From Maribacter sp. MMG018 (GTDB lineage: Bacteria; Bacteroidota; Bacteroidia; Flavobacteriales; Flavobacteriaceae), in assembly GCF_018100785.1 (NCBI RefSeq), contig NZ_JAGJEC010000001.1, positions 1,550,001-1,614,000 on the forward strand: a stretch of 64,000 bases of DNA. Reading direction: 5' to 3'. The stretch's first letter is position 1. Every line of letters begins with the position of its first letter. A model generated the notes under the pieces. It had not been told where the DNA came from. It did not search any database and saw nothing but the letters and a program-made list of their open reading frames with translations. Both the position numbers and the translations under genes were made by a program. Below are positions 1 through 64,000 of this stretch, piece by piece.

Positions 1-637
1 TCTAAACGAAACAACTGTTATTTCCGGTAGCTTATTGGATGTAGGTTTTATATATCATAGTGGAGATGTTGTAAGTTATAGTCTTAAAGGTACCGCTAGC
101 ACAGAAGGAATAGAAATAAATGTTTTGGAAGATTTCGCGGATCTCAACAGGGATTATTGGCAAGACTTGGTAGATGAGGTAGAAGAGCTGGTACCTTTTA
201 AAAAATATGGTACTGGGTATATTACCTTTAGGCCAACAAAATTGAATATGGCTATACGTAAAGATTTTGGCGAATCAATAGGTGGACCATCAAATGATTG
301 TGATTGTGACCCTTTAAAAGGGACAAGTGCCAGTTTAAGATCTCGTTATAGAAATTCTGCTGGAGCACATTTATATATGATCAACAGGCCTAGGGGGCCA
401 CAGATGGCCTTGACAGGTTTTTATACCCGTAGAATCGGAAATATATTGGCCCTGAAAGGGACTTATACCGTAGATAAATTTACCTATACCAATGTGGGGC
501 TTGGGCTTAATGTACAGGCCGGTCCTGTAAATATATATGCCATGGCCGATAATTTGTTTTCTTACGGCAATATCGCCGCAAGCAATTATGCTTCTTTTCA
601 GTTAGGATTAAATATTATATCTTGGGGGCGAAAGTAG
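1..637 (+). CDS. DUF5723-like protein, C-terminal fragment
   Basis: The reading frame is open to the left edge (from base 2), so the gene starts outside the window; the TTG at 35 is internal. What remains is rich in beta-strand-like segments with alternating aromatic and small residues (for example GFYTRRIGNILALKGTY and VNIYAMADNLFSYGN) and ends in LGLNIISWGRK. This resembles the C-terminal barrel-like half of the DUF5723 family, outer-membrane-associated proteins of unknown function common in Bacteroidetes. A short Cys/Asp patch (NDCDCD) lies in the middle. A secreted unknown follows 64 bp downstream on the same strand. The family assignment is from recall of the sequence style, without a search. 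Confidence 0.6.
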   Translation, partial: LNETTVISGSLLDVGFIYHSGDVVSYSLKGTASTEGIEINVLEDFADLNRDYWQDLVDEVEELVPFKKYGTGYITFRPTKLNMAIRKDFGESIGGPSNDCDCDPLKGTSASLRSRYRNSAGAHLYMINRPRGPQMALTGFYTRRIGNILALKGTYTVDKFTYTNVGLGLNVQAGPVNIYAMADNLFSYGNIAASNYASFQLGLNIISWGRK

Positions 638-701
638 ACCCCGTATACGATTCTGGCATACTTTTTTCATATCCATTGGTAATTATTAAACATAGTATAT
701 T

Positions 702-1553
702 TTGAAAACCCTAATAGTGTCGTTTTTCGTATTGTTGAATGTTATGGGATTTGGTCAGGCAAATCTGAATGACTATAAGTACATTATAGTCCCCAAACAA
801 TTCGAAGCTTTTAAAAAGCAAAATGAACATCAAACAAGTACCTTGGTAAAGTTTCTTTTTACCGAAAAAGGATTTAATGTGGTATACGACGATGCACTGC
901 CCGATGACTTAAAATTTAATAGATGTTTGGGCCTTATGGCTTCGTTGATCGATGATTCCACAATGTTTACAACAAAGACCTCTATTTCACTGACAGATTG
1001 TAATGGTGAGGAAGTGTTTAAGACACAACAGGGCAAAAGCAAGGTTAAAGAATTCAGGGGCGCATATTCCGAAGCTATTAGAATGGCAATGAAAAGCTTT
1101 AACGGAGTAAATTATGTGTACAACAATAAAGGAGGGGAGAAAGAGACGGTAACGCTTAATTTTAAAAATGACGTAAAAAAACTGGAGGAGAAAAATGTTG
1201 AGGCGGACGTTGCCGCAAGTAAACCAAAGAATACGAATCCTATGGTGGTACAGCAGGCTACCACAGAAGACCAATTGTATAAAAATAGGGAGCCCGTTTC
1301 TTCTGAAATACAACTAAATAAGGTAGGGGAGGCAACAGAGATCCTGTATGCTCAAAAACTCGCCAATGGTTATCAGTTGGTAGATAGTACCCCTAAGGTC
1401 AGAATGAAGTTAATGAAAAGTTCTACCGACAATGTATATATGGCACAGGGCGACGGCAAAAGTGGCATGGTCTATCAAAAAGATGGTCAATGGATCTTCG
1501 AGTATTATGAAGGGGATAAGCTCACACAAAAAGAACTGAACATCAAGTTCTAA
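702..1553 (+). CDS. secreted protein of unknown function
   Basis: 283 aa starting at a TTG. The start is supported by the signal peptide it begins (MKTLIVSFFVLLNVMGFGQA), with cleavage likely after residue 20, so export to the periplasm or outer membrane is inferred. I recognise no catalytic domain. The N-terminal part (about 25-140) looks globular; the middle (about 145-200) is Lys/Glu/Asn-rich and probably a flexible linker; the C-terminal 60 residues contain short strand-like segments (MAQGDGKSGMVYQKDGQWIFEYYEG). It follows the DUF5723-like gene and may be co-transcribed with it. Its stop overlaps the stop of the convergent rarA by 4 bp. Confidence 0.75.
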   Translation: MKTLIVSFFVLLNVMGFGQANLNDYKYIIVPKQFEAFKKQNEHQTSTLVKFLFTEKGFNVVYDDALPDDLKFNRCLGLMASLIDDSTMFTTKTSISLTDCNGEEVFKTQQGKSKVKEFRGAYSEAIRMAMKSFNGVNYVYNNKGGEKETVTLNFKNDVKKLEEKNVEADVAASKPKNTNPMVVQQATTEDQLYKNREPVSSEIQLNKVGEATEILYAQKLANGYQLVDSTPKVRMKLMKSSTDNVYMAQGDGKSGMVYQKDGQWIFEYYEGDKLTQKELNIKF

Positions 1554-2827
1554 AAGTCATATTTATCTTTCCATCGCTTTTTTAAAAACTCGCTGAGCGC
1601 ATTTTCTCGTTGGTTATGACCAGGTCGGTAAAATGAGGTGCCCGTAAGTTCATCGGGCAAAAATTCTTCGTTTACAAAATTATTCTCATAATCGTGGGCA
1701 TATTTATAGTCGGTACCATAGCCAAGATCCTTCATTAGTTTTGTAGGGGCATTTCTTAGATGTAGGGGAACGGATAGATTTCCGGTCTGTTTAACGGTCT
1801 GTTGTGCCTTTCCAATAGCCATGTAACTAGCGTTGCTTTTTGCTGAGGTAGCCAAATAAATGGCACATTGGCTTAGAATGATACGAGCCTCTGGATAACC
1901 GATGGTCGTCACCGCCTGAAAGGTGGTATTGGCAATTACCAGTGCGGTCGGGTTGGCCAATCCTATATCTTCAGAAGCTGAAATAAGCATTCTTCGTGCA
2001 ATGAACTTTACGTCTTCGCCTCCTTCAATCATTCTGGCCAACCAATAAACGGCTCCATTAGGGTCGCTTCCCCGGATCGATTTGATAAAAGCGGAAATAA
2101 TGTCATAATGCTGTTCTCCTGTTTTATCATATAGTACGGTGTTCTTTTGGGCCTTGGACAGCACCAAATCGTCTGTAATGGTTATGTCTTCGTGGGGCTC
2201 GGAATTAACGACCAGTTCAAATATGTTCAATAATTTTCTGCCGTCACCGCCAGATAGTCTTAATAATGCCTCGGTTTCCTTTAGGTCAATCTTTTTAGAT
2301 TTTAGAATATCATCTTTCTCAATGGCACGTTTTAAAAGTTGTTCTAAATCTTCTTTGTCAAAAGCATTTAGAACATATACCTGGCATCTTGATAAAAGGG
2401 CCGGAATTACTTCAAAACTTGGGTTTTCGGTAGTGGCGCCTATAAGCGTAACCCAACCTTTTTCTACAGCCGCCAAGAGCGAATCTTGTTGCGATTTGCT
2501 GAACCTATGTATCTCATCTATAAAAAGAATGGGGTTTTTGGTCGTAAAAAGTCCTCCTGCTTGTTTGGCCTTGTCTATAACCTCTCTGATGTCTTTGACA
2601 CCACTGTTGATCGCACTTAGCTCATAAAAGGGCCTTTTGCTTTCTTCTGCTATAATATGGGCCAAAGTGGTTTTTCCCGTACCCGGGGGGCCCCATAAAA
2701 TCAAGGAGGGAATGATTCCCCTTTTTATCTGATGTGTCAAAGAGCCATTTGTCCCTACCAAATGGTTTTGACTTATATATTCCTCCAAATTTTTTGGACG
2801 TACACGCTCTGCTAATGGCTGATTCAT
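1550..2827 (-). CDS. rarA: replication-associated recombination protein A (AAA+ ATPase)
   Basis: 425 aa, the normal length of RarA/MgsA, a clamp-loader-like AAA+ ATPase that acts at stalled replication forks in the cytoplasm. The Walker A motif GPPGTGKT is at residues 46-53, Walker B LFIDEIHRF around 101-109, and sensor-1 GATTENPSF follows. The C-terminal half carries the MgsA-type helical region (YWLARMIEGGEDVKFIARR and the SEDIGLANP motif). It is convergent with the secreted unknown (4-bp overlap) and divergent from the rhomboid gene. A weak -7 box TATTTTTA sits 4 nt before the ATG, so the message may be leaderless. Confidence 0.96.
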   Translation of the reverse strand: MNQPLAERVRPKNLEEYISQNHLVGTNGSLTHQIKRGIIPSLILWGPPGTGKTTLAHIIAEESKRPFYELSAINSGVKDIREVIDKAKQAGGLFTTKNPILFIDEIHRFSKSQQDSLLAAVEKGWVTLIGATTENPSFEVIPALLSRCQVYVLNAFDKEDLEQLLKRAIEKDDILKSKKIDLKETEALLRLSGGDGRKLLNIFELVVNSEPHEDITITDDLVLSKAQKNTVLYDKTGEQHYDIISAFIKSIRGSDPNGAVYWLARMIEGGEDVKFIARRMLISASEDIGLANPTALVIANTTFQAVTTIGYPEARIILSQCAIYLATSAKSNASYMAIGKAQQTVKQTGNLSVPLHLRNAPTKLMKDLGYGTDYKYAHDYENNFVNEEFLPDELTGTSFYRPGHNQRENALSEFLKKRWKDKYDF

Positions 2828-2831
2828 GGTA

Positions 2832-2839
2832 TAAAAATA
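2832..2839 (-). promoter_or_regulatory. possible -7 box of rarA
   Basis: On the minus strand TATTTTTA, one mismatch from TAnnTTTG, ends 4 nt before the rarA ATG. The spacing is the same as for queE and rlmB in this window. No clear -33 TTTG was found, so support is weak. Confidence 0.3.
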
Positions 2840-2963
2840 GAATAAAGTTTACTAAGGGCATTTGGCTTGTAGATAATATTGGGTAAAATTTTAGGCTTAT
2901 TTTTGATAAATGACATTTTAACCGATTTTTTGTTTTGGCCAATTAATTGATACTAAGTATGGA

Positions 2964-3710
2964 ATGTTAGAGAATCAACATTTTAAATTTTCGAACAAGG
3001 TGCTTTTTGTTCCTTTGGTGTCCGTTCTAACAATATGGACGGTTTATTGGGTTGAACTGTTGAGAGGCACAAATTTTAATGATTACGGTATTTATCCAAG
3101 AACGTTCATGGGGTTAAAGGGGGTTGTTTTTAGTCCTTTCATCCATGGTTCTCTAGAGCATCTGTGGAACAATACCATTCCTCTGGCGGTTCTGTTGGCC
3201 GCATTGTTTTATTTTTATGGTAAAGTAGCTTTCAAGGTGCTGATAGGTGGGGTGTTGATGTCGGGTTTGATCACTTGGCTGATCGGAAGGCCATCGCACC
3301 ATATTGGTGCCAGTGGGCTTATCTATGTGTTGGCAAGTTTCATCTTCTTTAAGGGCGTTTTTACAAAGCATTATCGGTTGGTAGCTTTATCGTTGGTAGT
3401 GGTATTTATTTACGGTAGTCTTCTGTGGTATATATTTCCTGTTAAAGAAGGTATTTCGTGGGAAGGACATTTGGGCGGTTTTATAACGGGGCTTTTATTT
3501 GCACTGATATTTAAGGTGCGAGTGCCGTTGCCCAAAAAGTTTGAATGGGAAAAAGAAGGGTACAACGAAGAAGAAGACCCTTTTCTAAAACATTTTGATG
3601 CCGAAGGTAATTTTATTGAGTCGATACCGGAAGAGGAATCTCAAGAACGGATCAGTTTTAAATATCATTACAAGGAAAGTCGTAATACCGACGAACCTGA
3701 AGATAATTAG
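2964..3710 (+). CDS. rhomboid family intramembrane serine protease
   Basis: 248 aa with about six hydrophobic segments between residues 12 and 185, followed by a charged cytoplasmic tail. Rhomboid proteases cut substrate helices inside the membrane using a Ser-His dyad. The nucleophile motif GASG is at 115-118 (Ser117) and the His is in EGHLGG (His169). The HGSLEHLWNN motif at 61-70 supplies the oxyanion-hole region. The Glu-rich tail after residue 200 is not part of the fold. The gene is divergent from rarA and its stop overlaps that of the convergent rlmB by 4 bp. The substrate is unknown. Confidence 0.93.
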   Translation: MLENQHFKFSNKVLFVPLVSVLTIWTVYWVELLRGTNFNDYGIYPRTFMGLKGVVFSPFIHGSLEHLWNNTIPLAVLLAALFYFYGKVAFKVLIGGVLMSGLITWLIGRPSHHIGASGLIYVLASFIFFKGVFTKHYRLVALSLVVVFIYGSLLWYIFPVKEGISWEGHLGGFITGLLFALIFKVRVPLPKKFEWEKEGYNEEEDPFLKHFDAEGNFIESIPEEESQERISFKYHYKESRNTDEPEDN

Positions 3711-4441
3711 CCTTGCAGACGTTGCCTGACCGCTTCGTATAAAAACACGGCGCAAGCAACAGAAACGTTCAGCGATTCAATTTCTCCCAACAATGGCAAT
3801 TTGGCCCTATAGTCCGAAGCTTTTAAAATAGAGGGTGAGATACCTTGGTCTTCGGCACCCATTACGATGGCAATGGGTTGGGTGAACGAAATATCGTAAA
3901 TAGAATCTGTTGTTTTTTCGGTCGCTGATACCACCTTTACACCAGAGGCCTGTAAATAATAAATGGCGTCCTTAATATGGTCTACTTTTGCAATAGGAAC
4001 TTTAAATGCGGCACCGGCCGAGGTTTTAATAGTATCGGCGGTAACCGGGGCAGCACCTTTTTTTTGAATTATAATACCATCTACACCGGTACATTCCGCT
4101 GTTCTGATGATAGCCCCAAAATTACGAACATCGGAAAGTTGGTCTAAAAGAAGAAATAGGGCATTGCTCTCTTTTTCAGAGACTTTTTCTACCAAGTCTT
4201 CAAGGGTATGAAATTTAATGGGAGATATACTCGCGACCGCTCCCTGATGGTTGTTTTTTGTTAACCTGTTCAGTTTTTCAACAGGTACATATGAGCAAAT
4301 AAGATTGTTTTTTCTAATAGCCGACTCTAGTTCTTTAAACAATTCACCACTAAGCCCTCTTTGAAGAAATATCTTATTGATTGGCTGTTCAGAATCTATA
4401 GCTTCTAAAATGGCCCTTATGCCATATATTTGATCATTCAT
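3707..4441 (-). CDS. rlmB: 23S rRNA (guanosine-2'-O-)-methyltransferase RlmB
   Basis: 244 aa SPOUT-class TrmH/SpoU methyltransferase. An N-terminal substrate-binding domain (1-75, starting MNDQIYGIRAILEAI) is followed by the knotted catalytic domain. The motifs are LSDVRNFGAIIRTAE, IVMGAEDQGIS and the C-terminal knot IESLNVSVACAVFLYEAVRQR. The family 2'-O-methylates a guanosine of 23S rRNA; assignment to RlmB rather than another TrmH-family paralogue is by overall resemblance and length. On the minus strand TATCTTCG ends exactly 4 nt before the ATG, which suggests a leaderless transcript. Confidence 0.93.
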   Translation of the reverse strand: MNDQIYGIRAILEAIDSEQPINKIFLQRGLSGELFKELESAIRKNNLICSYVPVEKLNRLTKNNHQGAVASISPIKFHTLEDLVEKVSEKESNALFLLLDQLSDVRNFGAIIRTAECTGVDGIIIQKKGAAPVTADTIKTSAGAAFKVPIAKVDHIKDAIYYLQASGVKVVSATEKTTDSIYDISFTQPIAIVMGAEDQGISPSILKASDYRAKLPLLGEIESLNVSVACAVFLYEAVRQRLQG

Positions 4442-4445
4442 GGGG

Positions 4446-4453
4446 CGAAGATA
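4446..4453 (-). promoter_or_regulatory. putative -7 box of rlmB (near leaderless)
   Basis: The minus strand reads TATCTTCG, then CCCC, then the rlmB ATG. It differs from TAnnTTTG at one base. If transcription starts 4-5 nt past the box, as in known Bacteroidetes promoters, the ATG is at or next to +1. Confidence 0.45.
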
Positions 4454-4516
4454 CTTAATTTGAAGAACAGGTGATATTTTTTTTCAGTTCGGCATTCATA
4501 AAAATAAAAGACATTT

Positions 4517-5866
4517 TTATAGGTCCAGCGCTAATATTGCCGGATCATCTTTGGCGTAATGGTATGCTCTCCAGAAAAAGCCTACACCCGAGAATTCCCA
4601 TACGATTTCACCTTCGGTGGTAACTTCCCATATACCATGGTCCCCTTCGGTAATTAAGGTGTTACCGTTTGGTAAACGTACCGCTCCCGATACTTTTGGG
4701 GAATAAATGGCAGGGTTTGAGTAACTCCACGTAATTTCTGGATCTATTGTTTCTGGAACAGTTTGTAAAGAAAGTTCATTTGGAAGCCTAAATTCATAAA
4801 CCGTGGATTGTTCCAGGTCTCCTCCATTTGAAAAAATCAACATTTTTCCTTCCTCGTATAAGTTTGGGAAATGATTGTTATGGAACAGCCGATCTGTTGC
4901 TTCTTTATTTTGGGTACTTGGGTTCCCGAACCTGTAGATCAGATCACCACCTCTTTCAAAATTACCATTGGTATGACCGGCCGCTTCTTCGGTAGTGGTA
5001 GAATGGTCTATGACCCAAACTTCACTGTAGTAATTAACACTTAAATAAATAAGATCGTTTGTATCGTCATAAGCAATACCGTTTGCGTGCATTATATTGC
5101 CGTCGGTTGCTTCGTAGTAATTAAGATTTATTAATTGTGGGTTGTTTTCTATTACTCCATAATTTAGTTTAGAGCTATCGTAGTCTTGTATAAGATGGTC
5201 TTTTGCATGCCATTGCCATGTAATGGTGTTGGTATTTGGGTCTATCTCTATAATAGATTCTGGATATAGGTCTGTTCCATACTTAGATCCGTTTTCCAAT
5301 GCTTCGGCTTCGGGCATCTTTTCCCAAGCGATTGCCAAAATATTACCATTTGGAAGTAACTCCACATCATGGTGGGAGCGATACTCGCTGTTAGAATAAG
5401 TAAAATCCCATAGAGCTTCTCCATTTTTTGCTATGATTTGAATTTTACCACCAAAACCGCCGAATAAAATTTCGGGATTATCGGCTTGTAAAGAAGCTAA
5501 TAAGGTTCCGTCTTCTAATAAGAGGACATCATTTCCAATATTTCTTTCGTCTAACGGCCATTCATATACAATATTTGCACTCTTGTCCATTAGGTAAACC
5601 CTGTTGCTCAGGGCGTCGTTTACAAGAATATAATGGTCTTCTGCCAAATCTTTGTTGTAAAAGGTGACGGTGCCCATTTCTCCTTCTATGGTTTCCTGGG
5701 TGTTTTCGGATGTTTCTTCTTCGTTGTCTTCCTGATGCTCGTCCAATACGATTTCTTCCTCTTCAGAAGGCGGTGGTGTAAAATCGTCATCGGAACATGA
5801 AAATAGGCAACACGTTAAGAGCACGTATGTCAGGTTCATTTTTAGAAGTGAAGAAGATTTGCTCAT
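4517..5866 (-). CDS. arylsulfotransferase (ASST)-like lipoprotein
   Basis: 449 aa. The N-terminus has a lipoprotein signal with the lipobox Cys at residue 24 (LFSC), then a low-complexity acidic tether (about 25-60). The rest is a repeated-blade beta-propeller with ASST-type phrases: YILVNDALSNRVYLMDK, HHDVELLPNGNILAIAWE and VSGAVRLPNGNTLITEGD. ASST enzymes move sulfate between phenolic donors and acceptors through a His; His residues in SHHDVE and FHNNHFPN are candidates. Many family members have no proven activity, so the role is open. It lies 73 bp downstream of the sorbosone-dehydrogenase-like gene on the same strand, so the two may share a transcript. Met10 is an alternative start. Confidence 0.8.
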   Translation of the reverse strand: MSKSSSLLKMNLTYVLLTCCLFSCSDDDFTPPPSEEEEIVLDEHQEDNEEETSENTQETIEGEMGTVTFYNKDLAEDHYILVNDALSNRVYLMDKSANIVYEWPLDERNIGNDVLLLEDGTLLASLQADNPEILFGGFGGKIQIIAKNGEALWDFTYSNSEYRSHHDVELLPNGNILAIAWEKMPEAEALENGSKYGTDLYPESIIEIDPNTNTITWQWHAKDHLIQDYDSSKLNYGVIENNPQLINLNYYEATDGNIMHANGIAYDDTNDLIYLSVNYYSEVWVIDHSTTTEEAAGHTNGNFERGGDLIYRFGNPSTQNKEATDRLFHNNHFPNLYEEGKMLIFSNGGDLEQSTVYEFRLPNELSLQTVPETIDPEITWSYSNPAIYSPKVSGAVRLPNGNTLITEGDHGIWEVTTEGEIVWEFSGVGFFWRAYHYAKDDPAILALDL

Positions 5867-5939
5867 GATACGGATTATTGGGTGGTAATCAGTCGTTTTT
5901 CCGATGGGAATAAGTTACTTTTTTTATTGATAATAGACT

Positions 5940-7343
5940 CTAAGGTTTTTCAGGGGTTTTTAAGTGAGGCAAAGATTTTCGTTTCTCCATTTTTTTGAGT
6001 TCCGTATCTCCAAATGCTTGGGGGTCTCCATTAAAACTTATCCTCCATATTTTTCCCTGTTTTGATTCTGAAATATAAAGAGATCCGTTTGTGTCCTGAG
6101 CGAGTCCCATGGGGCGGTATTTTGCGTCGTCGGTTGTTTTGGCCGAATCGACTCCGATAAAACCATCTGCGAAAACTTCCCATTTTCCGGTAGGTTTTCC
6201 TTTCTTGAAGGGAACAAAGGCTACAATATAGCCTCCTTGGGGGTAGGGGCCTCTGTTCATGGATCCGTGAAAGGCAATAAAAGCTCCTTCCTTATATCTT
6301 GGGGGAAATTGGGTGCCTGTATAGAATAAAAGGTCGTTGGGTGCCCAATGTGCTGGTAGGCCCATGATGGGGTCTTTAAAACCCACGGCTTCTTTTTGGC
6401 CATCTCCACCATATTCGGGGGCTACCATTTTTTTGTTCTTAAAAGGGTCGTAATAACTATAGGGCCATCCAAAATTATCGCCTTCCTCTATTTTCATAAA
6501 TTCTTCGGCAGGTAATACGGCTTGGTCCCATTTGCTAAAATATTGTGGCGCATGGTTGTGTAGATAGTCTCGGCCATGTTGTACACCGTACAAGGTGTTG
6601 TCCTCATGGTTCCATGAAATAGCAACCATACTCCTAATACCAGTAGCATACAATTGACCATCTTGTTGCGATTGTCCTAATTTGTTTTCGTCAAATTTCC
6701 ATATACTGCCTAGTACATCTAGACCGGGACAAGGGTACATGCCTTTTATTTGTCCTTTAGAGTTGGGATCTTCACACGCATTGGTAGGGGCGCTAAAAGT
6801 AACATACATATTCCCCTTTTTGTCAAAAGCCAAAGATTTGGCATTATGCCATCGTTTAGGGAAATAATCGGTAAGTACAACCTCGGGTTTTCCTTCAGGA
6901 ATTAATTGGGAGTCCGATAGTTTTTGCCTATAGATTACTTGTTCTGAACTAAAGTAGAGGTAACCATTGTGAATACGCATTTCTGTGGCGAAGGTACCAT
7001 CGTTGGGGTAATCGCCAAAGCGTTTTATGATATCGGCTTTTCCGTCCCCGTCCGTATCCCTTAGAGCTATATTTCCATTAATTCCCTTAGGCTCGCGCAA
7101 TTTTACATAGATATCACCATTTTTGTTGATTGCCATATGACGAGAAGGGCCTATACTGTCTACAACAACTAAGGCAGAAAAACCATCTGGTAAAATTAAG
7201 CCCCCGTTTGGCAGCTCTTTTTCTTTATCTGCCCGATTTTCAGAATTGACAGGTGTGACCACTTTTTTAGTTTCTTTTACCTCACTCTCTTTACAAGAAG
7301 TGATTAGCACGGTAAGTAATAAAACTAATTTTAATTTTTTCAT
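5940..7343 (-). CDS. L-sorbosone dehydrogenase-like six-bladed propeller lipoprotein
   Basis: 467 aa with a lipoprotein signal (MKKLKLVLLLTVLITSC, Cys17), so probably membrane-anchored facing the periplasm or surface. The fold is the PQQ-dependent sugar/sorbosone dehydrogenase propeller: GDIYVKLREPKG, a Ca-binding-like DTDGDGKADI, GIRSMVAISWN, GDNFGWPYSYYD and YRPMGLAQDTNGSLYISES. The enzymes oxidise sugars with PQQ, but many homologues have no known substrate. It lies downstream of the Sus-type operon but is separated from it by a strong palindromic terminator, so it is probably a separate transcript. Confidence 0.82.
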   Translation of the reverse strand: MKKLKLVLLLTVLITSCKESEVKETKKVVTPVNSENRADKEKELPNGGLILPDGFSALVVVDSIGPSRHMAINKNGDIYVKLREPKGINGNIALRDTDGDGKADIIKRFGDYPNDGTFATEMRIHNGYLYFSSEQVIYRQKLSDSQLIPEGKPEVVLTDYFPKRWHNAKSLAFDKKGNMYVTFSAPTNACEDPNSKGQIKGMYPCPGLDVLGSIWKFDENKLGQSQQDGQLYATGIRSMVAISWNHEDNTLYGVQHGRDYLHNHAPQYFSKWDQAVLPAEEFMKIEEGDNFGWPYSYYDPFKNKKMVAPEYGGDGQKEAVGFKDPIMGLPAHWAPNDLLFYTGTQFPPRYKEGAFIAFHGSMNRGPYPQGGYIVAFVPFKKGKPTGKWEVFADGFIGVDSAKTTDDAKYRPMGLAQDTNGSLYISESKQGKIWRISFNGDPQAFGDTELKKMEKRKSLPHLKTPEKP

Positions 7344-7443
7344 ATTGGTTTTGTGGGCTGGGTTATATTTTAAAGGTAAGAAATAAGTGAAAAAAGGAAG
7401 AGTATTGAGGATGCCGAATTTTTATGGCCTCATATTTAAACAA

Positions 7444-7475
7444 AAAAAGGTGCAAACATATGTTTGCACCTTTTT
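7444..7475. terminator. perfect 32-bp palindrome, bidirectional terminator
   Basis: Two 16-nt arms, each AAAAAGGTGCAAACAT or its complement, form an uninterrupted inverted repeat flanked by A- and T-runs on both strands. It sits between the end of the Sus-type operon (stop at 7495, minus strand) and the start of the next minus-strand gene (7343), so it most likely ends the Sus transcript. Confidence 0.85.
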
Positions 7476-7494
7476 ATATATTCTATAAATTAGA

Positions 7495-8379
7495 TTATAG
7501 ATTCAAAGGTAAACAGAAATCAAAAAGACTGGCTCCTGCAGTTGGTTCGGGACCTAAATCCAAAACTGTTTCTCCGTTCGCCGAAATTACTTGGAATGTA
7601 TTTTCTTCGTCGTAAGAACCACTGTTGTATACAATTTGAATAAGCTCTGTACCTGTAGGTACATCAAATGTAATCGTTGTACTATCGCCGCCATCATGAG
7701 TATAATTCGTGATGGTACCATCGATGTTTACATCCAACGAAGCACCGTTCCAAGAATCACCATATGCATCTTGCAATTCCATGGTCCAAGTTCCTGGAGT
7801 TGGAGCAATTGGAGGACAAACCAAAGGAATGGTATAGATAAATGGAGATCTATAGTAAGAACCACCAGAAACCGTACTGTTTAAGTTGGTATTGGTGAAT
7901 GATCTTCCATCCGTTAAATTCAATACGTATTTAATGGTAAAGCTATCACCTCCAAAATAGTCGCCATCAGCTAGGCCATTGGCCGCAGCAAGCTCACCTA
8001 ATGTTAGAACAACCGTAATAGATGGAAGGCCATCTTCATTTGTGGTGAACTCAGAAGCTGTAATCGTTTTGAGCAATGTGGAGGTGGTAGACAGGGCATC
8101 ATCGGCTATACTAGTAAAGGAAGTATAGATTTCCACATTGTCCAATAATTCACCCTGAGCGTTATCTTCTACCTCAAATGTAACGGAATACTCGGCGTTG
8201 GGATCCTCATAACTGAATTCCTGTGCGGCTACTTCCGAAGCAGAGGTCGTTGCTCTAAAGACGGCTCCCCTGGTCACTTCCTCGAAGACATCGTCTATAG
8301 TCTTATTGCTGGATTCGCAGGCCAGAAAGCCGACAGATACCAACGATAACATTAATATGTTTTTAATATATCTTTTCAT
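7495..8379 (-). CDS. lipoprotein of a SusC/SusD operon
   Basis: 294 aa with a lipobox (VGFLAC, Cys21), so probably surface-exposed or outer-membrane anchored. Residues about 45-190 form a strand-rich domain with AQEFSYEDPNAEYSVTFEVED and a GDYFGGDSFTIKYVLNL segment. After a CPPIAPTPGTW linker comes a C-terminal beta domain (about 200-290) with DAYGDSWNGASLDV, a pattern seen repeatedly in Bacteroidetes surface proteins. I cannot name the family. It starts 12 bp after the SusD-like gene and is the last gene of the operon, where ligand-binding accessory lipoproteins usually sit; a binding role is inferred. Confidence 0.8.
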   Translation of the reverse strand: MKRYIKNILMLSLVSVGFLACESSNKTIDDVFEEVTRGAVFRATTSASEVAAQEFSYEDPNAEYSVTFEVEDNAQGELLDNVEIYTSFTSIADDALSTTSTLLKTITASEFTTNEDGLPSITVVLTLGELAAANGLADGDYFGGDSFTIKYVLNLTDGRSFTNTNLNSTVSGGSYYRSPFIYTIPLVCPPIAPTPGTWTMELQDAYGDSWNGASLDVNIDGTITNYTHDGGDSTTITFDVPTGTELIQIVYNSGSYDEENTFQVISANGETVLDLGPEPTAGASLFDFCLPLNL

Positions 8380-8391
8380 AATTCTATTTTT

Positions 8392-10083
8392 TTAATTTGA
8401 TAAAGGAAAACCGCTATCAGGGTTGATGTCCCAAAAAACTTTTTCTGTTACAGAAGTTTTTTGCGTTACGTTACTGTTGTTGTTGGCGTATACCGAAGGG
8501 TATAGGAATGATCTGATGAACGCACCTGGATCTGGCTCCAAGTTCGGTTGAAGATCACTTGGGTATCCTGTTCTTCTATAGAAGTTATAGGCATCTATTC
8601 CGTTACCAAATAGGGATACAAAGAACTCTTTTGCCAATAGATTTAACTTTTCGTCTCCAACAGCGGCATCATATTCGGCCTCAACTTCTGCAAGGTAATC
8701 GGTAACATCATCAGCTGTAGGCTCAAGCGATAAATCTGCACCGCCGTCCAATACTCCAAAAGCCATTGTTTTGTCTATGGATTTTTCGATTCCGTCTAGC
8801 ATATACGTTTTTGCGTCTTCAAGCTCATTGTCAAAGTATGCCATTTCCGCTTTAAGGAAATCTATTGTTTGAGCCAAGAAAATTGGAGTTATACCTGCAC
8901 CACCTGCACCAGAGCCTAAATCAACTCCTGCAAAAGTACTATCGTCGAACTCACCGCCAGCTGGGTATACACCGTACGTTGTTTTTAATTCACCATCTGG
9001 AGGTGTGCCATCATCATCACCATGATCTCTACCCCAATAACCGTTTGGTAAGTAACAGAAGGTAAAATTGCCGGAAACATAATGGGCTGGGGCCGGTTCT
9101 ACACTACAAGAAAGTGTTTGTTGGTTAGGTCCATCCGAGTCAACAGCACCAGGTGTAGTAGGGTTTTGTCTGTAAAAGTAGTAACGTATTCTAGGGTCGC
9201 TATCATTATAGATTGTAATGGCATTGTCTTTTTTAGAGTTATCCATATAATTCATCAACCAATTGGACATATAATCACCAGCACCGGTTGTAGTGTAGTT
9301 GTCGGCGTAATCCGGATGTCTAGCATCTGGGTTAACTACATTGGTTCCCCAAGAAAATTGAAAATCTTCATCTACAGAAGTGATGTAGTTACCTGCGTCT
9401 ATTATGGAATTAAAAGCATCCATGGCACCTGCATCTACCAATCTTGTTTGTGCATAAATTTTCAATTTTATAGAATTGGCTACTTTTATCCAATTGTCCC
9501 AGTCTCCTCCATAATAATAATCATTGTCAGGGTCTGCGGCATTATCATCTGTGGAGAAATTAGCAATCGCATCGTCCAATAAATCCAATGCCGCAGCGTA
9601 TATAGATGCTCCGCTATCGGCCGTTGGGTTTAAGTTGTCTATACCTGAAATGGCTTCCGTGTATGGAACGTCTCCATAAAAATCTACCAAGGTGACTATT
9701 GTAAAGGCTTGCATTACTTGCCCCATACCAATATGACGTTTAAAATTAGCTTCTTCAGCCAATGTATTCATGGCACCGATGTCCGTTAACATAGAAGAGT
9801 ATGCATATCTCCATTCACCATCTTGAGAAGCTGGTGAGTAGGCTTGTTGGTACAAACGTGTGCCCATGTTTTCCAATCTTGTTACTTCGGCACCATTAGA
9901 CCCCATGTCTTCGTTGAATCTTGCGAATTCTTCTTGAACACGATTTAGATAAAAATCAGGAGTAGCTTGATCTGGACTCACCGCATTCGGGTCGGTAATT
10001 AGATCAAGTTCCGTACTCTCACACGAAAGAATAAGCCCCGCGGAGAAAACTGTTAGAACTAAGTTTTTAATAAATATTTTCAT
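8392..10083 (-). CDS. SusD/RagB-like nutrient-binding lipoprotein (SusD_2 type)
   Basis: 563 aa with a lipoprotein signal (FSAGLILSC, Cys21). Typical SusD-like_2 features follow: LDLITDPNAVSPDQATPDFYL near the start, YQQAYSPASQDGEWRYAYSS, the TPR-like helix pairs, and FFVSLFGNGIDAYNFYRRTGYP near the end. Such proteins lie as a lid on the SusC barrel and capture a glycan or peptide. The start is 12 bp after the SusC stop, so they are co-transcribed. The SusD_2 subtype is not tied to one substrate, and no glycoside hydrolase or sulfatase lies nearby to indicate one. Confidence 0.93.
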   Translation of the reverse strand: MKIFIKNLVLTVFSAGLILSCESTELDLITDPNAVSPDQATPDFYLNRVQEEFARFNEDMGSNGAEVTRLENMGTRLYQQAYSPASQDGEWRYAYSSMLTDIGAMNTLAEEANFKRHIGMGQVMQAFTIVTLVDFYGDVPYTEAISGIDNLNPTADSGASIYAAALDLLDDAIANFSTDDNAADPDNDYYYGGDWDNWIKVANSIKLKIYAQTRLVDAGAMDAFNSIIDAGNYITSVDEDFQFSWGTNVVNPDARHPDYADNYTTTGAGDYMSNWLMNYMDNSKKDNAITIYNDSDPRIRYYFYRQNPTTPGAVDSDGPNQQTLSCSVEPAPAHYVSGNFTFCYLPNGYWGRDHGDDDGTPPDGELKTTYGVYPAGGEFDDSTFAGVDLGSGAGGAGITPIFLAQTIDFLKAEMAYFDNELEDAKTYMLDGIEKSIDKTMAFGVLDGGADLSLEPTADDVTDYLAEVEAEYDAAVGDEKLNLLAKEFFVSLFGNGIDAYNFYRRTGYPSDLQPNLEPDPGAFIRSFLYPSVYANNNSNVTQKTSVTEKVFWDINPDSGFPLSN

Positions 10084-10095
10084 TTTCTTTTTTTT

Positions 10096-13000
10096 TTAAA
10101 ATGTTGCTTTTATAGACATACCATATCTTCTTGAACCTGGGCTATTGATAAAGTCAAATCCTAGTGCATTACCTACACCGACCCCTAAGTTTTCTGGGTC
10201 AAAATTGGTACCGTCAGGTATGTTTATTCCTTTAAACCATAGGTTTTGACCAGTTAAGGTAAAACTTAAGGATCCAAATGGTGTTCTTTCCAAAGCTTTG
10301 CTAGGTACTGAATATCCTAACCTAACTTCTCTTAAACGAATGGTACTACCATCGTATACCTGTAATTCGCTTGGGCCAAAAGCCACGTTGCTGAAGTAGT
10401 AGTCAGAGTTGTTGATTTGAATGTCATTTACCGAACCATCAGCTTTAACACCTGGTAAAATGAATGTGGATACACGGTCTTGAGTATCGGTAGTTAAACC
10501 ACGACCTACCAAAGCAGAGATAGTATTTGCGTAAACATCGCCACCATGCCTGTAAGATATATCGAAGTTAAAACTAAAGTTCTTGAACCTGAATCCATTA
10601 CTTACGTTCAATCTCCAATCGGCATTAGGATCACCTATTTCAAATAATCCATTTTCCTCGGCATAACTACCTGTACTGGTAACTACTTTGTTGCCTGCAT
10701 CATCTCTTAAGACTCTAGAGCCCATGATAATACCGAATGGCCTTCCTGCTACGGCAAAGTTGGAAAGGTCAGAGAACAGACCTCCAATGTTAATGTTGTC
10801 CGTATCCTGTCCTAAGTCGATTACTGTAGATTCATCAGCCGTAAAGTTGGCGTTTACATCCCAGTTAAAACCACCTTCGTTTTCACTTCTAAATAAAGAA
10901 ACACCTAAATCAGCTTCTATACCCTTTACCTGAACCTCACCAATATTTGTTACAGTTGAAGTGTAACCGGATGAAGGATCCAATGGTTGCTCTGAAATTA
11001 GATCTGTAGTGGTTTTCTTATAAATGGAAACATCTAAGGACACCCTGTTCTGTATGAATCTTGATTCAACACCAAATTCAAGTTCTTGCAATAGTTCTGG
11101 GCTTAAAGCTGGATTTGCCAATTCGTCATCTACTGTAATAGAAGAGACCAAAGTACCATCTTTAAGGAATTCTCTAGTATCCAAAGTTGCCGTGTTGGCT
11201 ACAGGATACCCGCCAAAGAAACCTGCAGAGGTACCGTAACCAGCTCTTAATTTTAAGAAGTTAAGACCGTTTTGAGACTGCAACCCATCTATAAGTGCCG
11301 TAGGCAATATTGATAAACTGGCAGATGGATAGAATATAGAGTTTTCGATAAAGTTTGAAACCCAGTCATTTCTTGCTGCCAAAGTTAAATACGCAAAGTT
11401 GTCATATCCAAACTCTGTTTGGGCATAGACTCCCATAATGTTCTGAATCTCGTCATATTGAACCGGTGCGGCCGTCGCAAAATTGTAGTGTTTGAACACA
11501 CCGAAAATGGATTGTTGGTCACTGGTAACACCTTGTCTAGAAAATTCTGTTCTTCTAGAGGTTGCACCTAAGTTAACGTTCATGTCCAATTTTTCTGATA
11601 ATTGCCACATACCGTTTAATTGAGCAGTATGGTCCCAAATAGTATTTTTGTTGTCATACGTTTGGTACCTACCTTGTACGTACCCTTCGGCACCACCTTT
11701 GTTCTGACCAATCTCGTTACGTTCTGTATAGAAATCTAAACCTGTTCTCCAGAAAACATTGATGTTGTCGTTTATCTTATAGCTAAACTGTGTGCTACCA
11801 AATACCCTGTTGGTATTTTGATTGGCAAAAGCATTCTCAGCTGTCCATCGTGGGTTTTGAATATCGTTACCACCTCTGTAGTAAACACTACTTCCGTCAA
11901 TCGGGTTTTGGTAAGGAAGTCCCATTAGGTCAACACTTCTTGGGGTAAAAAACAAATGTCCGAATACAGAAGCACCGTCACCAAATGCACCGTTACCCGT
12001 ACTAGCTGCGATAGGAGGTGATTTAACATCACTTTTTGTGAAGTTCATGGTTCCGTTTACGGTGAACTTGTTACTTAATTCAGCTCTACCACCAACACTA
12101 AAAGTGGTTCTTTGTAGTTTGTTTCCAGGAGTAAAACCTTCATCTTTTAAGTTACCGATACTGGCATTATAAGAAAGCTTGCCATCTTCAGAAGCACCGG
12201 AGGCGTTAATAGAGTTATTGGTAACCGTTCCGGTACGGAAAAAGTCTTTTACACCATCATAAGGTTTAAACTCATAAGTGGCACCTTGGTATTCTGGGAA
12301 TGCCGCACTTACTTTAGAGTTTACTGAATATGGGTGTCTAATTAAAATAGTACCTTCTTCATTAGTACCTGCCCAAGTTGCACCAAAGTTATTTGGTTCT
12401 GGTATATTGAAATCAGGTCCCCAGTTACTGAAGAACTCACCATAAGCTTGGTCAAAACCGTTACCATATTGATCTTGGTAATCTGGTAATGTTGAGATTT
12501 CGTTAAAGAAAATAGAAGAAGTAACCGTTATTTCAGATTTCTTTTTGCCCGTGCCTGCAGCACCTGCCTTAGTGGTTATCAAGATAACACCATTTCTACC
12601 AGCGGTACCATATAGGTTGGCCGCGGCCAAACCTTTTAATACGTTTACATTGGCAATGTTGTTAGGGTCTAAGTCCAAAAACCTACTGGAACCTACATTT
12701 CCGTCAATTGCATCACCTTGTGAATTTGTATCTGAACTAAAAGGAACACCATCAACAATAAACAATGGTTGGTTAGAACCCGAAATAGAGGTAAAACCAC
12801 GTATTACGATGTTCGTAGCGGAACCTGACATACCACTTGCGGCATTTATCAGTACCCCAGAGGCCTTACCGTTAAGTACCCTACCTACATCGCCTTCAGC
12901 TTTTTGCTCCAAGTCCTCGGCGTCTACAGAAGAAACCGCATAACCAAGGGACTTTTTCTCCCTTTTAATACCTTGTGCCGTAACTACCACTTCTTCAAGA

Positions 13001-13302
13001 GCTTGTGCATCCTCTGTCATTTGAACATTGATAGTGTTACTGCCACCAACTGTCTGGGTGGTATTCTTCATACCAATATAAGTAAAGAGTAATGTTTGGC
13101 CCTCAGACGCGGTTATGGAATAATTTCCATCAAAATCGGTTTGAGTACCATTCGTAGTTCCTGTTACAATAATGTTAACCCCCGGGAGTGGTAATCCATC
13201 CTGGTCGGTAACAGTACCGGAAACTGTTTTTTCTTGCGCATACGAAATATGCACAATTAACGCTAACAAGAGCGTCAACAATCCATTTAGTTTTGTTCTC
13301 AT
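10096..13302 (-). CDS. SusC/RagA family TonB-dependent outer-membrane transporter
   Basis: 1068 aa. Signal peptide to about residue 22 (ISYA-QEKT); carboxypeptidase-regulatory-like domain from about 25 (VSGTVTDQDGLPLPGVNI); a Ton-box-like EEVVVTAQG near 110; plug domain with GVLINAASGMSGSATNIVIRG and QPLFIVDGVPF; then a 22-strand-type barrel ending in Phe (SIKATF), as outer-membrane barrel proteins do. It imports a large ligand across the outer membrane using TonB energy together with the SusD-like lid encoded next. First gene of a three-gene operon divergent from rpsL. A probable promoter lies at 13330-13361. Confidence 0.96.
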   Translation of the reverse strand: MRTKLNGLLTLLLALIVHISYAQEKTVSGTVTDQDGLPLPGVNIIVTGTTNGTQTDFDGNYSITASEGQTLLFTYIGMKNTTQTVGGSNTINVQMTEDAQALEEVVVTAQGIKREKKSLGYAVSSVDAEDLEQKAEGDVGRVLNGKASGVLINAASGMSGSATNIVIRGFTSISGSNQPLFIVDGVPFSSDTNSQGDAIDGNVGSSRFLDLDPNNIANVNVLKGLAAANLYGTAGRNGVILITTKAGAAGTGKKKSEITVTSSIFFNEISTLPDYQDQYGNGFDQAYGEFFSNWGPDFNIPEPNNFGATWAGTNEEGTILIRHPYSVNSKVSAAFPEYQGATYEFKPYDGVKDFFRTGTVTNNSINASGASEDGKLSYNASIGNLKDEGFTPGNKLQRTTFSVGGRAELSNKFTVNGTMNFTKSDVKSPPIAASTGNGAFGDGASVFGHLFFTPRSVDLMGLPYQNPIDGSSVYYRGGNDIQNPRWTAENAFANQNTNRVFGSTQFSYKINDNINVFWRTGLDFYTERNEIGQNKGGAEGYVQGRYQTYDNKNTIWDHTAQLNGMWQLSEKLDMNVNLGATSRRTEFSRQGVTSDQQSIFGVFKHYNFATAAPVQYDEIQNIMGVYAQTEFGYDNFAYLTLAARNDWVSNFIENSIFYPSASLSILPTALIDGLQSQNGLNFLKLRAGYGTSAGFFGGYPVANTATLDTREFLKDGTLVSSITVDDELANPALSPELLQELEFGVESRFIQNRVSLDVSIYKKTTTDLISEQPLDPSSGYTSTVTNIGEVQVKGIEADLGVSLFRSENEGGFNWDVNANFTADESTVIDLGQDTDNINIGGLFSDLSNFAVAGRPFGIIMGSRVLRDDAGNKVVTSTGSYAEENGLFEIGDPNADWRLNVSNGFRFKNFSFNFDISYRHGGDVYANTISALVGRGLTTDTQDRVSTFILPGVKADGSVNDIQINNSDYYFSNVAFGPSELQVYDGSTIRLREVRLGYSVPSKALERTPFGSLSFTLTGQNLWFKGINIPDGTNFDPENLGVGVGNALGFDFINSPGSRRYGMSIKATF

Positions 13303-13329
13303 TTTTTAATTATTTGAATTAGCTAGCGA

Positions 13330-13361
13330 CAAAAATCAAAATAAAGTGTTAATAATCCAAA
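13330..13361 (-). promoter_or_regulatory. probable promoter of the SusC/SusD operon
   Basis: Read on the minus strand: TTTG, 20 nt, then GATTTTTG, one mismatch from the TAnnTTTG box. It lies about 28-60 bp before the SusC start, which gives a short leader. Confidence 0.45.
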
Positions 13362-13630
13362 GGAATTTTAATAAAACTTTAAGAATTTGTGAAAAAATTC
13401 AAAGTTACAGATTAAACAGTATTGATATTTTTGTTTGTGTAATATAACAAGTTGTATTTTATGAATTTCGCAAAAAACCTATGTTTTACGTTTGTTTCGA
13501 AGTGCTGTTTTTAGAAAATCAGTGAAATTTTTTAAACCTAAAATTTTTGTTAAAACATAGGGTCTTAACAATAATTTTCGGCGCTGAAAATTGTCAGTTA
13601 AAAAAAACTTTTAAAATATTTGCGCTGTGG

Positions 13631-13661
13631 TTTGAATTATTCTGAAATATCACTACATTTG
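13631..13661 (+). promoter_or_regulatory. rpsL (str/S10/spc/alpha) promoter
   Basis: TTTG at 13631-13634, 19 nt, then TACATTTG at 13654-13661: an exact match to the Bacteroidetes -33/-7 housekeeping promoter. The leader to the rpsL ATG would be about 40 nt. Confidence 0.8.
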
Positions 13662-13705
13662 CCGACCCTTAAACAAAGGGTAATTTTTATACATATTTAT
13701 ATAGT

Positions 13706-14080
13706 ATGCCAACAATTTCACAATTAGTACGAACAGGAAGGGCCACAATTACTAAGAAGAGTAAATCGGCTGCTTTGGATTCGTGTCCTCAGAGAAGGGG
13801 TGTATGTACAAGGGTATATACGACAACTCCAAAGAAACCAAACTCGGCAATGAGAAAAGTTGCAAGGGTAAGGTTGACCAATGGAAAAGAGGTGAATGCC
13901 TACATTCCGGGAGAGGGTCACAATTTACAAGAGCACTCGATAGTATTAGTAAGAGGCGGGAGAGTTAAGGATTTGCCAGGAGTTAGATATCATATCGTTC
14001 GTGGGGCATTGGACACAGCAGGTGTGGCCGGTAGAACACAACGTAGGTCTAAGTATGGTGCAAAACGACCTAAGAAGTAA
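13706..14080 (+). CDS. rpsL: 30S ribosomal protein S12
   Basis: 124 aa, normal length. S12 sits at the decoding centre and contacts mRNA and tRNA. The sequence shows the conserved [17 protein letters not shown] and [18 protein letters not shown] segments. The lysines at which streptomycin-resistance changes usually occur (in PKKPNS and GRVKDLP) are the wild-type residues. First gene of the ribosomal cluster, with its own strong promoter. Confidence 0.98.
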
Positions 14081-14102
14081 TAACACTTTTTAAAAAGAAG
14101 TA

Positions 14103-14579
14103 ATGAGAAAAAGACAGGCAAAGAAAAGACCACTTTTACCGGATCCAAGATTTAACGATCAATTGGTTACGAGATTCGTTAATATGATGATGTGGGACGG
14201 TAAAAAATCTGTTGCATTTAGTGTATTTTATGATGCGATAGATATAGTAGAGGCCAAAAAGACAGATGAAGAAAAAACTGCTTTAGAGCTTTGGAAGGAT
14301 GCATTGAGTAATGTAATGCCTCATGTAGAAGTGAGAAGTAGAAGGGTTGGAGGGGCTACTTTCCAGATTCCTATGCAGATTAGGCCGGACAGAAAAATTT
14401 CTACCGCAATGAAGTGGTTGATCAGTTATGCTAGAAAGCGTAATGAGAAAGGAATGTCCCAAAAATTGGCTGCCGAAATCTTAGCGGCTGCCAAAGAGGA
14501 AGGCGCTGCTGTAAAGAAAAGGGTTGATACCCACAAAATGGCAGAAGCAAACAAAGCATTTTCCCACTTTAGATTTTAA
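14103..14579 (+). CDS. rpsG: 30S ribosomal protein S7
   Basis: 158 aa, normal length. S7 nucleates assembly of the 30S head and lies at the E site. Recognisable are [20 protein letters not shown] at the start, the [19 protein letters not shown] block and the C-terminal [15 protein letters not shown]. It is 22 bp after rpsL and 6 bp before fusA, in the str arrangement. Confidence 0.98.
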
Positions 14580-14585
14580 TCAGAA

Positions 14586-16718
14586 ATGGCAAGAGATTTA
14601 AAATATACAAGAAATATAGGTATTGCGGCTCATATCGATGCTGGTAAAACAACAACGACCGAGCGTATACTTTTTTATACAGGTGTTAGTCATAAAATTG
14701 GAGAGGTTCATGATGGTGCTGCCACTATGGACTGGATGGAGCAAGAGCAAGAGCGTGGTATTACCATTACTTCTGCTGCTACAACTTGTTCTTGGAACTT
14801 TCCAATGGAGAACGGTAAGTCTACGGCAGAGACAAAACCATATCACTTTAACATTATAGATACCCCGGGACACGTTGACTTTACGGTTGAGGTTAACAGG
14901 TCTCTTCGTGTTTTAGATGGTTTGGTCTTTTTGTTCAGTGCTGTTGATGGTGTTGAGCCTCAATCTGAAACTAACTGGAGGTTGGCCGACAATTATAAAG
15001 TGCCACGTATTGGTTTTGTTAACAAAATGGACCGACAAGGGTCTAACTTCTTGAACGTGTGTAAGCAGGTGAAAGAGATGTTGGGTTCAAATGCCGTGCC
15101 TATTGTTTTGCCAATCGGTGAAGAGGCTGATTTTAAAGGTATTGTTGATTTGGCCAAGAATAGGGCCATTGTTTGGCATGATGATAACTTTGGGTCTACT
15201 TTTGATGTGATCGATATTCCTGAAGATATGAAGGCGGAGGTTAAGGAGTATAGAGCTGCCTTGATCGAAGCTGTTGCCGAGTATGATGAAAAATTGATGG
15301 AAAAATTCTTCGAAGATGAAGATTCCATTTCTGAAGAAGAGGTTCATGCGGCATTAAGAGCTGCTGTTATGGATAGGGCTATTATACCAATGGTATGTGG
15401 TTCTTCTTTCAAAAATAAAGGTGTTCAGTTCTTGTTGGACGCTGTATGTAGGTATTTGCCTTCTCCGGTAGATAAAGAAGCTATCATTGGTGTGAATCCT
15501 AATACAGGTGAGGAAGAATCTAGAAAGCCGGATGTTAAAGAGCCTTTTTCGGCTCTTGCCTTTAAAATTGCTACCGATCCTTTTGTAGGTAGGTTGGCTT
15601 TCTTTAGAACATATTCTGGTAGATTGGATGCTGGTTCTTATATATTGAACAACCGTTCGGGTAAAAAAGAACGTATCTCTAGAATTTATCAAATGCACTC
15701 CAATAAGCAAAATGCTATCGATTATATCGAAGCTGGAGATATAGGGGCTGCGGTAGGTTTTAAAGATATTAAGACAGGGGATACCATGTCTGATGAAAAA
15801 CACCCTATTGTTTTGGAAAGTATGGAATTTCCAGATCCGGTAATTGGTATAGCTGTTGAGCCTAAGACCAAAGCTGATGTAGATAAGTTGGGTATGGCCT
15901 TAGGAAAATTAGCTGAAGAGGATCCAACCTTCCAGGTGAAGACAGATGAAGCTTCAGGTCAGACAATTATTTCCGGAATGGGAGAATTGCACTTGGATAT
16001 CATTGTCGATAGGTTAAAAAGAGAATTCAAAGTAGAGGTGACCCAAGGAGAGCCTCAAGTTGAGTATAAGGAAGCATTTACCAAAACAGCTTCGCACAGA
16101 GAGACTTATAAGAAGCAATCTGGTGGTCGTGGTAAATTTGGTGATATCGTATTCGAAATGGGTCCAGCGGACGAAGATTTCGAAGGAACTGGACTTCAGT
16201 TTGTGGATGAGATCAAGGGAGGTCGTATTCCTAAAGAGTTTATCCCTTCTGTAGAAAAAGGTTTCACAATGGCTATGCAAAATGGTCCATTGGCGGGTTA
16301 TGAGATGGATGCGATGAAAGTTGTGTTGAAAGATGGTTCTTTCCACCCTGTGGATTCGGATGCTCTATCGTTCGAACTTGCTGCGAAAATGGGTTACAAA
16401 GCTGCTGGTAAAGCTGCTGGAGCTGTAATAATGGAGCCAATCATGAAAATTGAGGTTATTACACCTGAAGAAAACATGGGTGATATAGTTGGGGATTTGA
16501 ACAGAAGACGTGGTACTATTAGCGATATGAGCGATAGAGCCGGTGCCAAGGTTGTAAAAGGTATGGTTCCTTTATCCGAGATGTTCGGGTATGTAACCTC
16601 TTTAAGAACGCTTTCTTCTGGTAGGGCAACATCAACAATGGAATTTTCACACTATGCCGAAACACCTTCGAATATTTCTGAAGAAGTTATTAAGGCGGCT
16701 AAAGGAATAACAGCATAA
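14586..16718 (+). CDS. fusA: elongation factor G
   Basis: 710 aa, full length for bacterial EF-G, the GTPase that drives translocation. The G-domain motifs are [13 protein letters not shown] (15-27), [17 protein letters not shown] and NKMDRQG. Domains II-V follow, with [11 protein letters not shown] and [15 protein letters not shown] in domain IV and a C-terminal [19 protein letters not shown]. tuf, which follows fusA in many bacteria, is absent; rpsJ starts 9 bp later. Confidence 0.98.
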
Positions 16719-16727
16719 TTTAAGGAA

Positions 16728-17033
16728 ATGAGTCAGAAAATTAGAATAAAACTTAAGTCTTACGACCATAATTTGGTAGACAAATCTGCTGAGAAAATCG
16801 TAAAAACGGTAAAGACTACCGGTGCTGTTGTAACGGGACCAATTCCTTTGCCAACGCATAAGAAAATATTTACGGTATTGCGTTCACCGCACGTAAATAA
16901 AAAATCTAGAGAGCAGTTCCAATTAAGTTCTTATAAGAGGTTGTTGGATATTTATAGCTCTTCATCGAAAACTATTGATGCGCTTATGAAGCTAGAGCTT
17001 CCTAGCGGTGTCGAGGTTGAGATCAAGGTTTAA
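16728..17033 (+). CDS. rpsJ: 30S ribosomal protein S10
   Basis: 101 aa. Head protein of the 30S subunit, also a NusB partner in antitermination. Conserved segments are [40 protein letters not shown] and [20 protein letters not shown]. It is tightly linked to fusA but separated from rplC by a 148-bp structured spacer, so it belongs transcriptionally with the str group. Confidence 0.98.
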
Positions 17034-17181
17034 GTGAAAAGCTGGCCCCAATAGGGTCGGTGTACATGTCCTGAGCTGCGGGCGAGGGAAAAACGGAGAT
17101 AAAATAATTTCAGGGTTGAATTATTTTTGACCCTATTTTTTTGAAAGAATTTTAATAATTAGTAATTAATATAATTTAAGT
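17034..17181 (+). promoter_or_regulatory. candidate structured leader/attenuator before rplC
   Basis: This 148-bp spacer is the only large gap inside the S10 operon. About 32 of the 50 bases at 17041-17090 are G or C, far above the surroundings, with no ORF. AATAGGGTC (17050-17058) is complementary to GACCCTATT (17129-17137), which runs into a seven-T tract (17136-17142). The same ACCCT (17130-17134) can instead pair with the local AGGGT (17112-17116). A third hairpin pairs AAAATAATT (17101-17109) with AATTATTTT (17119-17127). Competing pairings next to a T-run suggest transcription attenuation, perhaps by L4 or another product of the operon; the ligand is a guess. Confidence 0.55.
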
Positions 17182-17799
17182 ATGTCTGGGTTAATAGGAA
17201 AGAAAGTAGGCATGACCAGTATTTTTGACGAGAACGGGAAGAACATTCCTTGTACCGTTATACAAGCTGGGCCATGTGTAGTTACCCAAGTCAGAACCGA
17301 AGAGGTAGACGGGTATAGTGCCCTTCAGCTTGGTTTCGATGACAAGGCAGAAAAACGTGCTAATAAGGCTGAATCTGGCCATTTTAAAAAAGCAGGTGCT
17401 TCTCCCAAGAAAAAGGTCATTGAATTTCGAGATTATGAAGGTGAATACAAATTGGGAGACACTATTGGTGTCGATGTTTTTGTAGAAGGAGAGTTTGTGG
17501 ATGTTGTAGGAACATCAAAAGGTAAAGGATTTCAAGGTGTTGTTAAAAGACATGGTTTTGGAGGTGTAGGGCAGTCTACACACGGTCAGCACAATAGACT
17601 TAGGGCTCCTGGTTCCATTGGTGCGGCATCTTACCCTGCTAGAGTTTTCAAGGGAATGAAAATGGCAGGAAGAATGGGTGGAGAACGTGTTACGGTTCAA
17701 AACCTGAAAGTATTAAAGGTAGTTCCGGAGAAAAATCTTTTGGTAGTAAAGGGTTGTGTACCTGGTCATAAAAACGCTTACATAACTATAGAGAAGTAA
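17182..17799 (+). CDS. rplC: 50S ribosomal protein L3
   Basis: 205 aa. Assembly protein near the peptidyl-transferase centre. It starts with [18 protein letters not shown] and contains the conserved [19 protein letters not shown] and the glutamine-loop region [19 protein letters not shown]. It overlaps rplD by 1 bp (TAATG), which suggests translational coupling. Confidence 0.98.
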
Positions 17800-18431
17800 T
17801 GAAAGTAGCAGTTTTAGATATAAAAGGAAAAGATACGGGTAGAAAGGCAGACCTTTCTGATGACGTATTTGCTATAGAGCCAAATGATCATGCGGTCTAT
17901 TTAGATGTGAAACAATATTTGGCGCATCAAAGACAAGGTACGCACAAATCAAAAGAGCGTGGTGAGATTGCTGGTAGTACCAGAAAGATAAAGAAACAAA
18001 AAGGTACAGGTACCGCGAGAGCGGGTAGTATCAAATCTCCGATCTTTAGAGGTGGAGGTAGAATCTTTGGGCCTAGACCTAAGGATTACACTCAAAAATT
18101 GAACAAGAATTTAAAGCGTTTGGCAAGAAAATCAGCTTTGAGTCTTAAATCAAAAGAGAAGGCTATTTTGGTCGTTGAGGATTTTGATTTTGATGTGCCT
18201 AAAACAAAGGATTTCGTTAATGTGCTTAAGTCGTTGGGCTTAGAAAACAAAAAATCCTTATTTGTGTTGGGTGATTCAAATAAAGGCGTATATTTGTCTT
18301 CGCGTAATTTTAAGGGTTCTGAGGTTATAAATAACTCAGAATTAAGCACTTACAAAATACTTAATGCCTCAAGTGTGGTATTGTTGGAGAGCTCTTTAGA
18401 AGGAATCGAATCAAACTTAAATAACAAGTAG
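17799..18431 (+). CDS. rplD: 50S ribosomal protein L4
   Basis: 210 aa. L4 lines the exit tunnel and represses the S10 operon in enterobacteria. Conserved are [39 protein letters not shown] and [14 protein letters not shown]. Its ATG overlaps the rplC stop. Being just downstream of the structured leader, it is the first candidate for a regulatory ligand there. Confidence 0.98.
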
Positions 18432-18435
18432 AACC

Positions 18436-18726
18436 ATGAGTGTGTTGATAAAGCCAATTATTACGGAAAAAATGACTGCAGATAGCGAGTTGAACAATCG
18501 TTATGGTTTTGTGGTTGATCCAAGGGCTAACAAGATTCAGATTAAGGAGGCTGTTGAGGCTACTTATGGTGTTTCGGTCAAGAAAGTTCGAACAATGAAT
18601 TATGGGCCTACAAGAAAGTCCAGATATACAAAAACTGGAGTACAGCACGGAAAGACAAATGCTATTAAAAAAGCGATTGTTGATGTTGTTGAAGGTGATA
18701 TAATTGATTTTTACAGTAATCTATAA
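18436..18726 (+). CDS. rplW: 50S ribosomal protein L23
   Basis: 96 aa, normal length. Docking site for trigger factor and SRP at the tunnel exit. It starts MSVLIKPIITEKMT and contains RYGFVVDPRANKIQIKEAVE and KKVRTMNYGPTRKSRYTKTG. It is 4 bp after rplD and 9 bp before rplB. Confidence 0.98.
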   Translation: MSVLIKPIITEKMTADSELNNRYGFVVDPRANKIQIKEAVEATYGVSVKKVRTMNYGPTRKSRYTKTGVQHGKTNAIKKAIVDVVEGDIIDFYSNL

Positions 18727-18735
18727 AGACAAGAA

Positions 18736-19560
18736 ATGTCAGTTAGAAAATTAAAACCAATCACTCCTGGGCAGCGTTTTAGAGTAGTAAATGGGTTTGA
18801 CGCCATTACTACTGATAAGCCGGAGAAAAGCTTGCTTGCTCCGTTAAAAAAGTCGGGAGGTAGAAACAGTCAAGGAAAAATGACCATTCGCCAAAAAGGT
18901 GGAGGTCATAAAAGAAGGTATCGTGTAATAGATTTTAAAAGAGATAGGCAAGATGTGCCTGCTGTGGTTAAATCAATAGAGTACGATCCAAACAGGACGG
19001 CTTTTATCGCTTTATTGGAGTATACCGATGGTGAAAAAAGATATGTTGTTGCTCAAAACGGATTAAAAGTGGGTCAGCAGGTAGCTGCTGGTGCTGATGT
19101 TGCTCCAGAAATTGGAAATGCGTTACCACTTAGTCAAATTCCTTTGGGAACTATAATTTCTTGTATAGAGTTGCGTCCTGGTCAAGGGGCCGTAATGGCA
19201 AGAAGTGCCGGAACTTTTGCTCAGTTAATGGCGAAGGACGGTAAGTTCGTTACTGTAAAAATGCCATCTGGGGAGACAAGACTTATTTTGTCCGGTTGTA
19301 TGGCTACTATAGGTGCCGTATCGAATTCGGATCATCAGTTGTTGGTTTCCGGTAAGGCCGGTAGAAGTAGATGGTTAGGTAGAAGACCTAGAACAAGACC
19401 AGTAGTTATGAACCCTGTAGATCACCCAATGGGAGGTGGTGAAGGTAGAGCATCTGGAGGTCATCCAAGGTCAAGGAACGGTATACCTGCCAAAGGCTTT
19501 AGAACTCGTTCTAAGACTAAGAGTACCAATAAGTATATAATAGAACGTAGAAAGAAATAA
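18736..19560 (+). CDS. rplB: 50S ribosomal protein L2
   Basis: 274 aa, normal length. Needed for subunit association and peptidyl-transferase function. Hallmarks are [52 protein letters not shown] and the C-terminal [20 protein letters not shown], which carries the conserved His of the functional site. Confidence 0.98.
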
Positions 19561-19574
19561 TAAAGTAGAAAGAA

Positions 19575-19853
19575 ATGGCACGTTCACTAAAAAAAGGACC
19601 TTACGTTCACTATAGTCTGGAGAAGAAAATCCAGCAGACTGTTGCATCCGGTAAAAAATCGGTTATCAAAACTTGGTCAAGAGCATCAATGATAACTCCA
19701 GATTTTGTAGGATTGACAATAGCAGTCCACAACGGAAGACAATTTGTACCTGTTTTCGTTACAGAAAATATGGTAGGACATAAATTAGGAGAATTTTCAC
19801 CAACTAGATCTTTTAGGGGTCATGCTGGTGCTAAGAATAAAGGAAAGAAGTAA
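19575..19853 (+). CDS. rpsS: 30S ribosomal protein S19
   Basis: 92 aa, normal length. S19 pairs with S13 in the 30S head. It shows [39 protein letters not shown] and [18 protein letters not shown]. rplV follows after 3 bp. Confidence 0.98.
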
Positions 19854-19856
19854 GCT

Positions 19857-20264
19857 ATGGGAGTTCGTAAAAAACAGATGGCCGAAAGAATAAAGGCTGA
19901 AAAGCAGAAAGTTGCTTTTGCAAAATTGAACAACTGTCCTACTTCACCTAGAAAAATGAGGCTTGTTGCTGATTTGGTTCGTGGTGAGAAAGTGGAAAAA
20001 GCTTTGGCAATCTTAAGATTTAATCCAAAGGAAGCTTCGCGTAAATTAGAGAAGTTGTTACTTTCCGCGATTGCCAATTGGCAAGCAAAAAATGAGGATG
20101 CCAGTATAGAGGATGCCGATTTAATCGTATCTGAAATCAGGGTAGATAGTGGTGCAATGTTGAAAAGATTGCGTCCGGCTCCTCAAGGTAGGGCACATAG
20201 AATAAGAAAGCGTTCGAACCATGTAACTTTGGTTTTGGGGTCTAATAATAATACAGAAAGCTAG
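19857..20264 (+). CDS. rplV: 50S ribosomal protein L22
   Basis: 135 aa, with an N-terminal extension before the usual start of homology ([21 protein letters not shown]). Its beta-hairpin reaches into the exit tunnel: [20 protein letters not shown] is visible near the end. The rpsC ATG comes 1 bp after its stop. Confidence 0.97.
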
Positions 20265-20265
20265 A

Positions 20266-20985
20266 ATGGGACAGAAAACAAATCCGATAGGAAATCGTCT
20301 AGGAATTATCAGAGGATGGGAATCTAACTGGTACGGTGGAAACGACTATGGTGATAAACTGGCCGAAGATGATAAGATTAGAAAATACATTCATGCTAGG
20401 CTTTCTAAAGCAAGTGTCTCAAGGGTAATCATTGAGCGAACTTTAAAACTGATAACCGTAACGGTTACGACCGCTAGACCTGGAATTATCATAGGTAAAG
20501 GAGGGCAAGAGGTCGATAAGCTTAAAGAAGAGCTTAAGAAAATTACCAATAAAGAGGTTCAGATCAATATATACGAGATCAAGAGACCGGAGGTAGATGC
20601 AAACTTGGTTGCTGCGAGTATAGCAAGGCAAATTGAAAGTAGAATTTCTTTTAGAAGAGCTATTAAGATGGCTATTGCGGCGGCAATGAGAATGAATGCC
20701 GAAGGGATTAAAGTTCAGATATCCGGTCGTTTGAACGGAGCTGAAATGGCAAGGTCCGAATCATATAAAGAAGGTAGGATTCCATTATCTACTTTTAGGG
20801 CCGATATAGATTACGCTTTGCATGAAGCCCAAACAACTTACGGTAAGTTGGGTATCAAAGTATGGATTATGAAGGGCGAGGTTTATGGTAAGCGTGAACT
20901 TTCTCCATTGGTAGGCATGCAAAAAGGGCAGTCTTCAAAAGGAGGTAAGCAAGAAGGTGGTAGAAAACCGCGTCGTAGAAAGTAA
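20266..20985 (+). CDS. rpsC: 30S ribosomal protein S3
   Basis: 239 aa. Part of the mRNA entry helicase ring. The KH domain motif [19 protein letters not shown] is clear, followed by [20 protein letters not shown], and [20 protein letters not shown] in the C-terminal domain. A Gly/Lys/Arg-rich tail ends the protein. Confidence 0.98.
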
Positions 20986-21006
20986 TAATTATAGAAGTAG
21001 AGAAAA

Positions 21007-21435
21007 ATGTTACAACCAAAAAGAACGAAGTTCCGAAAAATGCAGAAAGGCCGTATGAAAGGTCTTTCTAACAGAGGGCACCAACTTTCAAATGGTATGT
21101 TCGGTATAAAATCGGTAGGTGATGCAGCCTTTTTGACTTCTCGTCAAATCGAAGCGGCGCGTATCGCAGCTACTAGATATATGAAAAGGGAAGGTCAGCT
21201 ATGGATAAAAATATTCCCGGACAAGCCTATTACCAAAAAACCTTTAGAGGTACGTATGGGTAAAGGTAAAGGGGCGCCAGAATATTTTGTGGCGGTCGTA
21301 AAACCAGGAAGGGTTATGTTCGAAGTAGCTGGGGTTTCGATGGAAGTTGCTAAAGAGGCTTTAAGGTTGGCAGCTCAAAAACTTCCGGTTAAAACGAAAT
21401 TTATTGTTGCACGAGATTATACAGTTGAAAATTAA
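21007..21435 (+). CDS. rplP: 50S ribosomal protein L16
   Basis: 142 aa. It organises the A-site side of the 50S subunit. It starts [19 protein letters not shown] and shows [20 protein letters not shown], then [19 protein letters not shown]. It is 21 bp after rpsC and 11 bp before rpmC. Confidence 0.98.
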
Positions 21436-21446
21436 TCGTAGGAATC

Positions 21447-21638
21447 ATGAAAAAACAAGAGATCAAAGAATTGTCTGTTGAAGGACTTACGGAAAAGTTG
21501 GCTGAATATAAAAAGCAACATGCAGATTTAAAAATGGCTCATTTTGTAACTCCATTGGAGAATCCTCTTCAAATTAGAAAAGTTCGAAGAACGGTTGCAA
21601 GATTGGCTACTGAATTAACTAAAAGGGAAAACCAATAA
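21447..21638 (+). CDS. rpmC: 50S ribosomal protein L29
   Basis: 63 aa, normal length; a two-helix protein near the tunnel exit. Sequence features are [20 protein letters not shown] and [20 protein letters not shown]. Position between rplP and rpsQ is the standard one. Confidence 0.97.
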
Positions 21639-21651
21639 TTGGTTCTGCTTT

Positions 21652-21909
21652 ATGGAAAAAAGAAACTTAAGAAAAGAGAGAGTTGGGGTTGTAACCAGTG
21701 ATAAAATGGAAAAGTCCATTGTTGTTGCAGAGGTGAAAAGAGTAAAACACCCTATGTACGGTAAATTCGTTTTGAAGACTAAGAAATATGTTGCTCATGA
21801 CGAAAAAAACGATTGCAATGTCGGTGATACCGTGAAAATTATGGAGACACGTCCCATGAGCAAGACCAAATGTTGGAGGTTAGTAGAAATCTTAGAAAGA
21901 GCTAAATAA
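21652..21909 (+). CDS. rpsQ: 30S ribosomal protein S17
   Basis: 85 aa, normal length; primary 16S rRNA binding protein. Conserved are [39 protein letters not shown] and the C-terminal [17 protein letters not shown]. rplN starts 3 bp later. Confidence 0.98.
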
Positions 21910-21912
21910 GTT

Positions 21913-22281
21913 ATGTTACAGCAAGAATCTAGATTAAAAGTAGCAGATAATACCGGAGCAAAGGAAGTTTTAACTATTCGCGTTCTTGGTGGTACAAAAA
22001 GAAGATATGCTTCTATTGGGGATAAAATCGTAGTTACCGTTAAGGAGGCTACGCCAAATGGAGGTATTAAAAAAGGAGCGGTTTCCACTGCCGTTGTCGT
22101 TAGAACAAAGAAAGAGGTTAGAAGACCTGATGGTTCTTATATCCGTTTCGATGACAATGCGTGTGTACTGTTGAATCCAGCTGGAGAGATGAGAGGAACC
22201 CGTGTGTTTGGACCTGTAGCCAGAGAGCTTAGGGACAAGCAATTCATGAAAATTGTTTCATTGGCCCCAGAGGTACTATAA
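21913..22281 (+). CDS. rplN: 50S ribosomal protein L14
   Basis: 122 aa, normal length; lies at the subunit interface. Hallmarks: [20 protein letters not shown] near the N-terminus, [20 protein letters not shown] and [20 protein letters not shown]. Confidence 0.98.
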
Positions 22282-22293
22282 TTGATTGTCAAG

Positions 22294-22608
22294 ATGAAGA
22301 AGTTAAAAATTAAAGCAGGAGATACGGTAAGGGTTATTGCTGGAGATCATAAAGGTTCAGAAGGTAAGGTAATGTCCGTAAATCTTGAAAAGAATAAAGC
22401 TATCGTAGAGGGTGTGAACATGGTTTCCAAACATGAGAAGCCAAGTGCAAAAAATCCTCAGGGTGGTATAGTAAAAAAGGAAGCTCTTATTCACGTTTCT
22501 AACCTATCGTTGATTGATCCTAAGTCTGGTGAAACAACTAGAGTAGGGTATGAGGTGAGAGATGGCAAAAAAGTAAGGTTTTCCAAGAAATCTAAAGAAG
22601 TAATTTAG
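22294..22608 (+). CDS. rplX: 50S ribosomal protein L24
   Basis: 104 aa from the ATG at 22294. A TTG at 22282 would add only four residues and abuts the rplN stop, so the ATG is preferred; it gives the family-typical [20 protein letters not shown] start with its KOW motif. L24 starts 50S assembly. [20 protein letters not shown] is also typical. Confidence 0.97.
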
Positions 22609-22610
22609 TT

Positions 22611-23162
22611 ATGGCTTACGTTGCAAGATTAAAGAAAGAATATAAGGAACGCATTATTGCTGCGTTGACCGAGGAGTTTGGTTACCGTAATGTAATGCAA
22701 GTACCAAAATTAGAGAAAATCGTAGTTAGTAGAGGTGTTGGTGCTGCCGTTGCCGATAAAAAACTTATTGATCATGCCGTAGACGAAATGACTATGATTA
22801 CAGGTCAAAAAGCGGTACCTACAATGTCTAAAAAGGATGTTGCTGCCTTTAAACTTAGAAAAGGTATGCCTATCGGAGCCAAAGTTACATTGCGTGGAGA
22901 GCGTATGTATGAATTTTTGGACAGATTGGTTACTTCCGCACTACCTAGGGTAAGAGATTTTCAGGGTATCAAGGCAACCGGTTTTGATGGCCGTGGCAAT
23001 TATAACCTTGGTATAACCGAGCAAATTATATTTCCGGAAATAAATATTGATAAGATCAATAGGATCAACGGAATGGATATAACTTTTGTTACCTCTGCCG
23101 AAACTGACAAGGAAGCAAAATCATTACTAACAGAATTAGGATTACCTTTTAAAAAGAAGTAG
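22611..23162 (+). CDS. rplE: 50S ribosomal protein L5
   Basis: 183 aa, normal length; binds 5S rRNA. Visible are [40 protein letters not shown], the [20 protein letters not shown] block and [20 protein letters not shown]. rpsN follows after 1 bp. Confidence 0.98.
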
Positions 23163-23163
23163 T

Positions 23164-23433
23164 ATGGCTAAAGAATCAATGAAAGCCCGTGAGAGAAAAA
23201 GGGCAAGAACTGTAGCTAAATATGCTGAGAAACGCAAAGCTCTTAAAGAAGCTGGCGATTATGAAGCGTTACAGAAATTGCCAAAAAATGCCTCTCCAGT
23301 ACGTATGCACAATAGATGTAAGTTGACTGGAAGACCAAAAGGTTATATGAGGACTTTTGGAATCTCAAGGGTTATGTTCAGGGAAATGGCTAACAAAGGT
23401 TTGATACCTGGAGTTAAGAAAGCCAGCTGGTAA
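23164..23433 (+). CDS. rpsN: 30S ribosomal protein S14 (zinc-free type)
   Basis: 89 aa. This is the longer zinc-independent form: the CxxC pairs of the short form are absent and only one Cys ([11 protein letters not shown]) is present. Homology blocks are [20 protein letters not shown] and [21 protein letters not shown] 66-bp spacer with a hairpin separates it from rpsH. Confidence 0.97.
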
Positions 23434-23449
23434 TAAATAAAGAATAACT

Positions 23450-23480
23450 GGTTTCAGGTTTAGCAATAGTGCTAAAAACC
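23450..23480 (+). promoter_or_regulatory. hairpin in the rpsN-rpsH spacer
   Basis: TTTAGC (23459-23464) pairs with GCTAAA (23471-23476) around AATAGT, and GG (23457-23458) can extend to CC (23479-23480) past an AA bulge. An alternative outer pairing is GGTTT (23450-23454) with AAACC (23476-23480). It lies directly before rpsH. S8 is the known autoregulator of the spc operon in enterobacteria, so an S8 site is possible but unproven. Confidence 0.35.
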
Positions 23481-23499
23481 GTCACCGAATTATATATAA

Positions 23500-23898
23500 A
23501 TGGTAACAGATACTATAGCAGATTATCTAACAAGGATTAGAAACGCAAGTAGGGCAGGTCATAGGGTAGTAGAGATCCCGGCCTCCAATTTAAAAAAGGA
23601 GATAACTAAAATATTGTTCGATCAAGGATATATTTTAAGTTATAAGTTCGTGGACGATAAGGTTCAGGGTACTATCAAAATAGCTTTGAAGTACGACAAA
23701 ATGACCAAAGATCCGGTAATTAAGAATATACAACGTATAAGTAAGCCAGGTCTTAGAAAGTATGCCTCTAATGAAAATCTGCCTAGAGTTCTTAACGGGC
23801 TTGGTATAGCGATCGTTTCTACATCTCATGGTGTAATGACTAGTAAGCAGGCCAAAGCTGAAAATGTTGGTGGCGAGGTTTTATGCTACGTATATTAA
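23500..23898 (+). CDS. rpsH: 30S ribosomal protein S8
   Basis: 132 aa, normal length; central 16S rRNA binding protein. It starts with [20 protein letters not shown] and ends with the conserved [20 protein letters not shown] and [10 protein letters not shown]. Confidence 0.98.
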
Positions 23899-23917
23899 TC
23901 GAATAAAGAGTTAGAAG

Positions 23918-24460
23918 ATGTCTAGAATAGGAAATAATCCGATAGCAATCCCTGAGGGAGTAACGATAGAAGTCAATGATCAAATGATTACCGTAAAAGG
24001 TAAATTAGGAGAGTTGAAACAGGAATACTCAGGAGTTGAAGTTAAAATAGAAGACGGACAGGCTTGGGTAACAAGACCGTCTGACTCTAAAGAGCATAAA
24101 GCGAAACATGGTCTTTACCGATCTTTGATTCTGAATATGGTAGAAGGTGTATCAAAAGGATGGACCAAAGAATTAGAATTGGTAGGTGTAGGTTACCGTG
24201 CAAGTAATCAAGGACAAAAACTTGATCTTGCCTTAGGTTTTTCTCATAATATAGTTTTTGACCTTGCTCCTGAAGTAAAAGTTGAGACTATTTCAGAAAA
24301 AGGTAAGAATCCTATTGTAAAATTGACCTCGCACGATAAGCAATTGGTAGGTCATATTGCCGCCAAGATCAGGTCTTTTCGTAAACCAGAGCCTTACAAA
24401 GGAAAAGGAGTCAAATTTGTTGGAGAAGAATTAAGAAGAAAGGCTGGTAAATCAGCTTAA
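23918..24460 (+). CDS. rplF: 50S ribosomal protein L6
   Basis: 180 aa, normal length; near the factor-binding site. Conserved are [40 protein letters not shown], the [14 protein letters not shown] segment and the C-terminal [20 protein letters not shown]. Confidence 0.98.
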
Positions 24461-24470
24461 TTATAGTATT

Positions 24471-24827
24471 ATGGGATTATCAAAAACACAAAGGAAATAT
24501 AGAATTCGAAGAAGGATCCGTAAGGTTTCCAAAGGAACAGCTGAAAGGCCAAGATTATCGGTCTTCAGAAGTAACAGCGAAATCTATGCACAATTGATAG
24601 ATGACGTTAAAGGCGTTACTCTTGCTGCCGCTTCTTCTAGGGATAAGGATATTGCTACTGCAAAAGGTACCAAAACCGAAAAGGCCGCACTAGTGGGTAA
24701 GGCAATTGCAGAAAAAGCCAGTAAAGTTGGTATTGAAAAAGTTGCTTTCGATAGAGGTGGAAACCTATATCACGGAAGAGTTAAGTCTTTGGCTGAAGGG
24801 GCAAGGGAAGCAGGATTAAAATTCTAA
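24471..24827 (+). CDS. rplR: 50S ribosomal protein L18
   Basis: 118 aa, normal length; 5S rRNA binding. It shows [33 protein letters not shown] and [20 protein letters not shown]. Confidence 0.98.
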
Positions 24828-24836
24828 ATTAAAGGT

Positions 24837-25361
24837 ATGTTCCAAAAATACAAAAACGTAGAAACTGTTAAACCAGGAGGTTTAGATTTAAAAGATAGAT
24901 TAGTAGGTGTACAACGTGTAACTAAGGTTACCAAGGGTGGTAGAGCGTTCGGTTTCTCCGCTATCGTAGTTGTAGGTGATGAGAATGGTGTTGTAGGCCA
25001 CGGTCTTGGAAAATCAAAAGAAGTTGCCACTGCTATTGCCAAAGCTATCGAAGATGGTAAAAAGAACTTGATTCGTATTCCTTTGAACAAAGGAACCTTG
25101 CCTCATGAACAAAAAGGTAAGTTCGGCGGAGCACGAGTATATATTCAGCCTGCTTCACATGGTACCGGTGTTATTGCCGGTGGTGCTGTAAGGGCTGTAT
25201 TGGAGGCAGTAGGTGTTCATGATGTATTGTCTAAATCTCAAGGGTCTTCAAACCCGCACAACGTTGTTAAGGCGACTTTTGATGCCTTGTTACAACTTAG
25301 GGATGCCAAGACAATTTCACAACAAAGAGGAATCTCCTTGGAGAAGGTGTTTAAAGGTTAA
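24837..25361 (+). CDS. rpsE: 30S ribosomal protein S5
   Basis: 174 aa, normal length; important for decoding accuracy. Double-stranded-RNA-binding-like N-domain with [20 protein letters not shown] and [20 protein letters not shown]. The C-domain has [20 protein letters not shown]. Confidence 0.98.
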
Positions 25362-25370
25362 GAGAATATT

Positions 25371-25550
25371 ATGGCAAAGATTAAAGTAAAACAGGTTAAG
25401 AGCGGTATTAAGAAACCTCAAAACCAAAAGAGGACCTTAGAAGCTCTAGGGCTAAAGAGAATTGGGCAAGTTGTTGAGCATGATGCAACACCTAATATCT
25501 TGGGAATGATAAATAAAGTTAAACATTTAGTTTCTACAGAAGAAGCTTAA
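25371..25550 (+). CDS. rpmD: 50S ribosomal protein L30
   Basis: 59 aa, short but complete for this family. The translation starts MAKIKVKQVKSGIKKPQNQK and continues RTLEALGLKRIGQVVEHDAT with an ILGMINKVKHLV end, the standard L30 pattern. It sits between rpsE (9 bp) and rplO (11 bp), the conserved spc position. Confidence 0.97.
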   Translation: MAKIKVKQVKSGIKKPQNQKRTLEALGLKRIGQVVEHDATPNILGMINKVKHLVSTEEA

Positions 25551-25561
25551 ATATAGATCTA

Positions 25562-26014
25562 ATGAATTTAAGTAATCTAAAACCTGCAGAAGGTTCCGTA
25601 AATAGAGATGGTAAGCGTTTAGGTCGTGGGCAAGGATCTGGAAAAGGCGGTACTGCTGCAAGAGGCCATAAAGGGGCTAAATCTAGATCAGGTTATTCTA
25701 AGAAAATCGGATTTGAAGGTGGTCAAATGCCTTTGCAAAGACGTGTTCCTAAATTTGGATTTACCAATATCAATCGTAAAGATTATAAAGGGATAAACTT
25801 GGATAAATTACAAGAATTGGTCGATAACAAAGTAGTGAAGGATACAGTTACCCTTGAAACTTTGGTAGAGAACGGTCTTGTGAAAAAGAATGATTTAGTA
25901 AAGATATTAGGAGGAGGAGAATTAAAATCCGCACTAAAAATATCTGTACATAAGTTTACTGCTTCAGCAAAAGCTGCAATAGAAGCTGCAGGTGGTGAGG
26001 CAATAAGTTTATAA
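25562..26014 (+). CDS. rplO: 50S ribosomal protein L15
   Basis: 150 aa, normal length. Typical Gly-rich N-terminus: GSVNRDGKRLGRGQGSGKGG, then GHKGAKSRSGYSKKIGFEGG, QMPLQRRVPKFGFTNINRK and a C-terminal KISVHKFTASAKAAIEAAGG. secY follows after 14 bp. Confidence 0.98.
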   Translation: MNLSNLKPAEGSVNRDGKRLGRGQGSGKGGTAARGHKGAKSRSGYSKKIGFEGGQMPLQRRVPKFGFTNINRKDYKGINLDKLQELVDNKVVKDTVTLETLVENGLVKKNDLVKILGGGELKSALKISVHKFTASAKAAIEAAGGEAISL

Positions 26015-26028
26015 GCATTAACGGGAAC

Positions 26029-27372
26029 ATGAAGAATTTTATTGATACAATATCCAATATTTGGAAGATAGAAGAACTGAGAAATAGAATACTTATTACT
26101 CTGGGTCTTCTATTGGTTTATAGATTTGGTTGCCAAATCGTTCTTCCAGGTATAGATTCGACACAATTAGGAGGCTTGGCCGATGGTACCGATCAAGGTA
26201 TATTTGGTTTATTGAACGCATTTACAGGTGGAGCGTTTGCCAATGCATCTATTTTTGCATTAGGTATTATGCCTTATATCTCAGCTTCTATTGTGGTTCA
26301 ATTAATGGGTATTGCAATACCTTACCTACAGAAATTACAGAAAGAGGGAGAAAGTGGCCGTAAGACCATTAATCAGATAACAAGATGGTTGACCATTGGT
26401 ATCTGTATCGTACAAGCACCAGCCTATCTATATGGTTTGGGTGCATTTGGAGTTCCAGATAGCGCATTCGTTCTAGGAAAAGGATTGGATTTCATGATAC
26501 CGGCGGTTATTATTTTGGTTTCCGGATGTGTATTTGCAATGTGGTTGGGTGAGAAAATTACGGATAAAGGTATTGGTAACGGTATCTCTTTGTTGATCAT
26601 GATCGGTATCATCGCAACTATGCCTCAATCTTTTGTTCAGGAATTTGTTTCTAGGACAACGAATAATAACGGAGGACTTATGTTTATCTTGATAGAGATA
26701 ATCGTTTGGTTCCTTGTTATTTTAGCGAGTGTACTTTTGGTGATGGCAACACGTCAAATACCTGTACAGTATGCAAGAAGAACTGCTTCTGGTGGTTATG
26801 AGAAAAACATCATGGGGTCTAGGCAATACATTCCATTGAAGTTGAATGCATCGGGTGTTATGCCTATTATATTTGCGCAAGCAATCATGTTTGTTCCCGG
26901 TATGATCGGTGGGGCTTTCGATGATACCTCATTCGGGCAATGGATGCAAGTTCAGTTTAGTGATATATTCGGATGGGCATACAATCTTTTGTTCGCCTTT
27001 TTGATAATCGTCTTCACCTATTTCTATACTGCAATAACAGTGCCTACCAATAAGATGGCAGATGACCTAAAACGAAGTGGCGGTTTTATACCAGGTATTA
27101 GGCCAGGAAAAGAAACTGGAGATTTTTTAGATAAAATTATGTCATTAATTACGTTACCCGGTTCAATATTCTTAGCTTTGCTGGCCGTTTTACCGGCTAT
27201 AGTAGTAAAACTGTTGGATGTTCAACAAGGATGGGCATTGTTTTATGGAGGAACATCACTATTGATTATGGTTGGTGTGGCAATAGATACGGTACAACAG
27301 GTGAATTCATATTTATTGAATAGGCATTATGATGGTTTGATGAAAACCGGAAAAAATAGAAAAGTAGCATAA
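26029..27372 (+). CDS. secY: preprotein translocase subunit SecY
   Basis: 447 aa with about ten membrane helices; the channel subunit of the Sec translocon in the inner membrane. Landmarks are ALGIMPYISASIVVQLM in TM2, GEKITDKGIGNGISLLIMIG near TM4-5, YARRTASGGYEKNIMGSRQY in the cytosolic loop, and KRSGGFIPGIRPGKETGDFL in the C5-type loop. Neither adk nor map follows; infA comes directly after. Confidence 0.98.
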   Translation: MKNFIDTISNIWKIEELRNRILITLGLLLVYRFGCQIVLPGIDSTQLGGLADGTDQGIFGLLNAFTGGAFANASIFALGIMPYISASIVVQLMGIAIPYLQKLQKEGESGRKTINQITRWLTIGICIVQAPAYLYGLGAFGVPDSAFVLGKGLDFMIPAVIILVSGCVFAMWLGEKITDKGIGNGISLLIMIGIIATMPQSFVQEFVSRTTNNNGGLMFILIEIIVWFLVILASVLLVMATRQIPVQYARRTASGGYEKNIMGSRQYIPLKLNASGVMPIIFAQAIMFVPGMIGGAFDDTSFGQWMQVQFSDIFGWAYNLLFAFLIIVFTYFYTAITVPTNKMADDLKRSGGFIPGIRPGKETGDFLDKIMSLITLPGSIFLALLAVLPAIVVKLLDVQQGWALFYGGTSLLIMVGVAIDTVQQVNSYLLNRHYDGLMKTGKNRKVA

Positions 27373-27375
27373 TTT

Positions 27376-27591
27376 ATGGCTAAGCAAGCAGCGATAGAAC
27401 AAGATGGATCCATTATAGAGGCATTGTCAAATGCAATGTTTCGTGTAGAGTTAGAGAATGGACATGTAGTTACTGCGCATATTTCAGGTAAAATGCGCAT
27501 GCATTATATTAAACTATTGCCTGGTGATAAGGTTAAATTAGAGATGAGTCCCTATGACCTTACCAAAGCAAGAATTACTTATAGATACTAA
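27376..27591 (+). CDS. infA: translation initiation factor IF-1
   Basis: 71 aa, normal length; OB-fold factor that binds the 30S A site. Clear motifs: [40 protein letters not shown] and [10 protein letters not shown]. It is 3 bp after secY and 9 bp before rpmJ. Confidence 0.98.
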
Positions 27592-27600
27592 GACAGCAAG

Positions 27601-27717
27601 ATGAAAGTAAGAGCATCAGTAAAAAAGAGAAGTGCCGACTGCAAGATTGTTCGCAGAAAGGGCAGATTGTACGTAATCAACAAAAAGAATCCTAGATTTA
27701 AACAAAGACAAGGGTAA
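27601..27717 (+). CDS. rpmJ: 50S ribosomal protein L36 (zinc-free type)
   Basis: 38 aa, full length. It starts [20 protein letters not shown] and ends NPRFKQRQG. Of the four zinc ligands in the C+ form only Cys14 remains, so it does not hold zinc. It lies between infA and rpsM, the standard place. Confidence 0.96.
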
Positions 27718-27719
27718 TT

Positions 27720-28094
27720 ATGGCAAGAATCGCGGGTATAGATATACCAAAACAGAAGAGGGGCGTAATAGCCTTGACCTATATTTTCGGAATAGGAAGA
27801 AGTAGGGCCAAGGAAATTTTAGAAAAAGCCCAAGTTAGTGAGGATACAAAAGTTTCTGATTGGAACGATGATGAAATAGGTCGTATCAGGGAAGCAGTTT
27901 CTTTCTACACTATTGAAGGTGAGTTACGTTCTGAAACTCAGTTGAACATTAAGCGATTAATGGATATTGGATGTTACAGGGGTATACGCCACAGATCTGG
28001 TTTGCCATTAAGAGGTCAACGTACAAAGAACAACTCTAGAACTAGAAAAGGAAAGAGAAAAACAGTTGCTAACAAGAAGAAAGCTACTAAATAA
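27720..28094 (+). CDS. rpsM: 30S ribosomal protein S13
   Basis: 124 aa, normal length; contacts the P-site tRNA and forms intersubunit bridges. It shows [36 protein letters not shown] and the [20 protein letters not shown] region with a basic tail. Confidence 0.98.
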
Positions 28095-28103
28095 TATATA
28101 GGT

Positions 28104-28496
28104 ATGGCAAAGGCAAATACTAAGGTAACCAAGAAACGTAAAGTTATAGTTGATTCTGTTGGAGAAGCGCACGTAACTGCATCCTTTAATAACATAATCA
28201 TTTCATTGACCAATAAGAAAGGTGATGTGATATCATGGTCATCTGCTGGTAAATTAGGATTTAGGGGTTCTAAAAAGAATACTCCGTACGCTGCTCAAGT
28301 TGCTGCCGAGGATTGTTCTAAAGTAGCTCACGAAGCAGGTTTGAGAAAAGTAAAGGTTTATGTAAAAGGACCAGGAAATGGTAGAGAATCTGCCATCCGT
28401 TCTATTCATAACTCAGGAATTGAAGTAACAGAGATCATAGATGTTACTCCGATGCCACATAACGGTTGTAGACCTCCAAAAAGAAGAAGAGTTTAA
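28104..28496 (+). CDS. rpsK: 30S ribosomal protein S11
   Basis: 130 aa, normal length; platform protein. Conserved: [40 protein letters not shown] and [20 protein letters not shown]. An 88-bp spacer follows before rpsD. Confidence 0.98.
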
Positions 28497-28584
28497 TCAA
28501 TATTAATATATTTCATCGAAGGTGTAATTACGATTATCGAAGGATAAGCCTTAATTCATAATCTCACTTTCATAATTTAAGAAA
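28497..28584 (+). promoter_or_regulatory. rpsK-rpsD spacer with direct repeats
   Basis: This 88-bp gap holds two copies of ATCGAAGG (28515-28522 and 28536-28543), followed by a small AAGG/CCTT hairpin around 28540-28552. No ORF. It may be a leader for the alpha-operon genes, which S4 regulates in enterobacteria; that link is only a guess. Confidence 0.3.
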
Positions 28585-29190
28585 ATGGCAAGATATACAG
28601 GACCAAAATCAAAGATCGCACGTAAATTTGGAGAAGCGATATTCGGAGACGATAAGTCTTTTGAAAAGAAAAATTACCCTCCAGGACAGCATGGTAACAA
28701 CAGAAGAAGAGGAAAAAAATCCGAGTATTCTGTTCAGCTAATGGAAAAACAAAAAGCAAAGTATACTTACGGTATCCTAGAAAAACAATTCAGAAACTTA
28801 TTTGCTACTGCCAAAAGGAAAGAAGGTGTTACCGGTGAGATTCTTTTGCAATTATGTGAATGTCGTTTAGATAATGTTGTTTTTAGAATGGGGATAGCTC
28901 CAACTAGAAGCGGTGCCAGACAATTGGTTTCACATAGACACATAACCGTAAACGGAGAATTGGTGAATATTCCATCTTATTCTTTAAAACCAGGTGATGT
29001 TGTAGGTGTAAGGGAAAAATCGAAGTCTTTACAGAGCATACAGGATTCTCTTGCTGCCAATAGTGCTGTATATGAATGGATGACCTGGAATAACGATAAA
29101 AAAGAAGGTACTTTTGTTTCTGTACCTGAAAGAATGCAGATTCCAGAAAATATCAAAGAACAATTAATAGTCGAGTTATACTCAAAATAA
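28585..29190 (+). CDS. rpsD: 30S ribosomal protein S4
   Basis: 201 aa, normal length; starts 16S rRNA assembly. It begins with [20 protein letters not shown], has the S4 RNA-binding domain ([40 protein letters not shown]), and lacks zinc-binding cysteines at the N-terminus. rpoA starts 18 bp later. Confidence 0.98.
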
Positions 29191-29208
29191 AACAACACTG
29201 ATCCTATT

Positions 29209-30201
29209 ATGGCATTATTTAATTTTCAGAAACCCGATAAAGTAATAATGATCGATTCCTCAGATTTCGAAGGAAAGTTCGAATTTCGTCCTTTGGAACC
29301 TGGTTATGGATTGACTGTTGGGAATGCATTAAGAAGGGTATTGCTTTCTTCATTGGAAGGCTATGCCATTACGTCCGTAAGGATAGACAAGGTAGAACAT
29401 GAGTTCTCAGTAATTCCTGGTGTTGTTGAAGATGTAACCGAAATTATCCTGAATTTAAAACAAGTTCGTTTTAAAAAGCAGATAGAGGATTCAGAAGCGG
29501 AAGTTGTTTCTATCTCCGTTAGTGGAAAAGAACAATTGACTGCCGGCGATTTTCAAAAATTCATTTCTGGATATCAAGTGTTGAATCCAGATTTGGTAAT
29601 ATGTAATATGGATGCCAAAGTGAGCATCAATATGGAAATCACCATTGATAAGGGAAGAGGTTATGTTCCTGCCGAAGAAAATAAAAAATCTGGAGCACCT
29701 ATCGGTACCATTGCCGTAGATTCTATTTTTACACCAATTAAAAATGTAAAATATAGCATAGAGAACTTTCGTGTAGAACAAAAGACCGATTATGAAAAAT
29801 TGGTTTTTGAGATTGTATCCGATGGTTCCATACATCCTAAAGATGCTTTGACCGAAGCGGCCAAAGTGTTGATTCATCACTTTATGTTGTTCTCTGACGA
29901 GCGTATTACGCTTGAGGCGGACGAAATTGCTCAAACAGAGACTTACGACGAAGAGTCTTTGCATATGAGACAGTTGCTAAAAACCAAATTGGTGGATATG
30001 GACTTGTCAGTAAGGGCATTGAACTGTTTAAAAGCGGCTGAAGTGGATACCTTGGGCGACTTGGTTTCATTTAACAAAAATGATTTGATGAAGTTTAGAA
30101 ACTTCGGTAAAAAATCATTGACCGAGCTTGAGGAGTTGGTAATCAACAAAGGTTTGAGCTTTGGAATGGATTTGTCAAAATATAAATTAGATAAAGATTA
30201 A
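29209..30201 (+). CDS. rpoA: DNA-directed RNA polymerase subunit alpha
   Basis: 330 aa, normal length. The N-terminal assembly domain carries [20 protein letters not shown] and [21 protein letters not shown] linker leads to the C-terminal domain (about 255-325) with [16 protein letters not shown] and [17 protein letters not shown], which contacts UP elements and activators. Confidence 0.98.
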
Positions 30202-30210
30202 TTAATCATA

Positions 30211-30243
30211 TTTTGCTCCTCGTTCCAACGGGTCTGGTAGCAA
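30211..30243 (+). promoter_or_regulatory. small hairpin before rplQ
   Basis: In the 59-bp rpoA-rplQ gap TTGCT (30213-30217) pairs with AGCAA (30239-30243), enclosing a smaller CGT/ACG helix. It has no T-run, so it is not an intrinsic terminator. A regulatory or processing role is possible. Confidence 0.3.
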
Positions 30244-30260
30244 GATGATAATATAAAAAC

Positions 30261-30845
30261 ATGAGACACGGTAAAAAAGTTAATCATTTAGGAAGAAAAG
30301 CTGCGCATAGAAAAGCTATGTTGGCAAATATGGCTTGTTCCTTAATAGAGCATAAAAGAATAAACACTACTGTTGCTAAAGCCAAAGCGTTAAAGCAATT
30401 TGTTGAACCTTTGATCACAAGATCTAAAGCAGAGAATAATTTGACTGCCGATAAGGGAACACACAACAGAAGAATAGTGTTTAAATACCTTAGAGATAAA
30501 TATGCTGTAACAGAATTGTTCAGCGTGGTATCTGAAAAGGTTGCCGATAGACCTGGTGGTTACACTAGAATTATCAAATTAGGAAATCGATTGGGAGATA
30601 ATGCCGATATGGCCATGATCGAATTGGTTGATTTCAATGAGTTGTACAATGCTGGTAAACCTAAGAAGAAATCTACAAGAAGAAGTCGTAGGGGAGGAAG
30701 TAGTGCTACCGATAAAGCAGAAGCTGTAGTTGAAGAAACTAAAGTAGAAGAGCCAAAAGTAGAAGCTGCACCAGAGGCCAAGACTGAAACTGAATCTGAA
30801 TCTCAAACCGAGAACAAGGCCAAAGAGGATGATTCAAAAGAATAA
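30261..30845 (+). CDS. rplQ: 50S ribosomal protein L17 with long acidic tail
   Basis: 194 aa, against about 120 for the core family. Residues 1-125 are the canonical protein: [40 protein letters not shown] and [20 protein letters not shown]. The rest is a basic stretch ([12 protein letters not shown]) and then a Glu/Lys/Ala-rich low-complexity tail. Such tails are usual in this group and are probably disordered. It closes the cluster, 26 bp before a terminator. Confidence 0.97.
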
Positions 30846-30871
30846 CATGTCAATAAATATTGATAATTATG

Positions 30872-30903
30872 AAAGGATAAGCCTAAAAGCTTATCCTTTT
30901 TTT
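30872..30903 (+). terminator. terminator after rplQ
   Basis: The 11-nt stem AAAGGATAAGC (30872-30882) pairs with GCTTATCCTTT (30889-30899) around CTAAAA and runs into T residues. It marks the end of the ribosomal cluster. Confidence 0.88.
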
Positions 30904-30940
30904 ATGTTTTTTTGTTAACTGTAACAAGTAAAGAGGTAGA

Positions 30941-32062
30941 ATGAAATATCAATCTAAAAAGAAAGCGTTTATATTACTGGCCGATGGTACTATTTTTTAT
31001 GGTAAATCTGTAGGTGATAAAGAGGGGACTGCCTTCGGAGAAGTTTGTTTTAATACTGGAATGACAGGGTATCAGGAGATTTTTACAGACCCTTCTTATT
31101 TTGGCCAATTAATGGTTACTACAAACGCCCATATAGGAAACTATGGTACAAACGAGGAAGAGATAGAATCTGACTCCATTAAAATATCTGGGTTAATTTG
31201 TAGAAACTTTAGTTATGAATACTCTCGGTCTATAGCAGATGCTAGTTTAGAAGAATTTTTGAACAAACACAATCTCTTTGCTATTTCTGATGTAGATACA
31301 AGGGCATTGGTTAATTATATTAGAGATAATGGTGCGATGAACGCGGTTATATCTACCGACGTTGATAATATGGAGGCCTTAAAAGCGCAGTTGGCAAAAG
31401 TGCCAAGTATGGAAGGCTTGGAATTGGCATCTAAGGTGTCTACCCAAGAACCATATTTTTATGGGGAACAGGACGCTCCTTTTAAAATTGCCGCATTGGA
31501 TATAGGAATCAAAAAGAATATTCTTAGAAATTTGGCAAAACGGGGTGCTTATATAAAAGTGTATCCGTACAATGCCAAGTTCTCAGATATGGCCGACTGG
31601 AATCCTGATGCCTATTTTATCTCTAACGGCCCTGGTGACCCCGAACCATTGGAAGATGCAATTAACGTTGCCAAGGAAATTATAAAATCAGATAAACCGC
31701 TTTTTGGAATTTGTTTAGGGCATCAGGTAATTGCTTTGGCAAATGGTGTGTCTACCTATAAAATGCACAATGGCCATAGAGGTATTAACCACCCCATTTT
31801 GAATTTGAAGACGGGTAAAGGAGAAATAACTTCCCAAAACCATGGTTTTGCCATCAATAGGGAAGAAACGGAATCAAATGATAATTTAGAGATAACACAT
31901 GTTCATTTGAATGATCAGACCGTTGCCGGTATTAGAATGAAAAACAAGGATGTGTTTTCTGTTCAGTATCACCCAGAAGCAAGTCCGGGCCCTCATGATG
32001 CCGATTATCTTTTTGACGATTTTTTTAAATTAATTGAGAAAAATTCAAAACAATCGGCCTAA
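30941..32062 (+). CDS. carA: carbamoyl-phosphate synthase small subunit
   Basis: 373 aa, normal length. This glutaminase subunit delivers ammonia to CarB for carbamoyl phosphate, feeding arginine and pyrimidine synthesis. The N-terminal CPSase_sm_chain domain has DGTIFYGKSVGDKEGTAFGE and FNTGMTGYQEIFTDPSYFGQ. The class I glutaminase domain has GICLGHQ with the catalytic Cys and YHPEASPGPHD with the His-Glu pair. carB is not adjacent. The gene lies between two terminators (30872 and 33490). Confidence 0.97.
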   Translation: MKYQSKKKAFILLADGTIFYGKSVGDKEGTAFGEVCFNTGMTGYQEIFTDPSYFGQLMVTTNAHIGNYGTNEEEIESDSIKISGLICRNFSYEYSRSIADASLEEFLNKHNLFAISDVDTRALVNYIRDNGAMNAVISTDVDNMEALKAQLAKVPSMEGLELASKVSTQEPYFYGEQDAPFKIAALDIGIKKNILRNLAKRGAYIKVYPYNAKFSDMADWNPDAYFISNGPGDPEPLEDAINVAKEIIKSDKPLFGICLGHQVIALANGVSTYKMHNGHRGINHPILNLKTGKGEITSQNHGFAINREETESNDNLEITHVHLNDQTVAGIRMKNKDVFSVQYHPEASPGPHDADYLFDDFFKLIEKNSKQSA

Positions 32063-32128
32063 GTTTAAATTATCATTATATTATTTGCATTTAAAAGGTG
32101 TAAATGTTCACTATGAAAACAAGGTTTG

Positions 32129-32136
32129 TATCTTTA
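32129..32136 (+). promoter_or_regulatory. putative -7 box of eno
   Basis: TATCTTTA, one mismatch from TAnnTTTG, about 40 nt before the eno ATG. I found no good -33 TTTG at 19-23 nt upstream, so only half the promoter is supported. Confidence 0.35.
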
Positions 32137-32173
32137 CAAATCATTTTTATAAACAATTTAATTAAGAGAATAA

Positions 32174-33469
<1,296 letters not shown>

Positions 33470-33489
33470 TGCCAATCGATAAAAATTAG

Positions 33490-33521
33490 AAAAAGGCTTT
33501 CATTGGAAAGCCTTTTTTTTT
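33490..33521 (+). terminator. terminator after eno
   Basis: The 12-nt stem AAAAAGGCTTTC (33490-33501) pairs with GAAAGCCTTTTT (33506-33517) around ATTG, followed by more T residues. Confidence 0.88.
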
Positions 33522-33587
33522 GGTCTAATCTAAAACTTTGCCTACCTTTTAAATAATTATGAATTATTAAAAAAATGTAGACTCCAT

Positions 33588-35123
33588 ATGAATAATTTTC
33601 TTTTTGTTTCCGCAGAGAACGATGCAATTCCCAATTGCAAAGCGGGTGGTATGGGTGATGTGGTAAGAGATGTTCCCCGAGAAATCGCAAAAAGAGGAGA
33701 TAAGGCCCATGTGGTAGTACCTGCGTATTCTAGATTGCATAAAAATGCGATTTTTAAAACTGATCTGGAGTTCAGTCTAAGGGGGGTGGATTACAAAGCT
33801 GAATTATATGAGGTGCTTCCCAAAAAAATAATCAAGAATATTACCCATTACGTGATTCATCATCCAGAGATTACAGAAGGTGGTATCGCCCATATTTATC
33901 ATGACGATCCAACAGAACCTTTCTTTAATGATTTTATTAAGTTCATGATTTTTTCTACAGCTGTGGCAGAGGCAATAAAAATTGGAGCTTTTGGTGATTT
34001 GGATATCGTACACATGCACGATTGGCACTCAAGTGCAGTTCTTTTTTTAAAAACATATCATCCTGCGTATAAGGATTTGAAAAAGATGAGATATGTGTAT
34101 AGTATCCATAACTTGGCAATTCAAGGTATACGGCCTTTTTATGATAACTATGCCTCGGTACATAATTGGTTTAACGATATACCTTTGGATCATGAGGCGT
34201 TAAAGGATCCGAGATATCAAGACTGTATTAATTTGATGGCCGTAGGAATAAGGTTGGCAGATGCCGTTCATACGGTTTCACCTTCGTATAAAGAAGATGT
34301 AATGCTTCCAAGCAGGCCTCCGGAATTTATTGGAGGGGAAGGTTTGGAAAAAGACTTGCAGCAAGCCGATAATGAAGGTAGGCTGTTCGGTATTCTGAAC
34401 GCATCCAATTATAACAATATAAGAACAGCTGAAAAGGGGTTTTTATATAGAAATATAGTGAAGGCCCTGTTTAGGTGGCTTCAAGACGAATCGAAAAAGT
34501 ATAAAGCGGATTTCTTGGCCCACACAGGAGAAAAAATAATGAAGTATGTAGGTAATAGACCTAAGTTTATAGTTTCTAGTGTGGCCAGGCTGACCGAGCA
34601 AAAGTTCTATTTCTTAAAACAATCCCCAGAGGCCTTCGAGGCAATTCTTGAACGCCTAAAAAAAGTAGAGGGTATTTTTATGCTCTTGGGTACCGGAAAT
34701 CCTGATTATGAGGAAATGTTCCGAGAAATGAGTTACAAGCATGATAACTTTGTCTTTACCAATGGCCAATCCGAAGATTTGATAGACTCTATATACCTAG
34801 AGACAGATCTATATTTTATGCCCAGTTTGTTCGAGCCATGCGGTATAAGTCAAATGTTGGCCATGAGAAATGGAAACCCCTGTTTGGTGCATCATACAGG
34901 AGGTTTAAAAGATACGGTTGCACATATGAAAACCGGCTTTGCTTTCGGTGGCGACACCTATGAAGGTAAAATACAGAATATGCTTAAGGTCTTTGATGAA
35001 GCTTTAACTATTTGGGACAAAGACAAGCCTAAGTGGAAGCGTATACAGGCCAATGCAAAAAAGATGCGTTTTACATGGGAAAACTCTGTAGATGAGTACT
35101 ATAAAGATCTTTATTTGTTATAG
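33588..35123 (+). CDS. glgA: glycogen/starch synthase (GT5)
   Basis: 511 aa, GT-B fold of family GT5, which extends alpha-1,4-glucan from ADP- or UDP-glucose. The N-terminal sugar-nucleotide loop reads KAGGMGDVVRDVP (18-30) where classic GlgA has KTGGLGDV, so substrate preference could differ. HMHDWHSS and YSIHNLAIQGIRPF match GT5; the C-terminal half has MPSLFEPCGISQMLAMRNGN and HTGGLKDTV. No glgB or glgC is adjacent. It stands alone between the eno terminator and gltA. Confidence 0.85.
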   Translation: MNNFLFVSAENDAIPNCKAGGMGDVVRDVPREIAKRGDKAHVVVPAYSRLHKNAIFKTDLEFSLRGVDYKAELYEVLPKKIIKNITHYVIHHPEITEGGIAHIYHDDPTEPFFNDFIKFMIFSTAVAEAIKIGAFGDLDIVHMHDWHSSAVLFLKTYHPAYKDLKKMRYVYSIHNLAIQGIRPFYDNYASVHNWFNDIPLDHEALKDPRYQDCINLMAVGIRLADAVHTVSPSYKEDVMLPSRPPEFIGGEGLEKDLQQADNEGRLFGILNASNYNNIRTAEKGFLYRNIVKALFRWLQDESKKYKADFLAHTGEKIMKYVGNRPKFIVSSVARLTEQKFYFLKQSPEAFEAILERLKKVEGIFMLLGTGNPDYEEMFREMSYKHDNFVFTNGQSEDLIDSIYLETDLYFMPSLFEPCGISQMLAMRNGNPCLVHHTGGLKDTVAHMKTGFAFGGDTYEGKIQNMLKVFDEALTIWDKDKPKWKRIQANAKKMRFTWENSVDEYYKDLYLL

Positions 35124-35176
35124 TCTTTCCGGTCAATATCCTTATTGTTAATTTTTGCCCAAACAGAAGAGTTAAA

Positions 35177-35207
35177 TTGTTAAAACACCCCTATTTTATT
35201 AACTTTA
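35177..35207 (+). promoter_or_regulatory. probable gltA promoter
   Basis: TTG at 35177-35179, 20 nt, then TAACTTTA at 35200-35207, one mismatch from TAnnTTTG. It gives a leader of about 25-30 nt to gltA. Confidence 0.55.
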
Positions 35208-35237
35208 CAACAATAGAATAATAAGTAAAATTTTAAA

Positions 35238-36524
35238 ATGTCAGATAAAGCTACTTTAGAATATAACGGTCAAAAGTATGAGTTTCCAGTAATAAAAGGA
35301 ACTGAGGACGAACTCGCAATTGATATTAAAACATTACGCTCCTCTACAGGGGGTATGATCACCATAGATCCCGGTTATAAGAATACTGGTTCATGTGAAA
35401 GTGCCGTTACTTTTTTGGATGGTGAAAAAGGAATATTAAGATATAGAGGGTATTCTATAGAGGAATTGGCGGAGAAGGCCGACTTTTTAGAAGTTGCCTA
35501 TTTGCTAATATTCGGTGAATTGCCCAATGAAGAAGAACTGGCCAAATTTCATAAAGATATTACGGACGAATCTCATGTAGATGAGGAAATGAAAAAGATT
35601 TTGGACGGGTTTCCTAAATCTGCGCACCCAATGGGGGTTTTGTCTTCGTTGACAAGTGCTTTGATCGCTTTTAACCCATCGACCGTAGATATTAGTTCAG
35701 AGAAAGATATGTATCATGCCATTGTACGAATATTGGCTAAATTTCCGGTATTGGTAGCGTGGACCTTACGTAAGAAAAAAGGATTGCCGTTAGACTATGG
35801 GGATGATACTTTGGGATATGTTGAGAATATCCACAAAATGATGTTCAAGCGTCCCAATCAAGAATATAAAAGAAACAAAGTTGTTATAGATGCTTTGGAC
35901 AAGTTGTTGATTCTTCATGGTGACCATGAGCAGAATTGTTCTACTTCTACGGTAAGAATAGTCGGTTCTTCACATGCTGGGCTGTTCGCTTCGTTATCAG
36001 CAGGTATTTCTGCTTTGTGGGGACCATTGCATGGTGGTGCCAACCAAGCGGTTTTAGAGATGTTGGAAGCTATTGAGGCCGACGGCGGCGATACAAAAAA
36101 ATATATGGCGAAGGCTAAAGACAAAAATGATCCGTTTAGGCTTATGGGCTTTGGCCATAGGGTTTATAAAAACTTCGATCCTCGAGCCAAGATCATTAAA
36201 AAAGCAGCGGACGAGGTACTTAGTGACCTAGGTATCGATGATCCAATTTTAGATATAGCCAAAGGCTTGGAGAAAGAAGCATTGGAAGATAAATATTTTG
36301 TAGATAGAAAATTATACCCGAACGTCGATTTTTATTCTGGAATTATATATCGTGCATTAGGTATACCTACCGAAATGTTTACGGTGATGTTCGCTCTTGG
36401 AAGGTTGCCCGGATGGATCGCCCAATGGAGAGAAATGAGATTAAGGGGCGAACCTATAGGTAGACCAAGACAGGTTTATATAGGGGAGAAATTAAGACCT
36501 TTTGTAGATTTGAAATCTAGATAA
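35238..36524 (+). CDS. gltA: citrate synthase
   Basis: 428 aa, length of the hexameric type. It condenses oxaloacetate with acetyl-CoA at the entry of the TCA cycle. Motifs: GYKNTGSCESAVTFLDGEKG, the catalytic His region LHGDHEQNCSTSTVR, GPLHGGANQAVLEML, and GFGHRVYKNFDPRA with the second His. Own promoter upstream and a terminator downstream make it monocistronic. Confidence 0.98.
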   Translation: MSDKATLEYNGQKYEFPVIKGTEDELAIDIKTLRSSTGGMITIDPGYKNTGSCESAVTFLDGEKGILRYRGYSIEELAEKADFLEVAYLLIFGELPNEEELAKFHKDITDESHVDEEMKKILDGFPKSAHPMGVLSSLTSALIAFNPSTVDISSEKDMYHAIVRILAKFPVLVAWTLRKKKGLPLDYGDDTLGYVENIHKMMFKRPNQEYKRNKVVIDALDKLLILHGDHEQNCSTSTVRIVGSSHAGLFASLSAGISALWGPLHGGANQAVLEMLEAIEADGGDTKKYMAKAKDKNDPFRLMGFGHRVYKNFDPRAKIIKKAADEVLSDLGIDDPILDIAKGLEKEALEDKYFVDRKLYPNVDFYSGIIYRALGIPTEMFTVMFALGRLPGWIAQWREMRLRGEPIGRPRQVYIGEKLRPFVDLKSR

Positions 36525-36547
36525 TTAAGACTAATGTTAGAGCAAAT

Positions 36548-36584
36548 AAAACGCCCTCTTAAATTTTTAAGAGGGCGTTTTTTA
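36548..36584 (+). terminator. terminator after gltA
   Basis: A 16-bp stem: AAAACGCCCTCTTAAA (36548-36563) pairs with its complement at 36566-36581, followed by T residues. One of the strongest hairpins in the window. Confidence 0.9.
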
Positions 36585-36612
36585 ATAGTACCTTAGCGCA
36601 AAAAAATATCGT

Positions 36613-37524
36613 ATGCTTAAGCTTAATATAAATGATGAAATCTCGCCATTAAAAGCTGTGGTGTTGGGTACTGCCAAAAGCTGTGGTCCGGTTCCAAAGC
36701 CTGAGGAAGCATATGATCCAAAATCTTTGGAACATATTCTTGCAGGGACATATCCAACAGAGAAAGATATGGTGAAAGAAATGGAGGCATTCGCCGCCGT
36801 TTTTGAAAAATATGGGGTCAATGTTTTTAGACCCGAAGTTTTAGAGGATTGCAATCAAATATTTTCTCGGGATATTGCTTTTGTAATAGAAGATAAATTG
36901 ATCGTGGCCAATATTTTACCCGATAGGGAAAGAGAAGTGGAGGCGATTTTACATGTACTTGATAAAATTGAAGAAAAAAATATTTTGCACCCACCAGAAG
37001 AGGTACATGTAGAAGGGGGCGATGTAATGCCTTGGAACGATTATATTTTTGTGGGTACTTATACAGGTGAAGATTATGCCGATCAAATCACTGCACGTAC
37101 CAATAAGTATGCCGTCGAATATTTAAAAAGACAATTTCCCCATAAGAAAGTAAAATCATTTGAACTTAGAAAAAGTAAAAATGCCAAAGAAAATGCACTG
37201 CACTTAGATTGTTGTTTTCAACCTTTGGGAAAAGGTAAGGCCATACTTCATAAAAATGGCTTTTTGGTCGAAGAGGAGTATTTATGGTTGGTAGATTTTT
37301 TTGGAAAGGAAAATATTTTCGAAATAACGTCTGATGAAATGTACAGAATGTTCAGTAATGTTTTTTCTATTTCACCAAGTGTTGTTGTTTCGGAACGCAA
37401 TTTTGAAAGATTGAACAATTGGCTTAGAGATCAAGGGTTTGTTGTAGAGGAAATTCCGTATGCCGAGATTTCGAAACAAGAAGGCCTTTTAAGATGTAGC
37501 ACATTACCTTTAATTAGAGACTAG
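36613..37524 (+). CDS. amidinotransferase/DDAH-fold guanidino-modifying enzyme
   Basis: 303 aa of the pentein (amidinotransferase) superfamily, whose members use a Cys-His-Asp/Glu set to act on guanidino groups (arginine deiminase, dimethylarginine hydrolase, glycine amidinotransferase). Visible are FSRDIAFVIEDKLIVAN, EVHVEGGDVMPW, NALHLDCCFQPLG with the catalytic His, and the catalytic Cys in GLLRCSTLPLIRD at the end. It is 6 bp before ctlX, so they form an operon; the pair suggests arginine or citrulline breakdown. Which guanidino substrate it uses cannot be told. Confidence 0.85.
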   Translation: MLKLNINDEISPLKAVVLGTAKSCGPVPKPEEAYDPKSLEHILAGTYPTEKDMVKEMEAFAAVFEKYGVNVFRPEVLEDCNQIFSRDIAFVIEDKLIVANILPDREREVEAILHVLDKIEEKNILHPPEEVHVEGGDVMPWNDYIFVGTYTGEDYADQITARTNKYAVEYLKRQFPHKKVKSFELRKSKNAKENALHLDCCFQPLGKGKAILHKNGFLVEEEYLWLVDFFGKENIFEITSDEMYRMFSNVFSISPSVVVSERNFERLNNWLRDQGFVVEEIPYAEISKQEGLLRCSTLPLIRD

Positions 37525-37530
37525 TTTATT

Positions 37531-38466
37531 ATGCAGATTACCAATACTATATTGATGATTCGACCAGTGAATTTTCGTATGAACGAACAAACTGCGGTCA
37601 ATAATTATTTTATGGAAGACTTGAAAGAAAAGAACAAGACCATAAATGAAAAAGCACAAGAAGAATTTGATGCATTTGTAGATAAATTACGCGGAGTTGG
37701 ATTAAATGTTATTGTTGTTGACGATACTTTAGAACCGGATACTCCAGATAGTATATTTCCCAATAATTGGATTTCTTTTCATAAAAATGGTACAGTAGGA
37801 GTATATCCTATGTTTGCCGAAAACAGAAGAAACGAACGAAGAGAGGATATTTTAGAAACTATTGAAAATCATGGCTTTCTAATAAATAACATAATGGATT
37901 ATACTGCAGCTGAAGAGGAAGGTGTTTTTCTTGAAGGTACGGGTAGTATTATAATGGATAGGGTCAATAACAAGGCATACTGTGCCTTGTCAGAAAGGGC
38001 AGATGAAGAATTGTTCATAGAGTTTTGTGAAGATTTCGATTGCATGCCGGTAATTTTTACGGCCAACCAAACAGTCGATGGAAAAAGGTTGCCAATATAT
38101 CATACAAACGTTATGATGGCGATAGGGGAGGACTTTTCGGTTATTTGTTTGGAGACTATCGACGATAAAAAGGAACGGAAAAATGTAATTGATCACTTAA
38201 AAAATGATAATAAAGAGATCATTGAAATTACAGAAAAACAAATGCACTCCTTTGCCGGTAATATGTTACAGGTTCTTGCTTCCGACGGTCAACCATATCT
38301 TGTGATGAGTTCCGCGGCATATAATAGTTTGAATACAGGTCAAATTCAACAAATAGAAAAGTACTGTAAAATTGTGCATAGCCCCTTAGATACCATAGAA
38401 ACTTGTGGAGGGGGAAGTGCCCGTTGTATGATGGCCGAAGTGTTTCTGCCAAAAAAGAACAACTGA
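37531..38466 (+). CDS. ctlX: citrulline utilization hydrolase CtlX
   Basis: 311 aa, pentein fold. It starts ITNTILMIRPVNFRMNEQTA and has DTPDSIFPNNWISFHKNGTV, FLEGTGSIIMDR, a His in KQMHSFAGNMLQV and the catalytic Cys in CGGGSARCMMAEVFLP. CtlX is proposed to hydrolyse citrulline to ornithine, CO2 and ammonia. Placed directly after another pentein enzyme, it could complete a two-step route from arginine to ornithine; that is inference. The gene is convergent with the aldehyde dehydrogenase. Confidence 0.88.
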   Translation: MQITNTILMIRPVNFRMNEQTAVNNYFMEDLKEKNKTINEKAQEEFDAFVDKLRGVGLNVIVVDDTLEPDTPDSIFPNNWISFHKNGTVGVYPMFAENRRNERREDILETIENHGFLINNIMDYTAAEEEGVFLEGTGSIIMDRVNNKAYCALSERADEELFIEFCEDFDCMPVIFTANQTVDGKRLPIYHTNVMMAIGEDFSVICLETIDDKKERKNVIDHLKNDNKEIIEITEKQMHSFAGNMLQVLASDGQPYLVMSSAAYNSLNTGQIQQIEKYCKIVHSPLDTIETCGGGSARCMMAEVFLPKKNN

Positions 38467-38505
38467 TTACGGGCAATTTGCCTAATAATATACAGCCACT
38501 GTTCA

Positions 38506-39879
38506 TTAACGGAACAGATATTTTAGTTTTTTTACGAATTTTAAAGGGATATTGTAAGGGGCGTACCGTAAAGGTAGCTCTGGCCAATATCCTTTTTTTA
38601 TTATCGCTTTTTTATGCGAAAAGATATCAAAAGAGTGTTTGCCTTGATAGTGGCCTACGCCAGAACTACCTACACCTCCAAATGGTAGTTGACTATTTGT
38701 AATCTGTATGACCGTATCGTTTACGGTTCCACCTCCAAAACTATATTGTGAAATAATTTTTTCTTGAAATTTTTTCTTTTTCGAGAATATATAGAGGGCC
38801 AAGGGTTTATCGTAGTTAGAGATTAATCTCGAAATATCTTGCTCTGTTTCATACGAAATAATGGGTAGTATTGGACCAAAAATTTCCCCCTCCATTATGC
38901 TGCTTTCCACTGTAGGCTCGTTTACCAAGGTGGGAGATAAAAAGAGAGTGTCGTCATTAAAGTTTCCTCCGAAAAGAATTTCTTCGTCCCTTAACATACT
39001 TTTGAGGTTGTCATAATGTGTTTGGGTAGTTATTCGAGCAAAATCCTTAGAATTTTCAATGTTTTCACCATAGAAAGCGGTAATAGATTTTTTTAAGGCG
39101 TTTACGAGTTTTTCCTTTACGCTTTTGTGAACCAAAATATAATCCGGTGCTATGCAGGTTTGTCCGGCGTTTAAAAACTTGCCCCAAGCTATTCGTTTGG
39201 CCGCTATTTGGGTGGAAGCCGATTCGTCTACAATACATGGGTTTTTGCCACCTAGTTCCAACGTAACGGGTGTAAGGTGTTCTGCAGCACTTTTGTATAC
39301 GATCTTACCTACTTTGGTGCTACCTGTAAAGAATATATAATCCCATTTGTTCGATAACAGTTTTTGTGATACGTCTACCCCTCCTTGCACAGTGCTTACA
39401 TATTCTTCATCAAAGACCGTCTTGATGATATCTTCGATTATCTGAGATGTGTACGGGGTTAATTCCGATGGTTTAACTACGGCCGTATTACCAGCGGCGA
39501 GGGCTCCTATCAGCGGCGACATAATAAGGAGAAATGGGTAGTTCCATGGTGCTATTATAAGGGTGTTGCCATATGGTTGGGAATAGATGTAGTCGGACGA
39601 AGGAAAGTTTACCCAGGTGGAGGAAACTTTTTTTGGGCTGCTCCATTCCTCTATGTTTTCTATAGCATGGTTTAATTCTGAAAGTGCAAATTGTGTTTCG
39701 GAGGCCATGGCCTCGAATTTCGGTTTTTTAAAATCTTTGTATAAAGCCGTGCAGACCTCATCTTCAAAGTCCATAATGGCCTTTCTTAATTTTTTTAAAT
39801 AGAATTTCCGGAATTTTACATCCTTTGTTTTTCCCGACAGAAAGAAATTACGCTGTTTTTCTACCAATGGCTCTATCAT
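38506..39879 (-). CDS. aldehyde dehydrogenase (class 3 type)
   Basis: 457 aa, the length of class 3/fatty-aldehyde types. It oxidises aldehydes with NAD(P). Motifs: IIAPWNYPFLLIMSPLIGAL, FTGSTKVGKIVYKSAA, VTLELGGKNPCIVDES with the general-base Glu, the nucleophile Cys in NAGQTCIAPDYILV, and PFGGVGSSGVGHYQGKHSFD. The short hydrophobic C-terminus (YNIPLKFVKKLKYLF) may touch the membrane. Its substrate is unknown; the SDR gene lies 53 bp upstream on the same strand. Confidence 0.94.
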   Translation of the reverse strand: MIEPLVEKQRNFFLSGKTKDVKFRKFYLKKLRKAIMDFEDEVCTALYKDFKKPKFEAMASETQFALSELNHAIENIEEWSSPKKVSSTWVNFPSSDYIYSQPYGNTLIIAPWNYPFLLIMSPLIGALAAGNTAVVKPSELTPYTSQIIEDIIKTVFDEEYVSTVQGGVDVSQKLLSNKWDYIFFTGSTKVGKIVYKSAAEHLTPVTLELGGKNPCIVDESASTQIAAKRIAWGKFLNAGQTCIAPDYILVHKSVKEKLVNALKKSITAFYGENIENSKDFARITTQTHYDNLKSMLRDEEILFGGNFNDDTLFLSPTLVNEPTVESSIMEGEIFGPILPIISYETEQDISRLISNYDKPLALYIFSKKKKFQEKIISQYSFGGGTVNDTVIQITNSQLPFGGVGSSGVGHYQGKHSFDIFSHKKAIIKKGYWPELPLRYAPYNIPLKFVKKLKYLFR

Positions 39880-39932
39880 AAATTTATAAGACTTTAGTAA
39901 GGTAAATTACATTAATTATTTCTTTTATCTAC

Positions 39933-41393
39933 TTAAACGGCATTGCTTGTTGTCTTTTTGTTTATAGGGCTGGTTGTTGCAATATTTTTTATCATACCCC
40001 TAAAAATGAAGTAATGAAAAGGAACAATACTGTACCAGTACAAACGTCCTTTTAAACCTCTAGGCCTAAAAGTTGCTGTTTGGTGCAGTACATTATGTTC
40101 GTCTATTTTAAATTCTAACCATGCTTCGCCCGGTAGTTTCATTTCTGCGAATAAAAGCAAACGCTTCTTCTTTTTGTCCGCTAGTAGTACACGCCAAAAA
40201 TCCAAAGAATCGCCAGGATATAATTTATCGGGGTGGGTTCTTCCTCTTCTTAACCCGACGCCACCCGTCAATTTATCCATAAAACCTCTTATTTTCCATA
40301 AATTGTTACCGTAGTACCATCCATTGTTTCCTCCGATTTTCCATATATTTTCTAAAACCTGTTCTGGGTTTTTAATCGATAGTGTTTGATTGTCTTTTAA
40401 GACTCCGTATCTGGGGACCTGAATATATTTTTCTAAATTTTGGTTGAAGCGTCCGCTTATCATACTGTCTTTCCAACTACTGACGACAAGGTTCTGTTCT
40501 ATTTTTTTAAAAGCCATATCAATGGCTTCCATGTAGGTGTGTGGTGTTATATCTAATATTTTAGACAACCTATTGTCTTTGGCGACTACTTCGATTTTCA
40601 TACTGTCTACCAGGTTCAGAGCAAGTTTGTACGAGGTAGAGGTAACAAAATATAACCAATACGAAGATAGCTTTGGTGTCATTATCGGCACGGTAAAAAT
40701 CCAGTTTTTAAAACCTCTTGCTCGGGCATATTGGTGTAGCATGTCTTTGTAGGTGAGTACATCGGGACCTGCAATATCAAAACAATCATCATAGGTTTCT
40801 TTTTTGCCCAATACCCCAATAAGAAAGGCAATAACGTCTCTAATAGCAATAGGTTGGGTTTTGGTCAGCACCCATTTTGGGGTAATCATCAGGGGAAGTT
40901 TTTCGCAAAGATCTCTTATGATCTCAAATGAAGAACTGCCGGACCCAACAATGATTCCTGCCCTTAGTACGGTTAGTTTAAAAGTGCCCCGAGCAAGAAT
41001 GTCTTCGACATTTTTTCTTGAACTTAGGTGCTTGGAAAGCGTTTCATCATTGGCAATACCACTCAGGTAAATAACCTGTTCGATATTGGTATTTTTTACA
41101 AGCGAATTGAAATTTACGGCCATGGCCGCTTCCTTTTCATCAAAATCCGTTGTGGAAGAACTCATGGAGTGGATCAAGAAATAGGCGGCATCCAAATCTT
41201 TTGGCAGTAACTTGTACTTTACCTCGTTCAGAAAATCTATTTCGATAACCTCAATCTTTTTTCTGGTTTCCTCATCAACCGATAACCTGCTTTCATCCCT
41301 TACCGCACATATGACCTCATGGCCTGCACCCAATAATTGGGGTATCAGCCGCATACCAATATAACCATTGGCGCCGGTTAAGAGAATTTTCAT
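39933..41393 (-). CDS. SDR family oxidoreductase with C-terminal DUF2867
   Basis: 486 aa. Residues 1-290 are an atypical short-chain dehydrogenase/NAD(P)-binding domain: ILLTGANGYIGMRLIPQLL with GxxGxxG, AYFLIHSMSSS and LSGIANDETLSKH. The rest is a DUF2867-type domain (WRVLLADKKKKRLLLFAEMK, ATFRPRGLKGRLYWYSIVPF). No Tyr-x3-Lys catalytic pair is obvious, so enzymatic activity is uncertain. It precedes the aldehyde dehydrogenase on the minus strand. An AAAAGATA at 41418-41425 reads TATCTTTT on the minus strand and may be its -7 box. Confidence 0.88.
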   Translation of the reverse strand: MKILLTGANGYIGMRLIPQLLGAGHEVICAVRDESRLSVDEETRKKIEVIEIDFLNEVKYKLLPKDLDAAYFLIHSMSSSTTDFDEKEAAMAVNFNSLVKNTNIEQVIYLSGIANDETLSKHLSSRKNVEDILARGTFKLTVLRAGIIVGSGSSSFEIIRDLCEKLPLMITPKWVLTKTQPIAIRDVIAFLIGVLGKKETYDDCFDIAGPDVLTYKDMLHQYARARGFKNWIFTVPIMTPKLSSYWLYFVTSTSYKLALNLVDSMKIEVVAKDNRLSKILDITPHTYMEAIDMAFKKIEQNLVVSSWKDSMISGRFNQNLEKYIQVPRYGVLKDNQTLSIKNPEQVLENIWKIGGNNGWYYGNNLWKIRGFMDKLTGGVGLRRGRTHPDKLYPGDSLDFWRVLLADKKKKRLLLFAEMKLPGEAWLEFKIDEHNVLHQTATFRPRGLKGRLYWYSIVPFHYFIFRGMIKNIATTSPINKKTTSNAV

Positions 41394-41459
41394 GATAAGG
41401 CAATTTTGAACATATGAAAAAGATAGTGTTGTAAACGGTTAAAATAATGATGGTCAATT

Positions 41460-41885
41460 TTATAGATCTTCGATAGAGGTGGGGGAGTTGTCTGCCCTGT
41501 ACTCCAGTATTTTTTTGAAAAATTTCTGAACCGCCTTGGTATCAGAGGCTACTTTTATAAAGTAATGGTCTTTATATATAGAATATACCGAGGAATCACC
41601 TTTGTAAAGGGTTAATTTGTAATAAGGTACTACCAATGCATATGTTTCCAATAAAGATCGGAACCTTACAATAATTCCGTTGGGTCTCATTTCAATGTTA
41701 CAGGTGTTCCTATTTTTGTCCAAGATGAGCAAGTTCCTGATTTCTATGCTCGTATCGGTAATTATAAGTTTTGGAGAACCAATACCCCCCATTTCGAAAC
41801 GTTGTTTTAATGTAAACGGTTTGCCAACCTGCTTATCTATCTTTTTGGTGATTTCGCTATTGTTGTACGAGACGTTTAAAAGCAT
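41460..41885 (-). CDS. conserved hypothetical protein
   Basis: 141 aa, no signal peptide and no membrane helix, so probably cytoplasmic. I recognise no family. It is mostly strand-like (SPKLIITDTSIEIRNLLILD, TYALVVPYYKLTLYKGDSSV, DHYFIKVAS) with a C-terminal helix (DTKAVQKFFKKILEYR). That layout recalls a PH-like fold, but there is no motif to prove it. It lies 66 bp upstream of the SDR gene on the same strand and is divergent from argS. Confidence 0.7.
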   Translation of the reverse strand: MLLNVSYNNSEITKKIDKQVGKPFTLKQRFEMGGIGSPKLIITDTSIEIRNLLILDKNRNTCNIEMRPNGIIVRFRSLLETYALVVPYYKLTLYKGDSSVYSIYKDHYFIKVASDTKAVQKFFKKILEYRADNSPTSIEDL

Positions 41886-41947
41886 ACTGTTTTTAATAAG
41901 GGTAGTTTCCTTTAAAGTTAATCAATTGAAAGGTGAATGCGCATCTG

Positions 41948-41982
41948 TTTGCCTTAAAAAGCGCAAAAAATGCTTAGTTTTG
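41948..41982 (+). promoter_or_regulatory. argS promoter
   Basis: TTTG at 41948-41951, 23 nt, then TAGTTTTG at 41975-41982, an exact TAnnTTTG. The spacing is at the long end. The start codons at 41996 and 42002 lie 13 and 19 nt beyond the box. Confidence 0.6.
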
Positions 41983-42001
41983 CAGCCTTAATTACATGTT
42001 G

Positions 42002-43783
42002 ATGAATATTCAGAAAGTCCTTGACGAGAAAGTAAAAGAAGCAGTATCGGCTACCTATGGTATAACCCTGCCTACGGTAGAGTTTCAACCGACCAGAAAA
42101 GATTTTGAAGGTGATGTCACCGTAGTGGTTTTTCCAATGCTAAGGCATATAAAAGGAAATCCTGTTCAGATAGGGGAACAGATCGGAACCTATTTGGAAA
42201 AAGAGGTTTCTGAGGTTTCTGGTTTTAATGTCGTAAAAGGATTTCTTAATATTTTAATTTCGGATTCGTTTTATCTGGATTTTTTCAATAAGGTAAAAGA
42301 TAATGGTAAATTTGGTCTGGTTACGGCCCAAGACGACGCGGTGATGGTAGAATATTCTTCGCCCAATACCAACAAACCACTTCATTTAGGACATATTAGA
42401 AATAACCTTTTAGGGTATTCCGTGGCCGAAATATTAAAGGCATCGGGGAAAAAAGTATACAAAACGCAAATTATCAATGATCGTGGTATTCATATCTGTA
42501 AAAGTATGTTGGCCTGGCAGCGTTTTGGAAATGGGGAAACACCTGAAAGTACAGGGCTAAAAGGGGATAAGCTGGTCGGAAACTACTATGTAGCTTTTGA
42601 TAAGGCCTATAAGGAAGAAATTGCCCAATTGGTTGCAAAGGGCATTGAAAAAGAGGTTGCGGAAAAGGAAGCTCCCATTCTTTTGGAAGCACAAAAAATG
42701 TTGCAAAAATGGGAGGCTGGTGATGAGGAGGTGGTTTCTTTATGGAAAAAAATGAACGGTTGGGTGTATGAAGGTTTTGAAACTACCTATAAAAATCTAG
42801 GAGTAGATTTTGATACCTATTATTATGAGAGCGATACGTATCTTTTAGGTAAGGATGTGGTTGCCGACGGATTGGAAAAAGGTGTTTTTTATAAAAAGGA
42901 AGATGGTAGCGTGTGGATAGACCTGACCGATGAGGGCTTGGATGAAAAAATAGTATTAAGGTCCGATGGTACCGCTGTATATATGACACAGGATATTGGT
43001 ACGGCCATACAAAGGGTCAAAGATTATCCGGATGTAAACGGAATGGTCTATACCGTAGGGAACGAGCAAGATTACCACTTTAAGGTACTGTTCTTGATTC
43101 TAAAAAAATTAGGGTTTACTTGGGCCGATAAGTTGTACCATCTTAGTTATGGAATGGTGGATCTACCCAGTGGTAAAATGAAAAGTAGGGAAGGTACCGT
43201 TGTGGATGCCGATGATTTAATGGAGGACATGACCCAAACGGCGGCCGCTATTTCTGAAGAGTTGGGCAAGTTGGAGGATTACTCCGATGCCGAGAAAAAA
43301 GAGCTTTATAAAATGATCGGTCTTGGAGCCTTAAAATACTTTATTTTAAAGGTAGATCCTAAAAAAAGAATTCTGTTCGATCCAGAGGAGTCTGTAGATT
43401 TTCAAGGTAATACAGGTCCTTTTATCCAATATACATACGCGAGGATACAATCTATACTAAGAAAGGCCAAAGAAACTAATGTTGAAAGGGCTGCCATGGT
43501 GGAGGTTTCTGAACTTCATATAAAAGAGAAAGAGTTGATCAAACAGATTCAACTTTTTCCGGAAACGATTCAGCTTGCGGCAGAGAACTATAGTCCTGCA
43601 TTGATCGCCAACTATACCTATGATTTGGTGAAAGAATTTAATTCGTTCTATCAACAAGTTTCTATACTGGGTGAAGAAGATGTGAAAAAGAAAGACTTTA
43701 GGGTGCAGTTGTCAGAAAAGGTAGGTAACACTATTCAATCTGCATTCAGGTTATTGGGTATTGACGTTCCAGAAAGAATGTAA
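42002..43783 (+). CDS. argS: arginyl-tRNA synthetase
   Basis: 593 aa from the ATG at 42002; the ATG at 41996 would add only Met-Leu and is an equal alternative. Class I synthetase charging tRNA-Arg. It has an N-terminal tRNA-binding domain, the HIGH-type motif in YSSPNTNKPLHLGHIRNNLL, the KMSKS counterpart LPSGKMKSREGTVVDADDLM, and the anticodon-binding helical domain at the end (FNSFYQQVSIL, VGNTIQSAFRLLGIDVPERM). It ends 2 bp before the convergent TonB receptor gene. Confidence 0.97.
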   Translation: MNIQKVLDEKVKEAVSATYGITLPTVEFQPTRKDFEGDVTVVVFPMLRHIKGNPVQIGEQIGTYLEKEVSEVSGFNVVKGFLNILISDSFYLDFFNKVKDNGKFGLVTAQDDAVMVEYSSPNTNKPLHLGHIRNNLLGYSVAEILKASGKKVYKTQIINDRGIHICKSMLAWQRFGNGETPESTGLKGDKLVGNYYVAFDKAYKEEIAQLVAKGIEKEVAEKEAPILLEAQKMLQKWEAGDEEVVSLWKKMNGWVYEGFETTYKNLGVDFDTYYYESDTYLLGKDVVADGLEKGVFYKKEDGSVWIDLTDEGLDEKIVLRSDGTAVYMTQDIGTAIQRVKDYPDVNGMVYTVGNEQDYHFKVLFLILKKLGFTWADKLYHLSYGMVDLPSGKMKSREGTVVDADDLMEDMTQTAAAISEELGKLEDYSDAEKKELYKMIGLGALKYFILKVDPKKRILFDPEESVDFQGNTGPFIQYTYARIQSILRKAKETNVERAAMVEVSELHIKEKELIKQIQLFPETIQLAAENYSPALIANYTYDLVKEFNSFYQQVSILGEEDVKKKDFRVQLSEKVGNTIQSAFRLLGIDVPERM

Positions 43784-43785
43784 TG

Positions 43786-46314
43786 CTAAAATTGTATCCT
43801 AAAACTGGCATTGGGCGTAACACCTAGCGATGTGCGCTGAACGGTTTCTATTTCATTGGCTTCGTTAAGCCTGTAATAAGTGTTCAAAACATTCTTTCTG
43901 TTGGTAAAGTTTAGAACGGATATGCCCGTAGAGGCTTTAATTCTCGGACTTATTTTAAAATCGTAGGTCACTGATGCGTCGGCCCTAATATACTCTGGTA
44001 AACGGCTACTGTTCGGTCTTTGGTAATTGATCTGATAAGGAAAAGAGGTGTCGTCAACTGGGGCATCGGCATCTGGTTCGGTGTATGGTTTTCCTGATCT
44101 GTAATTTATTCCAAGGCCTATTTTGAAATTGTTGAAATTATAGTTTCCGGCAATGGTCAAGGAGTGCCTAATGTCTAGGTTGTTAGGGAATTGGGTTGGT
44201 ATAATGCCTTCAAAAGTATAATCGTTAAAGTTGTAGGTGTAACTTAACCAAGCGCTGTAATCGTTGTTTTTTTTATTGATCAAGAATTCGATTCCTTTAA
44301 CGGTATATTCCCCTATCTCATTGTTAAATTGGTTTTCGTTTTGAAATCCTTGGGTTCGTACATTGATGCCCGTAACCATTTTATAGAAACCTTCGATACC
44401 TGCATAAAAATTGTTCTTGTCATAATTAAAACCTATAGAACCTTGTTTGCTTTTTACTACAGGCAATGTAGTGCCATCGGCTAAAATCCATCGTCGTTTT
44501 TCAATACCGAGAAAATTCTGTTCCAAATCTATTATCTGGTTGGTAGACTGACTTTTAAATTCTCCGAGCACCGCTGTTTTAAAATTTGGGGCTAACTCAT
44601 AACTTAGGTTAAGTCTAGGTTCCAGTACAAACTCTTTAAAGGTGTTTATGTTTTCGATATAATTTAATCTGGCCCCAACTTTTGCCATAAACCTTTTGTT
44701 GGAAGAATTGTATTCCCCTTCGGAATATAAAGAATGAGTGTAGATAACCCCCTTGATATTGCTTATAAATTCGGGCTCGTTCAAATCTGTCTGATTCTGT
44801 ATTCCCGTTTCGGTGACCTGGTAACCGTTTGTCCAACTAAGATTTTCGTTAAACATATAGATCGTGGTAAGTTTTGCACTCTTCTCTAGAACAAGATTAC
44901 TTTGTAATAACCTTTGTCTGTCGGCATCGGAAATACTCAGGGCATTTAAACGGTACCTAGTGTAATAGAGGTTCAGGTCGGTTTTAAAATTGTCTGTCCA
45001 TTCACTTTCCAAGGTAGCGCCAAAAGAAATGTTGGTCTGGTCTAAACTACTATTTTTAGAATCACCATCATTTAAATTTGTTTCTAGGTAATCTAGATGA
45101 TTTTTTATGTGTATTAGGCTAATTCGTAGTTTCTGGTACGGGTCAATATCATAAAGAAGCTTTCCTGAGAAATCATAAAAATAAAAATCATTGTCCGATT
45201 TTACATCACTGTCCTGAAAAGCCTTCTCCGAAAAAGTATTGTATGTAGGGGTGTTCAAAAAATCTGTAAGAGAACGTCTTCCAGAAAATTGTATAGCCAA
45301 ATTATCTTTAATAGGTACTTGGCCATATACGTCACCACTTATAAGGTTTAGCCCGGCTCCACCATAGACCGAGTTGGTTATGGTGTTTTTTGTTCTCATA
45401 TCCATTGCCCCACTTACGCCATCACCATAAAGGGCACTGGTGCCATTTTTTATGATGGTTATTTTGTCTGTGAGATATGGGTTAAAGGCAGAGATCAAAC
45501 CAAAGAAATGTCCGGATTGATACATTTTTATACCGTCCCATAGAATTAGGTTTTGGTCATTGGTGCCCCCTCTTATATTAATGTCCGAAACGGTTTCGTC
45601 CACACTTTTTATGCCAGGCAACGATTGTACCGTTTGTAGTATATCGGGTTCTGTAAGGCCTGGTAAAATACCAAATTCATCGGTGTTCATTTGAATACTG
45701 CCATCGGGTAATTTTAAAAGGCCGTCGGCTAAAAATTTATAGACGATTACCTCTTCTAGTTCTTGGTAGTTTTGGGCCAATACAATTCTTTTGCAAGAAG
45801 ATGTGCCGATTAAATTTTCGGCCGTTGTAAAATATGGTTTAAAGCCCAAGTGGGTAATTTGTACAATGGCCTTTCTAGGAATGTTTTCGAGGTAAAAGGC
45901 ACCTTCAAGATCAGTGATGGTCGCTTTGTCGGTATTTAATATTTGAACCGTGGCCCCTGGTATGGTGTTGTCTTCATAATTGTCCAGTATTGTGGCACAA
46001 ATACTAATGCCGCTGTTTTTAGAGACCGAATAATAGCGGTCGTTCAACTTCTGAATCTGTAACGAGGTCTTTTCCAATATATATTCTAAGGCAGCCTGTA
46101 AGTCGTAGTTTTTTGGTTTTATAATCTTTATTTCCTGTAGGTCGGCATCGGCATAGGAAAACTTTACATTGAACTCGTTTTCCAATTCTTGTAGAAAAAC
46201 TATAATATCAATGTTCGAACTAATAGTGTCTTGGGCCGTGCCATTACTTTTTATAAGTAATAGTACTAGTATAAGAATGCGGTTGGCCAGTGTCTTAAGG
46301 TGCGTTTTCTTCAT
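43786..46314 (-). CDS. STN-type TonB-dependent receptor
   Basis: 842 aa from the ATG at 46314, chosen because it starts a signal peptide (MKKTHLKTLANRILILVLLL). Domains in order: STN (about 35-100, FLQELENEFNVKFSYADADL), CarboxypepD-reg-like (about 105-180), plug (SLPGIKSVDETVSDINIRGG, LILWDGIKMYQSGHFFGL), and a barrel ending SFRIQF. The STN domain marks a receptor that signals to a FecR anti-sigma factor. It overlaps fecR by 20 bp. No SusD partner is present. The ligand is unknown; the overall form matches receptors annotated for iron or small ligands. Confidence 0.92.
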   Translation of the reverse strand: MKKTHLKTLANRILILVLLLIKSNGTAQDTISSNIDIIVFLQELENEFNVKFSYADADLQEIKIIKPKNYDLQAALEYILEKTSLQIQKLNDRYYSVSKNSGISICATILDNYEDNTIPGATVQILNTDKATITDLEGAFYLENIPRKAIVQITHLGFKPYFTTAENLIGTSSCKRIVLAQNYQELEEVIVYKFLADGLLKLPDGSIQMNTDEFGILPGLTEPDILQTVQSLPGIKSVDETVSDINIRGGTNDQNLILWDGIKMYQSGHFFGLISAFNPYLTDKITIIKNGTSALYGDGVSGAMDMRTKNTITNSVYGGAGLNLISGDVYGQVPIKDNLAIQFSGRRSLTDFLNTPTYNTFSEKAFQDSDVKSDNDFYFYDFSGKLLYDIDPYQKLRISLIHIKNHLDYLETNLNDGDSKNSSLDQTNISFGATLESEWTDNFKTDLNLYYTRYRLNALSISDADRQRLLQSNLVLEKSAKLTTIYMFNENLSWTNGYQVTETGIQNQTDLNEPEFISNIKGVIYTHSLYSEGEYNSSNKRFMAKVGARLNYIENINTFKEFVLEPRLNLSYELAPNFKTAVLGEFKSQSTNQIIDLEQNFLGIEKRRWILADGTTLPVVKSKQGSIGFNYDKNNFYAGIEGFYKMVTGINVRTQGFQNENQFNNEIGEYTVKGIEFLINKKNNDYSAWLSYTYNFNDYTFEGIIPTQFPNNLDIRHSLTIAGNYNFNNFKIGLGINYRSGKPYTEPDADAPVDDTSFPYQINYQRPNSSRLPEYIRADASVTYDFKISPRIKASTGISVLNFTNRKNVLNTYYRLNEANEIETVQRTSLGVTPNASFRIQF

Positions 46315-47206
46315 AAAACAGCACTTTGTTCCCTTTAAGTTCATACTTTATGTGCAAGGGGGTGCTAATACTTTTTAAAGCTAAATCGGTGTCGGTATTA
46401 CTGAATGTTCCCGTGAACAGTTGGTTGTCATCTATTTGGCTTGCGTCTACCGTTATATTGTGCTGACGTTGAAATTCTGCCAACACATATTTAAGAGGTA
46501 TACTTTTAAACGAACTTTCATTGTTCAACCAAGAAGGTTGTCCGTTTTTTGTTACTTCAGATTTGGTCACGGCACCATTTATGGCTATCAGCGAATATCC
46601 GGCGGAAAGTTTTGTTTCTTGACCGTTCATGGTAACACTTACCAGGCCTTCAAAACAGCTCACCTCAAAAAAACCTTCACGATTTTCTACATTAAACTGT
46701 GTTCCTAAAACGGTAACCGACCCTTGTTCGGTGGTTACGGTGAATTTTTTTCCTTTGGCCACTTTAAAAAAGGCCTCGCCATCTAAGGTGATATTTCTTT
46801 TTTTGTCCCAATTTTTTTCATTGTACGACAGCTCCGATTCTGCGTTCAGGATAATTTCAGAGTTGTCGGGCAAAATAATTTCTTTGTTTTCGGCAAGTTC
46901 GGTGATAACGGTTACGCCAAGTGTGCTTAGATAAAAATAAGACCCCGCAATTAATACCGCTATTACCGCAGCGATTTTTAAGAATGTTTTAAAGGGGGCC
47001 AACGTAATTACTTTTGGGGCTTTTTGCACACGATGGTTCTCAATGCTTTCCCAAGCTTTTTCCATATTAAAATCAGGGGCCTGTAATTTTTCTGAAGTGT
47101 CCCTGATCTTTTTATAGGTAGCATACTCTTCAGATTCCTTAAAAACCTTCAGTTCTGCTTCCGTTAGCTCGCCGTTAAGCCATTTTGCCAAGTAGTTTTC
47201 TTGCAT
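46295..47206 (-). CDS. FecR family anti-sigma factor
   Basis: 303 aa. An N-terminal cytoplasmic domain that would bind the sigma factor (1-70) is followed by one membrane helix (about 74-94, FLKIAAVIAVLIAGSYFYL), a periplasmic FecR domain (about 105-200, ITLDGEAFFKVAKGKKFTV) and a C-terminal DUF4974-like segment (SFKSIPLKYVLAEFQRQHNI) that would meet the receptor's STN domain. It lies 76 bp after the sigma gene, and that gap carries the bipartite element. It overlaps the receptor gene. Confidence 0.94.
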   Translation of the reverse strand: MQENYLAKWLNGELTEAELKVFKESEEYATYKKIRDTSEKLQAPDFNMEKAWESIENHRVQKAPKVITLAPFKTFLKIAAVIAVLIAGSYFYLSTLGVTVITELAENKEIILPDNSEIILNAESELSYNEKNWDKKRNITLDGEAFFKVAKGKKFTVTTEQGSVTVLGTQFNVENREGFFEVSCFEGLVSVTMNGQETKLSAGYSLIAINGAVTKSEVTKNGQPSWLNNESSFKSIPLKYVLAEFQRQHNITVDASQIDDNQLFTGTFSNTDTDLALKSISTPLHIKYELKGNKVLFYEENAP

Positions 47207-47230
47207 AATTTTAGCTTTCTACCTTTAAAT

Positions 47231-47257
47231 AACAATCAGAAGTTATAAAACCCTACC
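47231..47257 (-). promoter_or_regulatory. bipartite element before fecR (putative ECF promoter)
   Basis: Read on the minus strand: GGTAGGGTTTT (47257 to 47247), 9 nt, GATTGTT (47237 to 47231), ending 24 nt before the fecR ATG. The same two blocks with the same 9-nt spacing occur on the plus strand at 47840-47866. The layout fits -35 and -10 parts of a promoter read by the neighbouring ECF sigma factor. Confidence 0.6.
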
Positions 47258-47282
47258 TCTAATTTAATAATATTGATTTTCT

Positions 47283-47795
47283 TTAGATTCCATCTATTTT
47301 TTTCCTTAGGTTTTTAAGGGCCAAATGCATCCTTTTTTCTATTGCCTTTATGCTAACGCCTTCCATTTCGGCAATTTCAGCATATTTTTTTCCATCTATC
47401 CTATTAAGTAGAAATGTGGTACGTTGGTTGTCGGGCAAACCGTTTAACGCATTTTCCAGTTTTTCTTTAAACTGGGTTTCCTCTAAAATAAATTCAGGAT
47501 TTTCGTTGGTGGTCTTTAATGTTTTGTCTGCATACTTCAATCGCACCTTTTCCGCTTTTATAACATTTAGGTAAAGGTTGTTGGCAACCGTGTATAAAAA
47601 AGATTTAGCTTTTGCCGGCGAAACCTTCGAACAGTTTTCCCAAAGTTTTACAAAGGCCTCTTGTACGGCATCGTTAGCTTTTTCTTCGTTGCCAAACTTA
47701 TAGTAGATGTAATTGAAAATGGTTTTGGAGTAGTCGTTGAATATAGAACTGTAGACATTTTCCTTACATACGTTTTGTTTGTCCTCGTTTTTCAA
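47283..47795 (-). CDS. RNA polymerase sigma-70 factor, ECF subfamily (Bacteroidetes FecI-like)
   Basis: 170 aa, start TTG at 47795. Region 2 is FNDYSKTIFNYIYYKFG with DAVQEAFVKLWENCSKVSPA; region 4 is LPDNQRTTFLLNRIDGKKYA and VSIKAIEKRMHLALKNLRKK. The N-terminus length matches relatives, which supports the TTG. It would be held by FecR and released when the TonB receptor binds its ligand. A perfect TATCTTTG box (47810-47817, minus) lies 14 nt upstream, so the sigma gene is likely expressed by the housekeeping polymerase rather than only by itself. Confidence 0.93.
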   Translation of the reverse strand: MKNEDKQNVCKENVYSSIFNDYSKTIFNYIYYKFGNEEKANDAVQEAFVKLWENCSKVSPAKAKSFLYTVANNLYLNVIKAEKVRLKYADKTLKTTNENPEFILEETQFKEKLENALNGLPDNQRTTFLLNRIDGKKYAEIAEMEGVSIKAIEKRMHLALKNLRKKIDGI

Positions 47796-47809
47796 CTGTT
47801 CGTTTTTTT

Positions 47810-47817
47810 CAAAGATA
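47810..47817 (-). promoter_or_regulatory. -7 box of the sigma factor gene
   Basis: The minus strand reads TATCTTTG, an exact TAnnTTTG, 14 nt before the TTG start. No convincing TTTG lies 19-23 nt upstream; that stretch is poly-T/A. Confidence 0.5.
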
Positions 47818-47839
47818 TTTTAAAAAAAATAAAAAAGAA

Positions 47840-47866
47840 GGTAGGGTTTTTTTTTAGTGGATTGTT
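47840..47866 (+). promoter_or_regulatory. bipartite element before the repeat lipoprotein (putative ECF promoter)
   Basis: GGTAGGGTTTT (47840-47850), 9 nt, GATTGTT (47860-47866), ending 34 nt before the lipoprotein ATG. Identical in both blocks and in spacing to the site before fecR, while the 9-nt spacers and flanks differ. It points to the same sigma factor controlling both. Confidence 0.6.
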
Positions 47867-47900
47867 TTAAGACCGAATAAACAAATAATACCAAATCGTT

Positions 47901-49334
47901 ATGAAAAATTTATTTAGCTACACTATCTACTTTAGCCTTTTAATGGTGGTTTTGAGTTTTACCTCATGTCAAGATGAATTTGAGGAAATATCTACCGACG
48001 AACAAGAGACCATTACAGCTAATAGTGCTACCGCAAGTTTGGTTAAGAGTGCTTCTGCCAAAGATGGTTCTTTTGATGATGTTGTGGACAATTCTTCCTG
48101 TTTTGCCATTAAATTTCCGTATACGGTGTCTATCAATGGTTTAGAAATTGTTGTAGATTCTTATAAAGACCTATGGTTTTTAAAGGAGTTGGTTAAACAA
48201 TATGATGATGACTTTGGTGATATGTTGACCATTGTTTTTCCAATTACGATTACTTATTCCGATTTTAGTGAACTGACCATAAACAACCTTGTTGAATTTA
48301 GGGAATTGGCAAATGAATGTACTGGTGATCCGGTAGATGCCCGTATACCTTGTGTTGCGTTCGTGTACCCTATAAAGCTATTTACCTTCGACTTGAACAA
48401 TCAGCAAACGGGATCTGTTGAAGTGGAAAGCGATTTGGCGTTGAGACGTTTTTTTAAGGATTTGGACGATGACTCTTTGGTGAGTATAGATTTTCCTATC
48501 AGCCTTAAGAAAAGAGGGGGAGAAGAAGTGGTTGTAAATAGTAATGAAGAATTGGCAATCGCTATAGAATCTGCCAAGAACTCATGTATCGTAGATGATG
48601 ACTTTTTTGATGATGATTTTTATGATGACGATGACGACGATTGTGAAAATTGTAGTACCGACCAACTTACCGAAATGCTTTTAGCTTGCCCTTATTGGTA
48701 TGTTTATGAATTGAAATTGGAAAATGAAGGAGGTTTAGAGGAGGAATATGACAACTATTGGTTTTCTTTTAAAGAAAATGGAAATGTCAATGTAACTGTA
48801 AATGATGAGGTTTTTGAGGGGTCTTGGGCTGCAAGTAGTAGTTTGAATACCACGGCACTGGTAATCAATATTCCAGATCTTACGAATTTTAACGCTACTT
48901 GGCGATTGGACGAAATAGAAATTGGTGATGGTTTCAAGAAAATAGAGTTTGAGTTTGGCGATGAAAACGAGATGGTACTTAAAAGTGATTGTAGAGATGA
49001 AATACCTGCAGTATGTGAAACGGAAGTCATCGTAGAGACCCTAAATAATTGTACTTGGGATATAACCAATATAGACGGTACTTTCTTTGAAGAGCTTACC
49101 ATAGATTTCTCAAATTATAATATCCACGTTTATAGTGATGATGATAATGATGAAACCGAGAATGTTCTCGACGAAGGAAATTGGGAAATATCAGGAACAA
49201 CCATCACTTTTAATAGTTTAAGTATGACTTTGGCTAATTATGTAGGTGAGTGGGAGATTGTTTCTTGCGAGCCCGAACGATATAAACTTCAAAGAGGAGA
49301 AGAAATTATTGTGTTGACCAAAGATTGCGACTAG
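47901..49334 (+). CDS. lipoprotein with two pairs of internal repeats and Asp-rich linker
   Basis: 477 aa; lipobox Cys23 (VLSFTSC). No family I can name. Two alike units fill the first half: about 66-140 (CFAIKFPYTVSINGLEIVVD ... LTIVFPITITYSDFSELTIN) and about 150-233 (CVAFVYPIKLFTFDL ... VSIDFPISLKKRGGEEVVVN), each ending in a Cys. A linker of almost pure Asp with Phe/Tyr (about 234-252) follows, possibly Ca-binding. Two lipocalin-like units close it, each with a Cys-x-W start (ACPYWYVYELKLE; NCTWDITNIDGTFFEE) and a KSDC or TKDC end. It is divergent from the sigma gene and shares the ECF-type element, so it likely belongs to that regulon; its job is unknown. Confidence 0.85.
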   Translation: MKNLFSYTIYFSLLMVVLSFTSCQDEFEEISTDEQETITANSATASLVKSASAKDGSFDDVVDNSSCFAIKFPYTVSINGLEIVVDSYKDLWFLKELVKQYDDDFGDMLTIVFPITITYSDFSELTINNLVEFRELANECTGDPVDARIPCVAFVYPIKLFTFDLNNQQTGSVEVESDLALRRFFKDLDDDSLVSIDFPISLKKRGGEEVVVNSNEELAIAIESAKNSCIVDDDFFDDDFYDDDDDDCENCSTDQLTEMLLACPYWYVYELKLENEGGLEEEYDNYWFSFKENGNVNVTVNDEVFEGSWAASSSLNTTALVINIPDLTNFNATWRLDEIEIGDGFKKIEFEFGDENEMVLKSDCRDEIPAVCETEVIVETLNNCTWDITNIDGTFFEELTIDFSNYNIHVYSDDDNDETENVLDEGNWEISGTTITFNSLSMTLANYVGEWEIVSCEPERYKLQRGEEIIVLTKDCD

Positions 49335-49470
49335 TGGTCGAATAGCATAAAGCCATCCAAAATACACCGCCGACAGTAAAGAGTTGGGCCTCGTTGGTGG
49401 TGTTGATGGAGGTTTTTAACACGACTTGGTAGTTGAAAATTAAAACCTTTTTACCCCACTATTTATAAAT

Positions 49471-49502
49471 AAGGAGCATCCGTTTTACGGATGCTCTTTT
49501 TG
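49471..49502 (+). terminator. terminator after the repeat lipoprotein
   Basis: GAGCATCCGT (49474-49483) pairs with ACGGATGCTC (49487-49496) around TTT, then a T-run. The 136 bp between the lipoprotein stop and this hairpin hold nothing I can identify. Confidence 0.85.
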
Positions 49503-49522
49503 TTTGTTATATTTTGGCGGGG

Positions 49523-49557
49523 TTTATGCCCGATTAGCGTTGATATTATTAAATTTG
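49523..49557 (+). promoter_or_regulatory. putative ffh promoter
   Basis: TAAATTTG at 49550-49557 is an exact -7 box. TTTA at 49523-49526, 23 nt upstream, is a weak -33. The box ends 24 nt before the ffh ATG. Confidence 0.5.
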
Positions 49558-49581
49558 CATTCCCCTTAAAATTGCAATAAG

Positions 49582-50913
49582 ATGTTTGATAATTTAAGTG
49601 ATAAGTTAGATAAGGCCCTTCATGTACTAAAAGGTCATGGGCAAATAACGGAGATCAATGTAGCGGAGACCACCAAAGAGGTTCGTAGAGCCTTGTTGGA
49701 TGCGGATGTCAATTTTAAAATTGCCAAGGAATTTACCAATAGGGTAAAAGAGAAGGCTTTGGGGCAAAACGTTCTTACGACCCTGCAGCCAGGGCAATTG
49801 ATGGTGAAGATAGTAAAAGACGAACTTACTGCCTTAATGGGGGGTGAGTCGGAAGGGATCAACCTTTCCGGAAATCCTTCGGTAATTTTAATGTCAGGTC
49901 TTCAAGGTTCGGGTAAAACAACCTTTTCTGGAAAATTGGCCAACTTTTTAAAGACGAAGAAATCTAAGAATCCGTTGTTGGTAGCCTGTGATGTGTACAG
50001 GCCTGCGGCAATAGATCAGTTGCACGTGGTCGGGGAGCAAATAAATGTTCCGGTATATTCCGATAGGGACAATTCGGATCCGGTGGCCATAGCAAAAGCA
50101 GGTATAGCCAAAGCGAAGGCAGACGGTAATAATGTGGTAATAATAGATACTGCGGGCCGTTTGGCCGTAGATGAAAAAATGATGTCGGAAATATCCGATA
50201 TACATAAGGCCATATCACCACAAGAAACTCTTTTTGTAGTGGATTCGATGACAGGTCAAGATGCTGTAAATACGGCAAAGGCATTTAACGATGTTTTGAA
50301 TTTTGACGGTGTTATCTTGACAAAATTGGATGGTGATACCCGTGGTGGTGCGGCCATCTCCATTAAATCTGTTGTAAACAAACCCATTAAGTTTATAGGT
50401 ACGGGAGAAAAAATGGAAGCCATTGACGTCTTTTACCCAGACCGTATGGCAGACCGTATTCTTGGTATGGGAGATGTTATTTCGTTGGTAGAAAGAGCTC
50501 AAGAACAGTTCGACGAGGAAGAGGCCAGAAAGATCCAGAAGAAAATCGCGAAGAATAAATTCGGTTTTGACGATTTTCTCAATCAAATTCAGCAAATAAA
50601 GAAAATGGGTAACATGAAGGACCTTATGGGGATGATACCCGGAGCAGGTAAGGCCTTAAAAGGGTTGGACATAGACGATGATGCCTTTAAACATATCGAA
50701 GCAATAATTTATTCCATGACACCTGATGAACGTTCAAACCCATCAAAATTGAATGCAAGCCGAAAAAAGCGAATAGCAAAAGGTAGTGGCAGACAAGTTC
50801 AAGAGGTCAACCAACTGTTAAAACAGTTTGACCAGATGAGTAAAATGATGAAAATGATGCAAGGCGGTGGCGGTAAAAAAATGATGCAGATGATGAGCGG
50901 CCTAGGGCGCTAA
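49582..50913 (+). CDS. ffh: signal recognition particle protein Ffh (SRP54)
   Basis: 443 aa, normal length. It binds signal sequences on the ribosome and hands them to FtsY. N domain 1-90; G domain with MSGLQGSGKTTFSGKLANFL, ACDVYRPAAIDQL, IIDTAGRL and ILTKLDGDTRGGAA; Met-rich M domain at the end (IQQIKKMGNMKDLMGMIPGA, QFDQMSKMMKMMQGGGGKKM). It is 44 bp before folD on the same strand. Confidence 0.98.
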   Translation: MFDNLSDKLDKALHVLKGHGQITEINVAETTKEVRRALLDADVNFKIAKEFTNRVKEKALGQNVLTTLQPGQLMVKIVKDELTALMGGESEGINLSGNPSVILMSGLQGSGKTTFSGKLANFLKTKKSKNPLLVACDVYRPAAIDQLHVVGEQINVPVYSDRDNSDPVAIAKAGIAKAKADGNNVVIIDTAGRLAVDEKMMSEISDIHKAISPQETLFVVDSMTGQDAVNTAKAFNDVLNFDGVILTKLDGDTRGGAAISIKSVVNKPIKFIGTGEKMEAIDVFYPDRMADRILGMGDVISLVERAQEQFDEEEARKIQKKIAKNKFGFDDFLNQIQQIKKMGNMKDLMGMIPGAGKALKGLDIDDDAFKHIEAIIYSMTPDERSNPSKLNASRKKRIAKGSGRQVQEVNQLLKQFDQMSKMMKMMQGGGGKKMMQMMSGLGR

Positions 50914-50957
50914 CAAAACGGTAGAACCAATTCTAATATAATTGTATTTATAGTGCC

Positions 50958-51842
50958 ATGGAAATACTTGACGGTAAAAAAGTATCAAATCAAATAAAGG
51001 AAGAGATCGCTGCCGAGGTAGCAAAAATGAAAGAAAGAGGAGAAAAGGTTCCTCATTTGGCGGCAATTATCGTTGGTAACGATGGTGCCAGTCTTACGTA
51101 CGTGGGTAGTAAAGTGCGTTCTTGTGAACGTGTGGGCTTCGAGTCTACCTTGATAAAAATGCCCAGTACCACTTCTGAGCAAGAACTTTTAAACAAGATC
51201 CACGAGCTTAACGATAATAAGGATATCGATGGCTTTATAGTGCAATTACCATTGCCAGAACAAATAGATACCCAAAAGGTGATCATGGCGGTGGATCCCG
51301 ATAAGGATGTGGACGGGTTTCATCCTACCAACTTTGGAAAAATGGCCCTTGATATGAGTACTTTTATTCCTGCTACGCCATTTGGTATTTTAGAGTTGTT
51401 GGAACGCTATAATGTGGATACCAAAGGCAAGCATACCGTAGTGATCGGAAGAAGCCATATCGTAGGTAGACCTATGAGTATTTTAATGGGAAGAAAAGGA
51501 TGGCCAGGTAATTCTACCGTAACATTGACACATAGCCATACAAAGAATATTACCCAGATTATTTCCCAGGCAGATATTGTAATATCCGCACTCGGGGTTC
51601 CTAAATTCTTAAAGGCCGAAATGGTTAAGGACGATGCCGTAATTATAGATGTCGGTATCACAAGGGTGCCAGATGATACTCGGGAAAGAGGGTATTATAT
51701 AACGGGTGATGTAGATTTTGAAAATGTAAGTAAGAAGGCGTCGTATATAACCCCGGTGCCGGGAGGTGTAGGCCCTATGACCATAGCAATGTTGTTAAAG
51801 AATACACTGCTTGCCAGAGAAAGACATAGAAGTAGAGATTAA
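50958..51842 (+). CDS. folD: methylenetetrahydrofolate dehydrogenase/cyclohydrolase FolD
   Basis: 294 aa, normal length; interconverts methylene-, methenyl- and formyl-tetrahydrofolate. Visible: ASLTYVGSKVRSCERVGFES with the catalytic Lys and Tyr, DGFIVQLPLPEQID, PDKDVDGFHPTNFGKM, the NADP-binding VVIGRSHIVGRPMSILM and TPVPGGVGPMTIAMLL. Its stop overlaps the start of the terminator stem. Confidence 0.98.
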   Translation: MEILDGKKVSNQIKEEIAAEVAKMKERGEKVPHLAAIIVGNDGASLTYVGSKVRSCERVGFESTLIKMPSTTSEQELLNKIHELNDNKDIDGFIVQLPLPEQIDTQKVIMAVDPDKDVDGFHPTNFGKMALDMSTFIPATPFGILELLERYNVDTKGKHTVVIGRSHIVGRPMSILMGRKGWPGNSTVTLTHSHTKNITQIISQADIVISALGVPKFLKAEMVKDDAVIIDVGITRVPDDTRERGYYITGDVDFENVSKKASYITPVPGGVGPMTIAMLLKNTLLARERHRSRD

Positions 51843-51870
51843 AAAATGCCCCGACGGGGCATTTTTTTTT
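51841..51870 (+). terminator. terminator after folD
   Basis: AAAAAATGCCCC (51841-51852) pairs with GGGGCATTTTTT (51856-51867) around GAC, then T residues. It begins inside the folD stop codon. Confidence 0.9.
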
Positions 51871-51942
51871 AGTATATAATTTTAATCCCCTGTAACATTT
51901 CAAGTATTATCTAGTCTAATATTTCACTAAACAAAATCTATC

Positions 51943-53985
51943 ATGATGAAATCAAATTACTTAAAAATGGGGGCTTTAGCGGTCTTTGTTTTGTCTTATG
52001 CCTGTAAGACCGATGTTAAAGAGGAACCGACAAAGGAATTGACCTCGGGAATTTTGCAGGAAAACATGGATCTTAGTGTAAGACCTGGGGACAATTTTAC
52101 GGCCTATGTAAACGGTACTTGGGTTAAGAATACAGAAATTCCTGCAGACAAAGCCTCGTATGGTGTTGGGTATATGGTTCATGAAGAGTCTGAAGAGAAT
52201 GTTAGAAAAATAATAGAGGAATCGGCTTCGGGTAATTTTGAAAAGGGGTCGGACGAACAAAAGGTCGGTGATCTTTATAAATCATATATGGACCTCGATA
52301 CAAGAAACGAATTGGGGGTAACACCTTTACAAGATGAGTTCGATAAGATAGATGCGATCAAGAATTATGATGAATTGGCGACCTATTTTGCCTATGCCAA
52401 CAAGTACGGTCTAAATGTTCCCTTGGGCTTGTTCGTTTATCAAGATTTTAAAGATCCTACCATATATACGGTATATGCTTGGCAGGCAGGGTTAACATTA
52501 CCGGATAGGGAGTATTACCTAAAAACGGATGAACGGTCAAAAGAAATTCAAACAAAATATGTAGCGCATATTGAGAAAATGTTCGACTTGGCCGGATTGC
52601 CGAACGGAACTTCTTCGGCAAAGACCATAATGGATCTAGAAACCAAAATAGCATCCAAGCATTTGGAAAAGGAAAAAACAAGAGACTTGGTTGGTTTGTA
52701 CAATATGTTTCCGGTAGATACCTTGTCCAATATAATGCCAAATTTTAACTGGTCGAATTTCTTATCGGAAGCAGGTTTGCAAAATCAAGATAAGTTAGGG
52801 TTGTTGATGTTGGACTATACAAAAGCCTTGGACGGTATTATTGCCGGCACCGATTTAAGTACTTGGAAAACCTATTTAAAATGGGGCGTGTTAGACTCTA
52901 ATGCGTCTCGCCTTACAGAAGCCTTGAACCAACAGAATTGGGAGTTTTACAGTAAAGAGTTAAGAGGGATAAAAGAACAAAGACCATTATGGAGAAGAGG
53001 GGTGTCTGCAGTAAACGGTACACTTGGTGAAGTAGTGGGTAAGGTATATGTGAAAAGGCATTTTCCGCCAGAAGCCAAACAACGTATGGAGACTATGGTA
53101 GAAAACTTGCTAAAAGCATATGAGGTGAGTATAAAGGAGTTGGATTGGATGAGTGATGAAACCAAAAAAGAGGCGTTGGACAAATTGAGCAAGTTTACAC
53201 CGAAAATCGGATATCCCGACAAGTGGAAATCCTATGATATAGACATTAAGGCAGATGATCTATATGGAAATATCCACAGGGCCAAATTAATGGAATACAA
53301 TAGAGAGCTTGCCAAATTGGGGCAGCCTATAGATAAGGATGAATGGGGAATGACGCCCCAGACAGTAAATGCCTATTACAATCCTACGATGAACGAGATT
53401 GTTTTTCCGGCAGCAATACTACAACCTCCCTTTTTCGATTTAAATGCAGAAGATGCGATTAATTATGGGTCTATAGGTGCGGTAATAGGTCATGAGATAG
53501 GGCACGGTTTTGATGATACGGGCAGCACTTTTGATGGCGATGGTGCCATGAGAAATTGGTGGACGGATTTTGATAAGGAAGAATTTAAGAAACGCACCGC
53601 CGCTTTGGTAGACCAGTACAATAGTTATGAGGTTTTGCCAGATGTTCATATTAACGGTGAGTTTACCTTGGGTGAAAATATCGGTGATTTAGGTGGCCTT
53701 AGTATAGCACTTAAAGCGTATAAGATGTCTTTAGAGGGTAAGGAGTCTCCTGTTTTAGATGGTTTTACCGGCGAACAACGTGTATTTTTAGGATATGGGC
53801 AAACTTGGCTGAACAAACAGAGAGATGAGGCCCTAAGGGTGCAAATAAGTACCGACCCCCATTCCCCTGCAGATTATAGGGTGAACGGAATTGTGAGGAA
53901 CGTACCTGAATTTTATACGGCATTCGATATCAAGGAAACAGATTCATTGTATCTATCACCAGAAGAAAGAGTTAAAATCTGGTAA
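51943..53985 (+). CDS. M13 (neprilysin-like) zinc metallopeptidase lipoprotein
   Basis: 680 aa, the usual size of M13 enzymes, with a lipoprotein signal (VFVLSYAC, Cys21), so probably periplasmic or surface-bound. M13 peptidases cut short peptides. The zinc motif is HEIGH at 517-521, the third ligand Glu578 in GENIGDLGGL with Asp582, and the substrate-binding NAYYNPTMNEIVFPAAILQP precedes it. The N-terminal helical domain starts DLSVRPGDNFTAYVNGTWVK. Single gene between two terminators. Confidence 0.96.
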   Translation: MMKSNYLKMGALAVFVLSYACKTDVKEEPTKELTSGILQENMDLSVRPGDNFTAYVNGTWVKNTEIPADKASYGVGYMVHEESEENVRKIIEESASGNFEKGSDEQKVGDLYKSYMDLDTRNELGVTPLQDEFDKIDAIKNYDELATYFAYANKYGLNVPLGLFVYQDFKDPTIYTVYAWQAGLTLPDREYYLKTDERSKEIQTKYVAHIEKMFDLAGLPNGTSSAKTIMDLETKIASKHLEKEKTRDLVGLYNMFPVDTLSNIMPNFNWSNFLSEAGLQNQDKLGLLMLDYTKALDGIIAGTDLSTWKTYLKWGVLDSNASRLTEALNQQNWEFYSKELRGIKEQRPLWRRGVSAVNGTLGEVVGKVYVKRHFPPEAKQRMETMVENLLKAYEVSIKELDWMSDETKKEALDKLSKFTPKIGYPDKWKSYDIDIKADDLYGNIHRAKLMEYNRELAKLGQPIDKDEWGMTPQTVNAYYNPTMNEIVFPAAILQPPFFDLNAEDAINYGSIGAVIGHEIGHGFDDTGSTFDGDGAMRNWWTDFDKEEFKKRTAALVDQYNSYEVLPDVHINGEFTLGENIGDLGGLSIALKAYKMSLEGKESPVLDGFTGEQRVFLGYGQTWLNKQRDEALRVQISTDPHSPADYRVNGIVRNVPEFYTAFDIKETDSLYLSPEERVKIW

Positions 53986-54004
53986 AAGATTTTTATAGTA
54001 AAGA

Positions 54005-54039
54005 AAAACCTTCAACCTTTAAAAGTTGGAGGTTTTTTT
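54005..54039. terminator. bidirectional terminator between M13 peptidase and small lipoprotein
   Basis: AAAACCTTCAAC (54005-54016) pairs with GTTGGAGGTTTT (54025-54036) with one G-T pair, around an 8-nt loop. T-runs lie on both strands, so it serves both convergent genes; it touches the small lipoprotein's stop codon. Confidence 0.82.
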
Positions 54040-54184
54040 ATTCTGGTAATTTTGATATTTCAATGCCTGTTTCGGTAGAGTCGTTGGGTGTTAGAATATC
54101 AATATCATTACTGTCGTCATACTCGCAGCTAGCTACCAAGATTACGGTTGTTGCTAAAATTAGAATTCCTGTTATTTTCTTCAT
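54038..54184 (-). CDS. small lipoprotein, 48 aa
   Basis: A short gene easily missed. ATG at 54184, stop at 54038. The N-terminus is a textbook lipoprotein signal: KKITGILILATTVILVASC, lipobox VASC with the Cys at residue 20. The mature part is only 28 residues and acidic (EYDDSNDIDILTPNDSTET). Such a protein would be fixed to a membrane with a short acidic tail. It is convergent with the M13 gene and shares its terminator. No homologue is known to me. Confidence 0.72.
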   Translation of the reverse strand: MKKITGILILATTVILVASCEYDDSNDIDILTPNDSTETGIEISKLPE

Positions 54185-54565
54185 AATAATTTGATTTTAA
54201 AGGAATAAGAATTTTGTTCGTTCATGAAATATTACAACGTTTAAAAATTAAAAATGGTATAAGGCCTGTTGTTTTAAAGAGCGAAAAAAATGTCAAAATA
54301 GAACGGTATTCGGTCAATGGCCAAAAGGCGTTTTATTGCTTTAATGTCAAAAAAAGCGTAAAGTGTTTTAAAATAAATAAGGAGATGATGACGAACCTTG
54401 GCGTTTATTCTTGTTTGTAACTTTTATTTATTGAATCGTTAAAGTTGTCAAATAATCCAATTTATGTTAATAAAAGATTATTTTGTGCTACGATTTAATG
54501 ATATTGGAATCTAATGCAGTTTTTTTCCTTGGTTAGAAACTCTGTTGGTTTCGAATAGCCTTGGC
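54185..54565. other. 381-bp intergenic region before the histidine kinase
   Basis: Very AT-rich and flanked by divergent genes. It contains a 68-codon open frame (54214-54420) that starts at a TTG, is Lys-rich and has no recognisable motif, so I do not call it. No clear TAnnTTTG promoter, hairpin or repeat was found. Confidence 0.5.
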
Positions 54566-55624
54566 ATGAAAATAAAACTAAAACCTTTTTTTGAGTCATC
54601 TGTAGATATGCTTTGCATAGCGGATTATGCAGGGTATTTTGTTGATATAAACCCGGCCTTTGTTAACTTATTGGGATATACAAAAGAGGAGCTGTTTTCA
54701 AAAAAAATCAATGAGTTCGTTTTTGAAAAGGATAAGAGAGATACGCAGCAGGTAAGGGATGAGATGTTGAAGAATACCCCAATAGTGAATTTTCAGAATA
54801 GATATGTAAATAAGGCAGGTGATATAATATGGCTCTCATGGAGTGCTGTACCGGTAGAGGAAGAAAAATTGGTGTATGCCATTGCCAAAGACATCACACA
54901 TGAGGTTCAGCTTAGAAATCAACGAATTCAAGAGTTTTCCAAGCTTAAAAATGTAAACGAAGATCTTTTTCGTATAAATTATACAACGTCTCACGATTTA
55001 AGGGCTCCTATCAATAATATGCTTTCCTTGTTCAAGATGTTGGATTATGATCATGTAAAGGACGATGCCACACTTCAATTGTTGGATTATATAAAAATGT
55101 CGGCCCAGGGTGTTAAGGATTCTCTTGAGAATTATTTGGATTTGATACAAACGGTGGGAGAGAAATCACATGATCTTAAAGAGGTATATTTTGAAGAGGT
55201 ACTTTCTAGGGTGTTGAAAAATATTGGGTCGTTGTTGACCAGCTCTAATACTAAAATGGAATACGATTTCTCATCGTGTGAAAGTACTTGCTTTAATGAT
55301 ATATATATAGAAAGTGTTTTTCTGAATTTAATAACAAATTCGGTAAAATATGCCCGACCGGGAATCGCTCCGGTAATTAATATTTCTACAAGTATCGAAG
55401 AGGGACAAAAACAATTGATTTTTTCTGATGAGGGTCAAGGTTTTGATATGGAAAAAAATGGGCATAAGATTTTTATGCTCAACGAGCGTTTTGATAATCG
55501 GCAAGAAGGAAAGGGAATAGGGCTTTATCTAGTATATAACCAATTAAGAAGTTTAGGCGGTAGTATTTCGGTAGATAGTGAGCCTGACAAGGGCGCTACA
55601 TTTTGCATTCAGTTTCCCAGCTAG
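54566..55624 (+). CDS. PAS-domain sensor histidine kinase (soluble)
   Basis: 352 aa from the ATG at 54566; a TTG at 54545 would add seven residues. PAS domain about 8-115 (DMLCIADYAGYFVDINPAFV, NLLGYTKEELFSKKINEFVF, plus a PAC-like AGDIIWLSWSAVPVEEE). Histidine phosphoacceptor domain with TTSHDLRAPINNML (His143). ATPase domain with N-box NLITNSVKYARP, G1 DEGQGFDM and G2 GKGIGLYLVYNQLRSLGG. No membrane helix, so it senses something inside the cell. No response regulator is adjacent. Confidence 0.92.
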   Translation: MKIKLKPFFESSVDMLCIADYAGYFVDINPAFVNLLGYTKEELFSKKINEFVFEKDKRDTQQVRDEMLKNTPIVNFQNRYVNKAGDIIWLSWSAVPVEEEKLVYAIAKDITHEVQLRNQRIQEFSKLKNVNEDLFRINYTTSHDLRAPINNMLSLFKMLDYDHVKDDATLQLLDYIKMSAQGVKDSLENYLDLIQTVGEKSHDLKEVYFEEVLSRVLKNIGSLLTSSNTKMEYDFSSCESTCFNDIYIESVFLNLITNSVKYARPGIAPVINISTSIEEGQKQLIFSDEGQGFDMEKNGHKIFMLNERFDNRQEGKGIGLYLVYNQLRSLGGSISVDSEPDKGATFCIQFPS

Positions 55625-55737
55625 TTCGTACGGTAATTCGAAAATCAGATTTTTGTAGTCGCTTTTAAAATGTTTGTTATTAGAATTACAAATAGATGAA
55701 TGATTGGTTATCTTTAAGGTAACAATCAACCACTATC

Positions 55738-57477
55738 ATGAAAAAACCATTCTTTTATTTACTAGTCCTTTCTTGTTTTGTTTTTAGTTGTGGAACTTCT
55801 GAAAAAAAAGAAACTTCCAGTTACGCATTCGATATTTCTTTTTCGGAAGATGTGAGCACGGTACCAAAAGACGGTCGTCTTTTGTTGATGCTTTCCACCG
55901 ACGATAGTGCCGAACCCCGTTTTCAAATTAACGATGGATTAAATACCCAACTTGTTTTTGGAATTAATGTAGACGGTATGTCCCCCGGGAAACCCGTAAT
56001 GATAGATGAGACCGTTTTTGGTTTTCCGTATGCAAGTTTGGCCGAGATTCCGGTAGGTGAATATAATGTACAGGCATTGCTGCATGTGTACGAAACTTTT
56101 AACTTGGCTACGGGACACACGGTAAAACTGCCTATGGATAATGGAGAGGGGCAACAATGGCGCAGTTCTCCTGGCAATTTATATAGTAAGCCTTTTAAGA
56201 TAAGGGTAGGTAGTAATGGTATAGAAAACGTTTCGGTGGTAATGGATCAGATAATACCGCCCGTACCCGAACCGGAAGATACCGAATGGATCAAGCATGT
56301 TAAGATAAAATCGGAGAAACTATCCGAGTTTTGGGGACGTGATATGTATTTGGGGGCTCATGTGCTGCTCCCAAAAGGATTTGAAGAACATCCGGAAGCT
56401 AAATACCCGCTGATGGTATTTCACGGACATTTTCCCGATGATTTCGGTGGTTTTAGAACAACACCTCCAGACCCCAACTTAAAGCCGGATTATTCTGCCA
56501 GGTTTGATATGGAAGGGTATAATATTGTTCAGCAACAAGAAGCGTATGATTTTTATAAGCGTTGGAACGATCCCGATTTTCCTCGGTTTATAATTATAGA
56601 AATTCAGCATCCAACACCATATTACGATGATTCATATGCCGTAAACTCGGCTAGTCAAGGCCCTTATGGCGATGCTATTACCTATGAGTTGATACCACAT
56701 ATAGAAAAGGAGTTTCGTGGTATGGGAGAAGGTTGGTCCAGGTTTTTGTATGGTGGTTCTACCGGTGGGTGGGAAGCTCTCGCCGTGCAGGTAAAATATC
56801 CGGAGGAATATAATGGCTGTTTTGCCGCATGTCCCGACCCTATAGACTTTAGGGCCTATTGCCTTACCAATATTTATGAGGATGATAATGCCTATTACTA
56901 TGATAGTGAGCACAAACAATTGGAAGTGCCCGCACATCGCGATTATTTAGGGAATATACAGTCGACCATAAGAGAAGGTAATCATTTAGAACTTGTTCTG
57001 GGAGACAAATCAAGGTCCGGTCAACAATGGGATATTTGGGAAGCAACATATTCTCCACAAGGTGATGACGGTTATCCGGTCAGGATCTGGGACAAGATGA
57101 CGGGTGAAATAGACCATGCCGTGGCGGAATATTGGAAAGAAAATTATGACTTACGACATATCTTGGAACGCGATTGGGATAAGTTGGGGGATAACCTAAA
57201 AGGGAAGATACATATCTATTGTGGAGATATGGATAATTACTACCTGAACAATGCGGTCTATTTAATGGAGGATTTTTTAGAAAGTACTACAGAGCCTTAT
57301 TATGATGGAGAGGTATTGTATGGAGACCGTGCCGAGCACTGTTGGAACGGTGATCCCGAGCAGCCAAATGCCATTAGTCGCTTAAGGTATAACAGCATGT
57401 ATGTGCCCAAAATAATGAAACGTATTGCAGAAAGCGCTCCTAAAGGAGCTGACCTTACCAGTTGGAGGTATAAATAA
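55738..57477 (+). CDS. esterase-like alpha/beta hydrolase lipoprotein
   Basis: 579 aa; lipobox Cys18 (SCFVFSC). A strand-rich N-terminal domain (about 28-190) precedes an alpha/beta-hydrolase domain of the putative-esterase (feruloyl esterase/EstD-like) kind: YPLMVFHGHFPDDFGG, the nucleophile elbow GGSTGGWEALAVQVKYPEEY with its Ser, NGCFAACPDPIDFRAY, and a C-terminal His in GDRAEHCWNGDPE. It probably acts outside the inner membrane on an ester or peptide-like substrate. It is the first gene of a tight run with the DUF2306 and aldo-keto reductase genes (5 and 13 bp gaps). Confidence 0.82.
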   Translation: MKKPFFYLLVLSCFVFSCGTSEKKETSSYAFDISFSEDVSTVPKDGRLLLMLSTDDSAEPRFQINDGLNTQLVFGINVDGMSPGKPVMIDETVFGFPYASLAEIPVGEYNVQALLHVYETFNLATGHTVKLPMDNGEGQQWRSSPGNLYSKPFKIRVGSNGIENVSVVMDQIIPPVPEPEDTEWIKHVKIKSEKLSEFWGRDMYLGAHVLLPKGFEEHPEAKYPLMVFHGHFPDDFGGFRTTPPDPNLKPDYSARFDMEGYNIVQQQEAYDFYKRWNDPDFPRFIIIEIQHPTPYYDDSYAVNSASQGPYGDAITYELIPHIEKEFRGMGEGWSRFLYGGSTGGWEALAVQVKYPEEYNGCFAACPDPIDFRAYCLTNIYEDDNAYYYDSEHKQLEVPAHRDYLGNIQSTIREGNHLELVLGDKSRSGQQWDIWEATYSPQGDDGYPVRIWDKMTGEIDHAVAEYWKENYDLRHILERDWDKLGDNLKGKIHIYCGDMDNYYLNNAVYLMEDFLESTTEPYYDGEVLYGDRAEHCWNGDPEQPNAISRLRYNSMYVPKIMKRIAESAPKGADLTSWRYK

Positions 57478-57482
57478 ATAAT

Positions 57483-58103
57483 ATGAACAAAACCAATAAA
57501 GTAGCTTGGCTGGTATTTGGCATTTTGGCGGTAGGCGTAGGCCTTTATCCGTTGGTATATGTATTTGCCGATGGCGAAATAGGAATACAGTTATCTAAGA
57601 GCAAAGAGTTGTTGGCCAATGTATTCTGGAATATTGGGTTTTATGGGCATATATTGTTCGGGGGCTTGGCATTGACGATAGGTTGGGTGCAGTTCAGCAA
57701 ACGTTTTAGAAATGCCAATATGGCTCGTCATCGCATCATAGGTAGAATATATGTTGTATCTGCGCTGGTAAGCGGTATTTGTGGTGGGGGAATAGCGTTC
57801 TTCGCTACAGGGGGGGTAGTGGCGCAATCGGGCTTTTTAGTTATGGCGGTTTGTTGGCTCTATTTTACGACCAATGCGTATAGGGCCATTAAGATAAGTG
57901 ATATAGAAAAGCACAAGGTTTATATGATTTATAGTTACGCCCTTTGCTTTGCGGCGGTTACATTGCGCATATGGTTGCCGTTGTTATCTCTAATATTGGG
58001 GTCTTTTTTACCCGCCTATAGAGTGGCCGCTTGGCTTTCTTGGGTGCCGAATATCATATTTGCCTATTTTTGGGTAAGACGAAAAGGAATCGTAATCGGT
58101 TAA
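57483..58103 (+). CDS. DUF2306 family membrane protein
   Basis: 206 aa with about six hydrophobic segments, so an inner-membrane protein. The family pattern is visible: GFYGHILFGGLALTIGWVQF, then FRNANMARHRIIGRIYVVSA, and EKHKVYMIYSYALCFAAVTL with conserved His residues. Those His residues recall haem-binding four-helix proteins, but the function of DUF2306 is unknown. It lies between the esterase-like and aldo-keto reductase genes. Confidence 0.85.
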   Translation: MNKTNKVAWLVFGILAVGVGLYPLVYVFADGEIGIQLSKSKELLANVFWNIGFYGHILFGGLALTIGWVQFSKRFRNANMARHRIIGRIYVVSALVSGICGGGIAFFATGGVVAQSGFLVMAVCWLYFTTNAYRAIKISDIEKHKVYMIYSYALCFAAVTLRIWLPLLSLILGSFLPAYRVAAWLSWVPNIIFAYFWVRRKGIVIG

Positions 58104-58116
58104 TAAAAATTTATAG

Positions 58117-59088
58117 ATGATTTATAGAAGGTTCGGAAGAACAAATTGGGAAGTAAGTGAAGTTGGATATGGAATGTGGGGAATGGCCGGATGGAAGGCT
58201 TCCGATGACGAGCAATCTGCAAGGTCTTTGGATCTGGCAGTTGAAAATGGTGTTAATTTTTTTGATACGGCATGGGGTTATGGAGAAGGACATAGTGAAG
58301 AGCTTTTAGGTGAACTGGTAAAAAGGCATCCGTCCAAAAAATTATATACGGCCAGTAAGATTCCCCCAAAGAATTTTAAGTGGCCTGCCAAACCGGAGTA
58401 TCGTTTTGAAGATTCGTATCCGGTGGAGCATATTATGGAGTATACCCATAAAACATTAAAAAATTTAGGACTCGAACAGATAGATTTAATGCAGTTTCAT
58501 ACTTGGGACGATGGGTGGAGCCAAAGGGAAGAATGGCAAAGGGCCATCGAAGACCTAAAAACAGCGGGTAAAATCGGGGCCATGGGCATAAGTGTAAATA
58601 GGTGGGAACCCGAAAATGGTATAAAGGCCTTGCAAACAGGTAAATTGGATGCCGTACAGGTAATCTATAATATTTTTGATCAGGCACCGGAAGATAGATT
58701 GTTTCCGCTATGCGAAGAGTTGGACATAGCTATAATCGCCAGGGTGCCATTTGACGAAGGTACCTTAACGGGTAATATTACCAAAGAAACTACTTTTCCC
58801 GAAGGTGATTGGCGAGGAACCTATTTTGTACCGGAAAACTTAAATTCTTCAGTAGATCATGCCGATGCGCTACGCCCACTGGTTCCAGCAGGTATGACCA
58901 TGGCAGAAATGGCGCTACGCTTTATTTTAGAAAATAAAAATGTAGCGACTACCATACCAGGAATGAGAAAACAAAGAAATGTGTTGGCAAATACCGCCAC
59001 CAGTGACGGTAAAGGTCTGCCCATAGGGTTACACCAAGAACTTAAAAAACATAGATGGGACAGAGTGCCCACGTCATGGTCTCAGTAA
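58117..59088 (+). CDS. aldo/keto reductase
   Basis: 323 aa, normal length; NADPH-dependent TIM-barrel oxidoreductase. The catalytic tetrad is visible: Asp and Tyr in VNFFDTAWGYGEGHSEELLG, Lys in LYTASKI, His in LMQFHTWDD. The C-terminal coenzyme region has VATTIPGMRKQRNVLANTA. The substrate is unknown. It ends 1 bp before the stop of the convergent VOC gene. Confidence 0.95.
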   Translation: MIYRRFGRTNWEVSEVGYGMWGMAGWKASDDEQSARSLDLAVENGVNFFDTAWGYGEGHSEELLGELVKRHPSKKLYTASKIPPKNFKWPAKPEYRFEDSYPVEHIMEYTHKTLKNLGLEQIDLMQFHTWDDGWSQREEWQRAIEDLKTAGKIGAMGISVNRWEPENGIKALQTGKLDAVQVIYNIFDQAPEDRLFPLCEELDIAIIARVPFDEGTLTGNITKETTFPEGDWRGTYFVPENLNSSVDHADALRPLVPAGMTMAEMALRFILENKNVATTIPGMRKQRNVLANTATSDGKGLPIGLHQELKKHRWDRVPTSWSQ

Positions 59089-59089
59089 G

Positions 59090-59515
59090 TTATTTGGCAA
59101 AGAGCTGCCCCATGTCCTTAAATGCCTTAAATTCCAGTGCATTGCCGGCCGGGTCTAAAAAAAACATCGTAGCCTGTTCGCCCACTTGTCCTTGAAAACG
59201 AACATAAGGTTCTATAACAAACTCTATACCTTTGTTTTTAAGCTCCTCGGCAAAATTTTGAAAAGTGTCCCAGGGTAGTACCACACCATAATGGGGTACG
59301 GGAACATTGTGGCCATCGACCGGATTGTGGTGCAATGTTTCTGTTTCGGGTTTAGGTTTGTAATGGATGACCAATTGGTGCCCAAAGAGGTTGAAATCTA
59401 CCCAATGATCACTACTTCTGCCTTCTTCACAATTAAGTGTTTCTCCGTAGAACTTTCTACATTCCGCTAAATTATGAACGGGAATTGCGATGTGGAAAGG
59501 TGTGATGTCTTTCAT
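59090..59515 (-). CDS. VOC (glyoxalase/bleomycin-resistance fold) protein
   Basis: 141 aa, one complete vicinal-oxygen-chelate unit of two beta-alpha-beta3 modules: [20 protein letters not shown] and [20 protein letters not shown], with metal-ligand candidates His at the start, His in [10 protein letters not shown], and Glu in [14 protein letters not shown] proteins range from dioxygenases to lyases, so the reaction is open. It is 56 bp downstream of the alpha/beta hydrolase stop region's neighbour start and on the minus strand. Confidence 0.9.
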
Positions 59516-59571
59516 TTTTCTTATTTTTTCTAGTTGGTTTAAATTACCTCTTTTTATGATGCTTATTAAGG

Positions 59572-60414
59572 TTAAGCATCTTTTAAAAAGGCGATAATCT
59601 TATCGTTGACTTCATCTTGGTGCATAGAGTGCCCTAAGCCCTCTGTGGTTACAAGTTGGCTTCCCTTCCAGTCCGAATGTACCTTTTCAGAAGCATGGTA
59701 GGGGGCGATCTTATCAAACCTATCATGAAAAAGAAGTCCTTTTCTTTTGTCGTTCTCGATAAATCTAGAAGAAGAGAACTCATTAATGGTGAAACCGAAC
59801 CTTTGTACGATGTATTGCTCCAACGCGTTTAATACGCTATCGTTAAATCCGAGTAGCTTTTTAAAATGGTTGATTATTTCATGAAATTCAGAAGGTGAAC
59901 CTATTGTGATAATTTTTTCGACACCAACATTTTTATTGAGGAATTCATTGTATAGAATGGTCATTCCTCCCATAGAATGTCCGATCAGAAACTTGGGCTT
60001 GTACTTTTTAATCATATATTGGGTCACTTCAGCATATAAGGGAACATATAAATAGGTCCCAGAAGAATTGCCATGGGCAGGTGCGTCGAATGCGATAACG
60101 TTATAATTAGCTTCGGTAAGCTTTTCTATAAGTTTATGCCATCGCCATGCGTTACTTTCCCATCCGTGTACCAATAGTACGGTTTCTTTATCACCTTTCC
60201 ATTGATAGGTTTGTATGCTATGCCCTGCTATCTCTGTTTTTTGGAGTTTTACAGGGTCTAAATATTCTTTTTGATGAGGTAATATTTTTCCCTTTCTAAC
60301 CTTGCAGAAAATACGAAATGCCATATCCGCTGCTTTTTTGGGGCTTATTAGAACATAAACGTTCAATATTTTCCCATATAGTTTAGGCATCAGTTTTTGT
60401 AATATTTTTTTCAT
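59572..60414 (-). CDS. alpha/beta hydrolase
   Basis: 280 aa. The fold's motifs are in order: oxyanion-hole [18 protein letters not shown], nucleophile elbow [17 protein letters not shown] with the Ser, the acid in [17 protein letters not shown], and the His in [13 protein letters not shown]. The start ([20 protein letters not shown]) is hydrophobic and may associate with the membrane. Substrate unknown. It lies 89 bp after the lipoprotein gene on the same strand. Confidence 0.93.
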
Positions 60415-60503
60415 GGATTAGAAAATATCGAAGAATCGTTGAAACACTTTTGTCCTTGCCCATATAGAGTTCAGGTAGGTGCGACCTAGGTTAAAGTAGG
60501 GGG

Positions 60504-61058
60504 TTAATCCCAACCTACCATCATGTATTTAATTTTGGCATTATCGGGTATTTGCACTGCTTCGATATTTGTATTCGATTTATATCGCAAGCTTTCGGGC
60601 AGTTCGGCTTTGTCTATGGTAAAATAAAGGTCGCTATCTTTGAGTAAGATGACAACATTGTTCAAAGAAGTGATGATCTTTTTGATCTCATAGTTTTCTT
60701 GAATATCCTTAAAAGTGCTTTTAAGGTTGATGCCTTTATCGGTATGGAATCTTGCGTCATTTACCAGTACGTTCTGAATTACCGGAATACTGTCTAGATT
60801 TGGGGTTAATGTAAGTAGGTGGGCACCTCCTTTTTCAAAAATTTTAATTTTACTGGCGCTGCTTCCAAAATTTGATTGGATCGTGTCTTTTACTATGGAG
60901 TCTTCTGCATAGATAAGTTCTAAATCTCTGGTAAGGCTTTTTTTGTCCAGTTTACCAACTCTCTCCGATGTTATTAAAAAGGTGGTGTCTTTTTCTTTTG
61001 AACATTGGGTGAGGGTTATACAAAAAAATAGAAAAATGATTGATTTGATTGATTTCAT
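60504..61058 (-). CDS. hypothetical lipoprotein
   Basis: 184 aa with a lipobox (CITLTQC, Cys19). I recognise no family. The mature part mixes helices and strands (SERVGKLDKKSLTRDLELIY, KIKIFEKGGAHLLTLTP) and ends IPDNAKIKYMMVGWD. It begins 5 bp after the HerA-like ATPase stop, so the two are co-transcribed. That is an odd partner for a lipoprotein and may only reflect shared expression. Confidence 0.75.
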   Translation of the reverse strand: MKSIKSIIFLFFCITLTQCSKEKDTTFLITSERVGKLDKKSLTRDLELIYAEDSIVKDTIQSNFGSSASKIKIFEKGGAHLLTLTPNLDSIPVIQNVLVNDARFHTDKGINLKSTFKDIQENYEIKKIITSLNNVVILLKDSDLYFTIDKAELPESLRYKSNTNIEAVQIPDNAKIKYMMVGWD

Positions 61059-61063
61059 AAAAC

Positions 61064-62572
61064 TTAACGTATCACTTTTTTTAATACACCAAGAACTCCT
61101 CTGATAAAGGTAGCGCTGGTCAATACTTTAATTACCGGGTTTTGTCTGGTACTACTTTTTGAAGTACTTGTCTTTTTACTTTTTTTCTTTGTCTTCTCTT
61201 TCTCTGCTAGTTTTTCTGCTCTTTCAATTTTTTCGTTCAATATTTCATAGGCACTTTCACGGTCTATTACCTCGCCATATTTTTTTACGAGTTTCGATTT
61301 CTGAACGACTTCTTTTAACTCACTATCAGTGAGTATATCCATTCGACTCATCGGAGCTCTTAACAAGGTAGCGGCAAGGGGTGTTGGTCTTCCTTTTTCG
61401 TCCAGGGCAGAGATCAAGGCCTCTCCTATACCTAAGGAGGTGAGCACTTGCTTTGTGTCGTAAAACTCAGATATAGGATAATTTTCTGCGGTCATTTTAA
61501 TGGCCTTTCTATCTCTGGCGGTAAAGGCTCTTAGGGCATGTTGCACTTTTAATCCTAATTGGGCAAGTACCTCATTGGGCACATCTGTAGGGTTTTGTGT
61601 AACAAAGTATAGGCCTATACCTTTTGATCGTATCAGTTTTACGATACTTTCAATTTGATCTAATAAGGCTTTAGAGGCTTCTTTAAAAATAAGGTGGGCC
61701 TCATCTATAAATAAAATAAGTTCTGGTCTATCGCTATCGCCCTGTTCTGGAAAGGTATCATATATCTCGGCCAACAGGCTTAACATAAAGGTTGAAAATA
61801 ATTTCGGCCTGTCTTGTATATCTGTAAGTCGAAGAATGTTAATGTACCCTTTGCCGTTCTCATCTATACGCGTAAGGTCGTTGACATCAAAAGATTTCTC
61901 CCCAAAAAACAAATCGGCCCCTTGCTGTTCCAGTTCTATGATCTTTCTAAGAATGGTACCCGTTGAGCTGGTAGAGATACGGCCATAATCTTTTGTGAAT
62001 TCCGCCTTGCCCTCACCTGTAGCGTATTGTAGTACTTTCTTAAAGTCCTTAAGGTCCAATAAGGGTAGTTTGTTGTCATCGCAATACTTGAAGACCACCG
62101 CAACAATGCCTTCTTGGGTTTCGGTTAGGTCAAGTATTCTTGATAATAGGGTGGGACCAAATTCAGAAACGGTAGCACGTAATTTTACGCCATCTTGCTC
62201 TGAAAGGGACAAGATTTCGACCGGAAAACTCTTAGGTTCAAATGGAATACCGATTTTAGCATGTCTTTCATCAATTTTGGCATGCCCTGGACTAGGTTGT
62301 GCAATACCACTTAAATCTCCTTTTAGGTCCATCAATAATACAGGTATACCTTTGTCCGATAAATTTTCGGCCAATACCTGTAAGGTCTTGGTTTTTCCCG
62401 TACCTGTAGCTCCGGCGATCAAACCGTGCCTGTTAAGGGTTTTAAGGGGTATTTTAACTAGGGCATTGGTGACTGCCTCTTCATTGAGCATTGCCGCCCC
62501 CATGGTTATAAAATCACCTTTGGTAGTATAACCCTTTTCTATATGTGCAAAGAAATCTTCTTTGGAGCCCAT
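61064..62572 (-). CDS. HerA-like ATPase, DUF853 (YjgR) family
   Basis: 502 aa from the ATG at 62572; longer in-frame starts exist, but MGSKEDFFAHIEKGYTTKGD is the usual beginning. Residues about 50-430 are a RecA-like motor domain: Walker A GATGTGKT (54-61), LLMDLKGDLSGIAQPSPGHA, Walker B ELILFIDEAHLIFKEA, and GLYFVTQNPTDVPNEVLAQL. The tail is a Glu/Lys coiled-coil with poly-Lys/Ser. Family members are hexameric DNA or protein translocases of uncertain role. No nurA is adjacent. Confidence 0.9.
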   Translation of the reverse strand: MGSKEDFFAHIEKGYTTKGDFITMGAAMLNEEAVTNALVKIPLKTLNRHGLIAGATGTGKTKTLQVLAENLSDKGIPVLLMDLKGDLSGIAQPSPGHAKIDERHAKIGIPFEPKSFPVEILSLSEQDGVKLRATVSEFGPTLLSRILDLTETQEGIVAVVFKYCDDNKLPLLDLKDFKKVLQYATGEGKAEFTKDYGRISTSSTGTILRKIIELEQQGADLFFGEKSFDVNDLTRIDENGKGYINILRLTDIQDRPKLFSTFMLSLLAEIYDTFPEQGDSDRPELILFIDEAHLIFKEASKALLDQIESIVKLIRSKGIGLYFVTQNPTDVPNEVLAQLGLKVQHALRAFTARDRKAIKMTAENYPISEFYDTKQVLTSLGIGEALISALDEKGRPTPLAATLLRAPMSRMDILTDSELKEVVQKSKLVKKYGEVIDRESAYEILNEKIERAEKLAEKEKTKKKSKKTSTSKSSTRQNPVIKVLTSATFIRGVLGVLKKVIR

Positions 62573-62731
62573 CTTTAAAATTTTTGATAAAAATAGCTGA
62601 TTTTTGACCATTAAGAAATAGCCAAGGCCGTAAATAGTCATCTTTTACGTAACATTTTGCTGAACAACAGAACAATACGATAGAATTAAAAGCCATTATA
62701 TAATTGCTAGGGTATTGTAATAGGTAAAATG

Positions 62732-62739
62732 TATCTTTG
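62732..62739 (+). promoter_or_regulatory. queE -7 box, 4 nt before the ATG
   Basis: TATCTTTG is an exact TAnnTTTG. It is followed by CGCC and the ATG at 62744. TTG at 62704-62706 (25 nt upstream) is a possible but long-spaced -33. The box decides the start: an ATG at 62729 would be upstream of transcription. Confidence 0.6.
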
Positions 62740-62743
62740 CGCC

Positions 62744-63376
62744 ATGGAAAAAAAGGAGGTTATGACTTTGGTGGATAAAGGCGAAATGTTGCCTTTAATG
62801 GAAGAGTTTTACACCATACAGGGAGAGGGCTTTCATAAAGGTACGGCAGCTTATTTTATAAGGGTAGGTGGTTGTGATGTCGGATGCCATTGGTGCGATG
62901 TTAAAGAGAGTTGGAATGCCGAAACACACCCTCCGACACCTATTGCCCAAATTGCGGAGAATGCTGCCAAGTACTCCGATACTATCGTTATTACGGGAGG
63001 AGAGCCTTTAACATGGAACATGGGACCTTTGACACGGCTTTTAAAAGAGAAAAACTTGAAGACGCATATTGAAACTTCAGGGGCTTATGAGCTGACGGGA
63101 GATTGGGATTGGATCTGCCTGTCACCAAAGAAAAACAAACTGCCTTTTGGAAAAGTGTATGACGAGGCGGACGAACTTAAGGTAATCGTCTACAACAAAC
63201 ATGACTTAATTTTTGCAGAGGAACAAGCTGCTTTAACAAACGCGAATTGCATTCTTTATTTACAGCCAGAATGGAGCGTGCGTGATAAAGTTACTCCGAT
63301 GATCGTTGATTATGTGATGAAAAACCCGAAATGGAAGGTTTCTTTGCAGACCCATAAATATTTGAACATACCCTAA
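62744..63376 (+). CDS. queE: 7-carboxy-7-deazaguanine synthase (radical SAM)
   Basis: 210 aa from the ATG at 62744. It rearranges carboxy-tetrahydropterin to CDG in queuosine synthesis. Evidence: PLMEEFYTIQGEGFHKGTAA, the radical-SAM cluster CDVGCHWC (Cys44, Cys48, Cys51) and VITGGEPLTWNM; CLSPKKNKLPFGKVYDEADE and SLQTHKYLNIP at the end are QueE-typical. Other queuosine genes are not in the window. Confidence 0.96.
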   Translation: MEKKEVMTLVDKGEMLPLMEEFYTIQGEGFHKGTAAYFIRVGGCDVGCHWCDVKESWNAETHPPTPIAQIAENAAKYSDTIVITGGEPLTWNMGPLTRLLKEKNLKTHIETSGAYELTGDWDWICLSPKKNKLPFGKVYDEADELKVIVYNKHDLIFAEEQAALTNANCILYLQPEWSVRDKVTPMIVDYVMKNPKWKVSLQTHKYLNIP

Positions 63377-63385
63377 ATATCTATC

Positions 63386-64000
63386 TTATCTTGCCCCGTT
63401 GGCCTGTATGTCATGTACGCATGAAACTCCCAGACCGGGGATTTCAACTCCCCTTGAGGTTTTTGACTGTAAAAGGTTCAGTACACTATTGCCAGACAGT
63501 ACACAACCAGGGGTGAAACCTTTGGTGTAGGTGTTTTTTTCCACCATCCCAAATGTTTTAGCGGATAAAGAGAACGTAAGTTCGGCACGCATTAAACATC
63601 CATCTACGTTACAATGGTTGTCTCCGACCATTTCGCCATCACTGTTTTCTGATTGCGACTCATGGTCTTCGACCATATCCGTGCCCAAATTCACTAATCC
63701 GAACAAATGCCCAAATTCATGGTTTAGGGTGGCGGCCTCTACATCTGAAACATCGATTTGGAAACTTTGTCCTGCCAATTTTCTTACGGTTGCCTCATGT
63801 ATAACCATCGAGGTGTTGCGGTAAACCGCACCCAAGGTTACAAGACCTTCGTCCTCATCATCGTCTTCGGCCGGCGAATCTGTAAAATAAATATAGATGG
63901 CCAAGGTGGATCCTGTATTATAGGCAGTTCTGTTTTCTTTTTCTAAGTCAGAAATCTCCTGTAAGCTCAAACTTTCTTCGTTGGGAGATTCCAATTCTTT
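63386..64000 (-). CDS. metzincin-type zinc metalloprotease, C-terminal part
   Basis: The frame is open to the right edge, so the N-terminus lies outside; the TTG at 63994 is internal. About 205 residues remain. The zinc motif HEFGHLFGLVN (bases 63689-63721) fits HExxHxxGxxN/H of metzincins, with Asn as the last residue. Downstream are DNHCNVDGCLMRAEL, whose MRAE Met may be the Met-turn, and Cys pairs in TPGCVLSG and GVSCVHD that could form disulfides. An acidic AEDDDEDEG insert lies upstream. Probably exported; its target is unknown. Confidence 0.78.
   Translation of the reverse strand, partial: KELESPNEESLSLQEISDLEKENRTAYNTGSTLAIYIYFTDSPAEDDDEDEGLVTLGAVYRNTSMVIHEATVRKLAGQSFQIDVSDVEAATLNHEFGHLFGLVNLGTDMVEDHESQSENSDGEMVGDNHCNVDGCLMRAELTFSLSAKTFGMVEKNTYTKGFTPGCVLSGNSVLNLLQSKTSRGVEIPGLGVSCVHDIQANGAR

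Follow-up and report, generated by a model that had tools for sequence, protein, structure and literature searches.

Bipartite elements flanking an ECF sigma gene of Maribacter are probably promoters read by its product and recur before micropeptide genes and a putative small RNA

Introduction

FecI/FecR/FecA systems combine an ECF sigma factor, a FecR anti-sigma factor and a TonB-dependent receptor in one locus, with a promoter before the regulator/receptor operon; the receptor carries an N-terminal STN signalling domain, and its binding of a ligand activates the system. To our knowledge, the promoters of FecI-like sigma factors in the phylum Bacteroidota are mostly unknown. A 64-kb stretch of DNA from Maribacter sp. 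MMG018, called the window below, contains a locus of this layout, in which two copies of a bipartite element flank the sigma gene (Table 1). Are these elements promoters of the sigma factor encoded between them, and which other genes lie behind the same element?

Table 1 Features of the sigma locus (positions within the window).
Feature	Position	Strand	Basis
TonB-dependent receptor, 852 aa	43786-46344	minus	Pfam Plug + CarbopepD_reg_2
FecR-type anti-sigma factor/transducer, 303 aa	46295-47206	minus	Pfam FecR + FecR_C
ECF promoter of fecR-receptor operon (predicted)	47257-47231	minus	exact match to GGTAGGGTTTT-N9-GATTGTT
ECF sigma factor, 170 aa, TTG start	47283-47795	minus	Pfam Sigma70_r2 + r4_2
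Housekeeping (-7, TAnnTTTG) box TATCTTTG of sigma gene	47817-47810	minus	14 nt before TTG start at 47795
ECF promoter of divergent lipoprotein gene (predicted)	47840-47866	plus	exact match to GGTAGGGTTTT-N9-GATTGTT
Lipoprotein, 477 aa	47901-49334	plus	mature N-terminus CQDEFEE

Results

Two rare, identical elements flank the sigma gene

A preliminary description of this DNA had reported two identical bipartite elements, one on each strand, ending 24-34 nt before a start codon. Both copies matched exactly, and the distances were as described: on the fecR side, where GGTAGGGT forms the -35-like block and GATTGTT the -10-like block, the fecR ATG (47206) lies 24 nt downstream, and the lipoprotein ATG (47901) lies 34 nt past the plus-strand element. 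With up to three mismatches allowed, the full pattern had these two matches in the window and no others, and shuffled windows gave a mean of 0.13 matches, with two matches in 0/100 shuffles. Across the genome, four sites fitted the full pattern at two mismatches and none fitted the reversed pattern. The shorter form GTAGGGT-N14-TTGTT had six exact matches: four of these matches are intergenic sites of the putative regulon, and the other two (C10:91483 and C10:875402) were rejected as promoters because both lie inside open frames. Random hits in coding sequence, which the preliminary description would have counted against its proposal, were therefore few. Its picture of a regulon confined to one locus was too narrow, as two more exact copies and one copy with a single mismatch precede three other conserved units elsewhere in the same genome.

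The sigma protein, 94% identical to its Maribacter thermophilus counterpart, had TIGR02985 as its best NCBIfam match (118.8 bits, below the cut-off of 126.4). As had been described, its gene carries a housekeeping box instead of the element: TATCTTTG fits TAnnTTTG, given as the housekeeping box of the phylum in passages of PMC9723704 and PMC7366714, and TAnnTTTG was found upstream of the sigma gene in 69/80 relatives, compared with 9/80 and 12/80 for two control patterns. The GTAGGGT block of the lipoprotein element is 23 nt upstream of the TATCTTTG box on the opposite strand, so that the divergent sigma and lipoprotein promoters overlap and two polymerases could compete there.

The receptor gene adjoins fecR and overlaps its end. 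In the encoded protein, a short N-terminal extension precedes a carboxypeptidase-regulatory-like domain; an STN domain on the receptor was matched without significance (E 0.099 across 22 residues, and E 0.039 for FecR_C), and the best hit to a solved structure, from a search with a 21-sequence profile, was a Dps protein at E 0.11. The lipoprotein matched no Pfam or NCBIfam family at E 0.001, and matches to it occur in 136/199 family genomes, its own included. Its relatives are 456-602 aa long in 75/79 cases, and the 50 that were aligned are mostly 34-46% identical to the window's protein. The acidic starts after the Cys (CQDEFEE in the window, similar in relatives) resemble, without equalling, the minimal surface export signal of Capnocytophaga lipoproteins, K-(D/E)2 or Q-A-(D/E)2 after the Cys, described in a section of PMC5080379. 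In the predicted structure (mean pLDDT 80.4, pTM 0.44), the sole Foldseek match with E <0.001, a DNA polymerase beta clamp, was judged meaningless (rmsd 19.7, TM 0.11-0.14); the lipocalin-like structures 4zgf, 5byp and 4qrl came next, as weak matches with probability 1.00 and target TM 0.48-0.54. By eye, the N-terminal half of the model resembles two copies of one alpha/beta unit (residues ~66-140 and ~150-229), after which lipocalin-like units follow.

Both elements are conserved at the sigma loci of relatives

From 343 loci encoding a relative of the sigma factor, the best 80 named ones were picked by sigma protein similarity, with the motif unused. They include Maribacter, Zobellia, Pseudozobellia, Arenibacter, Allomuricauda/Flagellimonas, Pricia, Kriegella and others; many are close kin and not independent samples, and the spacers nonetheless differ freely. 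GTAGGGT-N14-TTGTT stood before the divergent lipoprotein gene in 80/80 loci (77 exact, 3 with one mismatch) and between sigma and fecR in 76/80 (66 exact, 10 with one mismatch). The expectation that blocks and spacing would be conserved in relatives was thus borne out at 156/160 promoter positions. In the four loci missing the fecR-side element (L161, L194, L197 and L209), the fetched stretch contained no fecR: L161 and L194 stop at a contig edge, and L197 and L209 are without a nearby fecR. In the assembly of L209, a fecR (60% identical) lies elsewhere (L083): it is preceded by an exact element, and the 6 kb retrieved there contain no sigma gene.

The reversed pattern, searched on both sides of the 80 loci, gave no exact match and a single one-mismatch match. 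With the spacer altered by -3 or +3, one-mismatch matches appeared on the fecR side in 27/80 and 33/80 loci, and on the lipoprotein side the -3 change gave 12/80 one-mismatch matches and one exact match; altered spacers still yield such matches because the sequence context is T-rich. Within the first 30 loci, own included, there were 61 GTAGGGT blocks, 54 of them with TGTT within reach, and 53/54 had one and the same spacing (the remaining 7 were dropped from this count). In 67/79 measured loci, the lipoprotein element was followed by the first ATG of a long frame at a distance of 33-37 nt.

Promoter and sigma factor change together

A search of the window's genome with the FecI-like family TIGR02985 gave 31 matches, four of them above the curated cut-off. 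Among the 30 ECF-type loci examined in this genome, one, the window's own, had the exact element; two others had one-mismatch matches, both on the strand opposite the sigma gene.

We also examined 19 of the family's lipoprotein loci with lower scores; a GTAGG-type element occupied the expected place in 16, comprising 13 of a second type (GTAGGNR) and 3 with GTAGGGT, and the other three had drifted further. The second-type -10 block was mostly CCTGTT (9/13), and GTAGGAATTTTT-N8-CCTGTT recurred letter for letter in five. We compared the sigma factors in the segments that we take to be the region 4.2 helix and region 2.4, aligning 21 of 81 first-type sigmas. Those with GTAGGGT/RTTGTT promoters have S(V/I)KAIEKR(M/I)HLA in the former and YLN..KA(E/D)KVR in the latter, and the second-type sigmas have STKAVEKRIYGAL and MLN..AHQKV in 13/13. 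The sigmas of L345-L347 combine SVKAVEKRM with FLN..AHKKV, and their promoters combine GTAGGGT with TTTGTT or GCTGTT; the 3 drifted loci have a third form of the recognition helix. In the sequences compared, promoter and sigma helix change together across distant relatives, as direct recognition by sigma predicts.

The two elements at the locus are thus very probably promoters of this sigma factor. The presence of the exact element at only one of the 30 ECF-type loci and the co-change also support the earlier proposal that the sigma factor reads these sites and switches on its anti-sigma/receptor pair and the lipoprotein. Alternatively, the element could be the site of a separate transcription factor, either an activator or a repressor, which the long conserved -35-like block (GGTAGGGTWTTT) would fit. 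We regard this as highly improbable, given the fixed spacing of two blocks, the near-fixed distance to the lipoprotein start codon, the single exact copy among the ECF-type loci and the co-change with sigma regions 2.4 and 4.2.

The element recurs before two micropeptide units

The strict pattern was searched in 76 genomes of the family; 66 of these were taken in order and 10 were picked for strong lipoprotein hits, which biases the counts upward. It gave 67 matches in 26/76 genomes, compared with 4 for the reversed pattern, and was absent from 50/76, some of which have a drifted form. Outside the sigma locus there were 38 matches, all of them retrieved: 20 in three recurring units, 2 of core type (L083, L096) and 16 other or unclear, the last mostly at the starts of single exported proteins and some in open frames. 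Lineage-specific exported proteins or lipoproteins were seen 35-100 nt past further exact copies in L070, L071, L085, L092 and others. All three recurring units are present in the window's genome, and each was tested by first finding an encoded or neighbouring protein and then the element.

The first unit encodes a 55-aa single-span membrane peptide (MDV..EII..SA........FGY), with its own element at C10:812455. A protein search found it in 26/199 family genomes at 28 places, where the element was exact in 14 and had one mismatch in 7, two in 3, four in 1 and five in 3; of the five-mismatch places, two are spurious matches and the third is the second copy of a tandem pair. At most two mismatches were thus present at 24/28 places (24/26 without the two spurious ones), and the reversed pattern gave 0/28. 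The four-mismatch homologue is that of G096, a genome in which both the sigma factor and the lipoprotein promoter belong to the second (GTAGGAA) type. The leaders of the 55-aa gene contain CATCC in 21/24, and pairing of their start region averaged 0.78 versus 0.68 for mononucleotide-shuffled leaders, being higher in 19/24; pairing in the window genome's own leader was lower (0.54 versus 0.65 shuffled). A hairpin masking the start in this leader is suggestive only.

The second unit is a 26-34-aa single-span membrane peptide gene convergent with a cyclophilin-FKBP isomerase gene, and its own site (C1:1849270) has one mismatch. Next to FKBP genes in the best 30 of 199 genomes, the element occurred in 16/30 loci (10 exact, 6 with one mismatch; reversed pattern, 0/30 at two mismatches) and was absent from 14/30. 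Of the 16 element-bearing loci, 15 have the 26-34-aa peptide.

The third unit is a putative small RNA

The third unit is a predicted terminator-ended transcript divergent from a pyridoxamine-oxidase-like gene, with its own element at C10:47020. In the best 30 pyridoxamine-oxidase-like loci, the element was found in 25/30 (22 exact, 3 with one mismatch) and was missing from 5/30; the reversed pattern gave 0 matches at one mismatch and 7 at two. All 25 copies have a hairpin and T-run, ending 91-267 nt after the element, and share a near-invariant core, the 14-nt TGTGTTTAGGTTGG being exact in 20/25. The window genome's own copy, including the terminator, had a fold z of -3.2. Rfam returned no match for the 10 loci submitted.

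We favour a non-coding RNA, because ATG frames end after 5-46 codons and the core is without synonymous drift; a tiny peptide is retained as a rival reading. The unlikely alternative that the transcript is a terminated leader or a tiny-peptide gene draws on the ATG held by the core (ATGTGTTTAGGTTGG would read MCLGW), on the ATG frame that overlaps the core in 21/25 copies, and on longest ATG frames of 4-30 aa within the transcript. However, the core-overlapping frames end at very different places, because the following T-run differs in length; the copies with an intact TGTGTTTAGGTTGG keep it without one synonymous change, and the window genome's own copy has no core ATG, so that conservation seems to act on the letters and not on a peptide. 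Also against this alternative, the terminator stem in 18 aligned copies shows both-side changes in 4/7 consensus pairs (one pair is broken in 6), and guaA, which follows further downstream in 6/9 genomes, does so at varying distances and is missing from that place in the remaining 3.

Several copies of the putative RNA have additional features. Those of L280, L284, L286, L291 and L297 show, by eye, an extra 5' stem-loop ahead of the core, often of the CTTCAT...ATGAAG type and several with a CCCCAA loop. The copy of L072 (G026) is followed ~90 nt further on by a partial second core copy (C4:193910). In the window's own genome (C10, L035:3742-3771), a second strong terminator-like hairpin lies ~106 nt after that of the RNA, and a second short transcript may exist.

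We also searched for targets of the RNA. In 20 of the RNA-bearing genomes, an 18-nt complement of the core, with 3 mismatches, gave 85 matches in all, 20 of which were the RNA gene itself; the 65 non-self matches were not in excess over the reversed control (72). A shorter seed at starts, CAACCTAAA-N0-12-ATGAA, gave 72 matches, 16 of them self, leaving 56 versus 22 for the reversed and 30 for one permuted seed, an approximately twofold excess over two controls; 36/56 are at plausible starts. A ccoP-like gene that recurred in 3 genomes was rejected as a target, since in 4 leaders with the seed or most of it, read in frame, the seed codes for Gln-Pro-Lys ending the preceding gene. A homologue of this gene is present in 28/30 genomes searched; 14 of the leaders were read, and no start was located for the remaining 14, of which 10 are outside the RNA-bearing set. 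Neither the long-complement nor the seed search established a conserved target. In G103 (L330:1501), the start region of a lipoprotein/amidohydrolase mRNA is near-perfectly complementary to the core over ~26 nt, spanning the start codon, and the matches listed for the other 19 genomes include no close counterpart.

Discussion

The elements, their conservation, the target list and the co-change with sigma are established here at the level of sequence, and from them we consider it highly likely that the ECF sigma factor encoded between the two elements reads them as its promoters and that the regulon takes in the micropeptide and RNA units. A rival reading accepts the locus promoters and holds that the micropeptide and RNA sites are read by another sigma factor of the same specificity, or are unused. 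The distant loci are linked by sequence alone, and the genome has many ECF-type matches, yet these sites share one consensus and spacing although their spacers are unrelated, the other ECF-type loci among the 30 lack an exact element, and G096, with its second-type sigma/lipoprotein promoter, is without GTAGGGT at its 55-aa gene too. We therefore give this rival little credence and return to a single sigma factor serving all of these sites.

The best reading is a surface-signalling sigma factor of the FecI/FecR type that works like sigma-E and has an arm made up of micropeptides and a small RNA; transcription itself, the direction of signalling and the function of the RNA are what we infer in the following scheme. 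At fixed spacing, the region 4.2 helix would contact GTAGGGT as the -35 element, and region 2.4 would contact RTTGTT as the -10 element. The housekeeping sigma factor would keep the sigma gene on. As in known families, FecR would restrain the ECF sigma factor at the inner membrane and release it upon a signal from the TonB-dependent receptor; once free, the sigma factor would drive fecR-receptor (feedback), the surface lipoprotein, the two single-span micropeptides and the small RNA, so that activation would raise receptor and lipoprotein at the surface. The head-to-head overlap of the sigma and lipoprotein promoters could act as a brake that damps sigma synthesis during activation, and the RNA core would presumably act on mRNAs.

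In E. coli, the small RNAs of sigma-E include MicA, RybB and MicL. In sigma-E systems, the sigma factor activates its own gene, small RNAs repress the mRNAs of envelope proteins, and the anti-sigma factor is destroyed by regulated proteolysis. As with sigma-E, a single ECF sigma factor appears, by sequence, to control envelope proteins as well as a small RNA (in the 25 element-bearing RNA loci); unlike sigma-E, a FecR/receptor locus stands in place of regulated proteolysis, and the sigma gene is not behind its own element, as the elements face the lipoprotein gene and fecR. FoxI/FoxJ of Fusobacterium nucleatum, as outlined in PMC11005410, also form a sigma-E response with a noncoding arm. The Maribacter system might be a Bacteroidota counterpart of sigma-E, a receptor/FecR-controlled sigma factor with noncoding and micropeptide arms; we hold this reading to be conceivable but doubtful. 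In its boldest form, ACAUCC in the leader of the 55-aa gene could mask the start codon by pairing with AUGGAUGU, and the RNA core UUUAGG would pair with CCUAAA in that leader and free the start codon, giving a coherent feed-forward switch.

The locus shares with FecI/FecR/FecA cell-surface signalling, the subject of the review PMC9249621, an ECF sigma factor (regions 2 and 4), an adjacent FecR and an adjacent TonB-dependent receptor. It differs in that the Maribacter promoter would also serve the lipoprotein gene on the other strand and, at distant sites, two micropeptide genes and the small RNA, and in that no STN signalling domain was recognised on the receptor. In Bacteroides thetaiotaomicron, passages of PMC12596196 place TGTT at about -10 of ECF-type promoters (SigW-1/SigH-1), and those of PMC7366714 place the -30/-10 promoter PM2 before the GibS RNA. 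TGTT near -10, proposed ECF recognition and a small RNA downstream are thus common to both organisms, whereas those passages do not mention a GTAGGGT block and the genes differ. Closer by, in the same family, ECF-type promoters listed for Flavobacterium psychrophilum SM6 in part of PMC9723704 include that of a putative RNA, Rfp11; unlike the Maribacter element, their -10 is a CGT box and the targets listed there include type IX secretion genes, and GTAGGG is absent from the main text. An RNA behind an ECF-type promoter is thus not without precedent in the phylum, because GibS and Rfp11, as presented in these sources (PMC7366714, PMC12596196, PMC9723704), each follow non-canonical or ECF-type promoters. 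Excerpts matching the letters gtagggt together with Bacteroidetes were taken for primer or probe sequences. In the literature searched, we found no description of the promoter, the RNA, the two micropeptide families or their joint control; as far as that literature goes, the layout is the known one of a FecI/FecR/receptor locus, and the other four appear to be new.

Marine flavobacteria may have a compact system of surface response, as the presence of the element before micropeptide genes and an RNA suggests. One clade gains a long, testable promoter with a small target list, and the natural series of sigma/promoter pairs can be used for reading the -35 and -10 code. For a group of mainly marine flavobacteria, the findings also point to two micropeptides of the membrane and to a small RNA that is conserved, and together these may belong to a surface-to-RNA stress circuit, of which few have been described in the phylum.
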